Shown here: piece after piece, positions 1 to 64,000 of the stretch
Position numbering within the stretch: the first letter of the stretch is position 1
Layout of the letters: the number at the start of each line of letters is the position of its first letter
NCBI RefSeq assembly: GCF_900128525.1
Contig: NZ_FQTQ01000134.1
Coordinates: 1-64,000 of the forward strand
From: a methanotrophic endosymbiont of Bathymodiolus puteoserpentis (Logatchev)
GTDB taxonomy: Bacteria > Pseudomonadota > Gammaproteobacteria > Methylococcales > Methylomonadaceae
DNA length: 64,000 bases
Direction: 5' to 3'
Made by a program: the position numbers and the translations under genes
The notes under the pieces: generated by a model
What the model saw: only the letters and a program-made list of their open reading frames with translations
Database searches by the model: none
Told to the model about the DNA's origin: nothing

Positions 1-385
1 TCTGAGCGCCACTTTTTCGTGCAATTGAATTCCGTAAAAGTTGGTTTTTACACCTTAGGAAACTTATTATCACCCATAGATTTGATGTATGTCTACCATC
101 TTATGTATTGTTGCGGACACCGTTATCCCCCTGGTGTTATGGGATAAAAAAGAAAGTCGTGATTTGCCACGTTGGGGAATGATAAAGCTGGCTGATCTGG
201 AGCAGGGTACAACACGGACGTTATGGATGCGGCCAGCACTAAAAAAGAAAATCCAAGGTGCATTTGCACAGAGAAAACAGCAATTACAGCATTGCTTTAG
301 AAGTTTTGGCTGTGAGCCGTTATTTATGGAGCAAGGTTATCGGGCTGAGTCAGTGAATCAATATTTTTTACAACTCGCAGGTTGA
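1..385 (+). pseudogene. mxaS: mxaS C-terminal part (DUF58 family), 5'-truncated by the window and apparently frameshifted
   Basis: Only the last ~125 residues are in the window. From about position 89 the protein reads DTVIPLVLWDKKE, RWGMIKLADLEQG and RTLWMRPALKKK, the usual C-terminal pattern of DUF58/MxaS proteins (HDVIPVVLWD in the family). Upstream of 89 this frame has stops, whereas frame 1 (positions 1-87) is open and gives GNLLSPIDLM, which fits the stretch just before at the expected spacing. The two halves join if about 1 or 4 nt near 85-92 (sequence gatgtatgtc) are extra. MxaS is an accessory protein encoded with methanol dehydrogenase; mxaA follows with a short overlap region, as in other methylotrophs. 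The frameshift could be a real mutation or a sequencing error. The C-terminal part alone is an open frame at 89-385. Confidence 0.62.
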
Positions 386-390
386 CTAAG

Positions 391-1290
391 ATGTGGTTTA
401 ACAGTCTTTTTATTTTTTTTATCGGCTTATTATTGAGTAGCTGTTCTGGCTCAATCAATCAACCGATTACATTCTTTGAAGTACAAACACCTCGCCCTTT
501 TGGTTATGTGATGGGCGATGAAATAAAGCAGCGCATTATTATAGACGCTAGAGATGGTTTGGCTTTGCAAGCTAGCAGTATGCCCAGTATAGGGGAGGTT
601 AATCGCTGGCTTAATTTGAATATGATCAACATTGAGAAAACCAAAACTCAACAAGGGTTTCATTATCAAATTGACCTAACTTATCAAATTTTTTATGCAC
701 CTTTAGCTGTTAAAATGCTTGAATTACCTGGATTTACCTTACAGTTCAGGCAATTTGGCAATACCATAGAAAAAAAGGTTCCCAGTTGGCATTTTACTGC
801 TGCGCCCCTGCGTGAATTGGCTATTCGGAAAGACGATGGTAAAGAATATATGCGCCCAGATACGCCAGCGCCTTTCTTAGATAACACCCGCCAGCTTAAT
901 CGCCTGATAGTAAGCTTGCTTAGTGCTTTGATATTGGCGGCTTATCTGGCTTGGCTCTATGGCTTATTAACTTTTTTACCAAAATATCAGATATTCAAAA
1001 GTCCTTTACGGAAATTAGCTAAATTATCGGCTGATGACTTGACTGCTAGCTTGAATATTATGCATAAAGCGTTAAACCAGTTGAATGGCAAGCCCTTGTT
1101 TCAACATCAATTGGCAGGTTTTTATCAACGTTTCCCAAATTATCAACCGTTGCACGAAAAACTGACTTGGTTTTTTAATTGTTCTAATCAGCACTTTTTT
1201 AGTTCAGCCAGTAGAGCTAACAAAGACGAGAGTGAAAAAATTAAAGCATTGTGCCAGCACTGTCTTCAGATAGAACGAGGCAAGCGATGA
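391..1290 (+). CDS. mxaA: MxaA, methanol dehydrogenase accessory protein
   Basis: This is a 299-residue protein with an N-terminal hydrophobic signal ending in LLLSSCSG, which resembles a lipobox. A periplasmic part follows (FGYVMGDEIKQRI, then GEVNRWLNLN, the typical MxaA pattern), then one membrane helix near residues 170-190 (LIVSLLSALILAAYLAWL) and a cytosolic tail. MxaA is needed to make active calcium methanol dehydrogenase, probably for calcium insertion; the exact step is not settled. I chose the ATG at 391 because AGG lies 9 nt upstream; a TTG at 382, overlapping the mxaS stop, would add three residues. The stop overlaps the mxaC start (ATGA), so the two are translationally coupled. 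Neighbours mxaS, mxaC, mxaK and mxaL strongly support the call. Confidence 0.88.
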   Translation: MWFNSLFIFFIGLLLSSCSGSINQPITFFEVQTPRPFGYVMGDEIKQRIIIDARDGLALQASSMPSIGEVNRWLNLNMINIEKTKTQQGFHYQIDLTYQIFYAPLAVKMLELPGFTLQFRQFGNTIEKKVPSWHFTAAPLRELAIRKDDGKEYMRPDTPAPFLDNTRQLNRLIVSLLSALILAAYLAWLYGLLTFLPKYQIFKSPLRKLAKLSADDLTASLNIMHKALNQLNGKPLFQHQLAGFYQRFPNYQPLHEKLTWFFNCSNQHFFSSASRANKDESEKIKALCQHCLQIERGKR

Positions 1291-2270
1291 ATCTTGCTGT
1301 CGATTATCCTTGGGTATTGTTAGCTTTACTGATGAGCTTATTTCCCTTATTTAATAATGGTGTCACTCAGGTTCCTTATCCCTCTATAGAAATAATACCT
1401 AACGATGGATTATCAAGCTTTATCTCAGTATTGATAAAGCTTATTGCAGTTGCTGCTATTACCTTTCTCGTGCTGGCTCTGGCTGGCTTGAATCGAGGTG
1501 AACAAAGCAGAGAGCGCATTGGTTATGGCGCACATATTGTATTATTGCTGGATAGGAGTAAAAGTATGGATTATACCTATGCAGGTAAGGCACCCGATGG
1601 CAGTGAAGAATCCAAAGCCAGTGCCGCCAAACGATTATTAAGTGAATTTATTAAGCAACGCAAGCATGACCGAATCGGGGTTGCCGGATATAGTACCTCA
1701 GCGTTATTTTTTATGCCATTGACAGAAAACAAACAAGCGGCACTTGCCGCTGTTTCTGCTACTGATTTACCAGCACTCGCCTATACCAATATCAGCAAAG
1801 GGCTGGCAATGGGCTTATCTTATTTTCAACAACAAAGTTCACAAACGGGTTCACGGATTATTCTCTTGGTTTCAGATGGTGCCGCAGTGATTGACCCGGA
1901 CAGTGAGGCAAAAATAAGACGCTGGGCTAAACAACTGAATATCCGACTGTATTGGATTTTTATGCGCAGCGAAAACAGTCCTGGCTTATATGAAAAACCC
2001 GAAGACCCGCGCGATGATAATGCAGGCGCGATGCCCGAACGTTATTTGCATTTGTTTTTTACCAGCTTAGGTATTCCTTATAAAGCTTATCAGGCAGAAA
2101 ATCCTGATGCTGTACAAGAGGCCATTAATGACATTAACCAATTAGAAAACATGCCCTTACATTATGTAGAAAAAATACCGAAACAAGACTTGTCAAACCA
2201 GTGCTACCAGTTAGCGATGTTATTTATTAGCCTGCTATGGATATTTAAATTGGCCGAGGCAAGACCATGA
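1287..2270 (+). CDS. mxaC: MxaC, von Willebrand factor A domain protein of the mxa cluster
   Basis: The 327-residue protein has an N-terminal membrane helix, a second helix around residues 45-65, and then a VWFA domain. The MIDAS-type metal site is visible as LLLDRSKSMD (D-x-S-x-S), with the later LLVSDGAAV strand. A C-terminal hydrophobic helix (YQLAMLFISLLWIFKL) anchors the end. The family works with MxaA, MxaK and MxaL in assembling or metallating methanol dehydrogenase in the cytoplasmic membrane. The start at 1287 overlaps the mxaA stop by 4 nt (ATGA); a longer in-frame reading from 1251 would run deep into mxaA and is less likely. The stop overlaps the mxaK ATG in the same way. Confidence 0.88.
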   Translation: MNLAVDYPWVLLALLMSLFPLFNNGVTQVPYPSIEIIPNDGLSSFISVLIKLIAVAAITFLVLALAGLNRGEQSRERIGYGAHIVLLLDRSKSMDYTYAGKAPDGSEESKASAAKRLLSEFIKQRKHDRIGVAGYSTSALFFMPLTENKQAALAAVSATDLPALAYTNISKGLAMGLSYFQQQSSQTGSRIILLVSDGAAVIDPDSEAKIRRWAKQLNIRLYWIFMRSENSPGLYEKPEDPRDDNAGAMPERYLHLFFTSLGIPYKAYQAENPDAVQEAINDINQLENMPLHYVEKIPKQDLSNQCYQLAMLFISLLWIFKLAEARP

Positions 2271-2830
2271 TAAAAGCCATTCGTCATTATACAGTCTGGC
2301 TAGCATTACTAGCTGCTTTAGCAATAGCTCTGCAAAGTATGTATTCTTTCTACCAAATAGCCAATAGTAATCAATTAATCACTCAGTTAAATCAAGGTAA
2401 AGAGTTAAAGTCTGAGCAGTTGAAAGGTAATGTGCCTGAGGTAAAGTTGGCGCGTGCTACCTATCTGAAGAAGAAACATCGGTATAAAGAAGCACAAGCT
2501 AGTTTGAGTCAAATTATTAATCAGGGCAGTCAGAAAATGCAAGCCATTACTCGCTATAATTTGGGTAACACTTATTTAACTGAGGCCGTTGAGCTGGCAG
2601 AATCTATGCAAATAAATGAAGCAAGCGCACTAGCTGCATTGGCAAAACAAGCTTATCGGCAAGCTTTAGTATTAGACAGCCATTATTGGGATGCAAAATA
2701 TAATTTAGAAGTTGCGATGCGTTTATTGCCAGAAATGGATCGAATCACCATGGAAAAGGATGATCCTATCCCTGAGAAAAAAGCCAAACTCTGGGCTACC
2801 GTGCCAGGCTTTCCACGTGGTTTGCCTTAA
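2267..2830 (+). CDS. mxaK: MxaK, methanol dehydrogenase accessory protein
   Basis: This is a 187-residue protein with one N-terminal membrane helix (TVWLALLAALAIALQSMYSF) and a helical periplasmic part resembling TPR units: KLARATYLKKKHRYKEA, then NLGNTYLTEAVELAE, then YRQALVLDSHYWDAKYNLE. The tail contains PEKKAKLWATVPGFPRGLP, a conserved ending in MxaK proteins. It is translationally coupled to mxaC (ATGA overlap), and mxaL starts 4 nt after its stop. Its role, together with the two VWFA proteins MxaC and MxaL, is in building methanol dehydrogenase. The name rests on position and on this tail; the precise biochemical job is unknown in the family. Confidence 0.84.
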   Translation: MIKAIRHYTVWLALLAALAIALQSMYSFYQIANSNQLITQLNQGKELKSEQLKGNVPEVKLARATYLKKKHRYKEAQASLSQIINQGSQKMQAITRYNLGNTYLTEAVELAESMQINEASALAALAKQAYRQALVLDSHYWDAKYNLEVAMRLLPEMDRITMEKDDPIPEKKAKLWATVPGFPRGLP

Positions 2831-2834
2831 TATT

Positions 2835-3827
2835 ATGTTGTTACAACATTTATTAAAAAACCTGAAAGATTACCGGTTTTATGGCTTAAGTCTCGCATTG
2901 CTGGCTATGTTAGCATTGTTTATTAATCCTCAAGTAATCAAACGCCAGGCTGTTTATAACTTTACCGTGATTGTTGATATAACACGCAGTATGAATGCTA
3001 AGGATTATCAGCTAAAGGATGAAGCAGTCAGCCGGCTACACTTTGTTAAACAGGCATTACGTGACCTAGTATTAACACTTCCCTGTCAATCTAAGCTGGG
3101 GCTAGGGATTTTTACGGAAAGAAAATCCACCTTATTATTTGAGCCTATCGAAGTCTGCTCATCTTATGCAGAAATTGACAGTGTGATTGATACTATTGAC
3201 TGGCGGATGGCATGGGCTGCTGATAGCCGTATTGGTAAAGGGCTTGCGAATACTATTACTCAATTACAGAACCGTGGTAGCCACATTGTTTTTTTAACCG
3301 ATGGACAAGAAGCACCTCCTGTGAATCCGCGCTATAAAACAGACTTTAGTGACTTAAAAGGTAAGCTAAAAGGGCTATTAGTCGGGGTAGGGGGCTTGCA
3401 AAATGTCCCCATCCCTAAATATAACAAGCAAGGTCAGCAACAAGGGTTTTATCAACAAGGTGATGTTCCGCACCGCTCAACATTTGGCATGGCTCCTACT
3501 TCATCTGTTCCCGTAGAAGGGTACAACGCGCGTAATGCGCCTTTTGGCAGTGCTAAAGTCACTGGAGACCAGCATTTAACTCGCTTGTATGAACCTTATT
3601 TACAGCAGCTTAGTAAAGAAGTTGACTGGGTTTATCATCGTCTGGAAACCAGCGAGCAATTGAGTAAGGCATTGCAAATTCCAATGTTTGCTAAACAACA
3701 GCAAGTTTTGTCTGATAGCCGCCCATATTTTGCCATTTTTACCTTAATACTATTGGGTTTAGTTTATTTTCCGCGTTTGAGCCGTGCTGGTGAAAAGAAC
3801 TTGCTTGAGGAAAACTATAAGGTTTGA
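2835..3827 (+). CDS. mxaL: MxaL, von Willebrand factor A domain protein of the mxa cluster
   Basis: The 330-residue protein is the second VWFA protein of the cluster. An N-terminal helix (YGLSLALLAMLALFI) precedes a VWFA domain whose metal site reads VDITRSMNA (D-x-T-x-S variant) followed by HIVFLTDGQEAP. A C-terminal helix (PYFAIFTLILLGLVYFP) ends the membrane-anchored layout. The start at 2835 lies 4 nt after the mxaK stop; the same frame is open upstream inside mxaK, but a start there would remove the short-spacing pattern seen in the cluster. No mxaD follows; the operon ends at a strong palindrome just downstream. Confidence 0.86.
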   Translation: MLLQHLLKNLKDYRFYGLSLALLAMLALFINPQVIKRQAVYNFTVIVDITRSMNAKDYQLKDEAVSRLHFVKQALRDLVLTLPCQSKLGLGIFTERKSTLLFEPIEVCSSYAEIDSVIDTIDWRMAWAADSRIGKGLANTITQLQNRGSHIVFLTDGQEAPPVNPRYKTDFSDLKGKLKGLLVGVGGLQNVPIPKYNKQGQQQGFYQQGDVPHRSTFGMAPTSSVPVEGYNARNAPFGSAKVTGDQHLTRLYEPYLQQLSKEVDWVYHRLETSEQLSKALQIPMFAKQQQVLSDSRPYFAIFTLILLGLVYFPRLSRAGEKNLLEENYKV

Positions 3828-3839
3828 GTAGAATTTTTT

Positions 3840-3876
3840 CATACGCTGTCAGCCCTAGATGGGCTGACAGCGTATG
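3840..3876. terminator. Perfect 16-bp palindrome between convergent mxaL and gatB
   Basis: Arms catacgctgtcagccc and its exact complement flank a 5-nt loop (tagat). It sits between the stop codons of two convergent genes, the expected place for a bidirectional terminator. There is no clear T-run on either side, so it may act as a mRNA-stabilising end or a rho-assisted stop. The core gctgtcag/ctgacagc resembles, loosely, the gcactgtcag core of the repeat at 23141. Confidence 0.6.
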
Positions 3877-3886
3877 TATTTGAAAA

Positions 3887-5320
3887 TTAGCGTTTCAACT
3901 TACCTTGTAAAATCTTATTGACTTCGCCAGGGTTAGCTTTTCCTTGGGAAGCTTTCATGGTCTGCCCCACAAAGAAACCAAAGACTTTATCTTTACCGTT
4001 TAAGTATTGCTCCACTTGGGCGGGGTTGTCAGCGATGATTTTGTCAATAATCGCTTCGATAGCGCCGCTATCAGTAATTTGCTTTAGACCTTGGGATTCA
4101 ATAATTGCATCCGCATCATCTTCGCTATTAAGCATGGCTTCAAACACTTGTTTGGCGATTTTTCCGGAGATCGTATTATCTGCAATACGTTGTAATAGTC
4201 CGGCTAAGCGTTCATAAGAGATAGGGGACTGAGCAATATCTAAGCTTTGCTTATTTAGTACACCTAATAAGTCTCCCGTTACCCAATTACTACAGGTTTT
4301 TGCGTCACAGCCAGAGGATTTAACTAAGGCTTCAAAATAATGTGCTAACTGTTTGGTACTCGATAAAATGCCTGCTGTTTCTGCATCTAATTGATATTCG
4401 GCAATAAAGCGCTGCCTTTTTATTTGAGGTAATTCAGGTAAATCGGCCCTAACTTGTGTGCGTAATTCATCACTGATAATAACAGGTAATAAATCAGGGT
4501 CAGGAAAGTAGCGGTAATCATTCGCTTCTTCCTTGCTACGCATAGAGCGAGTTTCATTTTTATCAGCATCATACAGGCGGGTTTCCTGAGTGATTTTGCC
4601 TCCGTTTTCAATAATTTCAATTTGCCGTTCGACTTCGATATTGATTGCTTTTTCGACGAACTTGAATGAATTAATGTTTTTTAATTCGGTGCGCGTGCCA
4701 TATTCTTCTTGGCCTTTTGGGCGTATCGATACGTTAGCATCGCAACGGAATGAGCCTTCTTGCATATTGCCGTCGCTAATTTCTAAATATTGCACGAGTT
4801 CGTGAATTTTACGCATATAGGCAATCGCTTCTTTTGCCGAGCGCATATCTGGCTCAGAAACGATTTCTAGCAAAGGTGTGCCGGCGCGGTTTAAATCAAT
4901 TCCGGTTAAGCCATGAAAATCTTCATGTAAAGATTTACCTGCATCTTCTTCTAAATGGGCGCGGGTAACGCCGATGCGTTTAGTGATGCCATCCACTTCA
5001 ATATCCATATGACCTATACCGACAATAGGGTGGTCCATTTGACTGATTTGATAGCCTTTAGGTGAATCTGGATAGAAATAATTTTTCCTAGCAAAGACTG
5101 AGACATCAGCGACTTCAGCATCAATAGCAAACCCAAATTTAACCGCCATGCGCACGACCTCTTCATTGAGTACCGGTAATACCCCTGGTAGACCTAAATC
5201 AACTGCACAGGCTTGGGTGTTAGGTTCTGCGCCATAAGCGGTCGCGGCACCAGAAAAGATTTTTGATTTTGTTGCGAGTTGGGTGTGAATTTCTAACCCA
5301 ATAACAGTTTCCCATTGCAT
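3887..5320 (-). CDS. gatB: Aspartyl/glutamyl-tRNA(Asn/Gln) amidotransferase subunit B
   Basis: This is a 477-residue GatB. It begins [14 protein letters not shown], the standard GatB opening, and carries the kinase core [21 protein letters not shown] and [14 protein letters not shown], then the tRNA-binding YqeY-like tail ending near [13 protein letters not shown]. With GatA and GatC it converts Glu-tRNA(Gln) and Asp-tRNA(Asn) to the amide forms, which implies that glutaminyl- or asparaginyl-tRNA synthetase may be missing here. The start at 5320 is preceded by GGAG 5-6 nt upstream and lies 10 nt after the gatA stop. The frame is open further up into gatA, but the family start and the RBS favour 5320. 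Confidence 0.96.
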
Positions 5321-5330
5321 AGTGATCTCC

Positions 5331-6782
5331 TTACTCGAAACCTTTCGGTGTTTGTTGGTGCCAGTCAGTAACTTGTTGATATTGGTGGGCGACATTAAGC
5401 AGTTTTGCTTCGTCAAAGTAGTTACCAATAATCTGTAAGCCTACGGGTTTATTATCGATAAAACCAGCGGGAACTGACATGGCAGGTAGGCCAGCTAGAT
5501 TAATCGCTATTGTGTAAATATCAGCTAAGTACATTTCGATAGGGTCATCAGTTTTTTCGCCTATGCCAAAAGCAGGGGTAGGGGATACGGGGCCCATAAT
5601 GACATCGACTTGTTCTAAAGCTTGTTTGAAATCATCACTGATTAAACGGCGGATTTTTTGCGCTTTAATATAGTAAGCATCGTAATAACCTTCAGATAGG
5701 GCATAAGTACCAACTAAAATACGGCGTTTGACTTCCGTGCCAAAAGCTTCACCACGTGAACGAATATATAAATCATTTAAGTCCGTAGGGTTTTCACAGC
5801 GATAACCATAACGCACACCATCAAGTCGCGAAAGGTTAGCCGAGCATTCCGCAGGGGCAATGACATAATAAGAAGGAATTGCGAGTTTTAAATTAGGCAT
5901 AGACACTTCGACAATTTCTGCGCCCATTTTTCTGTATTCATTGATTGCCGTGTCAATGCTCGCTGCCATCTCGCTGTTTAAGGCTTCATCAAAAAATTCT
6001 TTAGGAAGACCAATTTTTAAGCCAGTTAGAGAGTTATTCAAGTCGGCACTGTAATCTGGCACGGCACAATCCACGCTAGTGGAATCTTGAGAGTCAAATC
6101 CGGCCATGACTTGGAGCATAAGCGCTGTATCTTCCGCTGTTTGCGCCATAGGGCCACCTTGATCTAAGCTGGAGGCATAAGCAATCATGCCGTAACGTGA
6201 GACTCGGCCATAAGTGGGTTTTAAGCCAGTAATGCCGCACAGCGCTGCAGGTTGGCGAATAGAGCCACCTGTATCGGTACCTGTTGCGCCGGGGATTAAA
6301 CGCGCAGCAACGGCTGCTGCTGAGCCACCCGATGAACCACCGGGTACACAGTGGGTTGCCCAAGGGTTTTTGACCGTGCCATAAAAGCTGGTTTCATTGG
6401 AGGAGCCCATAGCAAACTCATCCATATTGAGTTTACCTAGGGAAACAGCACCAGCGGCATTGAATTTTTCTACTACAGTCGCATTATAAGGCGAGATAAA
6501 GTTATCTAGCATTTTGGAACCGCAGCTAGTTTTGACACCAAGGGTGCAAAAAATATCTTTATGTGCCATAGGTACGCCAGTTAAGAAGGGCGCATCACCG
6601 GCAGCGAGCATCGCGTCGGCTTGCTTGGCGGCAGCGATAGCCTGATGTTCAGTTACTGTAATAAAACTGTTCAGGTCTTGGTGTTGTTTAATACGTGCAA
6701 GATAGGATTCAGTGAGCTCTTGACTAGAATAATCGCCTGCGCGTAAGCCTTGAGCGATTTGGGCAAGGGTTTTAGTATGCAT
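5331..6782 (-). CDS. gatA: Aspartyl/glutamyl-tRNA amidotransferase subunit A
   Basis: The 483-residue amidase-signature protein hydrolyses glutamine and supplies ammonia to GatB. The Lys-cisSer-Ser site is visible as the lysine in MAHKDIF and the glycine/serine-rich [30 protein letters not shown] and [14 protein letters not shown] are further family landmarks. The length matches the family. gatC lies 10 nt upstream and gatB 10 nt downstream, so the three form one operon (gatC-gatA-gatB) transcribed leftward, divergently from mreB. Confidence 0.97.
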
Positions 6783-6792
6783 ATGTTTTACC

Positions 6793-7080
6793 TTATTCTA
6801 TGACTTTGGGCACAAGATATAAGCCTGCTTCAACTTGCGGAGCAATGGCCTGGAAGGCTTCCCGGTTATTAGTTTCAATAACTTGGTCAGGGCGTAAACG
6901 TTGTGCCTGATCAAGGGGGTGTGCCATAGGTGTGACATCATCAGTATTAACTGCGCTCATTTGAGCAACCAGGTCTAACATGCCGGAGAGATCTTGGGCA
7001 TAAGATTCGGTGTCCTGAGCATCAATGCCCAAGCGCGCTAAATACGCAATTTTATTAACATCATCTACTGTTAACGACAT
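6793..7080 (-). CDS. gatC: Aspartyl/glutamyl-tRNA amidotransferase subunit C
   Basis: The 95-residue GatC belts GatA and GatB together. Family features are the N-terminal helix [13 protein letters not shown], the [10 protein letters not shown] stretch and the C-terminal [20 protein letters not shown]. It is the first gene of the leftward gatCAB operon; its promoter must lie in the 170-bp divergent gap shared with mreB. Confidence 0.95.
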
Positions 7081-7217
7081 TTTAACTCCATTACTCGGTG
7101 GGGTTCTTAGGTAGTTTAAGCGCCTTATATAGGCTTTGTTTTAAGCTTCTATAAAGACGAATAGCGCAATATGATACTTTATATCTTGCCCAAATACCTT
7201 ATTGATTGATAAAGTAG

Positions 7218-8294
<1,077 letters not shown>

Positions 8295-8331
8295 AATGAT
8301 ATCGCTTATTAATCCAGCTTTTGAATTTTAA

Positions 8332-8418
8332 GGCCACTTTTCATTTTTAATGGGTGTAGGATGAGCTGAGGAACGGAGCGCATCGCTTTGAATTGATACA
8401 CTTCTAAATTGAGTGGCC
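8332..8418. repeat. Repeat unit with GGCCACT...AGTGGCC ends holding one arm of the GTAGGATG palindrome family
   Basis: Positions 8356-8385 read gtaggatgagctgaggaacg followed by gagcgcatcg, closely matching the arms of the large palindrome at 47693-47759. The surrounding segment is bounded by ggccact (8332) and agtggcc (8412), short inverted ends. It lies in the gap between mreB and mreC and codes for nothing recognisable. It looks like a short dispersed repeat (REP or MITE remnant). Confidence 0.55.
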
Positions 8419-8546
8419 GTGAGTTAGTCGTTATTATAAACAGCTCAATACCATTATTTTGTTTTTAATGCTTCAGTTTTGCTAGGGTAAACACTATAAA
8501 ACTTTTATTTGCCACTGGTCCCTCAATTAATACACGTTTTTTAATT

Positions 8547-9368
8547 GTGGTCTTATTGTCTGTTTTTTTTCTGGTCACTGAGCAGTATAGTGATAAATTA
8601 AAGCCTTTACGTCATATTCTTTCGGTCTTTGTTTATCCGATTCAATACATTGTTGATGCGCCTACACGCTTATTTAATAACGTGATTAATTCTGTTGAGG
8701 GTTATGAGCAGCTATTAAGTGAAAATAAAGTTTTAAAGCAGCAACAATTGATTAATAGTGCAAGGTTATTGAAATTTTCGGCCCTAGAAAAAGAAAATAT
8801 TCGTTTACGTTCTTTATTGGATAGCTCTTTTAAACTGGGTGAACAGGTTTTGATTGCTGAATTATTATCGGTTAATCTTGCTCCTTATGAGCATGTCGTC
8901 GTGGTCAATAAAGGCAGTCGATTTGGTGTTCATGTAGGGCAGCCGGTGTTAGATGCAAATGGTATTGTTGGACAAGTACTTAAAGCCTTACCTTTGAGTT
9001 CGGAGATTATTTTAATTACCGATCCAAATCATGCGATTCCTGTACAGGTTAATCGTAATGGTCTACATACTATTGCTATTGGTAGTGGTCAGTTAAATAA
9101 ATTGAATTTACCTTTTTTGCCTAATAATGCAGATATAGTTCCCGGTGATTTATTAATTACTTCTGGCTTAGGCGGTATTTTTCCTCAAGGTTACCCTGTT
9201 GCGGTTGTTGAGTCTTTTGTTGAGCAACCTGATAAACCTTTTGCGGTTATACAAGCGAGACCAACGGCGGCATTGAACACGAGTCGTGAATTATTGATTG
9301 TTTGGAGTAATAGTCAGGTTATTCCTTTAAATAATCCGCTTAGTGAGCAAGTGCATGGCCAAGATTAA
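8547..9368 (+). CDS. mreC: Rod shape-determining protein MreC
   Basis: This is a bitopic periplasmic scaffold of the elongasome. From the first canonical start (GTG 8547) there are 273 residues: a membrane helix, a coiled coil (YEQLLSENKVLKQQQ, then LEKENIRLRSLLD) and the double beta-barrel domain with DANGIVGQV and GDLLITSGLGGIFPQGYPVA. The conserved cytosolic leader of MreC (TGPS...RFLIVVLLS) is encoded in the same frame upstream of this GTG, at 8496-8546, where the only codon behind a good ribosome site (aggg at 8484-8487) is ATA. The true start may therefore be the ATA at 8496, giving 290 residues. The end overlaps mreD by 14 nt. Confidence 0.93.
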   Translation: MVLLSVFFLVTEQYSDKLKPLRHILSVFVYPIQYIVDAPTRLFNNVINSVEGYEQLLSENKVLKQQQLINSARLLKFSALEKENIRLRSLLDSSFKLGEQVLIAELLSVNLAPYEHVVVVNKGSRFGVHVGQPVLDANGIVGQVLKALPLSSEIILITDPNHAIPVQVNRNGLHTIAIGSGQLNKLNLPFLPNNADIVPGDLLITSGLGGIFPQGYPVAVVESFVEQPDKPFAVIQARPTAALNTSRELLIVWSNSQVIPLNNPLSEQVHGQD

Positions 9369-9828
9369 ATTACCGCTATTGATTGCTTATTGGCTCACCG
9401 TTGTTGTTGCTATGGCATTGAATATTACTCCATGGAAGGGGGCTTTTTTGATGGCATCCCCTGATTGGGTGCTTTTAATTTTGATTTATTGGGCACTTGC
9501 CGCACCAGAGACAGCGAGTGTTGGTAAGGCATGGATAGTTGGCTTATTAGTCGATGTGCTGACTGGGCAATTACTGGGGCAGTATGCATTAGCTTATGCT
9601 GCGAGCATTTTTCTTAGTGTCAAACAGCATAAGCGTATAAGGCACTACCTTATTATTCAACAGAGCTTGGTTGTTTTTATGCTCTTGTTGTTTGCCCGAG
9701 TATTGATTTTTTGGATTGAAAATATTAATCATCAACCGGTGCCCATAAATTTCTGGTTGCCGGTTTTAACGGGGGCTGTCGTCTGGCCTGTTGTCAGTCT
9801 ATTATTGCGTAACATACGCATTGTCTAA
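9355..9828 (+). CDS. mreD: Rod shape-determining protein MreD
   Basis: The 157-residue integral membrane protein has five or so hydrophobic helices, with the family pattern FLMASPDWVLLILIYWALA, VGLLVDVLTGQLLGQYAL and the basic loop KQHKRIRHY. MreD bridges MreC and the PBP2-RodA pair in the elongasome. The ATG at 9355 (MAKIKLPLL) is a more usual beginning than the GTG at 9343; either overlaps the end of mreC. It is followed after a 170-nt gap by mrdA. Confidence 0.93.
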   Translation: MAKIKLPLLIAYWLTVVVAMALNITPWKGAFLMASPDWVLLILIYWALAAPETASVGKAWIVGLLVDVLTGQLLGQYALAYAASIFLSVKQHKRIRHYLIIQQSLVVFMLLLFARVLIFWIENINHQPVPINFWLPVLTGAVVWPVVSLLLRNIRIV

Positions 9829-10001
9829 GAAATTTAGTGCATAGCACGGTTAAAGTGTACAGAGCTGTCCTATTCTTACATCAATAACAATGAATAATAC
9901 CCTAGCCGGGCTTCTCAGGCACGCTAGAAAATCAGTTGTATAGCGCGCTATACGCCTACTTTCGGGTATTATTAACCCCGCTCCTAAGGTATTTAATTAT
10001 T

Positions 10002-11846
10002 ATGCGCCGTTATCAGGTCATTAAAGATCGATTCTTAGAAAATCGCATTTTCTTAAGTCGTACAGTCATTCTCTTTGCCTTTATGTTGCTGTTAGTTGCA
10101 GGTTTAGTGAGTCGCCTAGTTTATTTACAAGTGCTAGGTCATAAGCGTTATCATAATATGGCAACGAATAATCGGATTAAAGTAACCTCAATACCGCCTA
10201 CTCGAGGGATTATTTATGATAAGCATGGGCGTATTCTTGCGGAAAACTTAGCCTCTTATAGTTTAGAACTCATTCCAGATCAAGTCACTGATATGGAAGA
10301 GACCTTGCAGCGTTTACAGTTGGCTTTGAGTATTCCACCGGAAAAAATTGCGGCCTTTAACAAGCAGAGGAAGCACTATAAGCACTTTGATAGTATTCCT
10401 TTGCTGTTGCAGCTTGATAAGACCGAAGTGGCTAAATTTGCAGTTTTGCGGCATACCTTTCCAGGGGTTGATATTCATGCTCGCTTACTGCGTCATTACC
10501 CTTATGCTGAATTAACAGCGCACCTTGTGGGTTATGTTGGGCGTATTAACGAAAGAGAGCTAAAAACATTACCTGAGGCAGAATATCGTGCTATGCATAC
10601 CATTGGCAAAACAGGTATAGAGCGCGCTTATGAAGATGTTTTGCGCGGGCATGCTGGTTATGCTGAGTTAGAAACAAATGCTCAAGGTAAGCCTATTAGT
10701 GAGCTAGGCAGAATTGATTCTATACCCGGTGCAGATATTTATTTAACGATAGACATGGACTTACAACGCACGGCTTATGATGCGTTAGCTGACTATAATG
10801 GTGCTGTCGTGGCGCTTGATTTGGATACCGGAGGTGTTTTAGTTCAGGTAAGTAAGGCGAGTTTTGATCCCAATTTATTTGTCACGGGTATTAGTTATAA
10901 AGATTATGATAGGCTGAATAATTCTAAGAATAAACCACTCTTTGATCGTGTCTTACGAGGGCAATATCCACCCGGTTCAACATTAAAACCATTTATTGGT
11001 TTGGCAGGCTTGGAGTATGGTGTTGCAAGTATGCAGCAAACTTTATTTTGTCCTGGGTATTACCGATTACCGAACAAAGACCATAAATATCGCGATTGGA
11101 AAAAATGGGGGCATGGTAAAGTCAATTTAGATGATGCTATTACGCAATCCTGTGATGTGTACTTTTATGATTTGTCGCTTGCTTTAGGGATCGATAAAAT
11201 ATCTACTTTTTTGCATAAATTTGGTTTCGGGCAAAAAACGGGTATTGATTTGAAAGGTGAAAAATCAGGCTTATTGCCTTCAAGGGAGTGGAAACGTATT
11301 CATCGAGAGCAGGTATGGTATCCAGGTGAGACATTAATTACTGGGATTGGGCAAGGATTTACGCAAGTGACTCCTTTACAATTAGCACGTGCAACAGGAA
11401 CTTTAGCTAAGCAAGGGAATATTATTACACCTTACTTAGCCGAACGAATTATCTATGAAAATCGTGCAGCTGAGGTGGAGCATCCTATACAAAAGCAGAT
11501 TGAATTAAAGTTCGGAAATGTTCAGGATATTATTAATGCTATGGTGCATGTAGTGCACTCGCCTAGAGGGACAGCAAAGCGAATAGCAAAAGGCATTGAT
11601 TATCAGATTGCAGGTAAAACAGGAACAGCACAAGTTTACACCGTTAAGCAAGATGAGGAATATGATGAGGCAGAGATTAAATTCAATATGCGTGATCATG
11701 CTTTATTTATTGCTTTTGCCCCCGCAGATAACCCTAAAATTGCTGTGGCGGTGATAGCTGAGCATGGTAGTCACGGTAGTTCTATTGCTGCACCTATTGC
11801 GGCCAAGGTAATCAAAGAGTATTTAGGTATGGAAAATAAACAATGA
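10002..11846 (+). CDS. mrdA: Penicillin-binding protein 2, elongasome transpeptidase
   Basis: The 614-residue PBP2 has a short cytosolic tail, one membrane helix (TVILFAFMLLLVAGLVSRLVY), the pedestal domain (RIKVTSIPPTRGIIYDK, GYVGRINERE, GKTGIERAYE) and the transpeptidase domain. The three active-site motifs are GSTLK (serine nucleophile near residue 326), SCD in TQSCDVYFYD, and KTG in IAGKTGTAQV. It cross-links peptidoglycan during lateral wall growth with RodA. The start at 10002 gives the usual PBP2 N-terminus (MRRYQVIKDRFLEN); the frame is open for 22 more codons to 9936 but these look unlike PBP2. It overlaps mrdB by 4 nt. Confidence 0.96.
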   Translation: MRRYQVIKDRFLENRIFLSRTVILFAFMLLLVAGLVSRLVYLQVLGHKRYHNMATNNRIKVTSIPPTRGIIYDKHGRILAENLASYSLELIPDQVTDMEETLQRLQLALSIPPEKIAAFNKQRKHYKHFDSIPLLLQLDKTEVAKFAVLRHTFPGVDIHARLLRHYPYAELTAHLVGYVGRINERELKTLPEAEYRAMHTIGKTGIERAYEDVLRGHAGYAELETNAQGKPISELGRIDSIPGADIYLTIDMDLQRTAYDALADYNGAVVALDLDTGGVLVQVSKASFDPNLFVTGISYKDYDRLNNSKNKPLFDRVLRGQYPPGSTLKPFIGLAGLEYGVASMQQTLFCPGYYRLPNKDHKYRDWKKWGHGKVNLDDAITQSCDVYFYDLSLALGIDKISTFLHKFGFGQKTGIDLKGEKSGLLPSREWKRIHREQVWYPGETLITGIGQGFTQVTPLQLARATGTLAKQGNIITPYLAERIIYENRAAEVEHPIQKQIELKFGNVQDIINAMVHVVHSPRGTAKRIAKGIDYQIAGKTGTAQVYTVKQDEEYDEAEIKFNMRDHALFIAFAPADNPKIAVAVIAEHGSHGSSIAAPIAAKVIKEYLGMENKQ

Positions 11847-12976
11847 AAGTGGAATTAAGAGCTGAACAGTTTAAAGAGCATTCTTTAATTGGCGGTTTGT
11901 TGCGTCAGTTACATGTAGACATTCCTCTATTAATTGGTTTATTCTTGTTGTTACTTATGAGTTTTATGATGCTGTATAGCACAGGTAATAAAGAAACTGC
12001 TTTGCTGATACGCCAAGCTGCGCGTATGGGGATTGCTGGGATTCTAATGATTGTGTTAGCGCATGTTAATCCACGCCAATTTCAGCGTTATTCAATACCA
12101 TTGTATAGCTTAGGTGTGGTTTTATTGCTCGCTGTTTTACTGGTCGGTGATGTGGGTAAGGGGGCGCAGCGTTGGCTGGACTTGGGTTTATTTCGTTTCC
12201 AGCCCTCAGAAATGATTAAGATTACTACGCCAATGATGGTCGCGTGGTATTTAGCTGGGCATGATATACCGCCAAAATGGCGGCACATAGGCGTAGCTAC
12301 GCTTTTTATTTTAATTCCTACGCTATTAATTGTACGTCAGCCGGATTTAGGGACATCTCTATTAGTGGCGAGTTCAGGTGCTTCTGTTTTGTATTTTGCC
12401 GGACTTTCTTGGCGGTTTTTACTGGTGACAATTTTAGGTTTAAGTGCGTTAGCGCCTCTTTATTGGCAGTTTTTTATGCGTGAGTACCAGAAAGATCGTG
12501 TATTGACCTTTTTGAATCCAGAAGCTGACCCTATGGGAAAGGGCTATCATATTATTCAATCTAAGATTGCTATAGGCTCGGGTGGTCCTTATGGAAAGGG
12601 ATGGCAGGGTAATACGCAGTCCCAATTAGATTTTTTACCCGAAAGTTCAACCGATTTTATTTTTGCTGTTTTTGCGGAAGAATTTGGTTTGGTAGGTTGT
12701 CTAGGGCTACTTGCTATCTATTTATTTATTATTGCCCGCGGTTTGTATATTGCTGTGCAAGCGCAGGATACTTATAGCCGTTTGCTTGCAGGTAGTTTAG
12801 TCTGTACGTTTTTTGTGTATGTGTTTGTCAATATTGGGATGGTTATCGGAATTTTGCCGGTGGTCGGAGTGCCTTTACCTTTGATTAGCTATGGTGGGAC
12901 GTCAATGGTTACCTTGCTGGCAGGTTTTGGTATTTTGATGTCCATTCATACACATAAGAAGGTGTTGCCAAATTAA
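11843..12976 (+). CDS. mrdB: RodA, SEDS-family peptidoglycan glycosyltransferase
   Basis: This is a 377-residue SEDS membrane protein with about ten helices. Family motifs are GKGAQRWLDLG, FRFQPSEMIK, RQPDLGTSLL (with the conserved aspartate) and the C-terminal LPVVGVPLPLISYGGTS. It polymerises lipid II during elongation as partner of PBP2. The start overlaps the mrdA stop by ATGA, so the polymerase and cross-linker are translationally coupled. It is the last gene of the rod-shape cluster and converges on the next gene with a 25-nt gap. Confidence 0.96.
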   Translation: MKVELRAEQFKEHSLIGGLLRQLHVDIPLLIGLFLLLLMSFMMLYSTGNKETALLIRQAARMGIAGILMIVLAHVNPRQFQRYSIPLYSLGVVLLLAVLLVGDVGKGAQRWLDLGLFRFQPSEMIKITTPMMVAWYLAGHDIPPKWRHIGVATLFILIPTLLIVRQPDLGTSLLVASSGASVLYFAGLSWRFLLVTILGLSALAPLYWQFFMREYQKDRVLTFLNPEADPMGKGYHIIQSKIAIGSGGPYGKGWQGNTQSQLDFLPESSTDFIFAVFAEEFGLVGCLGLLAIYLFIIARGLYIAVQAQDTYSRLLAGSLVCTFFVYVFVNIGMVIGILPVVGVPLPLISYGGTSMVTLLAGFGILMSIHTHKKVLPN

Positions 12977-13001
12977 CGCTTTAATAGACAGGACTATTAT
13001 T

Positions 13002-13505
13002 TTAATAAAGTTTTCCTGTAATATCTAAGTGAGTTAGGTACAGGCGCATATCAAATTCCAGTTGGTGATAATCAGATTCCATATGCTGACATAATTGATA
13101 GAAAGCTTTATTGTGCTGCTTTTCTTTTATATGGGCTAACTCATGGACGGTGATCATTTTTAAAAATTCTATAGGTACTTTTTTAAAGACCGAGCCTATA
13201 CGAATTTCATTTTTTGTTTTTAATTTACCGCCTTGAACTCTAGCAACAAAGGAATGCAAGCCTAATGCTTGATGTAATACATCGAGTTTATCATCGTAAA
13301 TCACTTTACTTAGTGGCTCAGATTTGCGAATAAATTGATTTTTTAGGCCCATAACATAGTTATAAAGCGCCTTATTACTCCTTATTTCATGGGCAATAGG
13401 GTATTTTTTTAGTAAAAAACCAGCAAGCGTATGATTGCTGATAAGTGTTTGTACCTGTTCTTTTACTGGGGCAGGATAGCCGTTTAAGTATTTTAGTGTA
13501 TGCAT
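13002..13505 (-). CDS. YgjP-type zinc metallopeptidase-like protein (DUF45 / M48-like)
   Basis: The 167-residue protein has HELAHIKEKQHNKAFY, a HExxH zinc motif with the downstream histidine typical of the YgjP/DUF45 group, followed by YHQLEFDMRLYLTH, also characteristic. IRIGSVFKKVPIEFLKMITVHE precedes the helix with the metal ligands. The physiological substrate of this family is not established. No signal peptide is visible, so it is cytosolic. A DUF5710 gene lies upstream on the same strand with a 21-nt gap. Confidence 0.82.
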   Translation of the reverse strand: MHTLKYLNGYPAPVKEQVQTLISNHTLAGFLLKKYPIAHEIRSNKALYNYVMGLKNQFIRKSEPLSKVIYDDKLDVLHQALGLHSFVARVQGGKLKTKNEIRIGSVFKKVPIEFLKMITVHELAHIKEKQHNKAFYQLCQHMESDYHQLEFDMRLYLTHLDITGKLY

Positions 13506-13526
13506 ACTTGTTTTTAAAGTCTCGTC

Positions 13527-13808
13527 TTAAATCCAGGGTGGCTGGTCGCCGTTATAGGCAATAAATGCTTTATTTTTTGCCACTGTTACTACGCCATTTA
13601 ACGTGTCATTGACCGAGGAGTTTGTCTTCGGTTTTTCGGTTTTAAGCGAGCGGCTTGCACTGTCTGTTTGCCATTTAGAAAAGTGACTTAAATCAACACC
13701 TGTCGGAACATACCATTTCTTTTTTGTAGCATCCCATTTCGCGCCCAGCGCTTTTGCGGCATCTTTTTCTGCATAAGGAACGGTGAGATAGGTTTTAGAG
13801 TTAGACAT
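13527..13808 (-). CDS. DUF5710 domain protein
   Basis: The 93-residue protein starts YLTVPYAEKDAAKALGAKWD and continues KKKWYVPTGVDLSHFSKW. This is the DUF5710 fold, found alone or attached to DNA-metabolism proteins such as primases and topoisomerases. The C-terminal half (SLKTEKPKTNSSVND, ending GDQPPWI) is low complexity and not recognised. The function is unknown; it may bind nucleic acid. It sits in a leftward group with tupB upstream and the metallopeptidase downstream. Confidence 0.75.
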   Translation of the reverse strand: MSNSKTYLTVPYAEKDAAKALGAKWDATKKKWYVPTGVDLSHFSKWQTDSASRSLKTEKPKTNSSVNDTLNGVVTVAKNKAFIAYNGDQPPWI

Positions 13809-13856
13809 ATTAATTTCAGGTTTGGGCGTTATAAAAAATTGAATAAGAGCGGCGAC

Positions 13857-14552
13857 TTAGTGGTTATTTTCTGGCGTGAGTTGTTGTAGTATAAAATTAA
13901 CACTAAAGGCTACGCTTAATAAGACGATACCGAGTGCTAGGCCAAGCACAAAGTCACCTTTGCTTGTTTCTAGTGCAATTGCGGTGGTCATAGTGCGTGT
14001 CACTCCATGAATATTACCCCCTAGCATCATTGCGGCACCTACTTCACCGATGGCGCGGCCAAAACCGGTGATAATTGCAGCAAGAATGATAAAGCGTAGC
14101 TCAGTTAATAACGGCAACACTAATTGTGATTGCTTGGCTCCTAGGGACTTTAGCGTAGGCAGAAGTCGATTATCAGCGGACTGCACGGCAACGAATGTCA
14201 TATTGATAATAATAGGTAAAATCAGGCTAGCTTCTCCTAATATAACGGCTGATTCCGTGTATAAAAGGCCATAATCGCCTAATATTCCACGACGGCTGAG
14301 TAGACCATAAAAAATCAAACCGATCATCACGGTCGGCATGGCCATCAGTGTATTGAGCAACTGTAATAATAAGCGCTTGCCAATAAATTCGTTAATAGCA
14401 ATATAAATGCCCGTAGGAATAGCTAATATGGCTGCGAGTGTTGTAGCTATTAGCGCTATTTTAAGCGAAGTCCAAACAATCAAGTACACTTCAGGGTTGA
14501 ACTCCAATAAAAGCTGTATAGCCCCCAATGCTGCATCAGAAAAATAATTCAC
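13857..14552 (-). CDS. tupB: Tungstate-type ABC transporter permease (TupB/WtpB-like), orphan
   Basis: The 231-residue inner-membrane permease has about five helices. The permease EAA-like loop appears as LKSLGAKQSQLVLPLL, followed by GFGRAIGEVGAAMMLGGNI, a pattern shared by TupB, WtpB and ModB. The length and the ending FILQQLTPE favour TupB. It lies 4 nt downstream of moaC, so the two are probably co-transcribed, consistent with supplying oxyanion to molybdopterin. No periplasmic binding protein or ATPase gene lies beside it; those partners must be elsewhere, or it borrows the ModC encoded at 52.7 kb. The substrate (tungstate against molybdate) cannot be decided from sequence alone. Confidence 0.8.
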   Translation of the reverse strand: MNYFSDAALGAIQLLLEFNPEVYLIVWTSLKIALIATTLAAILAIPTGIYIAINEFIGKRLLLQLLNTLMAMPTVMIGLIFYGLLSRRGILGDYGLLYTESAVILGEASLILPIIINMTFVAVQSADNRLLPTLKSLGAKQSQLVLPLLTELRFIILAAIITGFGRAIGEVGAAMMLGGNIHGVTRTMTTAIALETSKGDFVLGLALGIVLLSVAFSVNFILQQLTPENNH

Positions 14553-14556
14553 CGGG

Positions 14557-15042
14557 TTATGTGCTTGTGCCGCGTTGCCATAGTCCAGATTTACCGCCTG
14601 ATTTCTCTTCTAAGCGTATACTTTGAATGCACATACCGCGGTCTACGGCTTTGCACATATCATAAATAGTCAGTAAAGCGATTTGCGTAGCAGTGAGAGC
14701 TTCCATTTCTACGCCTGTCTGCCCGTTGGTTTTTACGGTTGTACGGCAGTAAACTCGATTGTTTTCTGAATCAATATTAAAAGTGATTTCGAGATGGGTA
14801 ATAGGGAGTGGATGGCAAAGCGGAATGAGATCTGCGGTTTTTTTACTGGCCATAATGCCGGCAATACGTGCGATAGAGAGTACGTCACCTTTTTTATGTT
14901 CGCCACTTTGAATTAATGCTAAGGTATTAGGTAGCATTTCGATATAGCCGCTTGTGACAGCCGTACGTTGGGTGGTGGCTTTTTGACCAACGTCAACCAT
15001 ATGAGCTTCGCCGGATTGATTGAAATGTGTGAGTGTTGTCAT
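14557..15042 (-). CDS. moaC: Cyclic pyranopterin monophosphate synthase MoaC
   Basis: The 161-residue MoaC makes cPMP from the MoaA product, the first committed stage of molybdenum cofactor synthesis. It starts [16 protein letters not shown] and has the conserved [25 protein letters not shown] and [11 protein letters not shown] motifs, including the active-site lysine and histidine regions. It is transcribed away from moaD and moaE, with a shared 59-nt promoter gap, and towards tupB. Confidence 0.96.
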
Positions 15043-15101
15043 GATATAGAAAGATATATAAAAAAGTTTCTATATTATCTATTGTTTTACTGATTGAGTG
15101 A

Positions 15102-15341
15102 ATGACTGTGTCGATAAAAGTACGTTATTTTGCGAGTTTAAAAGAATTATTAGGGCGATCTGAAGATATGTTGGAGTTTGAACAAGTACTAAGTGTTGCA
15201 GATGTTTGGCGGCAGGCGACGGAAGCAAAAGTGATGCCGGATAATACTTTAGCCGCGCTTAACATGGAGTATGTGGATTTAGCTTGTATCGTTGCGGATG
15301 GTGATGAGGTGGCTTTTTTTCCACCGGTGACAGGCGGGTAA
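15102..15341 (+). CDS. moaD: Molybdopterin synthase small subunit MoaD
   Basis: The 79-residue ubiquitin-like sulfur carrier begins VSIKVRYFASLKELLG and ends in the required Gly-Gly (FFPPVTGG), which becomes the thiocarboxylate used to sulfurate cPMP. It lies 1 nt before moaE, its partner, and diverges from moaC. Confidence 0.95.
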   Translation: MTVSIKVRYFASLKELLGRSEDMLEFEQVLSVADVWRQATEAKVMPDNTLAALNMEYVDLACIVADGDEVAFFPPVTGG

Positions 15342-15342
15342 T

Positions 15343-15786
15343 ATGATTAAAATTATATCTGAGGAATTTGACCCCTTTGCTGAAGTACAGGCTTATCAAA
15401 AACAGCAGCAAGCCTTATCAGGGAAATATGGCGCGACCAATATTTTCATTGGCACTATGCGTGATTTTAATGAGGGTGAACGAGTAAAAGGTATGACCCT
15501 CGAGCATTACCCTGGCATGACAGAAAAGCAATTGCTGGCAGTGGTGCAAGAGGCTGAACGGCAGTGGTCTATATTGGATGTTTTGGTGATTCATCGTGTT
15601 GGCGATGTTTTTCCGGATGATGTTTTAGTCTTAGTGGTTGTTTGGTCAGGGCACAGGGGGGGGGCTTTTGATGCGAGCCGCTTTATTATGGAAACTTTGA
15701 AGTCTAAAGTGCCTTTCTGGAAGAAAGAGATATTAGCAGACGATCAAAGTCGCTGGGTTGCGAAGAATACTGATGGTTATTTGTAG
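15343..15786 (+). CDS. moaE: Molybdopterin synthase catalytic subunit MoaE
   Basis: The 147-residue MoaE converts cPMP to molybdopterin with MoaD. Family landmarks are GATNIFIGTMRDFNEG, MTLEHYPGMTEKQL, VIHRVGDVFPDDVLVLV, and the C-terminal FWKKEILAD lysine region that covers the MoaD tail. Spacing of 1 nt from moaD indicates one transcript. Confidence 0.96.
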   Translation: MIKIISEEFDPFAEVQAYQKQQQALSGKYGATNIFIGTMRDFNEGERVKGMTLEHYPGMTEKQLLAVVQEAERQWSILDVLVIHRVGDVFPDDVLVLVVVWSGHRGGAFDASRFIMETLKSKVPFWKKEILADDQSRWVAKNTDGYL

Positions 15787-15792
15787 GAAAAG

Positions 15793-15831
15793 CTTTAGCC
15801 GCGCTTAGTTTAAGTCTAATCGAGGCTAAAG
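15793..15831. terminator. Inverted repeat between convergent moaE and ppa
   Basis: Arms ctttagcc and ggctaaag are separated by 23 nt. The repeat lies between the stops of two convergent genes. No strong T-run follows, so this is only a possible terminator. Confidence 0.35.
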
Positions 15832-15846
15832 TAGTTGTATTAGGCC

Positions 15847-16395
15847 TTAGAATGCAGGCTTTTTAGCCGTATTATTATAACGCTCAATACTTGAGATTAT
15901 TTCAGCTTCAGCAGACTCAATACCTTCCCAGCCTTCAACTTTAACCCACTTACCTTTTTCTAAATCTTTGTAATGTTCGAAGAAATGCGCAATTTTATCT
16001 AAATCCGCTTCAGGAAAGTCTAAGTAAGTTTCAATTTTATTATAGTACTGGGTTAGCTTTTGTACCGGTACTGCTAAGATTTTTGCATCTTCGCCTGCTT
16101 CGTCAGACATTTTTAAAACACCAATTGGGCGACAGCGAATAACACTACCACTTAAAATTGGGTGTGGCGTGATAACTAAGACATCAACTGGGTCACCATC
16201 ATCCGATAAAGTATGTGGCACATAGCCATAGTTTGCTGGGTACTGCATCGCTGTACCCATAAAGCGGTCTACAGTTAAAGCGCCTGTCTCTTTATCGACT
16301 TCATATTTAACGGGATCGCTGTAAGCAGGGATTTCAATAATAACATTGATGTCGCTAGGGACATCTTTGCCTGGGTTAACATTTGTAAATGACAT
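15847..16395 (-). CDS. ppa: Inorganic pyrophosphatase (family I)
   Basis: The 182-residue soluble PPase hydrolyses pyrophosphate and pulls biosynthetic reactions forward. The metal site is visible as [11 protein letters not shown] (D-x-D-x-x-D), with [18 protein letters not shown] at the start and [21 protein letters not shown] near the end. The length fits the E. coli-type enzyme. It is transcribed divergently from the DUF2797 gene. Confidence 0.96.
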
Positions 16396-16501
16396 GCGAT
16401 TTCTCTTATGTTGAAGAATTAATAACTATGTAATTATACCCATATTCTTTATACTTTGAGCGCTAAATGTTGTGAAATTATTGAAGTTTTGGAGAGTTGA
16501 A

Positions 16502-17317
16502 GTGCTAGGTACGTTGCGAAAAATGACCACTGAATTGCAGTCGCCGGTTAAATATCAGTTGCCGCTAGGTGAGCAGTTAATCGAATTAAACCCCTTTATC
16601 GGTAAAAATATAAAGTTGAGCTATACAGGTAATATTGCGTGCGTGCATTGCCAGCGCTCTATTAAAAAAACGTTTAACCAGGGGTTTTGTTACCCCTGTT
16701 TTATTTCGTTGGCGCAATGCGATATGTGTATTATGAAACCAGAAACTTGTCACTATGCAGAGGGGACTTGCCGAGAGTCATCGTGGGGGGAAGAGTTTTG
16801 TTTTCAACCGCATTATGTGTATTTGGCCAATTCATCAGGCGTTAAAGTAGGTATTACTAGACATACGCAAGTACCAACGCGTTGGATAGATCAGGGGGCG
16901 GTTCAGGCTATGCCTATTTTAAAAGCTCAGTCTCGATATATTTCGGGGCTGGCAGAAGTTGCTATTGCTGAGCATGTCAGCGATAAAACCAGTTGGCAGC
17001 GAATGTTAAAGGATTTACAACAGCCGGTAGATTTATGGAGCAAACGCGATGAGCTACTGTTATTATGCCAAGAGCCGTTAGCGGAAATAACAGCAAGATT
17101 TGGTGAGCAAGCGTTTGAATTATTACTTGAAGAACAAGTTGTGGATATTCAATATCCAGTTATGCAATACCCAGAAAAAGTGAAATCTTTTAATTTTGAT
17201 AAAGTAGCGAATGTAGAGGGGGTTTTGCAGGGAATTAAAGGTCAATACTTACTATTGGATACTGGGGTGATCAATATTCGTAAATTTACTGGCTATGAAG
17301 TGGAGTTTTCTGCATGA
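16502..17317 (+). CDS. DUF2797 family protein with cysteine-rich N-terminal half
   Basis: This is a 271-residue protein of unknown function. The N-terminal third carries several Cys pairs (ACVHCQRS, FCYPCF, QCDMCIM, with more cysteines at ETCHYAEGTC), suggesting a zinc-binding unit. The middle part VYLANSSGVKVGITRH resembles the GIY-YIG-like stretch typical of DUF2797. The GTG at 16502 is favoured by GGAG 7 nt upstream; an earlier GTG at 16472 is also in frame. Its stop overlaps the start of the deformylase gene by 4 nt, so the two are coupled; a link to translation or protein maturation is inference from that. Confidence 0.78.
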   Translation: MLGTLRKMTTELQSPVKYQLPLGEQLIELNPFIGKNIKLSYTGNIACVHCQRSIKKTFNQGFCYPCFISLAQCDMCIMKPETCHYAEGTCRESSWGEEFCFQPHYVYLANSSGVKVGITRHTQVPTRWIDQGAVQAMPILKAQSRYISGLAEVAIAEHVSDKTSWQRMLKDLQQPVDLWSKRDELLLLCQEPLAEITARFGEQAFELLLEEQVVDIQYPVMQYPEKVKSFNFDKVANVEGVLQGIKGQYLLLDTGVINIRKFTGYEVEFSA

Positions 17318-17844
17318 GTGAAGTGCGTGAAATTGTCCAGTTAGGTGCCGATGTTTTACGAATACATGCACAGCGTGTGCAAGATATTTATGCCTCTGAT
17401 ATACAAGAAATTATCGGTGATTTATTTGTTACTCTAGCGAGTACAAATGGCGTAGGCCTGGCAGCTCCGCAGATTTCAGCTTCCTGGCGAATGATAGTGA
17501 TAGCGTCAAGGCCATCTGTACGTTATCCGTATGCGCCAGAAATGGAACCGACTCTGATGATTAACCCTAGTTTTGAGTCTTTGGATGGTGTGCGAGAGAA
17601 AGATTGGGAAGGTTGTTTAAGTATTCCGGGTATCCGAGCGAAAGTGCCTAGGTATACGCATATTAAAGTAACTTATATTAATGCAAGTGGCGATGCTGTG
17701 ATTCAGGTCCTAGAGGGGTTTGTCGCGCGTGTTTTTCAGCATGAATACGACCATTTGGATGGACTAGTCTATTTGGATAGAGTTGAGAGCAATAAAGATA
17801 TTATTTCTGAAACGGAATTTCTTAAATTAATCAGGGATAGTTAA
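17314..17844 (+). CDS. def: Peptide deformylase
   Basis: The 176-residue metalloenzyme removes the formyl group from nascent N-termini. All three family motifs are present: GVGLAAPQI, EGCLSIPG (cysteine metal ligand) and QHEYDHLDG (the two histidine ligands and catalytic glutamate). No fmt gene lies beside it; instead it is coupled to the DUF2797 gene (ATGA overlap), so it may be a secondary deformylase copy. Its end is followed by a clear hairpin. Confidence 0.94.
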   Translation: MSEVREIVQLGADVLRIHAQRVQDIYASDIQEIIGDLFVTLASTNGVGLAAPQISASWRMIVIASRPSVRYPYAPEMEPTLMINPSFESLDGVREKDWEGCLSIPGIRAKVPRYTHIKVTYINASGDAVIQVLEGFVARVFQHEYDHLDGLVYLDRVESNKDIISETEFLKLIRDS

Positions 17845-17850
17845 GTGGGG

Positions 17851-17880
17851 AAGCGCTACGGATGAAATGTAGCGCTTTTC
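17851..17880. terminator. Hairpin terminator between def and ispH
   Basis: A perfect 9-bp stem (aagcgctac / gtagcgctt) with a 9-nt loop is followed by ttttctt. It separates two convergent genes and could serve both strands. Confidence 0.75.
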
Positions 17881-17891
17881 TTAAGATTTAA

Positions 17892-18845
17892 CTAGTGCTT
17901 GTCCATATGTAGCTTGAGTTCTTTGGGTAAGGTAAAGACCACTTTTTCTTCAATACCTGAGTTTTCTACGGCTGTTTCACCGCCCCAAGCTTGCAGTTGT
18001 TTAATGACTTCTTGGACTAATATTTCTGGTGCGGATGCTCCAGCTGTTACGCCTACCACATCAGCACCAGAAAACCATTCTTCCTGCATATCTTGAGCGG
18101 TATCAATTAGATACGCGGGTTTGCCTAATTGTTCAGCAATTTCTCTTAAGCGGTTTGAGTTGGAGCTATTAGTTGAGCCAACAACTAAAATAATATCTGA
18201 AGTTTCGGCAAGGTCATGTACTGCATCTTGACGGTTTTGCGTAGCATAGCAAATATCGTCTTTTTTCTGTTCTTGAATTGATGGGAAATGTTCATGTAAT
18301 GCATCAACCATGACTTGAGTATCGGTCATGGAAAGTGTTGTTTGCGTTACATAAGCTAAATTCTTAGGATTATTAACTTTAACTGTTTTGACATCTTCAG
18401 GCGTTTCTACCAGATAAATTGCGCCATTTTCTGTGCACTTTTCGTATTGCCCCATAGTGCCTTCAACTTCGGGGTGGCCAGCATGACCAATAAGGAAGAC
18501 TTCACGATCTGCTTTGGCGTGTTTAGCAACCTGAATGTGAACCTTGGTTACTAAAGGGCAGGTCGCGTCGAACACGGTTAATTTTCTTTCTACGGCTTCT
18601 TTTTGTACTTTTTTAGAGACACCGTGGGCGCTGAAAATAAGATAAGAGCCTTCAGGGACATCACTTAATTCTTCAATAAAAATAGCCCCTTTGTCTCTTA
18701 GGCCTTCAACCACAGTCCGGTTATGTACTACTTCATGGCGTACATAAATAGGCGCACCAAAGGCTTCAATGGCACGGTCTACTATTTCAATAGCGCGGTC
18801 TACGCCAGCACAAAATCCACGAGGGTTAGCGAGTTCAATTTTCAT
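17892..18845 (-). CDS. ispH: 4-hydroxy-3-methylbut-2-enyl diphosphate reductase
   Basis: The 317-residue iron-sulfur enzyme is the last step of the MEP isoprenoid pathway, making IPP and DMAPP. The three cluster cysteines are visible in [23 protein letters not shown] and [32 protein letters not shown] and the SNSNRL substrate loop also fit. No neighbouring MEP genes are present. It appears to be a single-gene unit. Confidence 0.97.
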
Positions 18846-18996
18846 AATTTTTAGTTCTTGTTAAGGCATTTGATTTTTTTGTCACAGTCTAGGAGGTTTT
18901 ATATGTTCAGCATAGAGGCCGTATAGCAGCTTTGTTTTCTCTATGTTCAGAAGTTACCTAGATTAGTGGATGATCGGTTTTTGGGGGGTAGTAAGT

Positions 18997-19191
18997 TTAT
19001 TCGGCTTCTTTGGTTTTGCAAGTTGACCAGCCAAAAGGTAGGTAAGCAGGGCACCAATTAATTAAAGCGGTTATAAGAGGTATGATACCTACAGCTCCCC
19101 ACCAGGATTGAAGATAAGCGCCGACAGCCATAATGCTAAGGCCAGCAATAATTCTAATGATTTTATCAATTCCGCCGACATTTGGTTTCAT
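18997..19191 (-). CDS. DUF2892 small membrane protein
   Basis: The 64-residue protein opens NVGGIDKIIRIIAGLSIMAV and has a second hydrophobic helix (WWGAVGIIPLITALINWC), then CPAYLPFGWSTC. This is the DUF2892 (YgaP C-terminal-like) pattern of two helices with conserved cysteines. The function is unknown; in some bacteria the domain is attached to rhodanese. It lies 16 nt downstream of trhP and is probably co-transcribed with it. Confidence 0.82.
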   Translation of the reverse strand: MKPNVGGIDKIIRIIAGLSIMAVGAYLQSWWGAVGIIPLITALINWCPAYLPFGWSTCKTKEAE

Positions 19192-19207
19192 AAGATTTCC
19201 TCTTTAT

Positions 19208-20554
19208 TTAAAAATAGCGGGCTAATAGGCCGAGTTTGCTAGTGCAGGAGGGTAAAGGGATTTTTACCTCATAGCCACCACCTGATGCTTCATGCATTTC
19301 ATTTCCGCGCATATCTTCCATACGTTCTACGATAATATCATGATTCCCATCGGGGTGTATAAGCTCAAGCTTATCACCAATTGAGAATTTGTTTTTAACT
19401 AAAATTTCAGCCATACCGGTGTTTTCGTCGTAGTGTTTTATTTCACCACAGAACTGCTGTTTATGGCTTTTTGAGTAGCCAGTCATGTAATTTTGCTGTT
19501 CATGAGTATGGTGACGTTGGTAAAAGCCATCGGTATAGCCGCGATTAGCTAGATTTTCTAAAACACCAATAAGCTGAGGTTGAAAGGACTTACCGGCTAG
19601 GGCATCATTAATGGCTTGTTTGTAGGTTTGCGCAGTTCTCGCTACATAATAATGTGATTTGGTGCGGCCTTCAATCTTTAGGCTATCAACGCCAATTTCA
19701 ACAAGTCGTTGTACATGTTCTATCGCGCGTAAGTCTTTAGAATTCATTATATAGGTGCCGTGTTCATCCTCCATAACAGGCATCAGTTCGCCAGGGCGAC
19801 CTTCTTCTTCTAAGAAGTAGACTTCGTCAGCTAGAGGGTGACGTTCCGCACCTCCACAGCTAGCGGTGGTAGAATTTAGGTCGTTCATAGAAAGAGCGTT
19901 ACCCTCTAATATAAAGTCACCTTCAGCATTTTCATAAGCAGGTTTAGTATCATATTTCCAGCGGCAGGAGTTAGTACAAGTCCCTTGGTTAGGGTCGCGG
20001 TGGTTAAAATAGCCAGATAATAGGCAACGACCGGAGTAAGCGATACATAGTGCGCCATGAACAAATACTTCGAGTTCCATATCAGGGCATTCTTGGCGTA
20101 TTTCGGCAATTTCATCTAAAGATAGTTCACGGGATAGAATGATGCGCTCTACGCCCATTTTTTGCCAGAATTTAACAGTAGCGAAATTAACGGTATTTGC
20201 TTGCACTGATAAATGTATTGGCATATCTGGCCAGTGTTCTCTAGCCATCATAATTAAACCGGGGTCAGCCATAATAAGTGCATCTGGTTGCATAGCAACA
20301 ATAGGGCTAATATCTTTTATAAAGGATTTAACTTTGGTATTATGAGGAATAACATTAGTAGCTAAAAAGAATTTTTTTCCTAGTGCATGAGCCTCGCTAA
20401 TGCCTTTGGCGAGGTTTTCATCAAGAAAGTCATTGTTGCGCACGCGTAGACTATAGCGTGGTTGCCCCGCATAAACGGCATCAGCACCATAAGCGAAAGC
20501 ATAGCGCATATTTTTTAATGTGCCTGCAGGAGATAAGAGTTCTATTTTTTTCAT
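19208..20554 (-). CDS. trhP: Peptidase U32 family protein TrhP/YegQ, tRNA 5-hydroxyuridine synthesis
   Basis: The 448-residue member of the U32 family opens ELLSPAGTLKNMRYAFAYGADAVYAG and has VHGALCIAYSGRCLLSGYF and GTCTNSCRWKY, whose cysteines bind an iron-sulfur cluster. TrhP uses prephenate to hydroxylate U34 of several tRNAs; the protease name is historical. The C-terminal SIGDKLELIHPDG barrel fits the YegQ branch. The ATG at 20554 is clear, and a Fur-like box lies just upstream. DUF2892 follows. Confidence 0.85.
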   Translation of the reverse strand: MKKIELLSPAGTLKNMRYAFAYGADAVYAGQPRYSLRVRNNDFLDENLAKGISEAHALGKKFFLATNVIPHNTKVKSFIKDISPIVAMQPDALIMADPGLIMMAREHWPDMPIHLSVQANTVNFATVKFWQKMGVERIILSRELSLDEIAEIRQECPDMELEVFVHGALCIAYSGRCLLSGYFNHRDPNQGTCTNSCRWKYDTKPAYENAEGDFILEGNALSMNDLNSTTASCGGAERHPLADEVYFLEEEGRPGELMPVMEDEHGTYIMNSKDLRAIEHVQRLVEIGVDSLKIEGRTKSHYYVARTAQTYKQAINDALAGKSFQPQLIGVLENLANRGYTDGFYQRHHTHEQQNYMTGYSKSHKQQFCGEIKHYDENTGMAEILVKNKFSIGDKLELIHPDGNHDIIVERMEDMRGNEMHEASGGGYEVKIPLPSCTSKLGLLARYF

Positions 20555-20572
20555 CTACAAGAAAATTTCAAA

Positions 20573-20587
20573 AGATAATCATTATCG
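20573..20587. promoter_or_regulatory. Fur-like iron box upstream of trhP
   Basis: The sequence agataatcattatcg matches the 7-1-7 Fur palindrome (TGATAATNATTATCA) at 13 of 15 positions. It lies about 20 nt upstream of the trhP start on the minus strand, where a repressor would block initiation. Regulation by Fur is inferred only from this match. Confidence 0.5.
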
Positions 20588-20883
20588 TTATTCTACCCGA
20601 TAGCTTGCTCACAAAATAGTCTAGTACAATAGCTATGAAATGATGAGATCAGCAATAATTTGAAAAACAAGAAGTTATTTCGTTTTTTTTATATCACAAA
20701 TTTAGGTAGTGTTGTATTCGTTATTATGCAGAAATAATGAATGTACATTTTATAAAATTCGAAATTTCATGTCATCTAGTATGGCTAGTTATTTGCAGGC
20801 TAGCGGCGCTTTCAGGCATGTTCGAAATTTGACTTCTAAGGTTGTTTTTGTGTTTTTTAGTCTTTTTATGGTAAAGAAACTAC
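20588..20883. other. Intergenic region with no recognised gene
   Basis: This 296-bp AT-rich stretch lies between divergent trhP and rpsF. A 75-codon GTG frame crosses it (20709-20936), but it has no RBS and no family resemblance and I do not call it a gene. It probably holds promoter and leader sequence for the ribosomal operon. Confidence 0.5.
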
Positions 20884-20912
20884 TTTTCAATCAGTTAAAT
20901 ATACAATATAAT
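20884..20912 (+). promoter_or_regulatory. Probable promoter of the rpsF operon
   Basis: TATAAT at 20907-20912 is preceded at 17 nt by ttttca, a 4 of 6 match to the -35 box. Transcription would start near 20919, leaving a leader of about 75 nt before rpsF. Confidence 0.5.
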
Positions 20913-20995
20913 GATCGGCTTTTTAATGGGGTTTAATCACCCTCCTTGTCTTACTGTCAAATTCTGATAGAAGGCTGTAACCCGAAAGGAAAATT

Positions 20996-21409
20996 ATGCG
21001 ACATTATGAAATTGTCTTTTTAGTTCATCCTGACCAAAGCTCTCAAGTTCCTGCGATGATAGACCGTTATCGTGCAACTATTGAAGGCGCGTCAGGTGCT
21101 ATTCACCGTCTTGAAGATTGGGGGCGTAGACATCTTGCCTACCCAATTAAAAAGCTTCAAAAAGCACACTACGTATTAATGAACATTGAGTGTGACCAAG
21201 CAACTCTTGCTGAGCTAGAAAGTAGTTTCCGTTTTAATGATGCTGTGTTACGTAGCATGACTATAGCAAGAAAAGCGGCAATTACAGAAGCATCGGTTAT
21301 TGCAGCTGAGACTGCTGAGCAAAACACATCTGTAGAGAAACCAGTGGTAGCAGAAGTCGTAGTAGTAAAAGAAGAAGTTGTTTCTGTTGCTAAATCTGAT
21401 TCTGAATAA
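20996..21409 (+). CDS. rpsF: 30S ribosomal protein S6
   Basis: The 137-residue S6 starts [15 protein letters not shown] and contains [18 protein letters not shown] and [12 protein letters not shown], the family core. The C-terminal tail is an acidic/alanine-valine-rich extension ([17 protein letters not shown]), common in gammaproteobacteria, where it may be glutamylated. AAGGA lies about 8 nt upstream. It is the first gene of rpsF-rpsR-DUF2232-rplI. Confidence 0.97.
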
Positions 21410-21435
21410 TTTAATAAATACATAGAGGATAGCTC

Positions 21436-21666
21436 ATGGCACGTCAAATGAGACGCAAAAAGCACTTTGCTTTTGGCACACCAGGTGAAGCAAATGCAAT
21501 CGATTATAAAAATATCGAGATGCTAAATGAATTCGTAACTGAAACAGGTAAAATTGTACCCAGCCGTATTACTGGCACAAGTGCAAAACATCAAAGACAA
21601 ATAACAAACGCAATTAAACGCGCACGTTATATTGCTTTGGTGCCTTTTTGTGATGCGCACGAATAA
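21436..21666 (+). CDS. rpsR: 30S ribosomal protein S18
   Basis: The 76-residue S18 contains the family stretch [20 protein letters not shown], then [20 protein letters not shown] and ARYIALVPF. It binds next to S6 on the platform of the small subunit. It follows rpsF after 26 nt with GAGGA ahead of its ATG. Confidence 0.97.
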
Positions 21667-21686
21667 TTAAATTAAGGTCGGCATTA

Positions 21687-22595
21687 GTGAATTTTTTAGC
21701 CAGTTATATTATGAAAGGAAGAATGCAGGCCATGGCTGTTGCATCTTCTTTAGCGCTGCTATCCTTGCTTATGCCGCCTATCAGTATTGTAAGTTCAGCT
21801 ACAGTAGCATTGGTGACATTGCGTCGTGGATGGTATGAAGGTTTATTAGTTTTATTAAGTGCGTGTGTAGCAGCTGCGATTTTAGGTATTATAGTTTTAG
21901 GTAATTATCAATTTGCCTTTGGTTATGCGCTTATTTTGTGGTTGCCTGTTTGGTTACTTTCTATTGTATTACGTGAAGGGCGTCATTTGTCTTTGGCAAT
22001 AGAAATATCTTCAGTATTGGGTGCATTAGTTATTATAGGTTTTTACTTGTTTGCTCAAGATCCTGCTGCTTATTGGCAGGCAATTTTGAGCATAATGATT
22101 GAGCCTATGATGCAGGCATCAGACGTACCTATAGAGCAAGTTAAGCAAACAATTACCATGCTCGCGAAATATATGACCGGTATTCTTGCAACAGGGTCAG
22201 TGACTGGTTTGTTATTAGGTTTGTTGTTAGCGCGTTGGTGGCAAGCAAACTTATATAATCCAGGTGGCTTTGGTGTAGAATACCTTTCTTTACGCATGCC
22301 TTCACGATTCACTATAACGACAGTTTGTGTATTTATAGTCGCTGTAGTAGCTGGTGGTGTTATTTCTGAGGTAGCTTGGAACATAGGTATTATTCTATTT
22401 ATGTTGTATGCCTTTATTGGCACGGCTATTGCCCATGCGTTATTATCAGCAACAAAAGCAAAGCGCTTTTTGTTACCGATTTTTTATATGCTGATATTTG
22501 TTGTGCCGCACTTAGTTGTGCCGGTCGCAATTATTGGTCTCAGTGATACTTGGTTGAATTTACGAAAAAACATAAAACCCCCATCGAATATTTAA
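21687..22595 (+). CDS. DUF2232 multi-helix membrane protein
   Basis: The 302-residue protein has about eight hydrophobic helices and matches the DUF2232 layout ([26 protein letters not shown] near the start; [17 protein letters not shown] in the middle). The start is a GTG at 21687 behind aagg. It is inserted between rpsR and rplI, a position seen for this family in many gammaproteobacteria. Its function is unknown; the fold resembles S-component-like membrane proteins, but no ligand can be named. Confidence 0.82.
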
Positions 22596-22639
22596 ATATA
22601 CGGTGGAATCGGTATACCGATAACTATGAGGATTATAAG

Positions 22640-23089
22640 ATGGAAGTTATCCTTCTTGAGAAAGTTGTAAACTTAGGTGATCTAGGTGATAAAGTAAATG
22701 TGAAATCTGGATATGCTAGAAATTTCCTTATTCCACAAATGAAAGCTGTTATGGCAACAGCAAAGAAAATTGCTGAATTTGAAGTACGTAGAGCAGAGCT
22801 TGAAAAAGTAGCTGCGGAAAAACTAGCTGCTGCTCAAGCTAGAGCAGTTGCTTTAGGTAAAATTGAAGTTATTATTGCTCATAAAGCGGGCGACGAAGGT
22901 AAATTATTTGGCTCTGTTGGTACGCATGATATTGCTGATGCAATGACGGCAGCCGGCGCAGCAGTGAATAAAAGTGAAGTGCGTTTACCTACAGGTATTA
23001 TTCGCCAAGTGGGTGACTACGATATCGATGTGAATCTTCATGCTGACGTAATAGCAACAGTTAATGTGCAGGTTGTCGCTGAAGCTTAA
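22640..23089 (+). CDS. rplI: 50S ribosomal protein L9
   Basis: The 149-residue L9 starts [19 protein letters not shown] and continues [13 protein letters not shown], then a long connecting helix rich in Ala/Glu/Lys and the C-terminal domain [15 protein letters not shown]. The start at 22640 has GAGGAT about 8 nt upstream; the frame is open 30 codons further but overlaps the DUF2232 gene without a site. It is the last gene of the operon, followed by a palindromic repeat that may stop transcription. Confidence 0.97.
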
Positions 23090-23109
23090 GTCATTAGGTT
23101 TTAAGAAAT

Positions 23110-23185
23110 ACTCTAAACCCTCGAAAGTTTAGCCAATGTGGCACTGTCAGTCCTTAAAGGGCTGGCAGTGCTTTCGGGTATTATT
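23110..23185. repeat. MITE/REP-like palindromic repeat, copy 1 (degenerate ends)
   Basis: A core stem (gcactgtcagtcctt at 23141 with its near-complement ending gctggcagtgc at 23171) is followed by tttcgggtattatt and preceded by aaaccctcgaaagtttagc. The same blocks in the same order occur at 56815-56895, and in the opposite orientation at 52579-52677. Outer ends are degraded. Placed right after rplI, the hairpin may also act as its terminator. Confidence 0.7.
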
Positions 23186-23290
23186 CTGGTGCAATAGCTA
23201 TTGTTAGTCTACAGCAGGACATGTTCAGGATGTTGTACAATTTAGAGATTAGAGTTATACTTTCGGTAACTTAAATAAGTGAGGTAGAAA

Positions 23291-23545
23291 ATGCGAATTA
23301 TTTCATTTACTGATGCTAGAAATGGACTTAAAGGTGTTTTAGACCGCGTAGTTAAGGATGCTGATTGTACTGTAATAACTAGACGTGATAGCGAAGATGC
23401 TGTGGTGATGTCATTTGAGTACTATAGTAGTTTGATGGAAACAGTATATTTATTAAAGTCCCCTGCAAATGCAGAGCACCTCAGAAAATCAATTGAACAA
23501 TTTCATCAAGGAGCCGTTCAAGAGAGAGAGCCATTGAGTGAATAG
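23291..23545 (+). CDS. yefM: YefM/Phd-type antitoxin
   Basis: The 84-residue protein opens RIISFTDARNGLKGVLDRVV and contains TVITRRDSEDAVVMSFEYYSSL, the classic Phd/YefM dimer fold, with a flexible tail (HQGAVQEREPLSE) that wraps the toxin. It would repress its own promoter and neutralise the YoeB encoded next to it; the toxin start overlaps its end by 8 nt. Confidence 0.9.
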   Translation: MRIISFTDARNGLKGVLDRVVKDADCTVITRRDSEDAVVMSFEYYSSLMETVYLLKSPANAEHLRKSIEQFHQGAVQEREPLSE

Positions 23546-23810
23546 GTGTTTAGCTTGGACAGATGAAGCTTGGTCTGATTATGTGTATTGGCAAGGGCAA
23601 GATAGAAAAACACTAAAACGAATTAATAAGTTACTTTCAAATATTAAACGAACACCATTCGAGGGGCTTGGTAAGCCTGAGCTTTTGAAAGAAAATTTAT
23701 CAGGTTTTTGGTCTCGCAGAATCGATGACACACACAGGTTTATATATGCAGTAACTGATACACATATTACGGTAATAGCATGTCGGTATCACTATATCCA
23801 AAAAGGCTAA
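23538..23810 (+). CDS. yoeB: YoeB-type ribosome-dependent mRNA endonuclease toxin
   Basis: The 90-residue RelE-superfamily toxin has the YoeB signature: AWTDEAWSDYVYWQ, FEGLGKPELLKENLSGFWSRRI, DDTHRFIY and the C-terminal CRYHY with the catalytic histidine/tyrosine. It starts with a GTG inside the antitoxin gene, so the pair is coupled and apparently intact. It has no match to its genomic neighbours in role, suggesting an acquired module beside a repeat. Confidence 0.92.
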   Translation: MNRCLAWTDEAWSDYVYWQGQDRKTLKRINKLLSNIKRTPFEGLGKPELLKENLSGFWSRRIDDTHRFIYAVTDTHITVIACRYHYIQKG

Positions 23811-24019
23811 CAAAAAATTCGAGTCGACCACTGGTAGCGTAGTTTGTTGTCAAAGGTTATTTATATTATAGTTCAATGTGTTGTCAGAGTTCATCGTATA
23901 CCTGACAGAGGCCATTGAATTTGATGATAGCTGTGCCAATAAATTATCAGTTTTTCGTAGCTTAATGCGGTTTTATTGCTTCTCTCTTTTCAGTATGTCG
24001 TTCTGATTATACTGTTCCC

Positions 24020-24038
24020 TTGTCGCTCGTTGCGACAA
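24020..24038. other. Short hairpin upstream of waaA
   Basis: A perfect 7-bp stem (ttgtcgc / gcgacaa) with loop tcgtt lies 45 nt before waaA in the 270-bp gap after yoeB. No T-run follows. Nothing else is recognisable in that gap. Confidence 0.3.
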
Positions 24039-24083
24039 ATTCTTTAGTATTTTAATTAGTCACTACTTGTGGATAGTCGAGTT

Positions 24084-25370
24084 ATGTATTATTTTTATGT
24101 TGCTTTATTTTATCTACTATTACCCTTGTTATTAGTGTTTCGCTATTTTAAAGGCCTAAAGTGGCAGAATTTTAATGCACGTTATAACGAAGCCTTGGGT
24201 TTTTATAAGCAAAAGCATGCGCAACAAGTTATTTGGTTGCATGCAGCCTCATTAGGTGAGGTGGAAGCCGCCCATGTATTAATCGAATATTTACGCAAAA
24301 ATTATCCTTATAAAGTTTTAGTCACCACAGGTACAGAGCCTGGTTATGATCGCGTGCGTGCGTTACAGGGTGATCAGGTGGAGCATGTTTATTTACCCTA
24401 TGATATGCCGAGGACTGTAGAGCGATTTATTAAACATTTTCAGCCTAAGATTGCCATTATTATGGAGACTGAAATTTGGCCTGTTTTATTTGCTAAATGT
24501 AAGCAGCATGAAGTTCCTTTATTTATTGTTAATGCGCGGTTAACAGAAAAGTCGAGTAAGGGCTATCTTAAATTAAAGAGTTTTTTGGCTAAAATTTTTG
24601 CAGGGATTTCTGGTGTTGCAGTGCAAACCGAAGTGGATGCGCGTCGTTATCAAGAGATTGGTGTGTTAGCTGAAAAAATTACTGTCTCAGGTAATATTAA
24701 GCTTGATATGCCTATTGCTGAAGCGCTTAGAGATAATATGGCACAAGTAAAACAGGAGTTATTTCCGAATCGCCAAGTCTTTGTTGTGGGTAGTACTCAT
24801 GCAGGCGAGGATGAGATTTTTTTACAGGCTTATCAACGTTTAAAGCCAAAATTTACGGACCTTTTGTTAGTATTAGTGCCGCGTCAGCCTAAGCGTACAT
24901 CTGAAATAAAACAGTTATGCGCAAAAAATAAGCTTAATGTACTGGCGCGGACAGAACACAAGCCTTGTGATTCAGTAACTGATGTCTATTTAGTGGATAC
25001 ACTGGGTGAGTTAAAGCTGATGTATGCGCTGGCTGATTTTAGTTTTGTTGCTGGAAGTATGGTGCCTGTCGGCGGACATAATATTTTTGAACCTATTTTA
25101 TTAGGTGTGCCTGTGATGTTTGGCCCGCATATGAAAAATGTTGAATTACTAGCCAAACAGTTGCTTGATGCGCAAGGTGCGATTCAATGTATAACTGAGG
25201 CGGATATAGTGCGGGCTATTACGCTAATGATCGAAGACCCTCAAGAGAAGTGCCATTTAATCAGTAATGCCCAGGACTTTGTAGCGAAAAATAATGGGGC
25301 AGTTGATCGAACTATTGCACTTATCGATCCATTTTTGCGCGCGCACAAAGCCACACATCTACCCGATTAA
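24084..25370 (+). CDS. waaA: 3-deoxy-D-manno-octulosonic acid (Kdo) transferase
   Basis: The ~428-residue GT-B enzyme adds Kdo to lipid A precursor at the inner membrane. It has an N-terminal membrane helix (YVALFYLLLPLLLVFRYFKG), LHAASLGEVEAAH with the catalytic glutamate, IIMETEIWPVLF and the CMP-Kdo site FSFVAGSMVPVGGHNIFEP. The ATG at 24084 gives the usual N-terminus; a GTG at 24069 would add five residues. Its 3' end overlaps the convergent comF gene by 50 nt. Confidence 0.94.
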   Translation: MYYFYVALFYLLLPLLLVFRYFKGLKWQNFNARYNEALGFYKQKHAQQVIWLHAASLGEVEAAHVLIEYLRKNYPYKVLVTTGTEPGYDRVRALQGDQVEHVYLPYDMPRTVERFIKHFQPKIAIIMETEIWPVLFAKCKQHEVPLFIVNARLTEKSSKGYLKLKSFLAKIFAGISGVAVQTEVDARRYQEIGVLAEKITVSGNIKLDMPIAEALRDNMAQVKQELFPNRQVFVVGSTHAGEDEIFLQAYQRLKPKFTDLLLVLVPRQPKRTSEIKQLCAKNKLNVLARTEHKPCDSVTDVYLVDTLGELKLMYALADFSFVAGSMVPVGGHNIFEPILLGVPVMFGPHMKNVELLAKQLLDAQGAIQCITEADIVRAITLMIEDPQEKCHLISNAQDFVAKNNGAVDRTIALIDPFLRAHKATHLPD

Positions 25371-26040
25371 TTCCAGCCAATTTTAATAACCTAGCAAGCT
25401 CATTGGCAGTAGCACCGGTGGTCATTACGTCATCTAAAATGGCAATATGATTTACACTTGGTAGCTTTGTTATTAGGAATGCGTTTTTAATATTTTTAAG
25501 TCTTTGCTTGGCGGTTAGTGATATTTGGTGAGGTGTGTTTTTTATTCGCTGGCAACAGGATATGTTGATAGCTACGTTGAGTTCTTTAGCGATAGTCTTT
25601 GCTATTTCATGTGTTTGATTAAAGCCTCTTTGTTTGTATCTATTGCTATGTAAGGGAACGGGAATAATCAGCTCGGGTAGTTCGGCATTTTTTTCGAGAT
25701 AGTTGGCAAGTAATAAGCCGAGTAGCCGTGAGTTTTTATATGCACCATTAAATTTTAGCTGGTTAATTAAGTAGCGTATAGCGCCTTGATGGATAAACGG
25801 ACTGTAGGTTTTGTTAAAAGCGGGGAGATTCTTTTGACATTTTCCGCACAGGCGGGGCGCTGAACTATGAATCGCGAAGGGGTTGGCGCAGCAATAACAC
25901 TGGTTTTCCATTTTTTCCAGCGCATTATAACAAGCTACACACAAATCCATGTGCTTCATTCCAGGCTTGTTACATAAGATACAGCTAGTCGAAAGCAAAC
26001 TATATTGTATAATATCGAACCAGTTGTTTACCATTTTCAT
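25321..26040 (-). CDS. comF: ComF family phosphoribosyltransferase-like protein
   Basis: The 239-residue protein has a zinc-ribbon-like N-terminal half (CILCNKPG, CVACYNAL, CYCCANPF, CGKCQK) followed by a type I PRTase domain with VPLHSNRYKQRGFNQ and the PRPP loop ILDDVMTTGATA. ComF proteins act in DNA uptake in competent bacteria (ComFC / GntX group). It lies divergent to the biotin operon, as gntX/comF does near bio genes in several gammaproteobacteria. Its 3' end lies inside waaA. Confidence 0.9.
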   Translation of the reverse strand: MKMVNNWFDIIQYSLLSTSCILCNKPGMKHMDLCVACYNALEKMENQCYCCANPFAIHSSAPRLCGKCQKNLPAFNKTYSPFIHQGAIRYLINQLKFNGAYKNSRLLGLLLANYLEKNAELPELIIPVPLHSNRYKQRGFNQTHEIAKTIAKELNVAINISCCQRIKNTPHQISLTAKQRLKNIKNAFLITKLPSVNHIAILDDVMTTGATANELARLLKLAGINRVDVWLCARAKMDR

Positions 26041-26107
26041 TATGTTAGGTTGACCAATATTAAGTCGTCATCATCTAACTATAGCTCAGACCTTGGAGAT
26101 TAACAGA

Positions 26108-27091
26108 ATGTCAGCAGATTCAATGAATAATAATGCCGTATTGCGCCATGATTGGCAATTAGATGAAGTGAATGCTTTATTTACTCAGCCATTTAATGAT
26201 TTACTTTTTCAAGCACATACAGTCCATCGGGCTAATTTCGATCCGAATGAAGTGCAGATTAGCAGCTTGTTAAGTATTAAAACGGGTTCTTGCTCTGAAG
26301 ATTGTGGTTATTGTCCACAAAGTGCGCGTTATGATTCTGATTTAACGCCTGAGGCGCTAATGCCTATGGATGAGGTTTTAAAGGCGGCGCAAAATGCTAA
26401 AGATCAAGGCGCATCACGCTTTTGCATGGGGGCGGCATGGCGTAGCCCTAAAGATAAAGATGTTGATCGTGTGGTGGAAATGGTCAAAGGTGTGAAAGCC
26501 ATGGGCATGGAAACCTGTGTGACTTTAGGAATGTTGACTGATGAGCAAACTAAAACTCTGAAAGAAGGCGGATTGGATTATTACAATCATAATTTAGATA
26601 CTTCAGAAGATTATTATTCTGAAGTCATTACTACACGTACTTATCAAGATCGTTTAGATACTCTAGGTCGTGTGCGTGATGCTGGAATTAATGTTTGCTG
26701 CGGTGGTATTGTAGGAATGGGCGAAAATGAAACTGACCGGTCTAAATTATTAATTGAATTAGCTAATTTACCTAAGCATCCTGAAAGTGTACCTATTAAT
26801 ATGTTGGTACAAGTGGAAGGTACGCCATTAATGGGCTCTGAATCATTAGATCCTTTGATGTTTATTCGTATGATTGCGGTAGCGCGTATTTTAATGCCAC
26901 ATTCACGTGTTAGATTATCGGCAGGTCGTAATGATATGTCCGATGAAATGCAAGCGATGTGTTTCTTTACAGGTGCGAATTCTATTTTTTATGGTGATAA
27001 GTTGCTAACCACTGATAATCCTATGACTAATAGTGATTTGGCGTTATTTGAGCGTTTAGGTGTGCGTTCAGCTGGGTCAAGCTACGCGTAA
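26108..27091 (+). CDS. bioB: Biotin synthase (radical SAM)
   Basis: The 327-residue enzyme inserts sulfur into dethiobiotin. The radical-SAM cysteines are in [13 protein letters not shown], and YYNHNLDTS and [10 protein letters not shown] are further family motifs. The start at 26108 has GGAG 9 nt upstream. The next gene bioF begins 5 nt after the stop, so bioB-F-H-C-D forms one rightward operon. No BirA site could be identified with confidence in the short gap to comF. Confidence 0.97.
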
Positions 27092-27095
27092 GCGC

Positions 27096-28262
27096 ATGAT
27101 AGAAAAAGATAAGCAATTACAGCAAGCGCTAGAGGAGTTAAAACAAGCCGATTTATATCGTTCAAGACGTGTCATAGACTCTGCGCAAGGGATTTACTTA
27201 CAGCTTGATGGGCGGCAAGTTTTAAATTTTTGTAGTAATGATTATTTGGGTTTAGCGAATCACCCGGAAGTAATTCAGTCTTTTAAAGAGGCGGCTGATC
27301 GCTATGGTGTCGGTAGTGGTTCGGCGCATCTAGTCTGTGGGCACGGCCTTGAACATCATGCTTTAGAAGAAGAATTGGCCGATTTTACAGGGCGCGATCG
27401 GGCATTATTGTTTTCTACGGGCTATATGGCTAATTTAGGCGTGATAGCGGGGCTGATGGTTAAAGGTGATACGATTTATGAAGATAAATTAAATCATGCC
27501 TCTTTACTGGATGGTGGTTTGCTATCGGGTGCTAAATTTAAACGTTATTTGCATAATGATTTGCATAATTTGCAATTAAAAATGCAAGGGCAAGAAGCTG
27601 GGCAAAATGCCATGATTGTCACTGATGGCGTGTTTAGTATGGATGGTGATGTTGCTTGCTTACTCGGTTTATCTGCATTAGCCGAGCAGCAAAGTGCAAT
27701 GTTATTGGTTGATGATGCACATGGTTTCGGTGTCTTGGGGCGATCAGGCGGTGGTATTGTTGAGCAGTATCAGTTAACTCAGGCGCAAGTGCCTTTATTG
27801 ATAGGGACTTTTGGTAAGGCATTTGGAACGAGCGGGGCTTTTGTTGCTGGTTCTGAAGCTTTCATTGAAACCTTGATTCAAAAGTCGCGTACTTATATTT
27901 ATACTACAGCATTACCGCCTGCGGTTGCGGCAGCAACGCGAACAAGTTTGAGGTTGCTGCAAGTAGATGGTTGGCGTCGAGATAAACTAAATCAGTTGAT
28001 TATGCATTTTAGGCGTGGCGCTGAGCAGCTGGGTTTGGAGTTAATGCCTTCTGAATCGGCTATTCAGCCTATTATCTTAGGTAAAAGCCAAAAGGCCATG
28101 CAAGCCAGTGCGGCTTTATTAAAGCAAGGAATATGGGTCAGTGCCATCCGTCCGCCAACTGTTGCACAAGGTAGCGCTCGATTGCGTATTACTTTTTCGG
28201 CGATGCATGATATTGCGCATGTAGATCAATTATTAAGTGCTTTAGATGCAGTGGCTATATGA
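27096..28262 (+). CDS. bioF: 8-amino-7-oxononanoate synthase
   Basis: The 388-residue PLP enzyme joins pimeloyl-ACP and alanine. Visible landmarks are NFCSNDYLGLANHPE, GSGSAHLVCGH, LVDDAHGFGVLG and GTFGKAFGTSG, the last carrying the PLP lysine. The ATG at 27096 follows the bioB stop by 4 nt; the frame is open upstream inside bioB but that reading would overlap. Its stop overlaps the bioH start by ATGA. Confidence 0.96.
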   Translation: MIEKDKQLQQALEELKQADLYRSRRVIDSAQGIYLQLDGRQVLNFCSNDYLGLANHPEVIQSFKEAADRYGVGSGSAHLVCGHGLEHHALEEELADFTGRDRALLFSTGYMANLGVIAGLMVKGDTIYEDKLNHASLLDGGLLSGAKFKRYLHNDLHNLQLKMQGQEAGQNAMIVTDGVFSMDGDVACLLGLSALAEQQSAMLLVDDAHGFGVLGRSGGGIVEQYQLTQAQVPLLIGTFGKAFGTSGAFVAGSEAFIETLIQKSRTYIYTTALPPAVAAATRTSLRLLQVDGWRRDKLNQLIMHFRRGAEQLGLELMPSESAIQPIILGKSQKAMQASAALLKQGIWVSAIRPPTVAQGSARLRITFSAMHDIAHVDQLLSALDAVAI

Positions 28263-29035
28263 CTTATATACATCAAGAAGTTTATGGGCAGGGTGAACCT
28301 GTTGTGATGTTGCATGGCTGGGCGATGCATAGTGGTGTATGGCGTATTTTTGCTAAGCAGTTAGCGGTCGGGCGGCAAGTGATCTGTCTTGATTTACCAG
28401 GACATGGCCGAAGTGAAATTGTTCAGCCTTATACATTAGAGCTTTTAGTTGATAAGTTGGCTTTGGCTTTGCCTGAATGCTCTTGTCACCTAGTGGGCTG
28501 GTCTTTAGGAGGGGCTATCGCTTTACGTTTAGCTGAAAAATACCCGCATAAAGTTAAATCCTTAGTCTTAATTGCCAGTAACCCACATTTTTTAAGTACG
28601 CACGAATGGCTGGGTGTAGCGCCCAATATATTGACTGAATTTGCTAACAATATACAAAAAAACGCTGTGGTGACTTTGTTGCGCTTTATGAGCTTGCAAG
28701 TAAAAGGAGTACCGGAGATGAAAGCATGCTTAAAGCAGATTAAAGAGGCATTACATGAGTGTGCCGTGCCTGAGTTAGAGGTTTTAATGAGTGGATTGCA
28801 GATATTGCAAACGGCAGATTTAAGAAGTGCATTATCTGCTCTAGCATTACCGGTGCAAATGATTTTTGGTGGTTATGATAGTCTAGTGCCAATGTCGGTA
28901 AGTGGACAATGCAAGTCTTTAATGCCACAAATTGAAGTGCATATTGTCGCAGAAGCAGGGCATGTTCCTTTTATCTCTCATCCACAACAAGTTTTGCTAT
29001 TAGTGCATAATTTTTTGCTTCGGAGTGAAGCTTGA
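28259..29035 (+). CDS. bioH: Pimeloyl-ACP methyl ester carboxylesterase
   Basis: This is a 258-residue alpha/beta hydrolase. The nucleophile elbow is GWSLGG, the oxyanion region MLHGWAMHSGVW, and the acid and base are in GGYDSLVP and EAGHVPF. BioH removes the methyl group put on by BioC so that pimeloyl-ACP can enter biotin synthesis. Its place between bioF and bioC, coupled to both by overlaps, settles the assignment among similar hydrolases. Confidence 0.94.
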   Translation: MTYIHQEVYGQGEPVVMLHGWAMHSGVWRIFAKQLAVGRQVICLDLPGHGRSEIVQPYTLELLVDKLALALPECSCHLVGWSLGGAIALRLAEKYPHKVKSLVLIASNPHFLSTHEWLGVAPNILTEFANNIQKNAVVTLLRFMSLQVKGVPEMKACLKQIKEALHECAVPELEVLMSGLQILQTADLRSALSALALPVQMIFGGYDSLVPMSVSGQCKSLMPQIEVHIVAEAGHVPFISHPQQVLLLVHNFLLRSEA

Positions 29036-29814
29036 TGGTTGTTTCTGTCGTGGATAAAAAGCAAATGCGCCAATCTTTTGGTCAGGCTTCGCAGAGCTAT
29101 GATGGCATGGCGACTTTGCAACGCCAAGTGGGGCGTGAACTGATCAATAAGGTTTCATTGGCTAATGATGCTCTGGTTTTAGATGTAGGTTGTGGAACGG
29201 GTTTTTTTACACAGCAATTACATGAAGTCGCCTGTTTAGAAAATATCTTGGCCTTAGATATCGCTTTGCCTATGTTGTTAAAGACACGACAACGAATTGA
29301 ATGTGGCAAGATTTGTGCTGATGCGGAGCAATTACCTTTTATTGATAACAGTATCTCTGGTGTAGTGTCTAATTTAGCCTTGCAATGGTGCACCAATTTA
29401 GAGCTTATGTTTGCTGATGTTAAGCGAGTTTTGGGGGCTAATGGTCAGTTTGTGTTTTCTACTTTTGGTGCCAGCGCTTTGCATGAATTAAAAGCAGCGT
29501 GGGCAGTCGTGGATGATTATCCACATGTTAATGAGTTTTGTTCTTTGGCTGAGATTGGTGCAAAGTTGCAGACCGCAGGGTTTGCGGATGTACAGCTAGA
29601 AAAGCAGACTTATTACCGAAAATATGCGAGTGTTATTGAGTTGATGCGTGAGTTAAAGGGGATTGGTGCGCATAATGTTAGTTATCAACGTAATAAAGCT
29701 TTGACAGGTAAAGGTAAAATTCAGGCGATGTGTGCGGCTTATCCTGTCGATGAGGATGGTCAGATAACAGCTAGTTTTGAAATAATTTATGTTCAAGTAA
29801 GGAATAAGGGGTAG
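29035..29814 (+). CDS. bioC: Malonyl-ACP O-methyltransferase
   Basis: The 259-residue class I SAM methyltransferase has motif I VLDVGCGTGFFTQQL and GVVSNLALQWCTN. The N-terminal KKQMRQSFGQASQSYDGMA is characteristic of BioC. It methylates malonyl-ACP to prime fatty acid synthase for pimelate. The ATG at 29035 overlaps the bioH stop by one base (TGATG); a TTG at 29032 is an alternative start. Confidence 0.95.
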   Translation: MVVSVVDKKQMRQSFGQASQSYDGMATLQRQVGRELINKVSLANDALVLDVGCGTGFFTQQLHEVACLENILALDIALPMLLKTRQRIECGKICADAEQLPFIDNSISGVVSNLALQWCTNLELMFADVKRVLGANGQFVFSTFGASALHELKAAWAVVDDYPHVNEFCSLAEIGAKLQTAGFADVQLEKQTYYRKYASVIELMRELKGIGAHNVSYQRNKALTGKGKIQAMCAAYPVDEDGQITASFEIIYVQVRNKG

Positions 29815-29816
29815 GT

Positions 29817-30494
29817 ATGGCACAAGGTTATTTTGTTACTGGTACAGATACGGGGATTGGTAAAACTTGGACGACAGCTGCGCTAATGCAGTATTTCAAA
29901 AATCAGGGTAAGAGTGTTCTAGGTATGAAGCCTATTGCTTCCGGCTGTCATGAGTTGGATGGGCAATTATACAATGAAGATGCTTTGTTATTGCAAGAGC
30001 ATGCATCGGTAACGGTGCCTTACCAAGAGATTAATCCTTATACATTTGCATTGCCAGTTTCTCCGCATATTGCGGCTAAGCAAGCGGGTGTTGAAATAAA
30101 TATAGCAAGTATTGTTAAAAAATATCAGCAACTTGAAAAAAAAGCGGATATTGTGTTGGTCGAAGGTGTCGGTGGTTGGCTGGTTCCTCTTAATGCGCAG
30201 CAAGATGTCTCTGATTTGGCGCAAGCTTTAGGACTGCCGCTAATTGTGGTAGTTGGTATGCGTTTGGGTTGTATTAATCAAGCTAAGTTGACGTTTGCAG
30301 CAATAAAGCAAAAAGGTATAGTTTGTAAGGGGTGGATTGCATCCTGTGTGGAGCAAGATATGCTGGTGCTTGATGAAAATATTCAGACACTTCGGGAGGC
30401 AACTGGTATGCCGTTGCTGGCGGTGTTTTCCAATACAGATAAGCTAGATGTAAACAAGTTCGCAGAAAAAATTGATAAAACCTTACAACCATAA
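29817..30494 (+). CDS. bioD: Dethiobiotin synthetase
   Basis: This is a 225-residue ATP-dependent ligase that closes the ureido ring. It has the P-loop FVTGTDTGIGKTWTT, GMKPIASGC and VEGVGGWLVPL. It is the last gene of the biotin operon; bioA (DAPA aminotransferase) is not in the window. A promoter for the next gene lies inside its 3' end. Confidence 0.95.
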   Translation: MAQGYFVTGTDTGIGKTWTTAALMQYFKNQGKSVLGMKPIASGCHELDGQLYNEDALLLQEHASVTVPYQEINPYTFALPVSPHIAAKQAGVEINIASIVKKYQQLEKKADIVLVEGVGGWLVPLNAQQDVSDLAQALGLPLIVVVGMRLGCINQAKLTFAAIKQKGIVCKGWIASCVEQDMLVLDENIQTLREATGMPLLAVFSNTDKLDVNKFAEKIDKTLQP

Positions 30495-30510
30495 AGTGTT
30501 TATGTATAAT
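30483..30510 (+). promoter_or_regulatory. Probable promoter of the hemerythrin gene
   Basis: ttacaa at 30483-30488 and TATAAT at 30505-30510 are separated by 16 nt. They lie across the bioD stop, 34 nt before the hemerythrin start. Confidence 0.5.
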
Positions 30511-30543
30511 GGCTTTTCCTATAATAATAAATCGGAGATAAGA

Positions 30544-30942
30544 ATGGCTTTAATTACTTGGAATGCTGAACAACATGAGACCAAAGTTGCTTTTGCTGAT
30601 GATGAACATAAAATATTATTTGGTAAGTTAAATAAATTATACGATTTAGCAACTGGCGGTGCTGAGCGTAATGAAGTTGGTCAAGCATTGGATGACTTGA
30701 TTGCTTACGTGGTTGAGCATTTTGCTCATGAAGAAAAAGAAATGCAGGCGAAGAATTTTTCTGGCTATGCTGCACATAAGGCAGAACATGATGCTTTAGT
30801 GGGTATTTGTGCTGATTTACAAGAAAAGTTTGGTAAAGGTGAGGCTGATGTAACCGAAGATACAGGTGCGTTAGTTAAAAATTGGCTAGATAGTCATATT
30901 CCTACCTTTGACCGGGCCTATGAGAGCACGCTCAATAGCTAA
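30544..30942 (+). CDS. Bacteriohemerythrin
   Basis: The 132-residue single-domain protein has the di-iron histidine/acid pattern: DDEHKILFGKLN, HFAHEEKEMQ, HKAEHD and the final HIPTFDRAYES. Such proteins bind oxygen; in methanotrophs the homologue has been linked to delivering oxygen to membrane methane monooxygenase. It has its own promoter and terminator, so it is a separate unit between the biotin and oxidase genes. GGAG precedes the ATG. Confidence 0.92.
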   Translation: MALITWNAEQHETKVAFADDEHKILFGKLNKLYDLATGGAERNEVGQALDDLIAYVVEHFAHEEKEMQAKNFSGYAAHKAEHDALVGICADLQEKFGKGEADVTEDTGALVKNWLDSHIPTFDRAYESTLNS

Positions 30943-30965
30943 AATGTAATCTTAATAAAAGATAG

Positions 30966-31001
30966 AAAGGCTTGTGAGGTCAAACTTTGCAGGCCTTTTT
31001 T
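30966..31001 (+). terminator. Intrinsic terminator of the hemerythrin gene
   Basis: The stem aaaggcttg / caggccttt (one T-G wobble) has a 15-nt loop and runs into six T residues (30996-31001). Confidence 0.8.
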
Positions 31002-31192
31002 ATGCGCGTAAAAAAGTTTTTTATAAAAACACAGCGGGATTATCTAGCTTAGCAAGAGCGCATACGGTAAAATTGAAAAGTTTGTTTGTAGTAAGAATAA
31101 AAAGGATAGATCTAGTAAGGGAATAAATCTGGAACTACAATCACTATAATAATGCATTCAATCAGTTTCTAACTTTTAGGGGAGGCTACTCC

Positions 31193-32356
31193 GTGATGAA
31201 AACAAAGCAATTATTCGCCAGTCTGCTCCTTATGGCTTATGGCCTAGGGACAGCTCAGGCGGACTACACTCTTAACTTAATGGAGGGGGTAACATCGATT
31301 AGTAAAGATGTTTATGGCCTACATATGCTGGTGTTGTGGGTGTGTGTATTCATAGGTATCGTTGTATTCGGTGCTATGTTTTACTCCATTTACTTTCACC
31401 GTAAGTCAAGAGGATACCAAGCATCAAATTTCCATGAAAGTACGAAAGTGGAAATACTCTGGACAATTATTCCAACGGTTATTTTAATTTTATTAGCGAT
31501 TCCTGCTACTAAAGTGATGCTGGAAATGGATGATGTTCAAGACTCAGAAATGACCATTAAAGTCACGGGATGGCAGTGGAAGTGGGAATATGAATACTTA
31601 GATAGCGGCATCCGCTTTTTTAGTAGCTTAGATGAGGCGAGTAATAAAGCAAGACAACTTAATTCTGGTATTGATCCACGAACTGTACCCAATTATTTGT
31701 TGAACGTTGATAAGCCTTTAGTGGTACCTATTAATACTAAGATTCGTTTCTTATTTACAGCGGCTGATGTAATTCACTCTTGGTGGGTTCCTGATCTAGG
31801 TTGGAAAAAAGATACGATTCCTGGTTTTATCAATGAGGCATGGACTTCTGTTGAAAAAGCAGGCACATATCGCGGTCAATGTACTGAGCTATGTGGTAAA
31901 GATCATGGTTTTATGCCGATTGTAGTGATCGCCATGGAAAAAGCAGATTACGCAGCATGGGTTGCAGAGCAAAAAAGTGCGGCAGTTGAAGCAGCAAGTG
32001 CTGCAGAAAAAGATTGGACTCAAGAAGATTTAATTGCGCAAGGTGAGAAGGTTTACGCTAATAATTGTGCATCTTGTCATATGGCAGATGGTGCTGGTAT
32101 AGCGGGTACTTTCCCAGCAGTTTCAAATAGCCCAGTAGTATTAGGGGATATGAATGCGCAAGTAGAATTAATGCTAAATGGTAAAGGTATGATGCCTGCC
32201 TTTGGGCAAATGTTAGATCCTGTTGATTTTGCAGCAGTAGCAACATTTATACGTAATGGTTTGGGTAATGCAGTGGGTGATTCAATTCAGCCAGCCGCTA
32301 TCAAATCTTTACAAGCAGCGATTCCAGAAGTCGTTTATGACGATGATGACGAATAA
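31193..32356 (+). CDS. coxB: Cytochrome c oxidase subunit II with C-terminal cytochrome c domain
   Basis: The 387-residue protein has a signal peptide, two membrane helices (residues ~40-68 and ~88-108), and a cupredoxin domain with CuA ligands H195, C230, C234, H238 and M241. A fused cytochrome c domain follows, with CASCH at 292-296 and axial methionine in GMMPAF. The tail ends DDDDE. The start is GTG 31193 or ATG 31196 behind a strong GGGGAGG. The fused heme domain means electrons enter from a c-type cytochrome or reduced donor directly into the caa3-like complex. It leads the oxidase operon. Confidence 0.96.
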   Translation: MMKTKQLFASLLLMAYGLGTAQADYTLNLMEGVTSISKDVYGLHMLVLWVCVFIGIVVFGAMFYSIYFHRKSRGYQASNFHESTKVEILWTIIPTVILILLAIPATKVMLEMDDVQDSEMTIKVTGWQWKWEYEYLDSGIRFFSSLDEASNKARQLNSGIDPRTVPNYLLNVDKPLVVPINTKIRFLFTAADVIHSWWVPDLGWKKDTIPGFINEAWTSVEKAGTYRGQCTELCGKDHGFMPIVVIAMEKADYAAWVAEQKSAAVEAASAAEKDWTQEDLIAQGEKVYANNCASCHMADGAGIAGTFPAVSNSPVVLGDMNAQVELMLNGKGMMPAFGQMLDPVDFAAVATFIRNGLGNAVGDSIQPAAIKSLQAAIPEVVYDDDDE

Positions 32357-32411
32357 CATTCGTTCGTGTGTTTGAAGCAAAATCTTTTTAAGTATTAAAC
32401 GAGGTATTATT

Positions 32412-34025
32412 ATGTCTGCTGTAACAGCTGAACATGAACATGATGAACATCATGATCACGGGCCTGAGAAAGGTCTTTTAAGATGGATAATTACCACCAA
32501 CCATAAAGATATTGGTACGCTTTATTTATTATTTGCGTTAGCGATGTTTTTTGTCGGTGGTGCAATGGCACTGGTTATTCGTGCCGAGTTATTTGAGCCA
32601 GGTATGCAGTTTGTTAGTCCGCAGTTTTTTAACTCGATGACGACAATGCATGCATTGGTAATGGTATTTGGTGCAGTAATGCCTGCATTTGTTGGTTTTG
32701 CTAATTGGCAAATTCCATTAATGATTGGTGCGCCTGATATGGCGTTACCTCGTATGAATAACATGAGTTTTTGGATGTTAGTTGGTGGTATATTGCTATT
32801 AGCAAGTACCCTGTTCATGGAGGGTGGCGCACCTGCTTCAGGTTGGACTCTGTATCCGCCTTTAGTATTGCAGACTGGGGCTGCGTTGCCTTTTGCAATT
32901 TTTGCTGTGCATATGTTAGGTATCTCATCGATTATGGGGGCGATTAATATCATCGCAACTATTTTTAATATGCGTGCACCAAAAATGACCTTGATGAAAA
33001 TGCCTTTGTTCGTTTGGACTTGGTTAATCACGGCATTCTTATTGATTGCGATTATGCCGGTTTTTGCAGGTGCAGTAACGATGCTATTAACGGATCGTTT
33101 CTTCGATACTAGCTTCTTTAATGCCGCAGGTGGTGGTGACCCTGTACTTTATCAGCATATTTTCTGGTTTTTTGGACATCCAGAAGTGTATGTCATGATT
33201 CTGCCAACGTTTGGTGTAGCTTCAACTATTATCCCCGTGTTTGCGCGTAAGCCTTTATTTGGTTACAGCTCTATGGTTTATGCGACAGCTGCAATTGCAT
33301 TCTTATCATTTATCGTTTGGGCGCACCATATGTTTACAGTGGGTATGCCTATTGCTGGTGAGTTGTACTTTATGTACGCCACTATGCTCATTGCGATTCC
33401 AACGGGAGTTAAGATTTTTAACTGGACAGCAACGATGTGGCAAGGGTCTATGACTTTTGAAACACCTATGTTGTTTTCAATTGCATTCGTGGTGTTATTC
33501 ACATTAGGCGGGTTTACTGGTTTAATGATGGCGTTGGCTCCGGTTGATTTCCAGTATCACGATACCTATTTTATTGTGGCGCATTTTCATTACACCTTAG
33601 TACCGGCTTCTATCTTTATTCTGATGGCAGGTGGTTATTTCTGGTTGCCTAAATGGACGGGGAATATGTATGATGAAAAATTAGCTAAATTCCATTTCTG
33701 GTTATCAGCTATTTCAGTTAATATTTTATTTTTTCCGCAGCATTTCTTAGGTTTAGCAGGTATGCCACGTCGTATCCCTGATTATGCAGTACAATTTGCT
33801 GATTGGAATATGGTGTCTAGTATTGGTGCCTTTATCTTTGGCTTTAGCCAGTTATTGTTTCTTTATATTGTGATTAAAACAATTAAAGGCGGCACTGGCG
33901 AGAAAGTATCTGATGAGGTTTGGGAAGATGCGCACAAGCATGGTTTAGAGTGGACTTTACCTTCACCCGTGCCATATCATACTTTTGCTACTCCACCAGA
34001 AAAAATTCCAACTGAACATTTCTAA
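32412..34025 (+). CDS. coxA: Cytochrome c oxidase subunit I (aa3 type)
   Basis: This is a 537-residue twelve-helix catalytic subunit. Ligand motifs are MHALVMVFG (heme a), FFGHPEVYVMILP (CuB His and its cross-linked Tyr), WAHHMFTVGM (CuB His pair) and VAHFHYTLVPAS (heme a3 and a). The N-terminus is unusually His/Glu/Asp-rich (EHEHDEHHDHG), which could bind metal. It lies 55 nt after coxB with its own AGG site. A hairpin follows the stop. Confidence 0.97.
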   Translation: MSAVTAEHEHDEHHDHGPEKGLLRWIITTNHKDIGTLYLLFALAMFFVGGAMALVIRAELFEPGMQFVSPQFFNSMTTMHALVMVFGAVMPAFVGFANWQIPLMIGAPDMALPRMNNMSFWMLVGGILLLASTLFMEGGAPASGWTLYPPLVLQTGAALPFAIFAVHMLGISSIMGAINIIATIFNMRAPKMTLMKMPLFVWTWLITAFLLIAIMPVFAGAVTMLLTDRFFDTSFFNAAGGGDPVLYQHIFWFFGHPEVYVMILPTFGVASTIIPVFARKPLFGYSSMVYATAAIAFLSFIVWAHHMFTVGMPIAGELYFMYATMLIAIPTGVKIFNWTATMWQGSMTFETPMLFSIAFVVLFTLGGFTGLMMALAPVDFQYHDTYFIVAHFHYTLVPASIFILMAGGYFWLPKWTGNMYDEKLAKFHFWLSAISVNILFFPQHFLGLAGMPRRIPDYAVQFADWNMVSSIGAFIFGFSQLLFLYIVIKTIKGGTGEKVSDEVWEDAHKHGLEWTLPSPVPYHTFATPPEKIPTEHF

Positions 34026-34037
34026 GGAGTGTGTATC

Positions 34038-34068
34038 CTTTGCTCATATGCTGTTTATATGAGCAAAG
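34038..34068 (+). other. 12-bp hairpin between coxA and the small cox gene
   Basis: Arms ctttgctcatat and atatgagcaaag pair perfectly around a 7-nt loop. No T-run follows, so it is more likely an mRNA-processing or stabilising hairpin than a terminator. Confidence 0.6.
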
Positions 34069-34081
34069 TGATAGCAAAATA

Positions 34082-34177
34082 ATGACTACTAAAACAAAAA
34101 ATATTTTGACTGCAGTCGCATTGGCGGTTGTTGCAATTTCAATTTATATTTTTGCTGTAATAAGGGTTACCTCTTAG
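34082..34177 (+). CDS. 31-residue single-helix peptide of the oxidase operon
   Basis: The frame from ATG 34082 encodes a short basic N-terminus (MTTKTKNI), one membrane helix (LTAVALAVVAISIYIFAVI) and RVTS. Its TAG stop shares a base with the GTG start of ctaG, so translation is coupled. Tiny single-helix proteins in this position between ctaD/coxA and ctaG are annotated in other proteobacteria as small oxidase assembly proteins; that link is by position and size only. It is too short for most gene finders. Confidence 0.62.
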   Translation: MTTKTKNILTAVALAVVAISIYIFAVIRVTS

Positions 34178-34707
34178 TGAATGCAGATTTAGAACGGAAG
34201 AATAAAAAAACAGTTCGAGCCTTAGTTTTTCTAGTGCTTATGATGTTTTTATTTGCTGTTGCTTTAATACCTTTGTACGATATTTTGTGTGAAATAACAG
34301 GTATTAATGGTAAAACTAAGCAAGATTCTGCGGTTTTAAATTATACGATTGATACACAAAGAGAGATAATTGTGGAGTTTATTACTTCGCTGGGTGCCGG
34401 TACGAACTTGGCTTTTAAGGCTGATAAATACGAGCTTAAAGTGCATCCTGGTGAGGTGATTAGTATGGGGTTTACAGCGAGCAATAAAACCGATCAGCGT
34501 ATGACTGCAAAGGCAGTCCCGAGCGTTACTCCAGGGCCTTCGGTAAGCTACGTTAAAAATACTGAGTGTTTTTGTTTCGATACTCAGGTTTTTGAGGCGG
34601 GTGAAACTAAGCACTTAAAGGTGCAGATAGTGATTAATCCTGCCTTACCTGAGCGATATAAAAGGCTAACATTCGGACTTACTTTTTTGATACTACTAAC
34701 TAAATAG
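34177..34707 (+). CDS. ctaG: Cytochrome c oxidase assembly protein CtaG/Cox11
   Basis: This is a 176-residue protein with one N-terminal helix (ALVFLVLMMFLFAVALIPLYD) and a periplasmic copper-binding domain. The copper motif CFCF is in KNTECFCFDTQ, preceded by the immunoglobulin-like fold and followed by PALPERYKRLTFGLTF. It delivers copper to the CuB site of subunit I. The start is a GTG overlapping the small peptide gene, and coxC follows after 6 nt. Confidence 0.94.
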   Translation: MNADLERKNKKTVRALVFLVLMMFLFAVALIPLYDILCEITGINGKTKQDSAVLNYTIDTQREIIVEFITSLGAGTNLAFKADKYELKVHPGEVISMGFTASNKTDQRMTAKAVPSVTPGPSVSYVKNTECFCFDTQVFEAGETKHLKVQIVINPALPERYKRLTFGLTFLILLTK

Positions 34708-34713
34708 GGGATT

Positions 34714-35583
34714 ATGATGTCTACACAAGGCGCATATTACATTCCACATAAGGCAACATGGCCAATAGCTGCGACTATTGGTTTGATGACTTTATTGGCA
34801 GGTTTTGCAAACTACTTAAATGGCAATGCGGCAGGCTCTACTTTTATGCTGATCGGCTTGTCAATTTTTATTATTATGATTGGCGGTTGGTTCACTTTAC
34901 AGGCAACAGAAAGTGAAACTGGCATGTATAATAAAGGCGTAGGTATTTCCTATCGCATGGCAATGATGTGGTTTATTTTTTCTGAAATTATGTTTTTTGC
35001 CGTATTTTTCGGTACGCTTTGGTATACGCGTAATTTATCTGTAGACTGGTTAGCAAGTGTTGGTGACGGTCCAGGGCGTTCTTCTGGTATGTTATGGCCT
35101 TCTTTTGAGTCTGTATGGCCAACAAATGGGCCTGGAAATGTTGGTGGTGAGTATGAGCCTATGGGGGCATTTGGCTTGCCTTTATTGAATACTTTAATTC
35201 TATTAACCAGTGGTGTGACTTGTACTTGGGCGCATCATGGTCTAATTGAAAAAAATCGTAGTCAATTAATCAAAGGTTTGGCGGCAACGGTGATTTTGGG
35301 CTTTATTTTTGTTGCTTTTCAAGCAATCGAGTATCAAGAAGCTTATCATGAAATGGGTTTAACTTTAGGATCTGGTATCTATGGTTCAACTTTCTTTATG
35401 CTAACAGGTTTTCATGGTTTTCACGTTTGTGTCGGAGCGATTATTTTGACTGTGGTTTTATTCCGTAGTTCAAAGGGGCATTTTACACCTGAAAATCATT
35501 TTGCTTTCGAAGCCGCTGCTTGGTATTGGCATTTTGTTGATGTTGTCTGGTTGGGTTTATTTATTTTTGTCTATATGATGTAA
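34714..35583 (+). CDS. coxC: Cytochrome c oxidase subunit III
   Basis: The 289-residue seven-helix protein contains YRMAMMWFIFSEIMFFAVFFG, TWAHHGLIEKNR, TGFHGFHVCVGAI and AAAWYWHFVDVVWLGLF, all standard for subunit III. AGGGG lies ahead of the ATG. A strong terminator follows immediately, so coxB to coxC forms the structural operon. Confidence 0.96.
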   Translation: MMSTQGAYYIPHKATWPIAATIGLMTLLAGFANYLNGNAAGSTFMLIGLSIFIIMIGGWFTLQATESETGMYNKGVGISYRMAMMWFIFSEIMFFAVFFGTLWYTRNLSVDWLASVGDGPGRSSGMLWPSFESVWPTNGPGNVGGEYEPMGAFGLPLLNTLILLTSGVTCTWAHHGLIEKNRSQLIKGLAATVILGFIFVAFQAIEYQEAYHEMGLTLGSGIYGSTFFMLTGFHGFHVCVGAIILTVVLFRSSKGHFTPENHFAFEAAAWYWHFVDVVWLGLFIFVYMM

Positions 35584-35602
35584 GTAATTCCATTGGGCTG
35601 AG

Positions 35603-35637
35603 AAAAGCACTACCTGTATGGGTAGTGCTTTTTTTTT
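35603..35637 (+). terminator. Intrinsic terminator of the coxB-coxC operon
   Basis: A perfect 12-bp stem (aaaagcactacc and complement) with a 6-nt loop runs into a T-tract of about nine bases. Confidence 0.9.
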
Positions 35638-35690
35638 GTCTGAACCACAATAGGGCTGGACTTTAGTCCGCTGTTTAAAAGGCAGTCTTT

Positions 35691-35951
35691 TTATCTTAAG
35701 TTGTTTTGTTGCTGTTGTGCATCTTTCTGCATCTGCATTTGTATATTCCTGCCAATACCAGTAGGTTGAATTAAGCCAGTCATAAAAGCAATGGCTAATA
35801 GGATAAATAAAACGAGAGAAATTCCGATGCGATAAGTCAGTGCTTTGACTGTTTTTGTAGAAGACTCTTTATGTCTTATTAAGTGATAGAGAGCTGTACC
35901 AAGGCTGGCAAGAATGGTTAAGAAGACAAGAATGATAAGAATTTTTAGCAT
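35691..35951 (-). CDS. DUF2909 twin-transmembrane protein
   Basis: The 86-residue protein has two helices (ILIILVFLTILASLGTALYHL and GISLVLFILLAIAFMTGLI) joined by a basic loop, the DUF2909 pattern typical of genes inside proteobacterial oxidase clusters. The C-terminal tail is Gln-rich (MQMQKDAQQQQ). It is transcribed opposite to its neighbours, divergent from surf1. Its function is unknown. Confidence 0.8.
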   Translation of the reverse strand: MLKILIILVFLTILASLGTALYHLIRHKESSTKTVKALTYRIGISLVLFILLAIAFMTGLIQPTGIGRNIQMQMQKDAQQQQNNLR

Positions 35952-36070
35952 AGTGGTAATATAGTCTATTAATGAGTGGATGAGTTTTCTAGGCAGTTGA
36001 TAATTATAAGCCTAGTCAAGATTTTAATTAAGTAATGATGATGCTATTAGCTTTATTTTAGGTATCCCCG

Positions 36071-36814
36071 ATGAAACTGAGTTTTTTAAACTATACCTGG
36101 AAAATTAACCTTATCCCGTTTATTGTTTTTATTGCTGTACTGGTTCTGTTATTACGCTTGGGTTTTTGGCAGTTGGATAGAGCGGATGTTAAGCGAGCGC
36201 ATATAGCTGCGCAACAAGAAAAAATGTTGCTCGCACCGGTAGCACTGACTGATTTATTGGTTACTAGCGATGGATGGCGGTATAGACAAGTACAATTACG
36301 CGGGCACTATGATGTAGCGCATCAATTTTTAGTCGATAATCAAATTATAGGTGGTAAAGTGGGAGGTTTTGTTTTGACCCCTTTTATGCTAACAGGGAAT
36401 AGTAAAATTGTTTTGGTTAATCGTGGTTGGGTAGCTATGAGTAAAAACAGGAAACAATTACCTAATATTGATTTTACCCCGCCTTCTGGTGAGTTAGTGG
36501 TGAACGGTATGCTCAATCACTTTCCTAGGGTAGGCCTAGTTTTGGCGGGAGCTGATGAGCCGAGTGATTCTTGGCCTTCGGTTGTGCAAATAATCAACGC
36601 TGCCAAAATCACCCAAAAGCTTAATCAGCCTATTTTTGATTTTCAGGTGCAATTATTGCCTGATCAGCCGAATGGTTATATAAGGGATTGGCAGACAAAC
36701 ACTCGTATGCCGCCGGAAAAACATATTGCTTATGCAGTGCAATGGTTTGCTTTGGCGCTTACATTAACATTATTAATACTTTGGATAAGTTGTAAAAAAT
36801 ATAAAGATGATTAA
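36071..36814 (+). CDS. SURF1 family oxidase assembly protein
   Basis: The 247-residue protein has two membrane helices at the ends (residues ~15-35 and ~220-240) around a periplasmic domain, the SURF1/Shy1 layout. Family motifs are LGFWQLDRADVK, WRYRQVQLRGHYD, VLVNRGWVAM and NTRMPPEKHIAYAVQWFALA. SURF1 helps insert heme a into subunit I. Its stop overlaps the next gene by 8 nt, placing it in an operon with the SCO-like gene and ctaA::ftsY. Confidence 0.92.
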   Translation: MKLSFLNYTWKINLIPFIVFIAVLVLLLRLGFWQLDRADVKRAHIAAQQEKMLLAPVALTDLLVTSDGWRYRQVQLRGHYDVAHQFLVDNQIIGGKVGGFVLTPFMLTGNSKIVLVNRGWVAMSKNRKQLPNIDFTPPSGELVVNGMLNHFPRVGLVLAGADEPSDSWPSVVQIINAAKITQKLNQPIFDFQVQLLPDQPNGYIRDWQTNTRMPPEKHIAYAVQWFALALTLTLLILWISCKKYKDD

Positions 36815-37403
36815 TCAACAAAGAAAAAATCAACGCACGATTATTATTTTAGCGTTAATGACCGCCATCCCTTTCTCAATTGCATGGTATTTAACAAAAG
36901 ATCCTAATTTTCAGCCTATGTCCACAAATAAAGGCGAGCTAATTGTTCCTGTGGTTACGACAGAAAGGAGTGACTTACTCGGAGTGGATGATTTTTCTGT
37001 GGAAAATATTAAAGAGCTTGCAGGGCATTGGGTTATTTTAAATATTATTCCAGATAAGGAATGTAATCAGGTTTGTATTGATGCAATTCATGCAACTAAG
37101 CAGTTACGCTTAATGCTTAATAAAGACTTGCCGCGTGTTAGGCGTGCTGTCATTCTGGTACAGGGCATTCAAGAAAAAAGCTTTCAGCCATGGTGGGATG
37201 CCGATGATCGCTTATTAAAGGTTAAACCTAGCCCTGCATTGCTGAAAGAAATTAAGCAAAAGGTAACGCCAGAGCTTACTAGTGGAATGTTAATATTAAT
37301 GGACCCATTAGGTAATTTGATGATGCAATATAAAGCAGGCTTTGATCCTTATGCTGTTAAAAGTGATTTGAAAAAATTACTTAGAATCTCTCAAATTGGG
37401 TAA
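36807..37403 (+). CDS. SCO-like thioredoxin-fold protein of the oxidase cluster
   Basis: The 198-residue protein has one N-terminal helix (IIILALMTAIPFSIAWYL) and a thioredoxin-like domain with GHWVILNIIPDKECNQVC, a C-x3-C motif as in SCO1/SenC copper chaperones. The later SGMLILMDPLGNLMMQY matches the strand that normally carries the SCO histidine, but no clear histidine is seen there. It probably serves redox or copper handling during CuA assembly. It overlaps surf1 and is 6 nt before ctaA::ftsY. Confidence 0.75.
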   Translation: MINQQRKNQRTIIILALMTAIPFSIAWYLTKDPNFQPMSTNKGELIVPVVTTERSDLLGVDDFSVENIKELAGHWVILNIIPDKECNQVCIDAIHATKQLRLMLNKDLPRVRRAVILVQGIQEKSFQPWWDADDRLLKVKPSPALLKEIKQKVTPELTSGMLILMDPLGNLMMQYKAGFDPYAVKSDLKKLLRISQIG

Positions 37404-37409
37404 GTAGGT

Positions 37410-39362
37410 ATGTTTAGAGTTTTAACTATTTTAGTCGGTTTTTTTATTTTGTTGCTTGCAGGTACGGGTGCATATCAGCATTTAGTTCCTGTTGAAGTTC
37501 TGACATGTAATGAGTTTTTAACTTGTTATACACAGGTAGTGAAAATATTTGGTCAAGAAAATATAGCAAATCATGAACTCATTGCTTTGATCCACTCAGT
37601 CAGTGCTTTTGCTATTGTTGTGCTGTTAGCCATGCTGACCTTGAGTAGCCTTTGGCTAAAAAATGCACGCTTAAAACTGTTTGTTTATACGCTAATTTTA
37701 GCTGGTTTAGTAGGTGTGCAAATCCCTTTAGGGATGCATGCGCATTGGTTGGGTACTCAGGCACTTAATCAGCTGGCTCACTATCTGTTGAATGCGTTTA
37801 CCTTGTATGTGCTTGTGCATATTTATTTGCACAGTAAAACAGGCTACGTTAAGCGTAATGATGGCACTAAATCGTGGCTTGTTTCTAGTGCTATTGTTGT
37901 TCTAGGTTTGCAGTTGTTATTGGGTGCTTGGCTCACAGCAAACCATGCGGGTTTAGTGTGTGGTGGGTTTCCGCAGTGTTTAAATTCATGGTGGCCACAA
38001 GCCGATTATATCAATGCGTTTAACTTTTTAGCGCCATTATCCTTTGATGCGAAAATTGCTGTGCATTGGCTGCACCGTATTTTTTCAATTATTGTTTTTA
38101 TTAGCCTAACGTGGGTGATGCTATCAGCTACTAGTAGTCGTATTAAATCAGTACGTTGGGCTGGTGTCACAATAAGTTTATTATTGTTGATTCAGTTTGC
38201 TGCGGGAATCGCGTTAGTTAAGTTATCTATGCCTGTGTGGATAGGCGTAGTACATAGTCTTACAGCTATGATTTTGATGTTACCTTTGTTACTTATTAGG
38301 TTTCATGCAAAATATAAGTTGCCAGGTGATATCCAAGTTACTTTACCAAGGGAAAATTCTGCTAGCTTAAAGGAAAGAGATACTCATGTTGTTGACGATA
38401 AAGTACAAATACCAACATCTGAGCTAGTTGAGCCAGAGTCTTTATATTTGCGTTTAAAGTCACAGCTTGGAAAAACGCGCACAGGTCTAGGTGCTGTACT
38501 ATCGGTAGTAAGCTTTGCGAATCGTAAGATTGATCAAGATTTGTTGGAAGAGATAGAGACCAGTTTATTAATGGCTGATGTGGGTATGGATGTAACCACG
38601 GACATTATTGCTAAGCTAGAAGAAAGTGTTGAAAAACACCAATTAGAAGATGTTAATGCTTTATCTGAACTTTTAAAACAGCAGTTATTGGAACTATTGG
38701 AGCCTGTAAGCCAGCCTTTGGTCATACCTGAGAAACAAGGTCCTTATGTGATTTTAGTTGTGGGTGTTAATGGTGCTGGTAAAACAACAACTATTGGCAA
38801 GCTAGCGCAAAGATTACAGCAACAAGGGTATAGTGTGATGTTGGCCGCTGGAGATACTTTTAGAGCAGCAGCCGTTGAACAGTTACAAGTTTGGGGAGAG
38901 CGCAACGAAATTCATGTTGTGGCACAGCATACAGGAGCGGATTCAGCGTCGGTTATTTTTGATGCAGTGCAGTCGGCACAAGCAAAAGGGATTGATGTGT
39001 TGATCGCTGATACAGCGGGCCGTTTGCATACGAAGTCAAATTTAATGGATGAGTTGAAAAAAATCAAACGTATTATGAGTAAACTAGATGATACTGCGCC
39101 TCATGAAGTCTTATTAGTTTTGGATGCGGGGACAGGGCAAAATGCACTGTCGCAGGCTGAACATTTTAATAAAGCGGTTGAGTTAACAGGGATTGCCCTC
39201 ACTAAACTAGATGGTACTGCGAAAGGAGGCATTATTTTCGCTTTGGCAAAAAAAGCGGGTGTGCCTATCCGTTTTCTGGGAGTAGGTGAAGGAATTAATG
39301 ATTTACAGGATTTTAATGCTCGAGATTTTATTGATGCTTTATTTAAGCAAGATAAAGATTAA
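37410..39362 (+). CDS. Fusion of heme A synthase (CtaA/COX15) with the SRP receptor GTPase FtsY
   Basis: One uninterrupted 650-codon frame. Residues 1-300 form an eight-helix CtaA domain: histidines H62, H124, H219 and H282 lie in helices 2, 4, 6 and 8, and loop cysteine pairs are C33/C39 and C184/C190 (GLVCGGFPQCLNSWWP). Residues ~301-343 are a polar linker. From ~344 a complete FtsY N-G domain follows: LYLRLKSQLGKTRTGLG, P-loop GVNGAGKTT at 452-460, DTFRAAAVEQL, DTAGR at 534-538, TKLDG at 598-602 and the closing FIDALF. CtaA has both termini in the cytoplasm, so the FtsY part would be on the correct side. No in-frame start with a good ribosome site exists in the linker. Upstream genes serve oxidase assembly and downstream ones are ftsE and ftsX, so both halves are in their normal contexts. 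The usual acidic FtsY A-domain is replaced by the membrane domain. Confidence 0.9.
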   Translation: MFRVLTILVGFFILLLAGTGAYQHLVPVEVLTCNEFLTCYTQVVKIFGQENIANHELIALIHSVSAFAIVVLLAMLTLSSLWLKNARLKLFVYTLILAGLVGVQIPLGMHAHWLGTQALNQLAHYLLNAFTLYVLVHIYLHSKTGYVKRNDGTKSWLVSSAIVVLGLQLLLGAWLTANHAGLVCGGFPQCLNSWWPQADYINAFNFLAPLSFDAKIAVHWLHRIFSIIVFISLTWVMLSATSSRIKSVRWAGVTISLLLLIQFAAGIALVKLSMPVWIGVVHSLTAMILMLPLLLIRFHAKYKLPGDIQVTLPRENSASLKERDTHVVDDKVQIPTSELVEPESLYLRLKSQLGKTRTGLGAVLSVVSFANRKIDQDLLEEIETSLLMADVGMDVTTDIIAKLEESVEKHQLEDVNALSELLKQQLLELLEPVSQPLVIPEKQGPYVILVVGVNGAGKTTTIGKLAQRLQQQGYSVMLAAGDTFRAAAVEQLQVWGERNEIHVVAQHTGADSASVIFDAVQSAQAKGIDVLIADTAGRLHTKSNLMDELKKIKRIMSKLDDTAPHEVLLVLDAGTGQNALSQAEHFNKAVELTGIALTKLDGTAKGGIIFALAKKAGVPIRFLGVGEGINDLQDFNARDFIDALFKQDKD

Positions 39363-39368
39363 TCTGCC

Positions 39369-40031
39369 ATGTTAAGCTTTGATCATGTTTTTAAGCGTTA
39401 CGCTGACGCAGGGGATACTTTAAGTGATCTTAGTTTTCATCTTGATAAAGGTGAAATGGCTTTTTTAACGGGGCACTCGGGCGCTGGGAAAAGTACTTTG
39501 CTTAAATTGGTGGCGATTATTGAACGCTGCACTCGCGGGCAGATATTGGTCGATGGGCAAAATATTTGTCGCATGCATGATAGGCAAGTTCCTTTTCTAC
39601 GACGTAAGTTAGGCTTGATTTTTCAAGACTATAAGTTGCTTTTTGATCGCACTGTTTTTGATAATATAGCTTTACCTTTAATCGTCGCGGGTGTTGGGCG
39701 GCATGAAGTGGCTAGGCGGGTTCGTGCCGCACTTGATAAGGTAGGTTTGTTGGGCAAAGAAAACAAGTATCCTTTGGCTTTATCGGGCGGTGAGCAACAG
39801 CGTATCGGTATTGCGCGTGCGGTTGTCAATAAGCCAGCGTTAATCTTGGCTGACGAGCCGACAGGTAATTTAGATCCGCAACTATCAGCAGAAATTATGC
39901 GTTTGTTTGAGCAGTTTAAACAAGTGGGTGTTACGGTATTAGTTGCCACGCATGATATTGAATTAGTGACAAAGTTAGATCATAGAGTTTTGCAGTTAGA
40001 TCATGGCACACTTATTAAACATCCTTTATGA
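39369..40031 (+). CDS. ftsE: Cell division ATP-binding protein FtsE
   Basis: The 220-residue ABC ATPase has Walker A GHSGAGKST, signature LSGGEQQRIGIARA and Walker B LILADEPTGNLD. FtsE with FtsX controls murein hydrolases at the septum. It lies 6 nt after the ctaA::ftsY stop and overlaps ftsX by 4 nt, so the three are in one transcript. Confidence 0.97.
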   Translation: MLSFDHVFKRYADAGDTLSDLSFHLDKGEMAFLTGHSGAGKSTLLKLVAIIERCTRGQILVDGQNICRMHDRQVPFLRRKLGLIFQDYKLLFDRTVFDNIALPLIVAGVGRHEVARRVRAALDKVGLLGKENKYPLALSGGEQQRIGIARAVVNKPALILADEPTGNLDPQLSAEIMRLFEQFKQVGVTVLVATHDIELVTKLDHRVLQLDHGTLIKHPL

Positions 40032-41017
40032 AGTCAGTTAGAAAAAGCCCTATAGAGACCCCACGGCAAGTTGGGCAGCATAAGCGTAAGTCCACAGGCT
40101 GGTTAAGTATTAATTTGCTGTTGCATAGAGAGGCATTAGGTACTAGTTTTCGTCGACTATTGTTAACTCCCTTTACTTCAGCTATGGCTATTATTGTTAT
40201 GGCTATTGCCTTGTCTTTGGCGGGTAGTTTTTATGTTTTAGTGAATAATGCTCAGCAATTAGTAGATAATTTACAGACAGGCAAGCAGTTTTCCTTGTTT
40301 TTACATGAATATATTTCTGATAAGCAAGCTGCAAAATTAGCACAGCGATTACAGGATTATGAAGGGGTGGCTAATGTTGTACTGATTTCTAAGCAGCAAG
40401 CCTTAGCAGAATTTCAGCAATATAGTGGCTTTGGTGCTGCACTGAATGCTCTAGAAAGCAATCCTTTGCCAGCGGTCATTCAGGTTTTTCCTACACAAGA
40501 GATAAGTGAAGCGTATCAACTAACGAAATTATTAGAGCAAGCAAAAAATGAACAAGAAGTTGATTTTGCCCAAATTGATATGGATTGGGTGGTACGTTTG
40601 CAGACAATGATGCAAATAGCTAACCAATTAGTTATGTTGATATCTGGATTATTAGCCGTTGCCGTGGTCTTTATCACTGGAAATACCATACGCTTAGAGT
40701 TACAAACACGCAGAGATGAGGTCGTAGTAGAAAAACTAGTAGGGGCAACTAATATATTTATATGTTTACCTTTTCTTTATAGTGGTTTTTGGTTTGGTTT
40801 TATAGCGGGTTGTTGTGCTTGGTGCATTATTAGCTTAATGCTATTTATGCTCAGTTCTCCCATTACTCATTTATCTATGCTGTACCAGAGCCAATTTCAA
40901 CTGCATTTTATGAATTTTACGGAATCAATGAGCTTAATTGTCGGTGCGTCAATGCTTGGAGTCTTGGGTGCACTAGCAATAGTAAGTCATCAAATTAGAT
41001 TATTAAAACCTGAATAG
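40028..41017 (+). CDS. ftsX: Cell division protein FtsX
   Basis: The 329-residue membrane protein has a cytosolic basic N-terminus, a first helix (FTSAMAIIVMAIALSLAGSFYVL), a large periplasmic loop (residues ~75-195) and three C-terminal helices ending near HQIRLLKPE. GNTIRLELQTRRDEVVVEKLVGA is the conserved cytosolic coupling segment for FtsE. It is the end of the ftsY-E-X group; rpoH does not follow. Confidence 0.94.
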   Translation: MKSVRKSPIETPRQVGQHKRKSTGWLSINLLLHREALGTSFRRLLLTPFTSAMAIIVMAIALSLAGSFYVLVNNAQQLVDNLQTGKQFSLFLHEYISDKQAAKLAQRLQDYEGVANVVLISKQQALAEFQQYSGFGAALNALESNPLPAVIQVFPTQEISEAYQLTKLLEQAKNEQEVDFAQIDMDWVVRLQTMMQIANQLVMLISGLLAVAVVFITGNTIRLELQTRRDEVVVEKLVGATNIFICLPFLYSGFWFGFIAGCCAWCIISLMLFMLSSPITHLSMLYQSQFQLHFMNFTESMSLIVGASMLGVLGALAIVSHQIRLLKPE

Positions 41018-41133
41018 GACTTGATTTTGGACCTTTGCGCACCTATATCTTGTAAATCAGTTTAATTATCGGTAAGGTATTCAGGTATGCTTTGAGCTGA
41101 TTGCAGAAAAATAAAAATAATAGGGAGAGATGT

Positions 41134-41370
41134 ATGTCAAAAAGCCAAAACCTGCAGGATACTTTTTTGAATGCGCTAAGAAAAGAGCACACACCAGTAT
41201 CCATTTTTTTAGTCAATGGCATTAAGCTGCAAGGTCGTGTTGATTCATTTGACCAATATGTCATTATGCTAAAAAATACTATGTCACAGATGGTGTATAA
41301 ACATGCAATTTCTACTATTGTGCCTGGAAAACCAGTCACTATGATTAATAAAGAGAGTAACATTGAGTGA
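41134..41370 (+). CDS. hfq: RNA chaperone Hfq
   Basis: The 78-residue Sm-like protein has Sm1 [20 protein letters not shown] and Sm2 [10 protein letters not shown], with N-terminal [12 protein letters not shown]. It forms hexamers that pair small RNAs with mRNA. The start at 41134 has AGGGAGAG close upstream. The C-terminal tail is short, unlike the long E. coli tail. It is followed by hflX, as in other gammaproteobacteria, but miaA is not upstream. Confidence 0.96.
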
Positions 41371-41399
41371 GTTAAAAATATCGACTAGGGAGATTGCTA

Positions 41400-42665
41400 T
41401 TGTTTGATCGTCCTGAGTCCGGAGAAAGAGCTGTTCTAGTGCATATTACTTTGCATGACGGACAAGAAGATTTAAATGAATTAAAAGAATTGGCAAGCTC
41501 AGCGGGTGCTGAGGTTGTTCATGTTCTTACTGGTTCTAGACGCCACCCAGATCCAAGGTATTTTATAGGTTCTGGAAAACTAGAAGAATTAAAAGCGATA
41601 ATAGAAGAAACAGAAGCAGACCTTGTACTATTTAATCATGTTTTAACGCCTAGCCAAGAACGTAACCTAGAAGCCGAATTAGAGTTTAGGGTAGTTGATC
41701 GTAATGGTCTTATTTTGGATATTTTTGCTTTAAGAGCAAAGACTTATGATGGTAAATTGCAAGTAGAATTAGCGCAGCTAAATCATCTTTCTTCGCGTTT
41801 AACGGGAGGTTGGTCGCATTTAGATCGCCAGAAGGGCGGGATTGGTATGCGTGGCACAGGGGAGACTCAATTAGAGTCTGATCGGCGCCTGGTAAGTCAG
41901 CGAATTAAGTTAGTCGAAAGCCGTTTAGAGAAGGTGGTAAAACAGCGCCATCAAGGACGGGTTAGACGTAAGCGTTCCGATACGCCTGGAGTGTCATTGG
42001 TTGGGTATACTAATGCGGGTAAGTCAACTTTATTTAATCGCTTAACTGGTTCGGATATTTATGTGGCAAATCAATTGTTTGCTACACTAGATCCAACTAT
42101 GCGTCGTTGTCGTCTGGCAAACAATTCAGAAGTAGTTTTAGCTGATACTGTAGGTTTTATTCGTCATTTGCCACATGAATTAGTTGCAGCATTTAAGTCG
42201 ACATTACAAGAAGCAACAGATGCTGACTTATTGTTGCATGTAATTGATGCCAGTGATGAGTATCGTAAGGAAACGATTTATGAGGTAAACCGTGTTTTGA
42301 AAGACATCGGTGCGGATAAAAGTCCTCAGTTAGAAGTCTTCAATAAAATTGATTTATTAGATGATTTTGCACCGCGAATAGATAGAAATGATCAAGGAAG
42401 GCCTGTACGGGTATGGTTGTCTGCACAAACAGGGGCTGGAATGGATTTACTTTTGCAGGCGTTGGAGGAGATTTTTTCCGCAACAAGAGTAAGAAGATTA
42501 TGCCATTTATTATCTAGTCAAGGTGGTGTGCGTTCACAATTGTTCTCAGTCGCTAATATTTTGCAAGAAGATTGCACTGATGAAGGTGGTTGGGATTTAT
42601 TGGTGGAAATTGATCAGCAGTATTTAGGTATTTTACGAGAAGTTGAAATAGAAGAAATTGTGTAA
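41400..42665 (+). CDS. hflX: Ribosome-associated GTPase HflX
   Basis: The ~421-residue GTPase has an N-terminal domain (VLTGSRRHPDPRYFIGSGK, SPSQERNLE, RTGLILDIF-like) and glycine-rich linker GGIGMRGTGETQLESDRR, then the G domain with GYTNAGKSTLFN, DTVGFIRHLP and NKIDL. It splits stalled ribosomes. TTG at 41400 is preferred because GGGAG ends 7 nt upstream, and the E. coli gene also begins FDR; TTG 41394 lies too close to that site. Confidence 0.95.
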   Translation: MFDRPESGERAVLVHITLHDGQEDLNELKELASSAGAEVVHVLTGSRRHPDPRYFIGSGKLEELKAIIEETEADLVLFNHVLTPSQERNLEAELEFRVVDRNGLILDIFALRAKTYDGKLQVELAQLNHLSSRLTGGWSHLDRQKGGIGMRGTGETQLESDRRLVSQRIKLVESRLEKVVKQRHQGRVRRKRSDTPGVSLVGYTNAGKSTLFNRLTGSDIYVANQLFATLDPTMRRCRLANNSEVVLADTVGFIRHLPHELVAAFKSTLQEATDADLLLHVIDASDEYRKETIYEVNRVLKDIGADKSPQLEVFNKIDLLDDFAPRIDRNDQGRPVRVWLSAQTGAGMDLLLQALEEIFSATRVRRLCHLLSSQGGVRSQLFSVANILQEDCTDEGGWDLLVEIDQQYLGILREVEIEEIV

Positions 42666-42766
42666 TTATGTATTTTTTAGGATAATTACCGAGTAAAATC
42701 ATAAGAATTACATATTTTTATAAATTCTCATTAATTTTTTTGCTGTACAAAAGGTGGAGTTAGCGA

Positions 42767-43978
42767 ATGTCTTGGAATGAACCAGGCGGTGATAAGAAGA
42801 AAGACCCTTGGAGTGGGCGTAACGAGGAAAATGGTCCTCCCGATTTAGATGAGGCGATTCGTTCGCTGCAAGATAAATTAGGTGGCTTATTTGGTGGCAA
42901 TAGCGGTGGTGGTAATGGTAATGATGAAGCATCTCCACCTTCTTTAAAGGGGCTTGGCTTTTTAGCGCTCGGTGCTGTTGCTCTTTGGGGGGCAAGTGGG
43001 TTTTATGTTGTTGATGAAGGAAACCGAGGTGTTGAGTTACGTTTTGGTAAGTACATTACAACAACACAACCAGGTTTAAATTGGCATTTACCTGCTCCGA
43101 TTGAAACGGTGGAACTTGTTAATATTTCTCAGCAACGGTTTTTAGAAGTTGGATATCGTTCAGGCGGTGCACGTGGTACTTCTGGTCAAGGTTCGGTTGC
43201 AAAAGAAGCCTTGATGTTAACTAAAGATGAAAATATTGTTGATGTGCGTTTAGCTGTTCAATATCAAGTTAATGATGCTAAGAAGTATTTATTTAATATA
43301 TTAAACCAGACAGCAACATTAAAACAGGTCACAGAAAGTGCAGAGCGGGGTGTTATTGGTGGTAATACAATGGACTTTGTATTAACTGAAGGGCGTAGTC
43401 AAGTCGTTATTGATATTAAAAAAGACATCCAGCAAGTTATGGATGCTTATGATTCAGGTATTATAATAACCAGTGTAAATTTACAAGATGCACAGCCACC
43501 TGAGCAAGTGCAGAGTGCTTTTGAGGATGCTATTAAAGCGCGTGAAGATAAACAGCGACTTATTAATGAAGCAGAAGCGTATGCAAATGATGTTGTCCCT
43601 AAAGCGCGAGGTGGAGCAGCACGACTTACTCAAGAATCAGAAGGGTATAAATCACGTATTATTTCAGCAGCGGAAGGGGAAGTGAGTCGTTTTACGCAAA
43701 TTTTAAAGGAATATAAAAAAGCACCTGAAATTACACGTAAACGTATTTACTTAGAAACGATGGAAAGTGTTATGAGTGCTACAAATACTGTTATGGTAGA
43801 TGTTAAGGGTGGTAATAATTTAATGTATTTGCCGTTAGATAAATTAGCTGCCAAATCTGCTGCGGCAGTGGGTAATAATACCAGCCATTTTAATGCGCCT
43901 AATTCTACTGTAACGCCGTCACGTTCTATTAATCATACCCGGACTTCAAGTCGCGGTCGTACAGTGAGAGGTCGCTAA
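42767..43978 (+). CDS. hflK: HflK, SPFH-domain regulator of FtsH
   Basis: The 403-residue protein has a Gly/Asn-rich cytosolic N-terminus (GGLFGGNSGGGNGND), one helix (LGFLALGAVALWGASGFYVV) and a periplasmic SPFH domain with a long Ala/Glu/Arg coiled coil (residues ~250-310). With HflC it forms a cage around the FtsH protease. The C-terminal tail is Ser/Thr/Arg-rich. The hflC gene starts 1 nt after its stop. Confidence 0.95.
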   Translation: MSWNEPGGDKKKDPWSGRNEENGPPDLDEAIRSLQDKLGGLFGGNSGGGNGNDEASPPSLKGLGFLALGAVALWGASGFYVVDEGNRGVELRFGKYITTTQPGLNWHLPAPIETVELVNISQQRFLEVGYRSGGARGTSGQGSVAKEALMLTKDENIVDVRLAVQYQVNDAKKYLFNILNQTATLKQVTESAERGVIGGNTMDFVLTEGRSQVVIDIKKDIQQVMDAYDSGIIITSVNLQDAQPPEQVQSAFEDAIKAREDKQRLINEAEAYANDVVPKARGGAARLTQESEGYKSRIISAAEGEVSRFTQILKEYKKAPEITRKRIYLETMESVMSATNTVMVDVKGGNNLMYLPLDKLAAKSAAAVGNNTSHFNAPNSTVTPSRSINHTRTSSRGRTVRGR

Positions 43979-43979
43979 A

Positions 43980-44840
43980 ATGTTATCAAATAAAATTTTA
44001 GTGGGTCTTGCCGCTGTATTATCACTAGGTATGATGAGTGTTTTTACTGTATCAGAAACAGAAAAAGCTATTAAATTCAAATTTGGAGAAATTGTTGAGT
44101 CAGATTATAAGCCTGGCTTGCATTTCAAGATGCCTTTTATTAATAATGTTAAGAAGTTTGATGCACGGCTTTTAACCTTGGATTCTTCACCTGAGCGATT
44201 TTTAACAGCGGAAAAGAAAAACGTTATTGTTGACTCGTTTGTTAAATGGCGCATTGGTGATGTCAATACATTTTACACCTCAGTTGCAGGTGATATTTAT
44301 CAAGCTAATGTACGTTTAGATCAAATTATTAAGGATGCATTCCGTAGTGAATTTAGTAAGCGTGATATTAAGCAGCTTGTGTCTACTGACCGTAGTGCAG
44401 TACGTGAAGCTTTGATTGCTAATACGACAAAAATTGCTGCTACTTTAGGGATTGAAATTATTGATGTACAAGTAAAACGTATTGACCTTCCCAGTGAAGT
44501 CAGCCAGTCAGTTTATCGCCGTATGGAGGCAGAGCGTGCGCGGGTAGCGCGTGAGTTTAGGTCGCAAGGATCGGAAGCGGCAGAGCGTGTACGTGCGAAT
44601 GCAGATAAGCAAAAAGAGATTATTTTAGCGAATGCTTTTCGTGATGCTGAAGTCATTAAAGGACAAGGGGATGCTACTGCTTCTGATATTTATGCAAAAG
44701 CTTATGGCCAAGATACTGAGTTTTATGCCTTTTATCGTAGTATGGCTGCTTATAAAAAAACCTTCACTAAAAATTCAGCAAATATTATGGTGATGGAGCC
44801 AGACTCTGATTTCTTTAAATATTTCAAGAAAATGAAATAA
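43980..44840 (+). CDS. hflC: HflC, SPFH-domain regulator of FtsH
   Basis: The 286-residue partner of HflK has an N-terminal helix (ILVGLAAVLSLGMMSVFTV), SPFH domain (FKFGEIVESDYKPGLHFKMP, TADKKNV-like TAEKKNVIVDSFVKWRI) and coiled coil with MEAERARVAREFRSQGSE. It lies 1 nt after hflK and is followed by an intrinsic terminator. Confidence 0.95.
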   Translation: MLSNKILVGLAAVLSLGMMSVFTVSETEKAIKFKFGEIVESDYKPGLHFKMPFINNVKKFDARLLTLDSSPERFLTAEKKNVIVDSFVKWRIGDVNTFYTSVAGDIYQANVRLDQIIKDAFRSEFSKRDIKQLVSTDRSAVREALIANTTKIAATLGIEIIDVQVKRIDLPSEVSQSVYRRMEAERARVAREFRSQGSEAAERVRANADKQKEIILANAFRDAEVIKGQGDATASDIYAKAYGQDTEFYAFYRSMAAYKKTFTKNSANIMVMEPDSDFFKYFKKMK

Positions 44841-44868
44841 TTTAAGTATTTATTTGAATTGAACAATT

Positions 44869-44896
44869 AAACGCTCTGCTTATGCAGGGCGTTTTT
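44869..44896 (+). terminator. Intrinsic terminator after hflC
   Basis: An 11-bp stem (aaacgctctgc with gcagggcgttt, one T-G wobble) has a tetraloop ttat and a T5 tail. hisZ begins 20 nt beyond, so some read-through or a promoter within is needed for hisZ. Confidence 0.8.
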
Positions 44897-44916
44897 GTGT
44901 AAATTGGAAAATTATT

Positions 44917-46110
44917 ATGTTGCAGAGAGACCCTTGGTTATTGCCAGAAGGTGTTGAAGAGGTATTACCTGAAGATGCTCGACATTTAGAGGTTTTACGT
45001 CGTCAATTGCTGGATGTTTTTGAGTGTTGGGGCTATGAAAAGGTGATTCCACCTTTTATTGATTACCTGGATTCGTTGTTAACGGGGTCGGCACACGATC
45101 TGAACCTGCAAACATTTAAATTAACGGACCAATTAAGTGGTGAAGTTCTTGGTATTCGTGCTGATATGACGCCACAAGTGGCAAGAATTGATGCGCATAG
45201 TTTAAGCCATCAACAGCCATCACGACTGTGTTATGTAGGAACGACTTTACATACGCGAGGTGGTGCCTTAGATAAAACGCGTATTCCTATGCAAATTGGT
45301 GCGGAATTGTTTGGTCATGCGGGTATTGATAGTGATGCTGAAATCGTGCAATTAATGCTTGAAGTATTGGCAGTGGCGGGAGTGAAAAATGTGCATTTGG
45401 ACTTGGGCCATGTTGCTATTTATCGTGGGTTAGTCGCGCAAGCTAAGTTAACTGAAGAGCAAGAATTGGAGTTATTTGATATTTTACAGCGTAAATCAAA
45501 TAGTGAACTCAGTAGTTGGTTAGATCGTTATGCCATACCTGAAGAATTACAGGCTATCTTTTTAAGCTTACCTAAATTAAATGGCGATCAATCTATTTTA
45601 GCAACTGCACAAACAGTTTTTACATCTGCAGATGTAACGGTAAAAGCTGCTTTGGCCGAATTAATTAAATTAGCTGACTTAATGCATGCTTATTATCCTG
45701 AGTTAACGATCAGTTTCGATTTAGCTGAATTACGCGGTTATTATTATCATACTGGGGTCGTTTTTTCTGCTTTTGTGCCCGAAATGGGTAAGGAAATTGC
45801 GCGCGGTGGTCGTTATGATAATATTGGCCAAATTTTTGGACGTGCAAGACCAGCAACTGGCTTTAGTGCGGATTTAAAAATACTGGCTGCGTTAACTAAA
45901 GTGGATAAATCTACTGAAGATATTGTTAAAATTCTTGCGCCTATGGCACAAGGTGATTTAGCTTTAGATGAAAAAGTACGAGACCTTCGTGCTAAGGGTC
46001 GCATTGTTATCAAGGCTTTATCGGGTCAGCAGGTCAGTGCACAGGAATTGGGCTGTAAGCAAATATTAGAAAAAAATGATGGGAACTGGGTTCTTGTCAC
46101 GTTAAATTAA
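44917..46110 (+). CDS. hisZ: ATP phosphoribosyltransferase regulatory subunit HisZ
   Basis: The 397-residue class II aminoacyl-tRNA-synthetase-like protein begins WLLPEGVEEVLPEDA and has FKLTDQLSGEVLGIRADMTPQVARID and AELRGYYYHTGVVFSAF. It lacks the anticodon domain of HisRS. It partners the short form of HisG in the first step of histidine synthesis; hisG itself is not here. It is 12 nt before purA. Confidence 0.94.
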   Translation: MLQRDPWLLPEGVEEVLPEDARHLEVLRRQLLDVFECWGYEKVIPPFIDYLDSLLTGSAHDLNLQTFKLTDQLSGEVLGIRADMTPQVARIDAHSLSHQQPSRLCYVGTTLHTRGGALDKTRIPMQIGAELFGHAGIDSDAEIVQLMLEVLAVAGVKNVHLDLGHVAIYRGLVAQAKLTEEQELELFDILQRKSNSELSSWLDRYAIPEELQAIFLSLPKLNGDQSILATAQTVFTSADVTVKAALAELIKLADLMHAYYPELTISFDLAELRGYYYHTGVVFSAFVPEMGKEIARGGRYDNIGQIFGRARPATGFSADLKILAALTKVDKSTEDIVKILAPMAQGDLALDEKVRDLRAKGRIVIKALSGQQVSAQELGCKQILEKNDGNWVLVTLN

Positions 46111-47415
<1,305 letters not shown>

Positions 47416-47446
47416 CAAAGTTCAACCCTTCTTCTCTTTATCAGTC

Positions 47447-47480
47447 GCCTAGAAATGAGTATTATTGCTTATTTCTAGGC
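47447..47480. terminator. Hairpin downstream of purA
   Basis: A perfect 10-bp stem (gcctagaaat / atttctaggc) with a 14-nt loop is followed only by ttt. It lies 32 nt after the purA stop and is a possible terminator. Confidence 0.5.
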
Positions 47481-47898
47481 TTTGAAACCTCTATAAAAAC
47501 ATCACTTGGCAAGCGTGGATTAAAATAGGCTAAGTGACCTGTTGTTTTTTTCTAATATCAAGCTTTATAATCTAAATACGATTGCGTCACTAGTCATGAC
47601 TCTACTGCTTGATATGTACCGTCTCCCTTAAATTGGTGCTATAAAAAATGTAATTTCTTATTATCTACAGGTATTTGAGATATTAAGGTCATGTAGGATG
47701 TGCTGACGATAGGAAGCGCATCACATAAACGATGCGCTTCGTTCCTTAGCACATCCTACGACACTCTTTATACCCGTTAAAATGAGAGGTTACTAAAAAA
47801 ATATCATAAGTGTGTTTTTAATCGCTTAATAAATTTATTATTTTATCGCTTATTTCAGGGGGAGGATCTAGCCTCTCTTTTTTTATTTTTATTTTCTT
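47481..47898. other. Gene-free region holding a large palindrome
   Basis: The 418-bp stretch between purA and the spermidine-synthase-like gene has no supported coding frame. Apart from the palindrome at 47693-47759, it is AT-rich; a sequence near 47861 (gggggagg) about 37 nt before the next gene is too far for its RBS. Confidence 0.5.
47693..47759. repeat. Large imperfect palindrome of the GTAGGATGTGCT repeat family
   Basis: A left arm at 47693-47722 (gtaggatgtgct...agcgcatc) faces a right arm at 47731-47759 (gatgcgcttc...cacatcctac) around an 8-nt loop. The outer 12 bp and inner 10 bp pair perfectly, with a mismatched centre. One arm recurs at 8356-8385. This looks like a REP-type or non-autonomous mobile element. 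Confidence 0.75.
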
Positions 47899-48702
47899 AT
47901 GTACAAATATGAAGGTTTACTTGTTCATCAAGAATATGATGAACAAGGTGTCATTGAAATCGTCGAGACGGCGGGTGTGCGTGCTTTACATTTTGGTACT
48001 AGCCCTAGGCAAAGCAGTATGATGATAAGTGCGCCGAATGAATTACATTCTGCTTATGCTCGATCTATGATGGTTTGGTTGCTATTTAAAGAGCAACCCA
48101 ATGATGTTTTGATGGTTGGCTTGGGTGGTGGTTTATTAACCAAATATCTACTGTATCATTTTCCTGATTGCCAAATTCATACCATAGAATTCCGTAAAGC
48201 AATGGTAAAAATTGCCCGTCGTTTTTTTACTTTGCCGCTAGAATCACGCTTAAAAATAAAAATAGCTGATGGCGCTTTACATATTAAACAGCAAAGCTTA
48301 CAAACACCGGAAAAACATGACCTTATTATGATCGATGCTTTTGATCATGTGGGTATGGCGGATACCATGCAGGGAGTTAGTTTGTTTGCAGCCTGTAAGG
48401 AGTTGCTGACTGATGAAGGACTATTGGTCATTAACTTATGGGGGACAGAAAAAGAATTATTTAAACAAATTGCTTGGGAAATGGGTACAACGTTTAATTG
48501 GAAAATATTATTTCTACCCGTCCGTGGCCGTGGCAATGTTATTGGCTTAGCATTTGCAGAAGGCCATAGTAAGTTTTCCATGAAAGAATTACGCCAACGA
48601 GCCAAAGATTTAGAAGAGCAATATCAAATTGAGTTTTTAGATTTTATTAAAGATTTAAAGCGCAATAATGCCAGTGTGTTAAAAAAGGTAATAACAGCAT
48701 GA
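47899..48702 (+). CDS. Spermidine-synthase-like (polyamine aminopropyltransferase-fold) protein
   Basis: The 267-residue Rossmann-fold protein has a SAM/dcSAM site [16 protein letters not shown], acidic loop [25 protein letters not shown] and LIMIDAFDH. It resembles the C-terminal half of spermidine synthase but lacks the usual N-terminal beta domain and the canonical putrescine-binding pattern, so it may act on another acceptor. The stop overlaps the ygiQ start by 4 nt, coupling the two. No decarboxylase gene is nearby. Confidence 0.75.
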
Positions 48703-50843
48703 ATATTTTAGACGCCAAAAATATATTCTCGTATCGAAAATTTTGGGCGCACCGTTTTGGTGTTGCTCCTGAGCTGCCGATGAGTCGAGATGAAATGGAT
48801 CAGCTGGGCTGGGATAGCTGTGATGTCATTTTAGTGACAGGGGATGCTTATATTGACCATCCTAGCTTTGGTATGGCGTTGATCGGACGATTGTTAGAAG
48901 AGCAAGGTTTTCGTGTGGGTATTATCTCTCAGCCAGACTGGCATAGTGCAGAGGATTTTAAGCGTTTAGGGCGACCGAATTTGTTTTTTGGCGTAACTGG
49001 AGGCAATATGGATTCTATGGTTAATCGTTACACGTCGGATAAAAAAATCCGCTCTAATGATGCTTATACGGCTAATGGTGAAGGAGGCAAGCGCCCCGAT
49101 AGAGCGGTGAATGTTTATTCACATCGTTGTCGTGAGGCGTATAAAGATATACCGATTATTATTGGCGGGATTGAAGCCAGTTTGCGACGTATTGCGCATT
49201 ATGATTATTGGTCCGATAAAGTTAAAAAATCAGTATTATTAGATGCTAAAGCGGATTTACTGGTTTACGGTAATGCTGAGCGACAGATTACGGAGATTGC
49301 TCAACGGTTAGCAGCAGGTGAGTCTATTGTTGATTTAAAAGGTATTCGAGGTACGGTGCATTTTGTAAAGCAAGTGCCAGCGGGCTGGACAGTAAAAGAC
49401 TCATCCGATATTGATCAGCCTGGTTTGGTCATTAAACCGAAAAACCCTTATCTAATGGAAGATGAGACGGTTTGTGCTGAGAAAACCAAAGATGAACCTG
49501 ATAGCTCAGTAATTGAGTCTAAGCATGCTCGCATTAGTAATGATCAGCGTAATAAAACAGTGATTCGATTACCTGACTTCGAGACTGTTAAAGATGACCC
49601 TATCCAGTATGCGCATGCTTCGCGCGTTATGCACGGTGAGACTAACCCAGGTAATGCGCGGCCTTTATTGCAAAAGCATATGCAACGCTATTTATGGGTT
49701 AATCCACCGCCAGTACCTTTGACTATGAGTGAAATGGACGGTGTTTTTGGTTTGCCTTATTCGCGCGTACCGCATACTGAATATGGTAAGGCGAATATCC
49801 CAGCTTTTGAAATGATTCAGCATTCTGTCAATATTATGCGTGGCTGTTTTGGCGGTTGCTCATTTTGCTCGATTACTGAGCATGAAGGAAGGATTATTCA
49901 AAGTCGTTCAGAAGATTCTATTATTAAAGAAATTGAAGCGATCCGTGATACCTCACCTAATTTTACTGGTAATATTTCTGATTTAGGTGGACCAACAGCC
50001 AATATGTATCGCTTGGCTTGTAAAGATGAAAAAATTGAAATGGCTTGTCGCCGACCTTCGTGTGTATTTCCTGGTATTTGTGAAAATTTAAACACTGACC
50101 ACGCGCCACTGATTAAATTGTATCGACGTGCGCGTGCTTTACCTGGCATTAAAAAGATTCTGATTGCTTCAGGCCTGCGTTATGATCTTGCGGTTGAATC
50201 CCCCGAATATGTCAAAGAACTAGTGACCCATCACGTTGGTGGCTATTTGAAAATTGCTCCAGAACATACCGAAGAAGCTCCGTTATCCAAGATGATGAAG
50301 CCAGGTATGGGGACCTATGATCGTTTTAAGGAAATGTTTGAAAAATATTCCAAAGAAGCAGGAAAAGAGCAATATTTAATTCCTTACTTTATTGCCGCTC
50401 ATCCGGGAACAGAAGATACCGATATGCTTAACCTGGCTTTATGGTTAAAGCGAAATGGCTTTAGGGCCGATCAAGTACAAGCATTTTTACCATCGCCTAT
50501 GTCTATAGCCACGGCCATGTATCATTCAGGTAAAGATACTTTAAGCAAAGTGAGTCGTAGTGCATCCGATATGCCGATTCCGAAATCAATTAAGCAGCGC
50601 CGTTTGCATAAAGCATTTCTTCGTTATCACGATCCAAAAAATTGGCCCTTATTACGTGAGGCCTTAAAGAATATGGGACGTGCAAATTTGATTGGTAATG
50701 GAAAACAACACCTTGTTCCGAACTGGCAGCCAAAAGAAGGGGGGAAGGGGGATAAGATTATACATAAGGGTAAAAATTTTAGAACGCAACGTACAGAAAA
50801 TAATCAGCGTCGTGTACCTAATAAAAAACATAAAAAAAGATAA
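48699..50843 (+). CDS. ygiQ: YgiQ family radical SAM protein
   Basis: The 714-residue protein has a cobalamin-binding-like N-terminal part ([18 protein letters not shown]), [24 protein letters not shown], and the radical SAM cluster motif [19 protein letters not shown] (C-x3-C-x2-C). The C-terminal tail is basic and low complexity (KHKKR ending). The family is widespread and its reaction is not known. It is coupled to the aminopropyltransferase-like gene. Confidence 0.93.
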
Positions 50844-50850
50844 AAATACT

Positions 50851-50878
50851 TTGCAATATATAAATAACATCTTATAAT
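50851..50878 (+). promoter_or_regulatory. Promoter of tRNA-Thr
   Basis: ttgcaa at 50851-50856 and TATAAT at 50873-50878 with 16-nt spacing lie 13 nt before the mature tRNA 5' end. Confidence 0.7.
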
Positions 50879-50890
50879 ACTCGCTCTTTA

Positions 50891-50966
50891 GCTGGTGTAG
50901 CTCAATCGGTAGAGCAACTGATTTGTAATCAGTAGGTCGCGGGTTCGATTCCCATCACCAGCTCCA
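50891..50966 (+). tRNA. tRNA-Thr (anticodon UGU)
   Basis: The 76-nt cloverleaf has acceptor gctggtg / caccagc, D-loop agctcaatcggtagagc, anticodon arm actga-tttgtaa-tcagt giving TGT at the anticodon, and T-arm gcggg-ttcgatt-cccat. CCA is encoded. It reads ACA codons. It is followed by a strong terminator and has its own promoter. Confidence 0.96.
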
Positions 50967-50971
50967 TATTT

Positions 50972-51007
50972 AAAAACCTGTTACAGTCATGTAATAGGTT
51001 TTTTTTT
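50972..51007 (+). terminator. Intrinsic terminator of tRNA-Thr
   Basis: The 13-bp stem aaaaacctgttac / gtaataggttttt (one G-T wobble) has a 6-nt loop and ends in a run of nine T residues. Confidence 0.9.
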
Positions 51008-51106
51008 GTCTTTTAGAAAGTGAGTTTAGCAGGGACTTTTTGGTAGGCAACTACAGTGTGCTTTAAATAAAGTATATTGATCCCACTTCATTATTAATGA
51101 CTTATT

Positions 51107-51961
51107 ATGTCTATTTCTCTCAGAAAATACATCAGTGTTACTATTTATATCGTAATAGCTGTAACGCTTAACGCATGCGCTACAACTGGCACTGCACAGA
51201 AAATATCTGACCCAGCTATTGTCAGTTGGGGAACAGATGAAGGAATTAAGCGCTTGGAAGAATCTCAATACAAAGTTGACTTTTTTAAGTTGGCTAATCA
51301 CTTTGAAAGCCAAAATAATAAACTCTTTTGCGGACCAGCATCAGCGGCTATTGTGCTTAATGCCTTGCGTGTGCGTAATAGTGCTATGATTTTGCCAGAA
51401 GATAAAAGCCTGTTAAGTGAGTTAGATCAGAAAATTATTGCGGCTAGTCATAAATGGAACCCACTTTTTCAGCGTTACACGCAAAATAATATTTTTATAA
51501 AGAGTCCTAAATCAAGAGCTTTCGTTTTAGGTAGAGTATTACAGGATACAGAAGGTGCTGTGCTTATTGGAAGTAATGGTCAGGAGAAAAAAGATAGAGG
51601 CTTTCAGTTACGGCAACTCGGGGAATTATTTACTGCGCATGGATTAAGTACAAAAGTAGTCGTTGTTCAGCAAGGTATGAGCGATCAAGAGATTAAAGCA
51701 GAGTTAATAGAAAATTTAACAACGGCAGATGATTATGTCATTATCAATTATAAGCGCAAAGTGTTAAATCAACCTGGCGGTGGTCACCTTTCTCCTTTAG
51801 GTGCATATCATAAGGTATCGGATTCATTTTTAATCATGGATGTTACGCCGAATAAAGCTGATTGGGTTTGGGTGAAATCTGAGCTATTGATTCGCGCAAT
51901 GCGCACTTTTGATACAGTAGAAAATCGAGGGTATTTATTGTTGAGTGAGGGCATTGAATAA
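51107..51961 (+). CDS. Phytochelatin-synthase-like lipoprotein (papain-fold)
   Basis: The 284-residue protein has a signal peptide ending in the lipobox LNAC at residues ~21-24, so it is a predicted lipoprotein. The phytochelatin synthase domain shows the catalytic cysteine in NNKLFCGPASAAIVLNALR, the histidine in GGGHLSPLGAYH and the aspartate in FLIMDVTPNK. Bacterial half-size members usually only cleave glutathione to gamma-Glu-Cys rather than building phytochelatin. The location outside the cytoplasm makes the substrate uncertain. It stands alone after tRNA-Thr. Confidence 0.85.
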   Translation: MSISLRKYISVTIYIVIAVTLNACATTGTAQKISDPAIVSWGTDEGIKRLEESQYKVDFFKLANHFESQNNKLFCGPASAAIVLNALRVRNSAMILPEDKSLLSELDQKIIAASHKWNPLFQRYTQNNIFIKSPKSRAFVLGRVLQDTEGAVLIGSNGQEKKDRGFQLRQLGELFTAHGLSTKVVVVQQGMSDQEIKAELIENLTTADDYVIINYKRKVLNQPGGGHLSPLGAYHKVSDSFLIMDVTPNKADWVWVKSELLIRAMRTFDTVENRGYLLLSEGIE

Positions 51962-52057
51962 GCTTAAGGTTACTTGTGTGTTTTGAAGCTATCTAGTTAC
52001 AAATGTATTTTATTGTATTACAATTTAATTCGTTATGTAGTACAAAAGAGCATTATT

Positions 52058-52324
52058 ATGAAGACAGAGATAATTAGCACACGAATTGAACCTGGGATGA
52101 AAATTGAATTTACTCATGTATGTGAGGAAATCGGTTTAAGCCCTTCGCAAGCGATTAAATTATTTGCAAAAGCTGTTATCAATTATGGTGGCATCCCATT
52201 TGAGCTGAAGACTAAGCAGCCAAATAAAAATACCATACAGGCCATGCAAGAATTAGAAGAAGGTCAAGGGCATAGGTCAACAGGTGCTTCAGAGCTATTT
52301 AACGAGCTTGAAGTGAAGTTATAA
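52058..52324 (+). CDS. dinJ: RelB/DinJ-type antitoxin
   Basis: The 88-residue protein has a ribbon-helix-helix N-terminus (TEIISTRIEPGMKIEFTHVCEE, then LSPSQAIKLFAKAVINYGGIPFEL) typical of DinJ. The tail (NKNTIQAMQELEEGQGH) is the toxin-binding part. The ATG at 52058 gives the family start. Its partner toxin gene follows after 1 nt but carries an internal deletion, so the antitoxin is probably orphaned. Confidence 0.88.
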   Translation: MKTEIISTRIEPGMKIEFTHVCEEIGLSPSQAIKLFAKAVINYGGIPFELKTKQPNKNTIQAMQELEEGQGHRSTGASELFNELEVKL

Positions 52325-52325
52325 A

Positions 52326-52454
52326 ATGCTTGAAATCATATATTCAAGCCAGTTTAAGAGAGACTTTAAAAAAGCAAGAAAGTTACCATTCTATAAGAGA
52401 AGTACTTCTGAGCTTCAACTAGCTAGACTTGGAACGCATAGTGATTTATTTTAA
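52326..52454 (+). pseudogene. yafQ: YafQ-type toxin remnant with internal deletion
   Basis: The 42-codon frame begins MLEIIYSSQFKRDFKKARKL, the start of a YafQ/RelE toxin, then jumps to ELQLARLGTHSDLF, the usual C-terminal end (LARTGSHSDLF in the family). About 50 central residues, including catalytic ones, are missing while the frame is kept. It lies 1 nt after dinJ. It should be inactive as a nuclease but might still bind DinJ. Confidence 0.82.
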
Positions 52455-52456
52455 AA

Positions 52457-52579
52457 CTAAGTACCTATGCATAATTACAAAACGTTTTTTGTAGGTTCGA
52501 ATTTATTTGTACCTACGGGTATACCATTCAGCTAATGCGTATTATTAAAGTGTTAGTTTAATTTTATATAGGTACTTAG
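52457..52579. mobile_element. 123-bp element with perfect 12-bp terminal inverted repeats
   Basis: ctaagtacctat (52457) and ataggtacttag (ending 52579) are exact complements; a following ATAA also matches. Inside is a second shorter pair (gtaggt / acctac). The element has no coding capacity and starts 2 nt after the deleted toxin gene. A second element is inserted at its right end. It is MITE-like; no autonomous parent is visible. Confidence 0.55.
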
Positions 52580-52677
52580 GAATCAACATTCAATAACACC
52601 CGAAAGCACTGCCAGTCCTCGAAGGACTGGCAGTGCTTCATAAGCTAAAGTTTCGGGTTTTATTTAATGTGCATTCC
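52579..52677. mobile_element. MITE-like palindromic element, copy 2 (best preserved small copy)
   Basis: The 99-bp element starts GGAATCAACATT and ends AATGTGCATTCC, with the flanking triplet TTA on both sides (52576-52578 and 52678-52680) as a target duplication. Nested arms are acccgaaa / tttcgggt and a perfect 15-bp inner stem agcactgccagtcct (52605) with its complement. Copies occur at 23110 and 56815. Confidence 0.78.
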
Positions 52678-52747
52678 TTATGAAAATTTATATTTAGGCA
52701 ATGGGTGATTGGGGTGCGGAATGTAGGTTATATTACCAAGTTAGAAA

Positions 52748-53872
52748 TCAACTTTCACTGCGTAAAGCCTGATAAGGCATTAAATGTATTCCTTCACTAA
52801 GTAAGGAAATACCAATTTTTTCATGTAATCCCAGTGCATTGCGCTTGGCGACATGTAGCGGTACATTAATACTAATGGTCGTGTCTAGTTGCTTGTCGAT
52901 CTGTACTCGTAAGTGAGCTAAGCCGCTGCTTTCCATATACTCAGTGATTTGTCCTTGTAGGGGATTTTCCTTATTACCATTAGAGGGACGGTTACGTCTA
53001 TGCAATAAAATATTGGCCGATTGAATCATCCAGCAGACTGGTTTGTTGAGTGGGAATTGTGCTTGATAAGCCGCTTCGATTAGCATACCGCGCCAGCGTA
53101 AGTGTGTTTTTTGATTTTCTTGATCATGGGCGACGACTTGGGCGGTGAATAAATTTTGCTGATCCATTAGACGCGCGATGGTTGCGCTTTTAGGGTGAGC
53201 AGCGACCCACTCAGGGGCTCCGGTTTGGAGGATTTCTCCTTTATGTAGTAGTGCGATACGGTCGGCTAGTAAGGTTGACTCTTCCAGGTCATGGGTGACT
53301 AAAATCATTGGCATAGCCAGTGATTCCCTTAGCGCTAGCAGTTCGCGGTATAGTTTGCGGCGCGTGACTTGATCTACAGCAGAGAATGGCTCATCTAGTA
53401 ATAAAACTTTAGGTTGTCTAGCTAAGGCGCGAGCAACTGCGACACGCTGTTGCTGGCCGCCAGATAGGTTTTTTGGATAACGTTGCTCCAGGCCCTCTAA
53501 GTGTACTTTTTTAAGTAGTTCAAGTGCTTGAGCTTGGCGCTGTTGTTTAGGTAAATGTGTAATGGCTTGTTGGATATTTTTCAATACCGTCATATGTGGA
53601 AACAAGGCGTAATTTTGAAATACCAATCCAACATGGCGTTGGTGCGGGGCTAAAAAAAGATTCTGGGCACTGTTTTGCCAAGTTTCACCCTGACAAATAA
53701 TTTGTGCATTCTGTGCTTGATATAAACCTGCAATAGCACGTAAAACTGTAGTTTTACCACTACCAGAAGGGCCGACTAAGGCGAGCAATTCTCCCGATTT
53801 ACAATTTAATTGTACTGATAGTGGAATGGGAGCTGTTTGTTGTAGCGTGATCTGTATCGCTGAATCAGTCAT
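52748..53872 (-). CDS. modC: Molybdate ABC transporter ATP-binding protein ModC
   Basis: The 374-residue ATPase has Walker A GPSGSGKTT, signature LSGGQQQRVAVARALARQP, Walker B VLLLDEPFSAVD and a C-terminal regulatory TOBE/Mop region (ENPLQGQITEYMESSGL). It powers molybdate uptake with ModB. Its start overlaps the end of modB by 8 nt. A window-wide molybdenum theme exists with moaCDE at 14.5 kb. Confidence 0.93.
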   Translation of the reverse strand: MTDSAIQITLQQTAPIPLSVQLNCKSGELLALVGPSGSGKTTVLRAIAGLYQAQNAQIICQGETWQNSAQNLFLAPHQRHVGLVFQNYALFPHMTVLKNIQQAITHLPKQQRQAQALELLKKVHLEGLEQRYPKNLSGGQQQRVAVARALARQPKVLLLDEPFSAVDQVTRRKLYRELLALRESLAMPMILVTHDLEESTLLADRIALLHKGEILQTGAPEWVAAHPKSATIARLMDQQNLFTAQVVAHDQENQKTHLRWRGMLIEAAYQAQFPLNKPVCWMIQSANILLHRRNRPSNGNKENPLQGQITEYMESSGLAHLRVQIDKQLDTTISINVPLHVAKRNALGLHEKIGISLLSEGIHLMPYQALRSES

Positions 53873-54533
53873 GTGTGCGTTCGCTACGTGCCGATAGCCA
53901 ATAAGTGAAAGAAATAGTCAGCATTGAGAAGAGTAATAAGCTAAAGGACATAACGGCAGCAGCATGATCATCGAAAGATTGTACACGGTCATAAATAGCA
54001 ATGGCGATGGTTTGTGTTTCAAAAGGTATGTTGCCGCCGACCATTAAGGCGATACCGAATTCACCTAGCGTATGTGCAAAACACATGACCATGGCAGAAA
54101 CGATACCTGGCCAAGCCAAAGGCAGTTCAATTTTCCATAACACCAAGCTAGGTCTCATACCACAGCAGGCAGCAGCTTCACGGATTTCACGCGGGATGGC
54201 TGCAAAAGCCCGCTGCATGGGATGAATGGCAAAAGGTAGGTTAAAAATAATAGAGGCAAATACGAGGCCTTGGAAATTAAAAATCAGCGTCGTGCCAAAA
54301 GTATTAACCAGCCAAAGTCCTAGTCCTTGATTTGGGCTGAAAGCAACTAAGAGGTAATAGCCGAGTACGGTAGGGGGGAGTACTAAGGGTAAAGCCAATA
54401 AAGTTTGCAATAAGGATTTCCCCCAAAACTGCCGATATGCCAGCCAGCGGCCTAATAGAATGCCGATAGGCAGCAAAAATAGTAAGGTTACAAAACTCAA
54501 TTTTACCGATAAAGCTAATGCTTGCCAGTCCAT
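53865..54533 (-). CDS. modB: Molybdate ABC transporter permease ModB
   Basis: The 222-residue permease contains LLALPLVLPPTVLGYYLLV and the EAA-type loop REAAACCGMRPSLVLWKIELP followed by HTLGEFGIALMVGGNIP. It is a five- to six-helix inner-membrane protein. It lies 8 nt downstream of modA and overlaps modC. Confidence 0.94.
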   Translation of the reverse strand: MDWQALALSVKLSFVTLLFLLPIGILLGRWLAYRQFWGKSLLQTLLALPLVLPPTVLGYYLLVAFSPNQGLGLWLVNTFGTTLIFNFQGLVFASIIFNLPFAIHPMQRAFAAIPREIREAAACCGMRPSLVLWKIELPLAWPGIVSAMVMCFAHTLGEFGIALMVGGNIPFETQTIAIAIYDRVQSFDDHAAAVMSFSLLLFSMLTISFTYWLSARSERTHD

Positions 54534-54541
54534 AGGAATGT

Positions 54542-55321
54542 TCAGGGTAGGGTGTAGCCATGGCGAGCTAAAATACCACGGGCTTTTTCTTGTTGTAGAT
54601 AATGGAAAAATAAATTGGCTGTATCGCCAGCATTATTTAATAGTACAGCGGTTTGTTGTAGTGGTTGATGTAGTGAGCTAGGTATTAATAGGTAGCGTAC
54701 GCGATTTTTCAAAGCAGGTGCGAGCGCTAAAGAATAAGAGACTAGGCCAACTTGGGCAGCACCAGAACTGGCAAATTGAGTCGCTTGCGCTACATTTTCA
54801 CCTAAGATTAAATGGGGCAGAATAGAGTGCCAAAGTTGTTGTTTTTGCAATGCTTCACGAGCAGCAATGCCAAAGGGAGCATGCTTAGGATTAGCGATGG
54901 CTATACGCTGCAATTGCCTTGACTGTAGTGCTTGTTTAAGTCCGTTTAACTGCACATCAAGTTTTAAGCTTGAAGCAATATAGGTAAGTAAAGCTAAACG
55001 CCCTAGTGCAAAAACTTGTCCCCGATCTAACGTTTTATGTTGTTGATAAAGCTGTTCGACATAGTGAGCATTCGCAGATAAAAATAATTCAAATGGCCCT
55101 CCTTGTTGAATTTGGCGCGTAAGATTACCTGATGAACTATAGCTAATACGTAATGATTTTCCTGTTTCTTGGTGAAAAGCGATTGTAATCTCTTCTAGTG
55201 CAAATTTAAGATTACTAGCTGCGGCAATCACGGGGATTTCGGCGGCGCTTAAAATAGGCGTGAAGAACATTAACAAAAAATAACTAAGCGCTAATCGTTT
55301 TGTTGGTAAGGATAATTTCAC
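54542..55321 (-). CDS. modA: Molybdate-binding periplasmic protein ModA
   Basis: The 259-residue protein has a signal peptide (ALSYFLLMFFTPILSAAE) and a type II solute-binding fold with VIAAASNLKFALEEI, SYSSSGNLTRQIQQGGPFELFLSA and FALGRLALLTY, the ModA landmarks for the serine/threonine oxyanion site. It begins 10 nt after the ppnN stop, suggesting one leftward transcript ppnN-modA-modB-modC. No ModE box could be seen in such a short gap. Confidence 0.93.
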   Translation of the reverse strand: MKLSLPTKRLALSYFLLMFFTPILSAAEIPVIAAASNLKFALEEITIAFHQETGKSLRISYSSSGNLTRQIQQGGPFELFLSANAHYVEQLYQQHKTLDRGQVFALGRLALLTYIASSLKLDVQLNGLKQALQSRQLQRIAIANPKHAPFGIAAREALQKQQLWHSILPHLILGENVAQATQFASSGAAQVGLVSYSLALAPALKNRVRYLLIPSSLHQPLQQTAVLLNNAGDTANLFFHYLQQEKARGILARHGYTLP

Positions 55322-55331
55322 TGGCCGCTAC

Positions 55332-56702
55332 TTATGACACAATTTTATAACAAGGTACGTAAGTTTTACCTGGTAATTTCATCCGGTGTTGACTGACAAA
55401 AGCGGTCAATAAGTCATCAATCGGCGCGATCACTTCTTTATCGCCACTAATTTCAAAATGCCCGTGTTGTTCAATAGCGCGTATGCCTTCATCTTTAACA
55501 TTACCGGCGACGATGCCAGAAAATACGCGGCGCAGATTGGCGGCTAATAGGTGTTTCTCTTGATTTTTATGTAATGCGAGCCCTGCCATATTTTCATGAG
55601 TAGGTAGAAAGGGTTGTTGAAATTCAGCGTCGATTTTTAAGCCCCAATTAAAATAATAAGCATCTGTTTTACTGCGACGAAATTCACGCACTTGACGAAT
55701 TCCCAGTTTCATTTCTCTGGCTACTCTAGCAGGGTCGTTGATAATAATTTTATAACGCTGTTGAGCCTCGAAGCCTAAAGTATTGCCGATAAACTCATTG
55801 ATCTGATTGAAATAATCAGCTGCTTTACTAGGGCCAGTGAAAATAAGTGGAAAGGGCATTTCTGCATTTTCAGGATGCAATAAAATTCCCAATAGATAGA
55901 GGATTTCTTCAGCCGTACCCGCGCCACCAGGAAAGACGATAATGCCGTGCCCAGTGCGTACAAAGGCTTCGAGGCGTTTTTCAATATCCGGTAAAATAAC
56001 TAAGTCATTAACGATAGGATTGGGGGATTCGGCGGCGATAATGCCCGGCTCAGTAATACCTATATAACATCCATCACTAATGCGTTGTTTTGCATGACCA
56101 ATTGTCGCACCTTTCATCGGGCCTTTCATTGCTCCAGGTCCGCATCCTGTACAAATATTCATAGCGCGTAAACCGAGTTCATAGCCTACTTTTTTGGTAT
56201 AGACATACTCTTCGCGAGAGATTGAGTGCCCACCCCAGCAAACGACGAGCTTAGGGTCGGTGCTTTGTTGAATAATATTGGCATTGCGTAAAATATGAAA
56301 TACCGCATTGGTGATGCCTTCTGAACTTTGCAGATTAAATTTTGGGTTGTCATTTATCTCATCACTAACGTAGACAATATCACGTAATACAGCAAACAAG
56401 TGCTCTCGAATACCCTTAATCATTTCGCCATCGACAAAAGCAATGGCTGGAGCTGAAGTGAGCTCTAGTTTAATGCCACGTTCTTCTTGAATAACCTTAA
56501 TAGCAAAGTCGCTGTAACGCTCCAGTAGTTCTTTGCCATCATCTGAATCACTGCCGCAATTTAAAACGGCAAGAGCGCAATTATGTAGTAGTCCGTATAA
56601 ACCGCCTTGGCTGGTATCTAATAATTTATTGACTTCAGAACGAGACAAAACGGCTAAATGACCTGCGGGAGAAATTCGGGTATCTATAGTATGTTCTTTC
56701 AT
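55332..56702 (-). CDS. ppnN: Pyrimidine/purine nucleotide 5'-monophosphate nucleosidase PpnN (YgdH)
   Basis: The 456-residue LOG-family protein has the PGGxGT and catalytic motifs FPGGAGTAEEILYLLGIL, with CTGCGPGAMKGPMKG and ERGIKLELTSAPAIAFVDG, and a C-terminal GKTYVPCYKI end as in E. coli PpnN. It cleaves NMPs to base and ribose-5-phosphate and is controlled by (p)ppGpp in E. coli. The ATG at 56702 starts the family reading; a TTG at 56759 would add 19 residues. It appears to head the mod operon. Confidence 0.94.
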   Translation of the reverse strand: MKEHTIDTRISPAGHLAVLSRSEVNKLLDTSQGGLYGLLHNCALAVLNCGSDSDDGKELLERYSDFAIKVIQEERGIKLELTSAPAIAFVDGEMIKGIREHLFAVLRDIVYVSDEINDNPKFNLQSSEGITNAVFHILRNANIIQQSTDPKLVVCWGGHSISREEYVYTKKVGYELGLRAMNICTGCGPGAMKGPMKGATIGHAKQRISDGCYIGITEPGIIAAESPNPIVNDLVILPDIEKRLEAFVRTGHGIIVFPGGAGTAEEILYLLGILLHPENAEMPFPLIFTGPSKAADYFNQINEFIGNTLGFEAQQRYKIIINDPARVAREMKLGIRQVREFRRSKTDAYYFNWGLKIDAEFQQPFLPTHENMAGLALHKNQEKHLLAANLRRVFSGIVAGNVKDEGIRAIEQHGHFEISGDKEVIAPIDDLLTAFVSQHRMKLPGKTYVPCYKIVS

Positions 56703-56814
56703 TTGCTTGTAGGGGCGATTAATGCTGTCTATTGGCAATAGTTTACACGTATTTATCAAATTAGTGTTTTGATAAATAACTATAGGGGAGTATTCATAAG
56801 GTGCTTTATGTTAG

Positions 56815-56895
56815 GGAATGCATATTTTATAAAGCCTGAAAATTTAGCAAATATAGCACTGCCAGTGCTTTCGGGTGTTATTGAGTTTTGATGTC
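56815..56895. mobile_element. MITE-like palindromic element, copy 3 (inner loop deleted)
   Basis: The 81-bp copy runs from GGAATGCATATT through tttagc, agcactgcc-agtgctttcggg and gtgttattgag to gatgtc. Compared with the 52579 copy, the centre of the inner stem is missing. Flanks are TAG and TAA. It lies 100 bp upstream of ppnN and 330 bp from the third toxin-antitoxin pair. Confidence 0.7.
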
Positions 56896-57222
56896 TAAGC
56901 CTTGTTATATTGACTGATAACGCCTGGTGTCCGATGAACTCTGGCAAGGCAGTGTGGTGACAGTTTGCGCTCTTATCTGGAGGGTTTCTGCTTAACATGC
57001 GGTGGACTTATTGTTTGAATATATTAGTTGGGCAACTGCTTATGTGTCAAGACGATCTGGTGGCTATCAATCAGGGTTCGAGCTTAGACATAGGGGGTGG
57101 TACGATGTCGTAGCCAATGCGCGGATGGCGCAATTGATTTTATTGCGCGAGAGAAGCGCTCTGTGTGGATCTGCATGTGGGTAAAGGCGGGAGAAAAATT
57201 AGATATTACCTGGTGTATGTTT
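56896..57222. other. Region without recognised gene
   Basis: Short frames cross this 327-bp stretch on both strands (for example 57002-57184), but none has a ribosome site or recognised motif. I see no gene or strong structure. Confidence 0.5.
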
Positions 57223-57486
57223 TTATTCATAGTGAGTCCAAAGACTAAGTACTTTAATAATATGCTCATTTTTATAGACTTGATAAACAAGCCTATGTTG
57301 AATATTAATTCTTCTTGAATAAGCTCCATTTAAATCACCAACTAATTTTTCATAAGGTGGTGGATTTTGATATGGATTTTCTTTAACTATATACAAAATT
57401 AACTCAGCTTTAGCTTTTAAGCCAGAAGATGAAAGTTTTTTAGCATCTTTTTGTGCTTGTTTTGTATATCTTAGCTCCCAACTCAC
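57223..57486 (-). CDS. YoeB/Txe-type toxin
   Basis: The 87-residue RelE-superfamily protein reads WELRYTKQAQKDAKKLS, NPPPYEKLVGDLNGAYSRRIN and HRLVYQVYKNEHIIKVLSLW, then THYE. The conserved arginine and the YEKL...G...SRRI block match Txe/YoeB toxins. It overlaps the upstream antitoxin gene by 4 nt. It appears intact. Confidence 0.88.
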   Translation of the reverse strand: MSWELRYTKQAQKDAKKLSSSGLKAKAELILYIVKENPYQNPPPYEKLVGDLNGAYSRRINIQHRLVYQVYKNEHIIKVLSLWTHYE

Positions 57487-57725
57487 CAGTCAAGTTCCTT
57501 AGAACATGACTCAATACTTTCTTTAAGCCCATTTTGTATAGACTCTCTCATATTAGGTACTGATGATAGGTATAGCGTTTCAGAAATAGCATTCCAGTCT
57601 TCTTCAGAAACTAAAACAGCATTATTTCTTTTTCCTTTTATTGTAATTGGTTGATGAGTAATTGCTGTTTCATCAATCAACTTGTAAAGTTTTGATCGTG
57701 CTTCTGTTACATTAAGAATAGTCAT
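57483..57725 (-). CDS. Phd/YefM-type antitoxin
   Basis: The 80-residue protein opens TILNVTEARSKLYKLIDET and has ITIKGKRNNAVLVSEEDWNAISETLYL, the Phd/YefM fold, with a tail (KESIESCSKELDW) for toxin binding. The pair is coupled by a 4-nt overlap. It differs from the YefM at 23.3 kb, so the two are not recent duplicates. Confidence 0.9.
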   Translation of the reverse strand: MTILNVTEARSKLYKLIDETAITHQPITIKGKRNNAVLVSEEDWNAISETLYLSSVPNMRESIQNGLKESIESCSKELDW

Positions 57726-58027
57726 ATATTTCTCCTGACAATAAATATACGCTATACCGTACGTAACAGCAATATGTATTTACGGAACATAACAAGGCTT
57801 TTATTGACCAAAACTAGTCCAGATTTGTTGGTCATTAACAGCAACTATTTAATTAAGCGTGTGTTTTAAAAATTTCAATAATTAGTTTTCAAGCTTAACT
57901 AGTACAGTACGTATTATGCCAACGATGTGTTTTGTTTCTCAGTATATCTGATGACACACTCTGAATAGGTTTGATGGTTTAGGAGCTATAATCGAATAAG
58001 CTGTTCATTAGCATATGGGGTGCAGAA
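57726..58027. other. Intergenic region, no gene seen
   Basis: This 302-bp AT-rich stretch contains the promoter region of the antitoxin operon. No coding frame or strong hairpin was recognised. Confidence 0.45.
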
Positions 58028-58552
58028 CTAATGTAAGTGTTTCTGTGTGGGTGGTGACTGTATCGTTTTGTTTAGCAGGTCAGATGCGAGTACATAACGA
58101 TTTTTGCCTAATCTCTTTGCTTCATACATAGCAGTGTCAGCATATTTTATTAATAAATCAGCTTCATGATGGTCTTTAGGATATAGGCTGATGCCAATAC
58201 TGGCACTGATATGGACGATTTTATCCTGAATTAGAAAGCTCTCATTTAGTTGCTGTAAAACAGTGCTGGCGATTCTTTCTGCAGCTTTTATGTGGGTAAT
58301 AGAAGAAAGTATTAGGGTAAATTCATCACCGCCCATTCGGGCAACGGTATCCTCTTCACGGCAACATTTAAGGAGGCGTTGACTGACGAGTTTGAGTAGT
58401 TGATCACCAGCATCATGCCCTAAATTGTCGTTAACTGCTTTGAAACCATCCAAGTCTATAAATAGCACGGCTAAAGCTTTGAGGTGACGTTTATTGTGCA
58501 AGATCTCTTGTGTTAATCGTTCTTGAAAGAGTAATCGGTTAGGAATGAGCAC
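58028..58552 (-). pseudogene. C-terminal GGDEF fragment of a split diguanylate cyclase
   Basis: The 174-codon frame begins with a GTG supplied by the inserted element, then PNRLLFQERLTQEI, LAVLFIDLDGFKAVNDNLGHDAGDQLL, an I-site-like REED and the active loop RMGGDEFTLIL. It continues the protein encoded at 58798-59783: joining them without the insert gives HDPLTGLANRLLFQ, a standard GGDEF opening. The fragment keeps the catalytic loop but lacks the first strand motif, so activity on its own is doubtful. Confidence 0.85.
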
Positions 58553-58794
58553 AAATTAATTTAGGCAAGTTCAATTTAAGAATTATAATGATGCAACTCA
58601 TAAACTTTATTTAAAATCGACCCAAGATAAAACCTTACTCATGCAGAGGGTTTTAAAGAGTCAATGCGAATTGTATTTGATGAGCACCTGAGGCAATGGA
58701 ATTATACTGCCATTGCACCTGAGGCAATGGAATTATACTGCCATTCCTGACGCAACAACTTTATAAGTTGCCTAAGTTATTTCATGCACATTCC
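58542..58794. mobile_element. 253-bp MITE-like insertion splitting the GGDEF gene
   Basis: The ends are imperfect inverted repeats of about 30 bp: GGAATGAGCACAAATTAA on the left and, read from the right, GGAATGTGCATGAAATAA, each followed by TTAGGCAA. The element is flanked by TTA at 58539-58541 and 58795-58797, a 3-bp target duplication. It has no coding capacity and contains a 31-bp tandem duplication. The ends match the 52579-52677 element. The TNA-type target suggests mobilisation by an IS5-like or related transposase (inference). Confidence 0.85.
58684..58745. repeat. 31-bp direct tandem repeat, two exact copies
   Basis: The unit gcacctgaggcaatggaatt plus atactgccatt occurs at 58684-58714 and 58715-58745 without spacer. 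Inside each unit ggcaatgg... and ...ccatt form a short inverted pair. It lies inside the MITE-like element. Confidence 0.9.
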
Positions 58795-58797
58795 TTA

Positions 58798-59783
58798 GCG
58801 AGTCCAGTCAGTGGGTCGTGAAAGGCTATTTTTCTCAGGTTTTCTTCTTTTTCTTTTTGTTTGGTTACATCGTGAATAGTGCAAATAACACTGGGTATTC
58901 CTTTAAATATATTTTTTTGGCATTCAATTTTTATTGGAAAGGATATGCCCCGTCTAGTGTGGCCTATAGGTGACGATTTATGAAACGTCAGTATGTTGTT
59001 GATTGATAGCCTGTTAGGTATGCCATCTGGGTATTGAAAAAGTTGATTAGCAGCTTGGTTGCTAAAGATGATTTCCTTTGCTTCATTATAAATAATAATA
59101 CTTGTTTCTATGGTATTGAAAACGGCATTCAAGGCTTGATTGTTTTTAGAGGCTATATGCTTATTTTTAATTAAGCGTCCGGTAATATAAAGAAACGTAA
59201 GCAAGGCTAAAACGAGTGCTGCGGACTGAATTAAGCGTAATAATTGAATTTTCCTATTTGCTTCTTGTTCCAGTACTAAGGTCATTTGGCGCATTGATTC
59301 TAATAAAGCAAGATTGTGCTGAAGGGTGTTTTTTATTGCTTGATCAAGTAACGTTGCTGTTGATGTAGCTGGGTCCAAGCTAAGTAAAATCGAGGGCTGA
59401 AGGATCGTCCAAAGTTGCCGCCCTTGAGCAAGGTGTTGACGGGCTTGTGAAGGTTTAATTGCACTAATAAAAACCGGTTTATGATCACCATCTAAAGTAT
59501 TGCCACCTTCTTCAAAAGCTTTAAGGGTGTTGTCAAAAAGTTGTATTGCCGTTTTTAGTTCGGTTCGAGCGGTTTGCTTTTCTGTGTCAGTTGGGCCTAG
59601 TTTTACCAGTAATAAAGATTTACTAATGCGTTGCGATAGCATACGTTGGCGTCCAGCTAGGTTAATGGTGAGTGCGCTCTTGCTTAGGCTATCAGATATC
59701 CAGTAGTTTATTAATAGTGCAGAAATATCAAATACTATAAACAGAATAATGGGAAAGAAGATAGCGTATTTTTGTTTGTCCAT
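58798..59783 (-). pseudogene. N-terminal sensor part of the split diguanylate cyclase
   Basis: Encodes an N-terminal helix (IFFPIILFIVFDISALLINYW), a PilJ/NarX-like periplasmic four-helix sensor (INLAGRQRMLSQRISKSLLL), a second helix (SAALVLALLTFLYITGRLI), a PAS domain (NAVFNTIETSIIIYNEAKEI; VICTIHDVTKQKE) and the beginning of GGDEF (IAFHDPLTGLA). Inside the inserted element the frame runs four more codons (KECA) to a stop at 58782. It would have made c-di-GMP in response to a periplasmic signal. Without the catalytic half it may survive only as a membrane sensor. Confidence 0.85.
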
Positions 59784-59827
59784 AAAATGATTTAACTAAA
59801 AGTGGGGCGATATTTAAATACGGTGCT

Positions 59828-61636
59828 TTACGCATTGTCATCAAATAAAGTGTGTTTATCAATGTTTGTTACTGCTGTTGGTGTTTTATTGGCTGATTTT
59901 TGGGTCACATTGATATTACCCGGCGTTAACCCTTCTGCTTCAAAACGGCTTGTTAAGTAATCTAAATTATCTTGTATTAGTTTTATGGTCTTAGCCCCTT
60001 CGCTCCAAAAATTGGTATGTATTGTATTATCAAAATAAGAAATTTTGCAGTGCAGTGTGTTTAAATGAGGGGGGGATAAGGTGATCGTTGCTGACCAAGT
60101 TTTTTGTTCGGTTTGTTGAGACTTTTTATGTTTTTTTTCGATCTCTATTTTAATTGAGGTGGTGAGTTTTTTTTCAGTAAAGGGTAAGTCGATTACCCAG
60201 ACTTGTTTATTTTGATCTTCTTGCGGTAATGACTTGAGTTGATTGAGTACTAGCCGAGCTAGAGCGCCCTCTGATTTGTTTTGTAGATCTTTAAGTAGCT
60301 TCTGAAGCTGATCATCGCTGGCTAGGTTGTTTTTGTCTACTTGATATTCGTGCTGTAGTGCTTGGACAAATTTTAATAGCACCGCTTTAAAGTCTGAACT
60401 GAGTGTCAGTTCTGTTTTTTGTTTCGTGTGAGCTAACTTGGCTTCCAGATAAAGACCGCTATTATCCAGTGACTTTTTAAGTTGCGTGCCTTCTGTTAGT
60501 TGTTGTGGCTTGGGTAAGTCGCGTAGTATTTCTTGAGCAAGGCGTTTAAGTGTTTCTGATATTTTTTCATTGCTGGCAATTTGTGGGAAGGTGCGAATTA
60601 ATTGATTGAGTAATTCGGGTGCAGCAATTTCTTTAGGCAGGTGATCTTTGATTGCGCTGGTAATGGTTTGTTCTGGGTTTTGGTACGGGAGAATTTGAAG
60701 CTGTACTTGTGGCTCGGTTTTTATGACTTGTAGCGTAAGGGCTTGTTGGGGGCTGAGTGCTGGCAAAGGGGTTGATTTTGATATTGGAAAATCAATGTTA
60801 ATGAGTGTTTTAGGGCGGGCAGGAGTGGTATTTTTAGTTGTTTCAATAGCGCTACTGGGAGCCACAGTATTTTGTGTGGTTGTCGATAAAATAGGCGCTG
60901 ATTTAGGCGTGACAAAGTTTTGTGTTTTTAGCGGTTCAATCGTGTTTTTCGTGGCTGTAGCTTTAGTCGGTGGCTCTGACTGTAATGCTGCTGATTTAGC
61001 TGCCAAAAAGCGCTGTGTTTTTATGCTTTTGTCGGTGTCGCTTGATAAGCTAGAAGAAGGGATATGTAGGCGTAGCTTAAGGCTTTTAGCGTCACTGTCA
61101 ATTACTGTTGCACTCAGTAATTGTTGAGGTTTTAATGTGGATAACAGTGCGCTATGTGCAGTGTTCTTAGGCGTTTGTAGTATGTGTACTGCAATACGGG
61201 GATCGGTACGAGGTATGTTAGTTTTAGCGGCTTCTGTCTGTGAGACGTTTAAGTTAGTTTGTAAAATGAGTGTTGGTGCATTGCGTTTAATATCGGCTGG
61301 GACTGAAGTATTATTTGTTTTACTTGACTGTAAGAGCTGCTCAGGAGTTAAAACTTTGACCTCAGGTTGAGGCTGTAATTTAATCACTATTAACTTTACA
61401 GCTTGTCCTGATTGTAATGGTAACGCTTGTTGTTTACTTTCAGAGGGTTCATTTTTGAGAAAGGCGGCAATTTTTTTGTTTTCTATGCTCAGTTGAATGT
61501 TTTTTTTGTCTTGGCTAACCTGTACGATGCTGGCATTAATTTGTTGCCCTATTTTTAAATTTTCTGTACCGCTTTTCGTTGGGCTAAGCGTGTTAAGTAT
61601 GTGTTGGGCTCGGGGAGGGATGGGTAGATTAATCAT
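59828..61636 (-). CDS. FliK-like flagellar hook-length control protein
   Basis: This is a 602-residue protein with a low-complexity Thr/Pro/Gln/Lys-rich middle and a C-terminal domain VWVIDLPFTEKKLTTSIKIEIE, LNTLHCKISYFDNTIHTNFW and LTSRFEAEGLTPGNINV that matches the FliK C-terminal family. Such proteins measure hook length and switch export specificity. No other flagellar genes are nearby. It is 2 nt after the HDOD gene stop, so the two are co-transcribed. Confidence 0.75.
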   Translation of the reverse strand: MINLPIPPRAQHILNTLSPTKSGTENLKIGQQINASIVQVSQDKKNIQLSIENKKIAAFLKNEPSESKQQALPLQSGQAVKLIVIKLQPQPEVKVLTPEQLLQSSKTNNTSVPADIKRNAPTLILQTNLNVSQTEAAKTNIPRTDPRIAVHILQTPKNTAHSALLSTLKPQQLLSATVIDSDAKSLKLRLHIPSSSLSSDTDKSIKTQRFLAAKSAALQSEPPTKATATKNTIEPLKTQNFVTPKSAPILSTTTQNTVAPSSAIETTKNTTPARPKTLINIDFPISKSTPLPALSPQQALTLQVIKTEPQVQLQILPYQNPEQTITSAIKDHLPKEIAAPELLNQLIRTFPQIASNEKISETLKRLAQEILRDLPKPQQLTEGTQLKKSLDNSGLYLEAKLAHTKQKTELTLSSDFKAVLLKFVQALQHEYQVDKNNLASDDQLQKLLKDLQNKSEGALARLVLNQLKSLPQEDQNKQVWVIDLPFTEKKLTTSIKIEIEKKHKKSQQTEQKTWSATITLSPPHLNTLHCKISYFDNTIHTNFWSEGAKTIKLIQDNLDYLTSRFEAEGLTPGNINVTQKSANKTPTAVTNIDKHTLFDDNA

Positions 61637-61638
61637 GG

Positions 61639-62529
61639 TTAAAGCAACAGTTTTTGAATGTCGTTGATTTCATCTTTGGCTTGGTCCAATATATTAATAC
61701 TAAGATCGATATCTAAATTCCCTGAAACGAGTTTTTTGTAAGCAGGAAGTTCATCTAGTTTCGGCATTTTTTTCGGGTCAATTTTACCGATATAACTATG
61801 TAATTGAGAAATCATGACTATATCTGCATAGTCAGCTTTTTCATTGTTGTTTCTATACCAATTCTCTGAATTGATAATCACGCCTTCAAAATCTTCGTGG
61901 AAATCCCATTTGCGTAAAATTTGCACGCCGATTTCCACACGTAACTTACGCACTGTTTCAGTTAAATCTTTTGGGCTAGCTAAAATATCTGGTTGTTTGT
62001 CGGCATAAGCCAGAATGGGCACAATACCAATATCATGAATTAAACCCGCTAACATAGCTTTGTCAGGATCAAATCCAGGAGTTTTATGTGCTAATACAGC
62101 AGAAATGGCGGCGACATAGCTACTGTGCTGCCAGAGTTCGTGCATTTTTTTACGAATCACTCGCGAGCTGGCATTAAACACGCCTTTTAAGGCAAAGGTA
62201 GTAATAATTTGCTGTGAGCTCTGTAAGCCTAAGCGAGTGAGAGCCTCGGGACAGCTTTCAATTTTACGACGGCCACGGTATAGAGGGCTATTAGAAATTT
62301 TTATCAGTCGTGCAGTGATAGAAGGATCAATTTGGACCACGCGAGCAATTTTATTATTATTAGCCGAGCTATCATTAATGGCTTTTTTGATTTTAAACGA
62401 GACATCAGGGATCGTAGGCAAGTCGAGTGAGTCAGACTGCATGAATTTATAGCAGTCGGCATACAGTCGATTTTTTGCTAAGCTTGAGCGTGTTGCTTCG
62501 AGGGAGGAGGTTGAATTTTTTTGGTCCAT
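61639..62529 (-). CDS. HDOD domain signalling protein
   Basis: The 296-residue protein is one HDOD domain: LDLPTIPDVSFKIKKAIND, VVQIDPSITARLIKISNSPLYRG, CPEALTRLGLQSSQQII and the degenerate HD site AMLAGLIHDIGIVPIL. HDOD proteins lack the full HD phosphohydrolase metal set and act as signalling adaptors, often with GGDEF proteins and motility. It is upstream of the FliK-like gene and divergent to prmB. Confidence 0.9.
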   Translation of the reverse strand: MDQKNSTSSLEATRSSLAKNRLYADCYKFMQSDSLDLPTIPDVSFKIKKAINDSSANNNKIARVVQIDPSITARLIKISNSPLYRGRRKIESCPEALTRLGLQSSQQIITTFALKGVFNASSRVIRKKMHELWQHSSYVAAISAVLAHKTPGFDPDKAMLAGLIHDIGIVPILAYADKQPDILASPKDLTETVRKLRVEIGVQILRKWDFHEDFEGVIINSENWYRNNNEKADYADIVMISQLHSYIGKIDPKKMPKLDELPAYKKLVSGNLDIDLSINILDQAKDEINDIQKLLL

Positions 62530-62620
62530 AATGACTATTTTACTGAATGTTATCCAGATACACGCATAATTAGTTTAAAATTACTGTCTTTGCGCATTAT
62601 TCTTACATTATTCATATTTT

Positions 62621-63553
62621 ATGCAACCAACATCTGCAGCAACAATTCAAACGCTAATGACGGTAAGGGATTATATTCGTTGGGCGGCTAGTCGTTTTTC
62701 TGAAGCAGGACTATTCCATGGTCATGGCACTGCAACCGCTTTGGACGATGCGGCTGCTTTAGTTTTACATAGTTTACACCTACCTTATAATTTATCTGAA
62801 AGTTATTTTAGTGCGCGTTTAACTCACACTGAGCGAGAAAAAATTATTGACTTGGTGAATCAACGAGTCAGCTCCCGGGTTCCTTCTGCTTATTTAATGC
62901 ATGAGGCAATTTTTGCAGGCTTGCCATTTTATGTAGATGAACGTGTATTAGTGCCGCGCTCTCCCATTGCTGAGTTAATTCAAGAGCAGTTTACCCCTTG
63001 GGTTGATGCTGACAGTATTGGGCATGTTTTGGACTTATGTACGGGTAGTGCCTGTATTGCTATTTCCTGTGCTTATGCTTTTCCTGATGCTTTAGTGGAT
63101 GCGGTTGATTTGTCAGAAGAGGCTTTGGACGTTGCTAAAATTAATCTTGCTAAACATGGGTTGGCAGAGCAGTTAACTTTATATCATTCTGATTTGTTTT
63201 CCGCCTTACCGGCACAGAAATATGATTTAATTGTCTCTAATCCTCCGTATGTAGCTATTGCTGAATGGGAGCAATTGCCCGCTGAATTTCATGCTGAGCC
63301 AGAAATGGGTTTTACCGGTGGCGAGTCGGGGTTAGATTTAGTCATTAAGATTTTAGTTGATGCTGCTGATTACTTGTCTGAACAAGGTATTTTGGTGATT
63401 GAAGTAGGTAGTAGCGCGGAAACTTTGCAGGAAAAATTTCCGGATATACCGTTTTACTGGCTGAATTTTGAAAACGGTGGCGACGGGGTGTTTTTGCTGA
63501 CAGCAGAGCAAGTTTTTGTATTTAATGAACAATTTAAAGCAGCATTGAGGTAA
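62621..63553 (+). CDS. prmB: Ribosomal protein L3 N5-glutamine methyltransferase PrmB
   Basis: The 310-residue HemK-family enzyme has motif [17 protein letters not shown], the catalytic NPPY in [11 protein letters not shown] and the family PRSPIAELI. It methylates a glutamine of L3. The PrmB branch is indicated by [26 protein letters not shown]. aroC follows after 2 nt, as in many gammaproteobacteria. Confidence 0.94.
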
Positions 63554-63555
63554 AT

Positions 63556-64000
63556 ATGTCGGGTAATAGTATAGGAAAATTATTTACAGTGACCACTTTT
63601 GGTGAAAGTCACGGTATTGCATTAGGCGCAACGATTGATGGCTGTCCACCGGGATTAGAATTAACGGAAGCGGATTTACAAGGGGATTTAGATCGTCGCC
63701 GACCTGGTACGTCAAGACATACTACGCAACGTCGTGAGGCTGACCAAGTAGAGATTTTATCGGGTGTATTTGAGGGTAAAACCACAGGTACGCCAATTGG
63801 TTTATTAATAAAAAATACCGATCAGCGTTCCAAAGATTATGCCAATATTGCTGAGACTTATCGCCCCGGTCATGCAGATTATGTTTATGACCATAAATAT
63901 GGTTTTAGAGATTATCGTGGTGGTGGGCGCTCTTCGGCTAGAGAGACGGCCATGCGCGTTGCTGCGGGCGGCATTGCTAAAAAATATTTAAAGCAACAAT
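63556..64000 (+). CDS. aroC: Chorismate synthase, 5' part (cut by the window end)
   Basis: The frame is open from ATG 63556 to the window edge, about 148 codons. It reads [44 protein letters not shown] and [18 protein letters not shown], all chorismate synthase landmarks including FMN/EPSP-binding residues. It makes chorismate, the last shikimate-pathway step. It is 2 nt after prmB. Confidence 0.95.

Follow-up and report, generated by a model that had tools for sequence, protein, structure and literature searches.

The window analysed here, a stretch of 64,000 nucleotides from a methanotrophic endosymbiont of Bathymodiolus puteoserpentis, carries a gene that joins heme A synthase (CtaA) in frame to the SRP receptor FtsY. 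Our comparison with related genomes established, at the level of sequence, the architecture of the fusion, its age and origin, its status as the sole copy in the window genome, and the selective loss and retention of sites in its CtaA part. We consider it likely that a CtaA-derived domain resembling a b-type cytochrome anchors the SRP receptor permanently, that a single inversion created the gene, and that the catalytic half of the domain decayed while the heme-b ligands were kept. The locus contains the following features.

32412..34025, + strand: coxA, cytochrome c oxidase subunit I (TIGR02891 above cut-off)
34177..34707, + strand: ctaG/cox11 (PF04442)
34714..35583, + strand: coxC, COX3 (PF00510)
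36071..36814, + strand: surf1 (PF02104)
36807..37403, + strand: PA0111-like small gene, immediately 5' of the fusion (weak NCBIfam match; conserved position)
37410..39362, + strand: CtaA-FtsY fusion gene, 650 aa (ORF, Pfam, NCBIfam)
37410..37844, + strand: CtaA N-terminal half, residues 1-145, presumed former heme O/catalytic half (residue table, model)
37584-37586, + strand: A59, the E57 equivalent (residue alignment)
37596-37598, + strand: S63, the R61 equivalent (residue alignment)
37845..38324, + strand: CtaA C-terminal half, residues 146-305, putative heme-b half (residue table, model)
37959..37979, + strand: Cys pair 2, C184 and C190 (48/49 fusions)
38073..38075, + strand: H222, equivalent to the B. 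subtilis heme-b ligand H216 (49/49 fusions)
38253..38255, + strand: H282, equivalent to the B. subtilis heme-b ligand H278 (49/49 fusions)
38325..38441, + strand: linker, residues 306-344 (pLDDT below 50 over 308-343)
38442..39359, + strand: FtsY amphipathic start and NG GTPase, residues 345-650 (Pfam, NCBIfam, model)
39369..40031, + strand: ftsE (ABC_tran match; named by position)
40028..41017, + strand: ftsX (FtsX_ECD and FtsX, Pfam)

The fusion gene (37410-39362, +) starts with ATG and runs for 650 codons with zero internal stops. Pfam assigned COX15-CtaA to residues 61-291 (89 bits against a gathering score of 29.9), SRP54_N to residues 370-426 and SRP54 to residues 445-645 (258 bits), and NCBIfam assigned TIGR00064 (FtsY) with 367.5 bits against a cut-off of 260.7. 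The in-frame fusion proposed in the initial annotation is thus borne out as a single 650-residue frame with both domains. Among 52 aligned fusions, residues G452, N454, G455, G457-T460, D534-R538 and T598-D601 of the GTPase core are invariant; we take these to be the P-loop, DTAGR and TKLD motifs.

The gene order in the window is coxA, ctaG, coxC, a DUF2909 gene on the opposite strand, surf1, the PA0111-like gene, ctaA::ftsY, ftsE and ftsX. These flanking genes confirm the earlier suggestion that each half lies beside its native neighbours, including surf1 upstream and ftsE and ftsX downstream. The gene at 36807-37403, which had been called SCO-like, has no Pfam match, and its NCBIfam match to the PA0111 redox-active disulfide family is weak and below the cut-off (45 versus 230 bits). 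The position of this gene before ctaA or the fusion is kept across the examined fused genomes and those of families f7 and f8. The window genome (3.23 Mb in 208 contigs, given as 99.99% complete, with the window on contig C134) contains no second FtsY, normal or otherwise: its other two SRP54-type matches are Ffh and an FlhF fragment. The latter (G000:C169:5179-5655, L005; 187 aa) lies near a contig end and is either cut off or decayed.

As far as the sampled genomes reveal, the fusion is an old, order-wide trait carried by most members. Of 61 genomes, comprising the window genome and 60 relatives, 49 carry the full-length fusion, 7, all from families f7 and f8, have ftsY and ctaA as unlinked frames, and 5 are partial or unmatched; the piece in G012 is a fused frame cut by a contig end. 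A search of 311 genomes of the order found a match in 300 at E 1e-60, and every alignment among the matches listed begins no later than query residue 91 and extends through the last residues of FtsY. When 27 odd genomes were searched singly, 16 carried this fusion as a single open frame of 558-684 aa, and the remainder were partial, missing or broken, with G605 and G467 looking frameshifted. Among the best 80 loci in named genomes (more exist), 77 are fused in one frame; of the other three, L174 and L183 are truncated where their contigs stop and L199 has an in-frame TGA. Named carriers include Methylobacter, Methylomonas, Methylomicrobium, Methyloglobulus, Crenothrix, Methyloprofundus and methanotrophic Bathymodiolus gill symbionts. 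Three of the 77 named fusions are incomplete, and of the 74 complete ones, 51 entered alignment A3 and 50 alignment A4.

Several single loci deserve separate mention. The L199 copy (L199:4431-6419, a MAG) has its single in-frame TGA in the last membrane helix, and the FtsY part stays open. A stand-alone CtaA with its own stop was found in G454 (f4, 89% complete; L254:4397-5482 on contig C4); no FtsY or Ffh match was found in G454, and the gene could be an extra CtaA copy or the genome could have missing contigs. A MAG named Methyloversatilis universalis (L222) carries a fusion with the four catalytic residues intact and may be misnamed or mis-binned. The fusion in a record labelled “Bathymodiolus brooksi thiotrophic gill symbiont” (L215) resembles that of the methanotrophic symbiont L216, possibly through cross-contamination.

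In class and phylum samples from outside the order, no fusion was recognized among the matches listed and at the thresholds applied. In a class sample of 369 genomes, full-length matches among those listed came only from the order members G000, G027 and G039, and in a phylum sample of 299 genomes only G000 passed E 1e-135; both searches could miss a fusion in which the CtaA part has decayed strongly. Seven long FtsY frames (514-944 aa) from outside the order were checked as candidates and rejected, as all were without CtaA. A tblastn search against plasmids gave no place covering 80% of the query, and the five matches listed correspond to the FtsY part.

The genomes with separate genes point to the origin of the fusion. 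In G053 of family f7, the two gene groups converge (coxA>coxC>surf1>scoL>ctaA>ctaB> <rpoH<ftsX<ftsE<ftsY M16>M16>rsmD>coaD>), with an aspartyl protease gene between ctaB and rpoH. The same convergent arrangement of both groups was found in G048, G056 and G059, with extra genes between them in G056, and in G043 of family f8, with further genes between the groups; in G042 the ctaA and ftsY groups lie on two contigs. All five f6 genomes in the set (G041, G047, G052, G055 and G058) have the order ...ctaA::ftsY>ftsE>ftsX>rpoH> <ctaB M16>M16>rsmD>coaD>, as expected from a single inversion with one breakpoint between ctaA and ctaB and the other immediately 5' of ftsY. The names rpoH, ctaB, rsmD and coaD rest on NCBIfam matches above the cut-offs in G053 and G058.

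The initial annotation attributed the fusion to loss of the ctaA stop and of the genes that usually follow. This is contradicted by the five f6 genomes, in which ctaB persists, inverted, after rpoH, and loss of ctaB at the fusion was rejected for the same reason. The gene rpoH still lies 3' of ftsX in four f4 genomes (G039, G046, G051 and G054) and in the f1 genomes G027 and G032, and the inversion footprint is broken up in the fused families other than f6. No inverted ctaB next to rpoH was seen in the other 15 of 20 downstream stretches (7-20 kb each), so this footprint is known only from f6. In the window genome, the UbiA-type gene located 27 kb past ftsX is ubiA and not ctaB; a second UbiA-type match lies on contig C94.

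The phylogeny agrees with a single event. An FtsY tree was built from 67 rows, including 12 from the outgroup and one of the two f8 genomes, and was rooted at the midpoint. The 49 fused proteins form a single clade in it (94/93), the f8 row is their sister, and f7 falls with the outgroup side (99/94), indicating that the fusion most likely arose once, from separate genes. Gene order and tree, taken together as genomic evidence, place the inversion that put ftsY in frame behind ctaA on the lineage of f1-f6, after its split from f8.

The predicted structure is consistent with two complete domains joined by a flexible linker. The full-length model has a mean pLDDT of 81.5, with residues 308-343 below 50. 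The first 305 residues were modelled as eight membrane-length helices in two four-helix halves, and together with the domain matches this upholds the eight-helix CtaA and full NG GTPase described earlier. Modelled alone, the CtaA part reached pLDDT 92.9 and pTM 0.88. Its best match was B. subtilis heme A synthase 6a2j (Foldseek E 1.6e-6, TM 0.72; Z 24.7, 275 residues aligned, rmsd 3.5), followed by the Aquifex enzyme 8aw5 (Z 18.9); a phmmer search of the PDB with the CtaA part alone found no chain. The NG part of the model matches E. coli FtsY 6cqp (TM 0.92 by target, 63% identical in the fold match). Lysine and arginine together number 11 in the presumed cytoplasmic loops and 2 in the outer ones; therefore, the NG domain should face the cytoplasm, and the topology suggested in the initial annotation is compatible with this charge distribution.

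The CtaA active site has had an uneven fate. Residues were mapped to B. subtilis CtaA via a stand-alone f7 protein, and the residue table left out G002, G003, G012, G016 and G021 (unmatched or partial) and the seven separate-gene genomes. Following the numbering and roles of the CtaA literature, we take E57 of B. subtilis CtaA to be catalytic and H216 and H278 to be the heme-b ligands. PMC8239418 gives some of these numbers and roles. All sites are kept in seven of seven stand-alone operon CtaAs. Among the 49 fusions, E57 is kept in 9, R61 in 23, H123 in 35 and H60 in 36, and the two Cys of pair 1 in 43 and 42; R217 and each Cys of pair 2 are kept in 48, and H216 and H278 (H222 and H282 in the window protein) in all 49. 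Counted on the FtsY tree, from Fitch changes to losses without regain, E57 was lost 10-12 times, H60 9, R61 9-11 and H123 10 times, and H216 and H278 were lost zero times.

In the window protein, the catalytic E57 is replaced by A59 and R61 by S63, while H62, H124, H222, H282, C33/C39 (Cys pair 1) and C184/C190 (pair 2) are retained. Of the four histidines named in the initial annotation, three are matched as stated: H62 aligns to B. subtilis H60, H124 to H123 and H282 to H278; the fourth, H219, is a neighbouring residue beside the heme-b ligand H222, which is the true H216 equivalent, and is present in 26 of the 49 fusions. E57 survives in 29 of the 77 named fusions, and E57, H60, R61 and H123 are all intact in 25; every catalytic site is also intact in the fusion of Methylomonas sp. 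LW13 (L211). H278 is present in 77 of 77; Cys pair 2, H216 and R217 reach the same count, but with a bias, because these residues lie in the scan patterns.

Sequence conservation is reversed between the halves of the domain. Stand-alone CtaAs are better conserved in the N-half (mean pairwise identity of N-half/C-half 72.1/63.1 in the seven operon CtaAs and 76.3/65.6 in 15 second CtaAs described below), whereas the fusions are better conserved in the C-half (25.8/38.3 in all 49; 40.6/62.0 in the 14 fusions of the window's genus). The reversal also appears in a decayed set of named fusions (52.5/68.4), and no clear reversal is seen in fusions with intact motifs (52.7/48.2, 79.9/84.6 and 61.2/62.7). 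Between the window protein and those of three close relatives (G013, G011 and G007), dN/dS was 0.18-0.31 for the N-half, 0.08-0.12 for the C-half, 0.34-0.54 for the linker and 0.02-0.03 for FtsY. The N-half values are well below 1, so the N-half is constrained too. By these measures, the fused CtaA part is no longer conserved as an enzyme, and its heme-b half is kept.

From these results, we propose the following mechanism. As the sequences show, the inversion placed ftsY in frame behind ctaA, and the fused gene became the only ftsY. The catalytic (heme O) half then lost key residues many times independently, with the heme-b ligands remaining unchanged in the 49 genomes compared. The NG domain would act as an SRP receptor of the ordinary kind, kept at the membrane by the eight helices, with the flexible, mostly acidic linker standing at the usual place of the A domain. 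The C-terminal four-helix bundle would still bind bis-histidine heme b, which would at least keep the anchor folded, and the window protein would no longer make heme A.

The retained ligands could have a further role. The bis-histidine heme-b bundle and its Cys pair might sense heme or redox state, with the stability or activity of the sole FtsY being adjusted accordingly. The direct tethering of the NG domain to this bundle is consistent with such gating, as are the ligands and Cys pair 2, which are invariant or nearly so (48/49) in a fast-changing domain. However, the long disordered linker and a structural role of the heme explain the same data, and we regard gating as a tentative and rather unlikely possibility. 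If it occurs, the insertion of membrane proteins, such as those of methane monooxygenase membranes and oxidases, would track heme or oxygen status.

A doubtful alternative is that any helix bundle would serve as the anchor, with no heme bound and the conserved residues simply holding the fold. The decay of the catalytic half is in keeping with this, and so is the fusion of G024 (L071:2729-4552), a candidate pure anchor in which both Cys pairs and R217 are lost, Pfam misses the CtaA part, and FtsY remains attached. The loss of Cys pair 2 and R217 in G024 indicates that the heme-b half can decay too. Nevertheless, the heme-b ligands are present in 49 of 49 fusions with no loss on the tree, against 9-10 losses for the other two His residues. 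The initial annotation had offered simple anchoring as one of its readings; this comes closer to the data than its other reading but omits the invariant heme-b half.

The other reading was of a coupling to co-translational insertion. In its fuller form, the CtaA part would remain an active heme A synthase, and the fusion would link insertion with the supply of heme A and the assembly of the oxidase; a second CtaA has to be weighed against this. In the window genome, a stand-alone CtaA of 329 aa is encoded at L001:1471-2457 (G000:C59), outside the cox operon and among GCV_T, HDOD, AMP-binding and M48 genes. Of the 49 fused genomes, 47 contain a second CtaA match away from the fusion, which in G013 and G017 is split or partial; G040 (94% complete) and G050 (85%) gave no such match. 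The seven separate-gene genomes have one CtaA each. All 15 second CtaAs examined keep E57, R61, H123, H216, R217, H278 and Cys pair 1, lack Cys pair 2, and have N at H60, and their dN/dS was 0.04-0.07 in four pairs, some with saturated dS. These marks match type 1.3 CtaA, to which Table 1 of PMC8239418 assigns Cys pair 1 only and N60. With N in place of H60, the second CtaA, too, is a putative heme A synthase. The window organism probably obtains its heme A from this separate CtaA.

For the window organism, coupling to heme A synthesis conflicts with the loss of both E57 and R61 (A59 and S63), and for the fusions at large with the loss of E57 in 40 of 49 and the second CtaA in 47 of 49. The position of the fused gene within the cox operon speaks for an active synthase, as do the 25 of 77 named loci with four intact catalytic sites, where coupling may apply; on this count the CtaA part may be active in some Methylobacter and Methylomonas. 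G040, the sole genome at least 90% complete in which no second CtaA was seen, has an intact fused CtaA and also speaks for activity. As a general account of the fusion, we judge continued synthase activity improbable. The pattern fits the idea that the second CtaA freed the fused CtaA from enzyme duty, a contrast that rests on one genome, G040.

A further, very improbable alternative is that FtsY arises as a product of its own, through internal initiation or cleavage in the linker, which would make the fusion merely formal. The linker is fast-evolving and disordered, and an in-frame ATG falls within its final 45 residues in 30 of 123 fusions; however, the window linker has none, and any start with a Shine-Dalgarno-like 4-mer occurs in only 13 of the 123, across which no conserved internal start for a soluble FtsY was found. 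These last 45 residues before the NG domain contain on average 8.4 acidic and 2.9 basic residues. An assembly or sequencing artefact has a negligible probability and was rejected: although the window genome is in 208 contigs and the relatives L199, G605 and G467 have broken copies, the same frame recurs in the assemblies of 49 of 61 genomes and in 77 of 80 named loci. The refuting outcomes that the initial annotation named were thus not encountered, given these assemblies and the lack of a second FtsY.

The fused FtsY can be compared with known forms of its parts. In ordinary FtsY, an A domain precedes the NG domain. The fusion shares the complete NG domain of FtsY (TIGR00064) and the downstream ftsE-ftsX, but an eight-helix domain derived from heme A synthase and a linker stand at the usual place of the A domain. 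PMC2780400 describes a true transmembrane helix in some Gram-positive and archaeal FtsYs, the function in vivo of membrane-tethered FtsY derivatives in E. coli, and a debate on the need for a soluble phase of FtsY. An engineered FtsY fusion, a laboratory construct of 1997 cited in PMC2780400, follows the same principle; in contrast, the fusion reported here is natural and ancient, and its anchor has heme ligands.

On the CtaA side, the window protein shares the eight helices, both Cys pairs, the four His ligands and the 6a2j fold with CtaA/Cox15 of type 1.1, which Table 1 of PMC8239418 defines by both extracytoplasmic Cys pairs. It differs in lacking Glu57 and Arg61 and in its fusion to FtsY. 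The second CtaA (type 1.3-like, H60N) is homologous to the fused CtaA but unfused, and keeps E57 in 15 of 15. Fusions of CtaA to CtaB occur in some bacteria, according to PMC8239418 and PMC9145763; these join CtaA to heme O synthase, an enzyme of its own pathway, whereas here it is joined to the SRP receptor. Membrane-helix FtsYs, engineered FtsY fusions and fusions of CtaA to CtaB are thus already known. Among the titles and abstract openings listed from the open-licence literature, there was no CtaA-FtsY fusion, and within that literature a natural FtsY on an eight-helix anchor, apparently a former heme A synthase, has not been seen.

This study provides insights into how a core component of protein targeting can be rearranged. 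The gene orders before and after the inversion both survive in different families, so that the birth of the fusion can be read directly. The catalytic Glu has been lost approximately 10 times in parallel and the heme-b ligands never, which makes the order a natural test of what such an anchor needs. With its ligands retained, the anchor might also allow heme to control how membrane proteins are inserted. On the debated need for a soluble FtsY, nature seems to have set up a trial of its own: a major methanotroph order has a receptor that is predicted to be permanently integral to the membrane.
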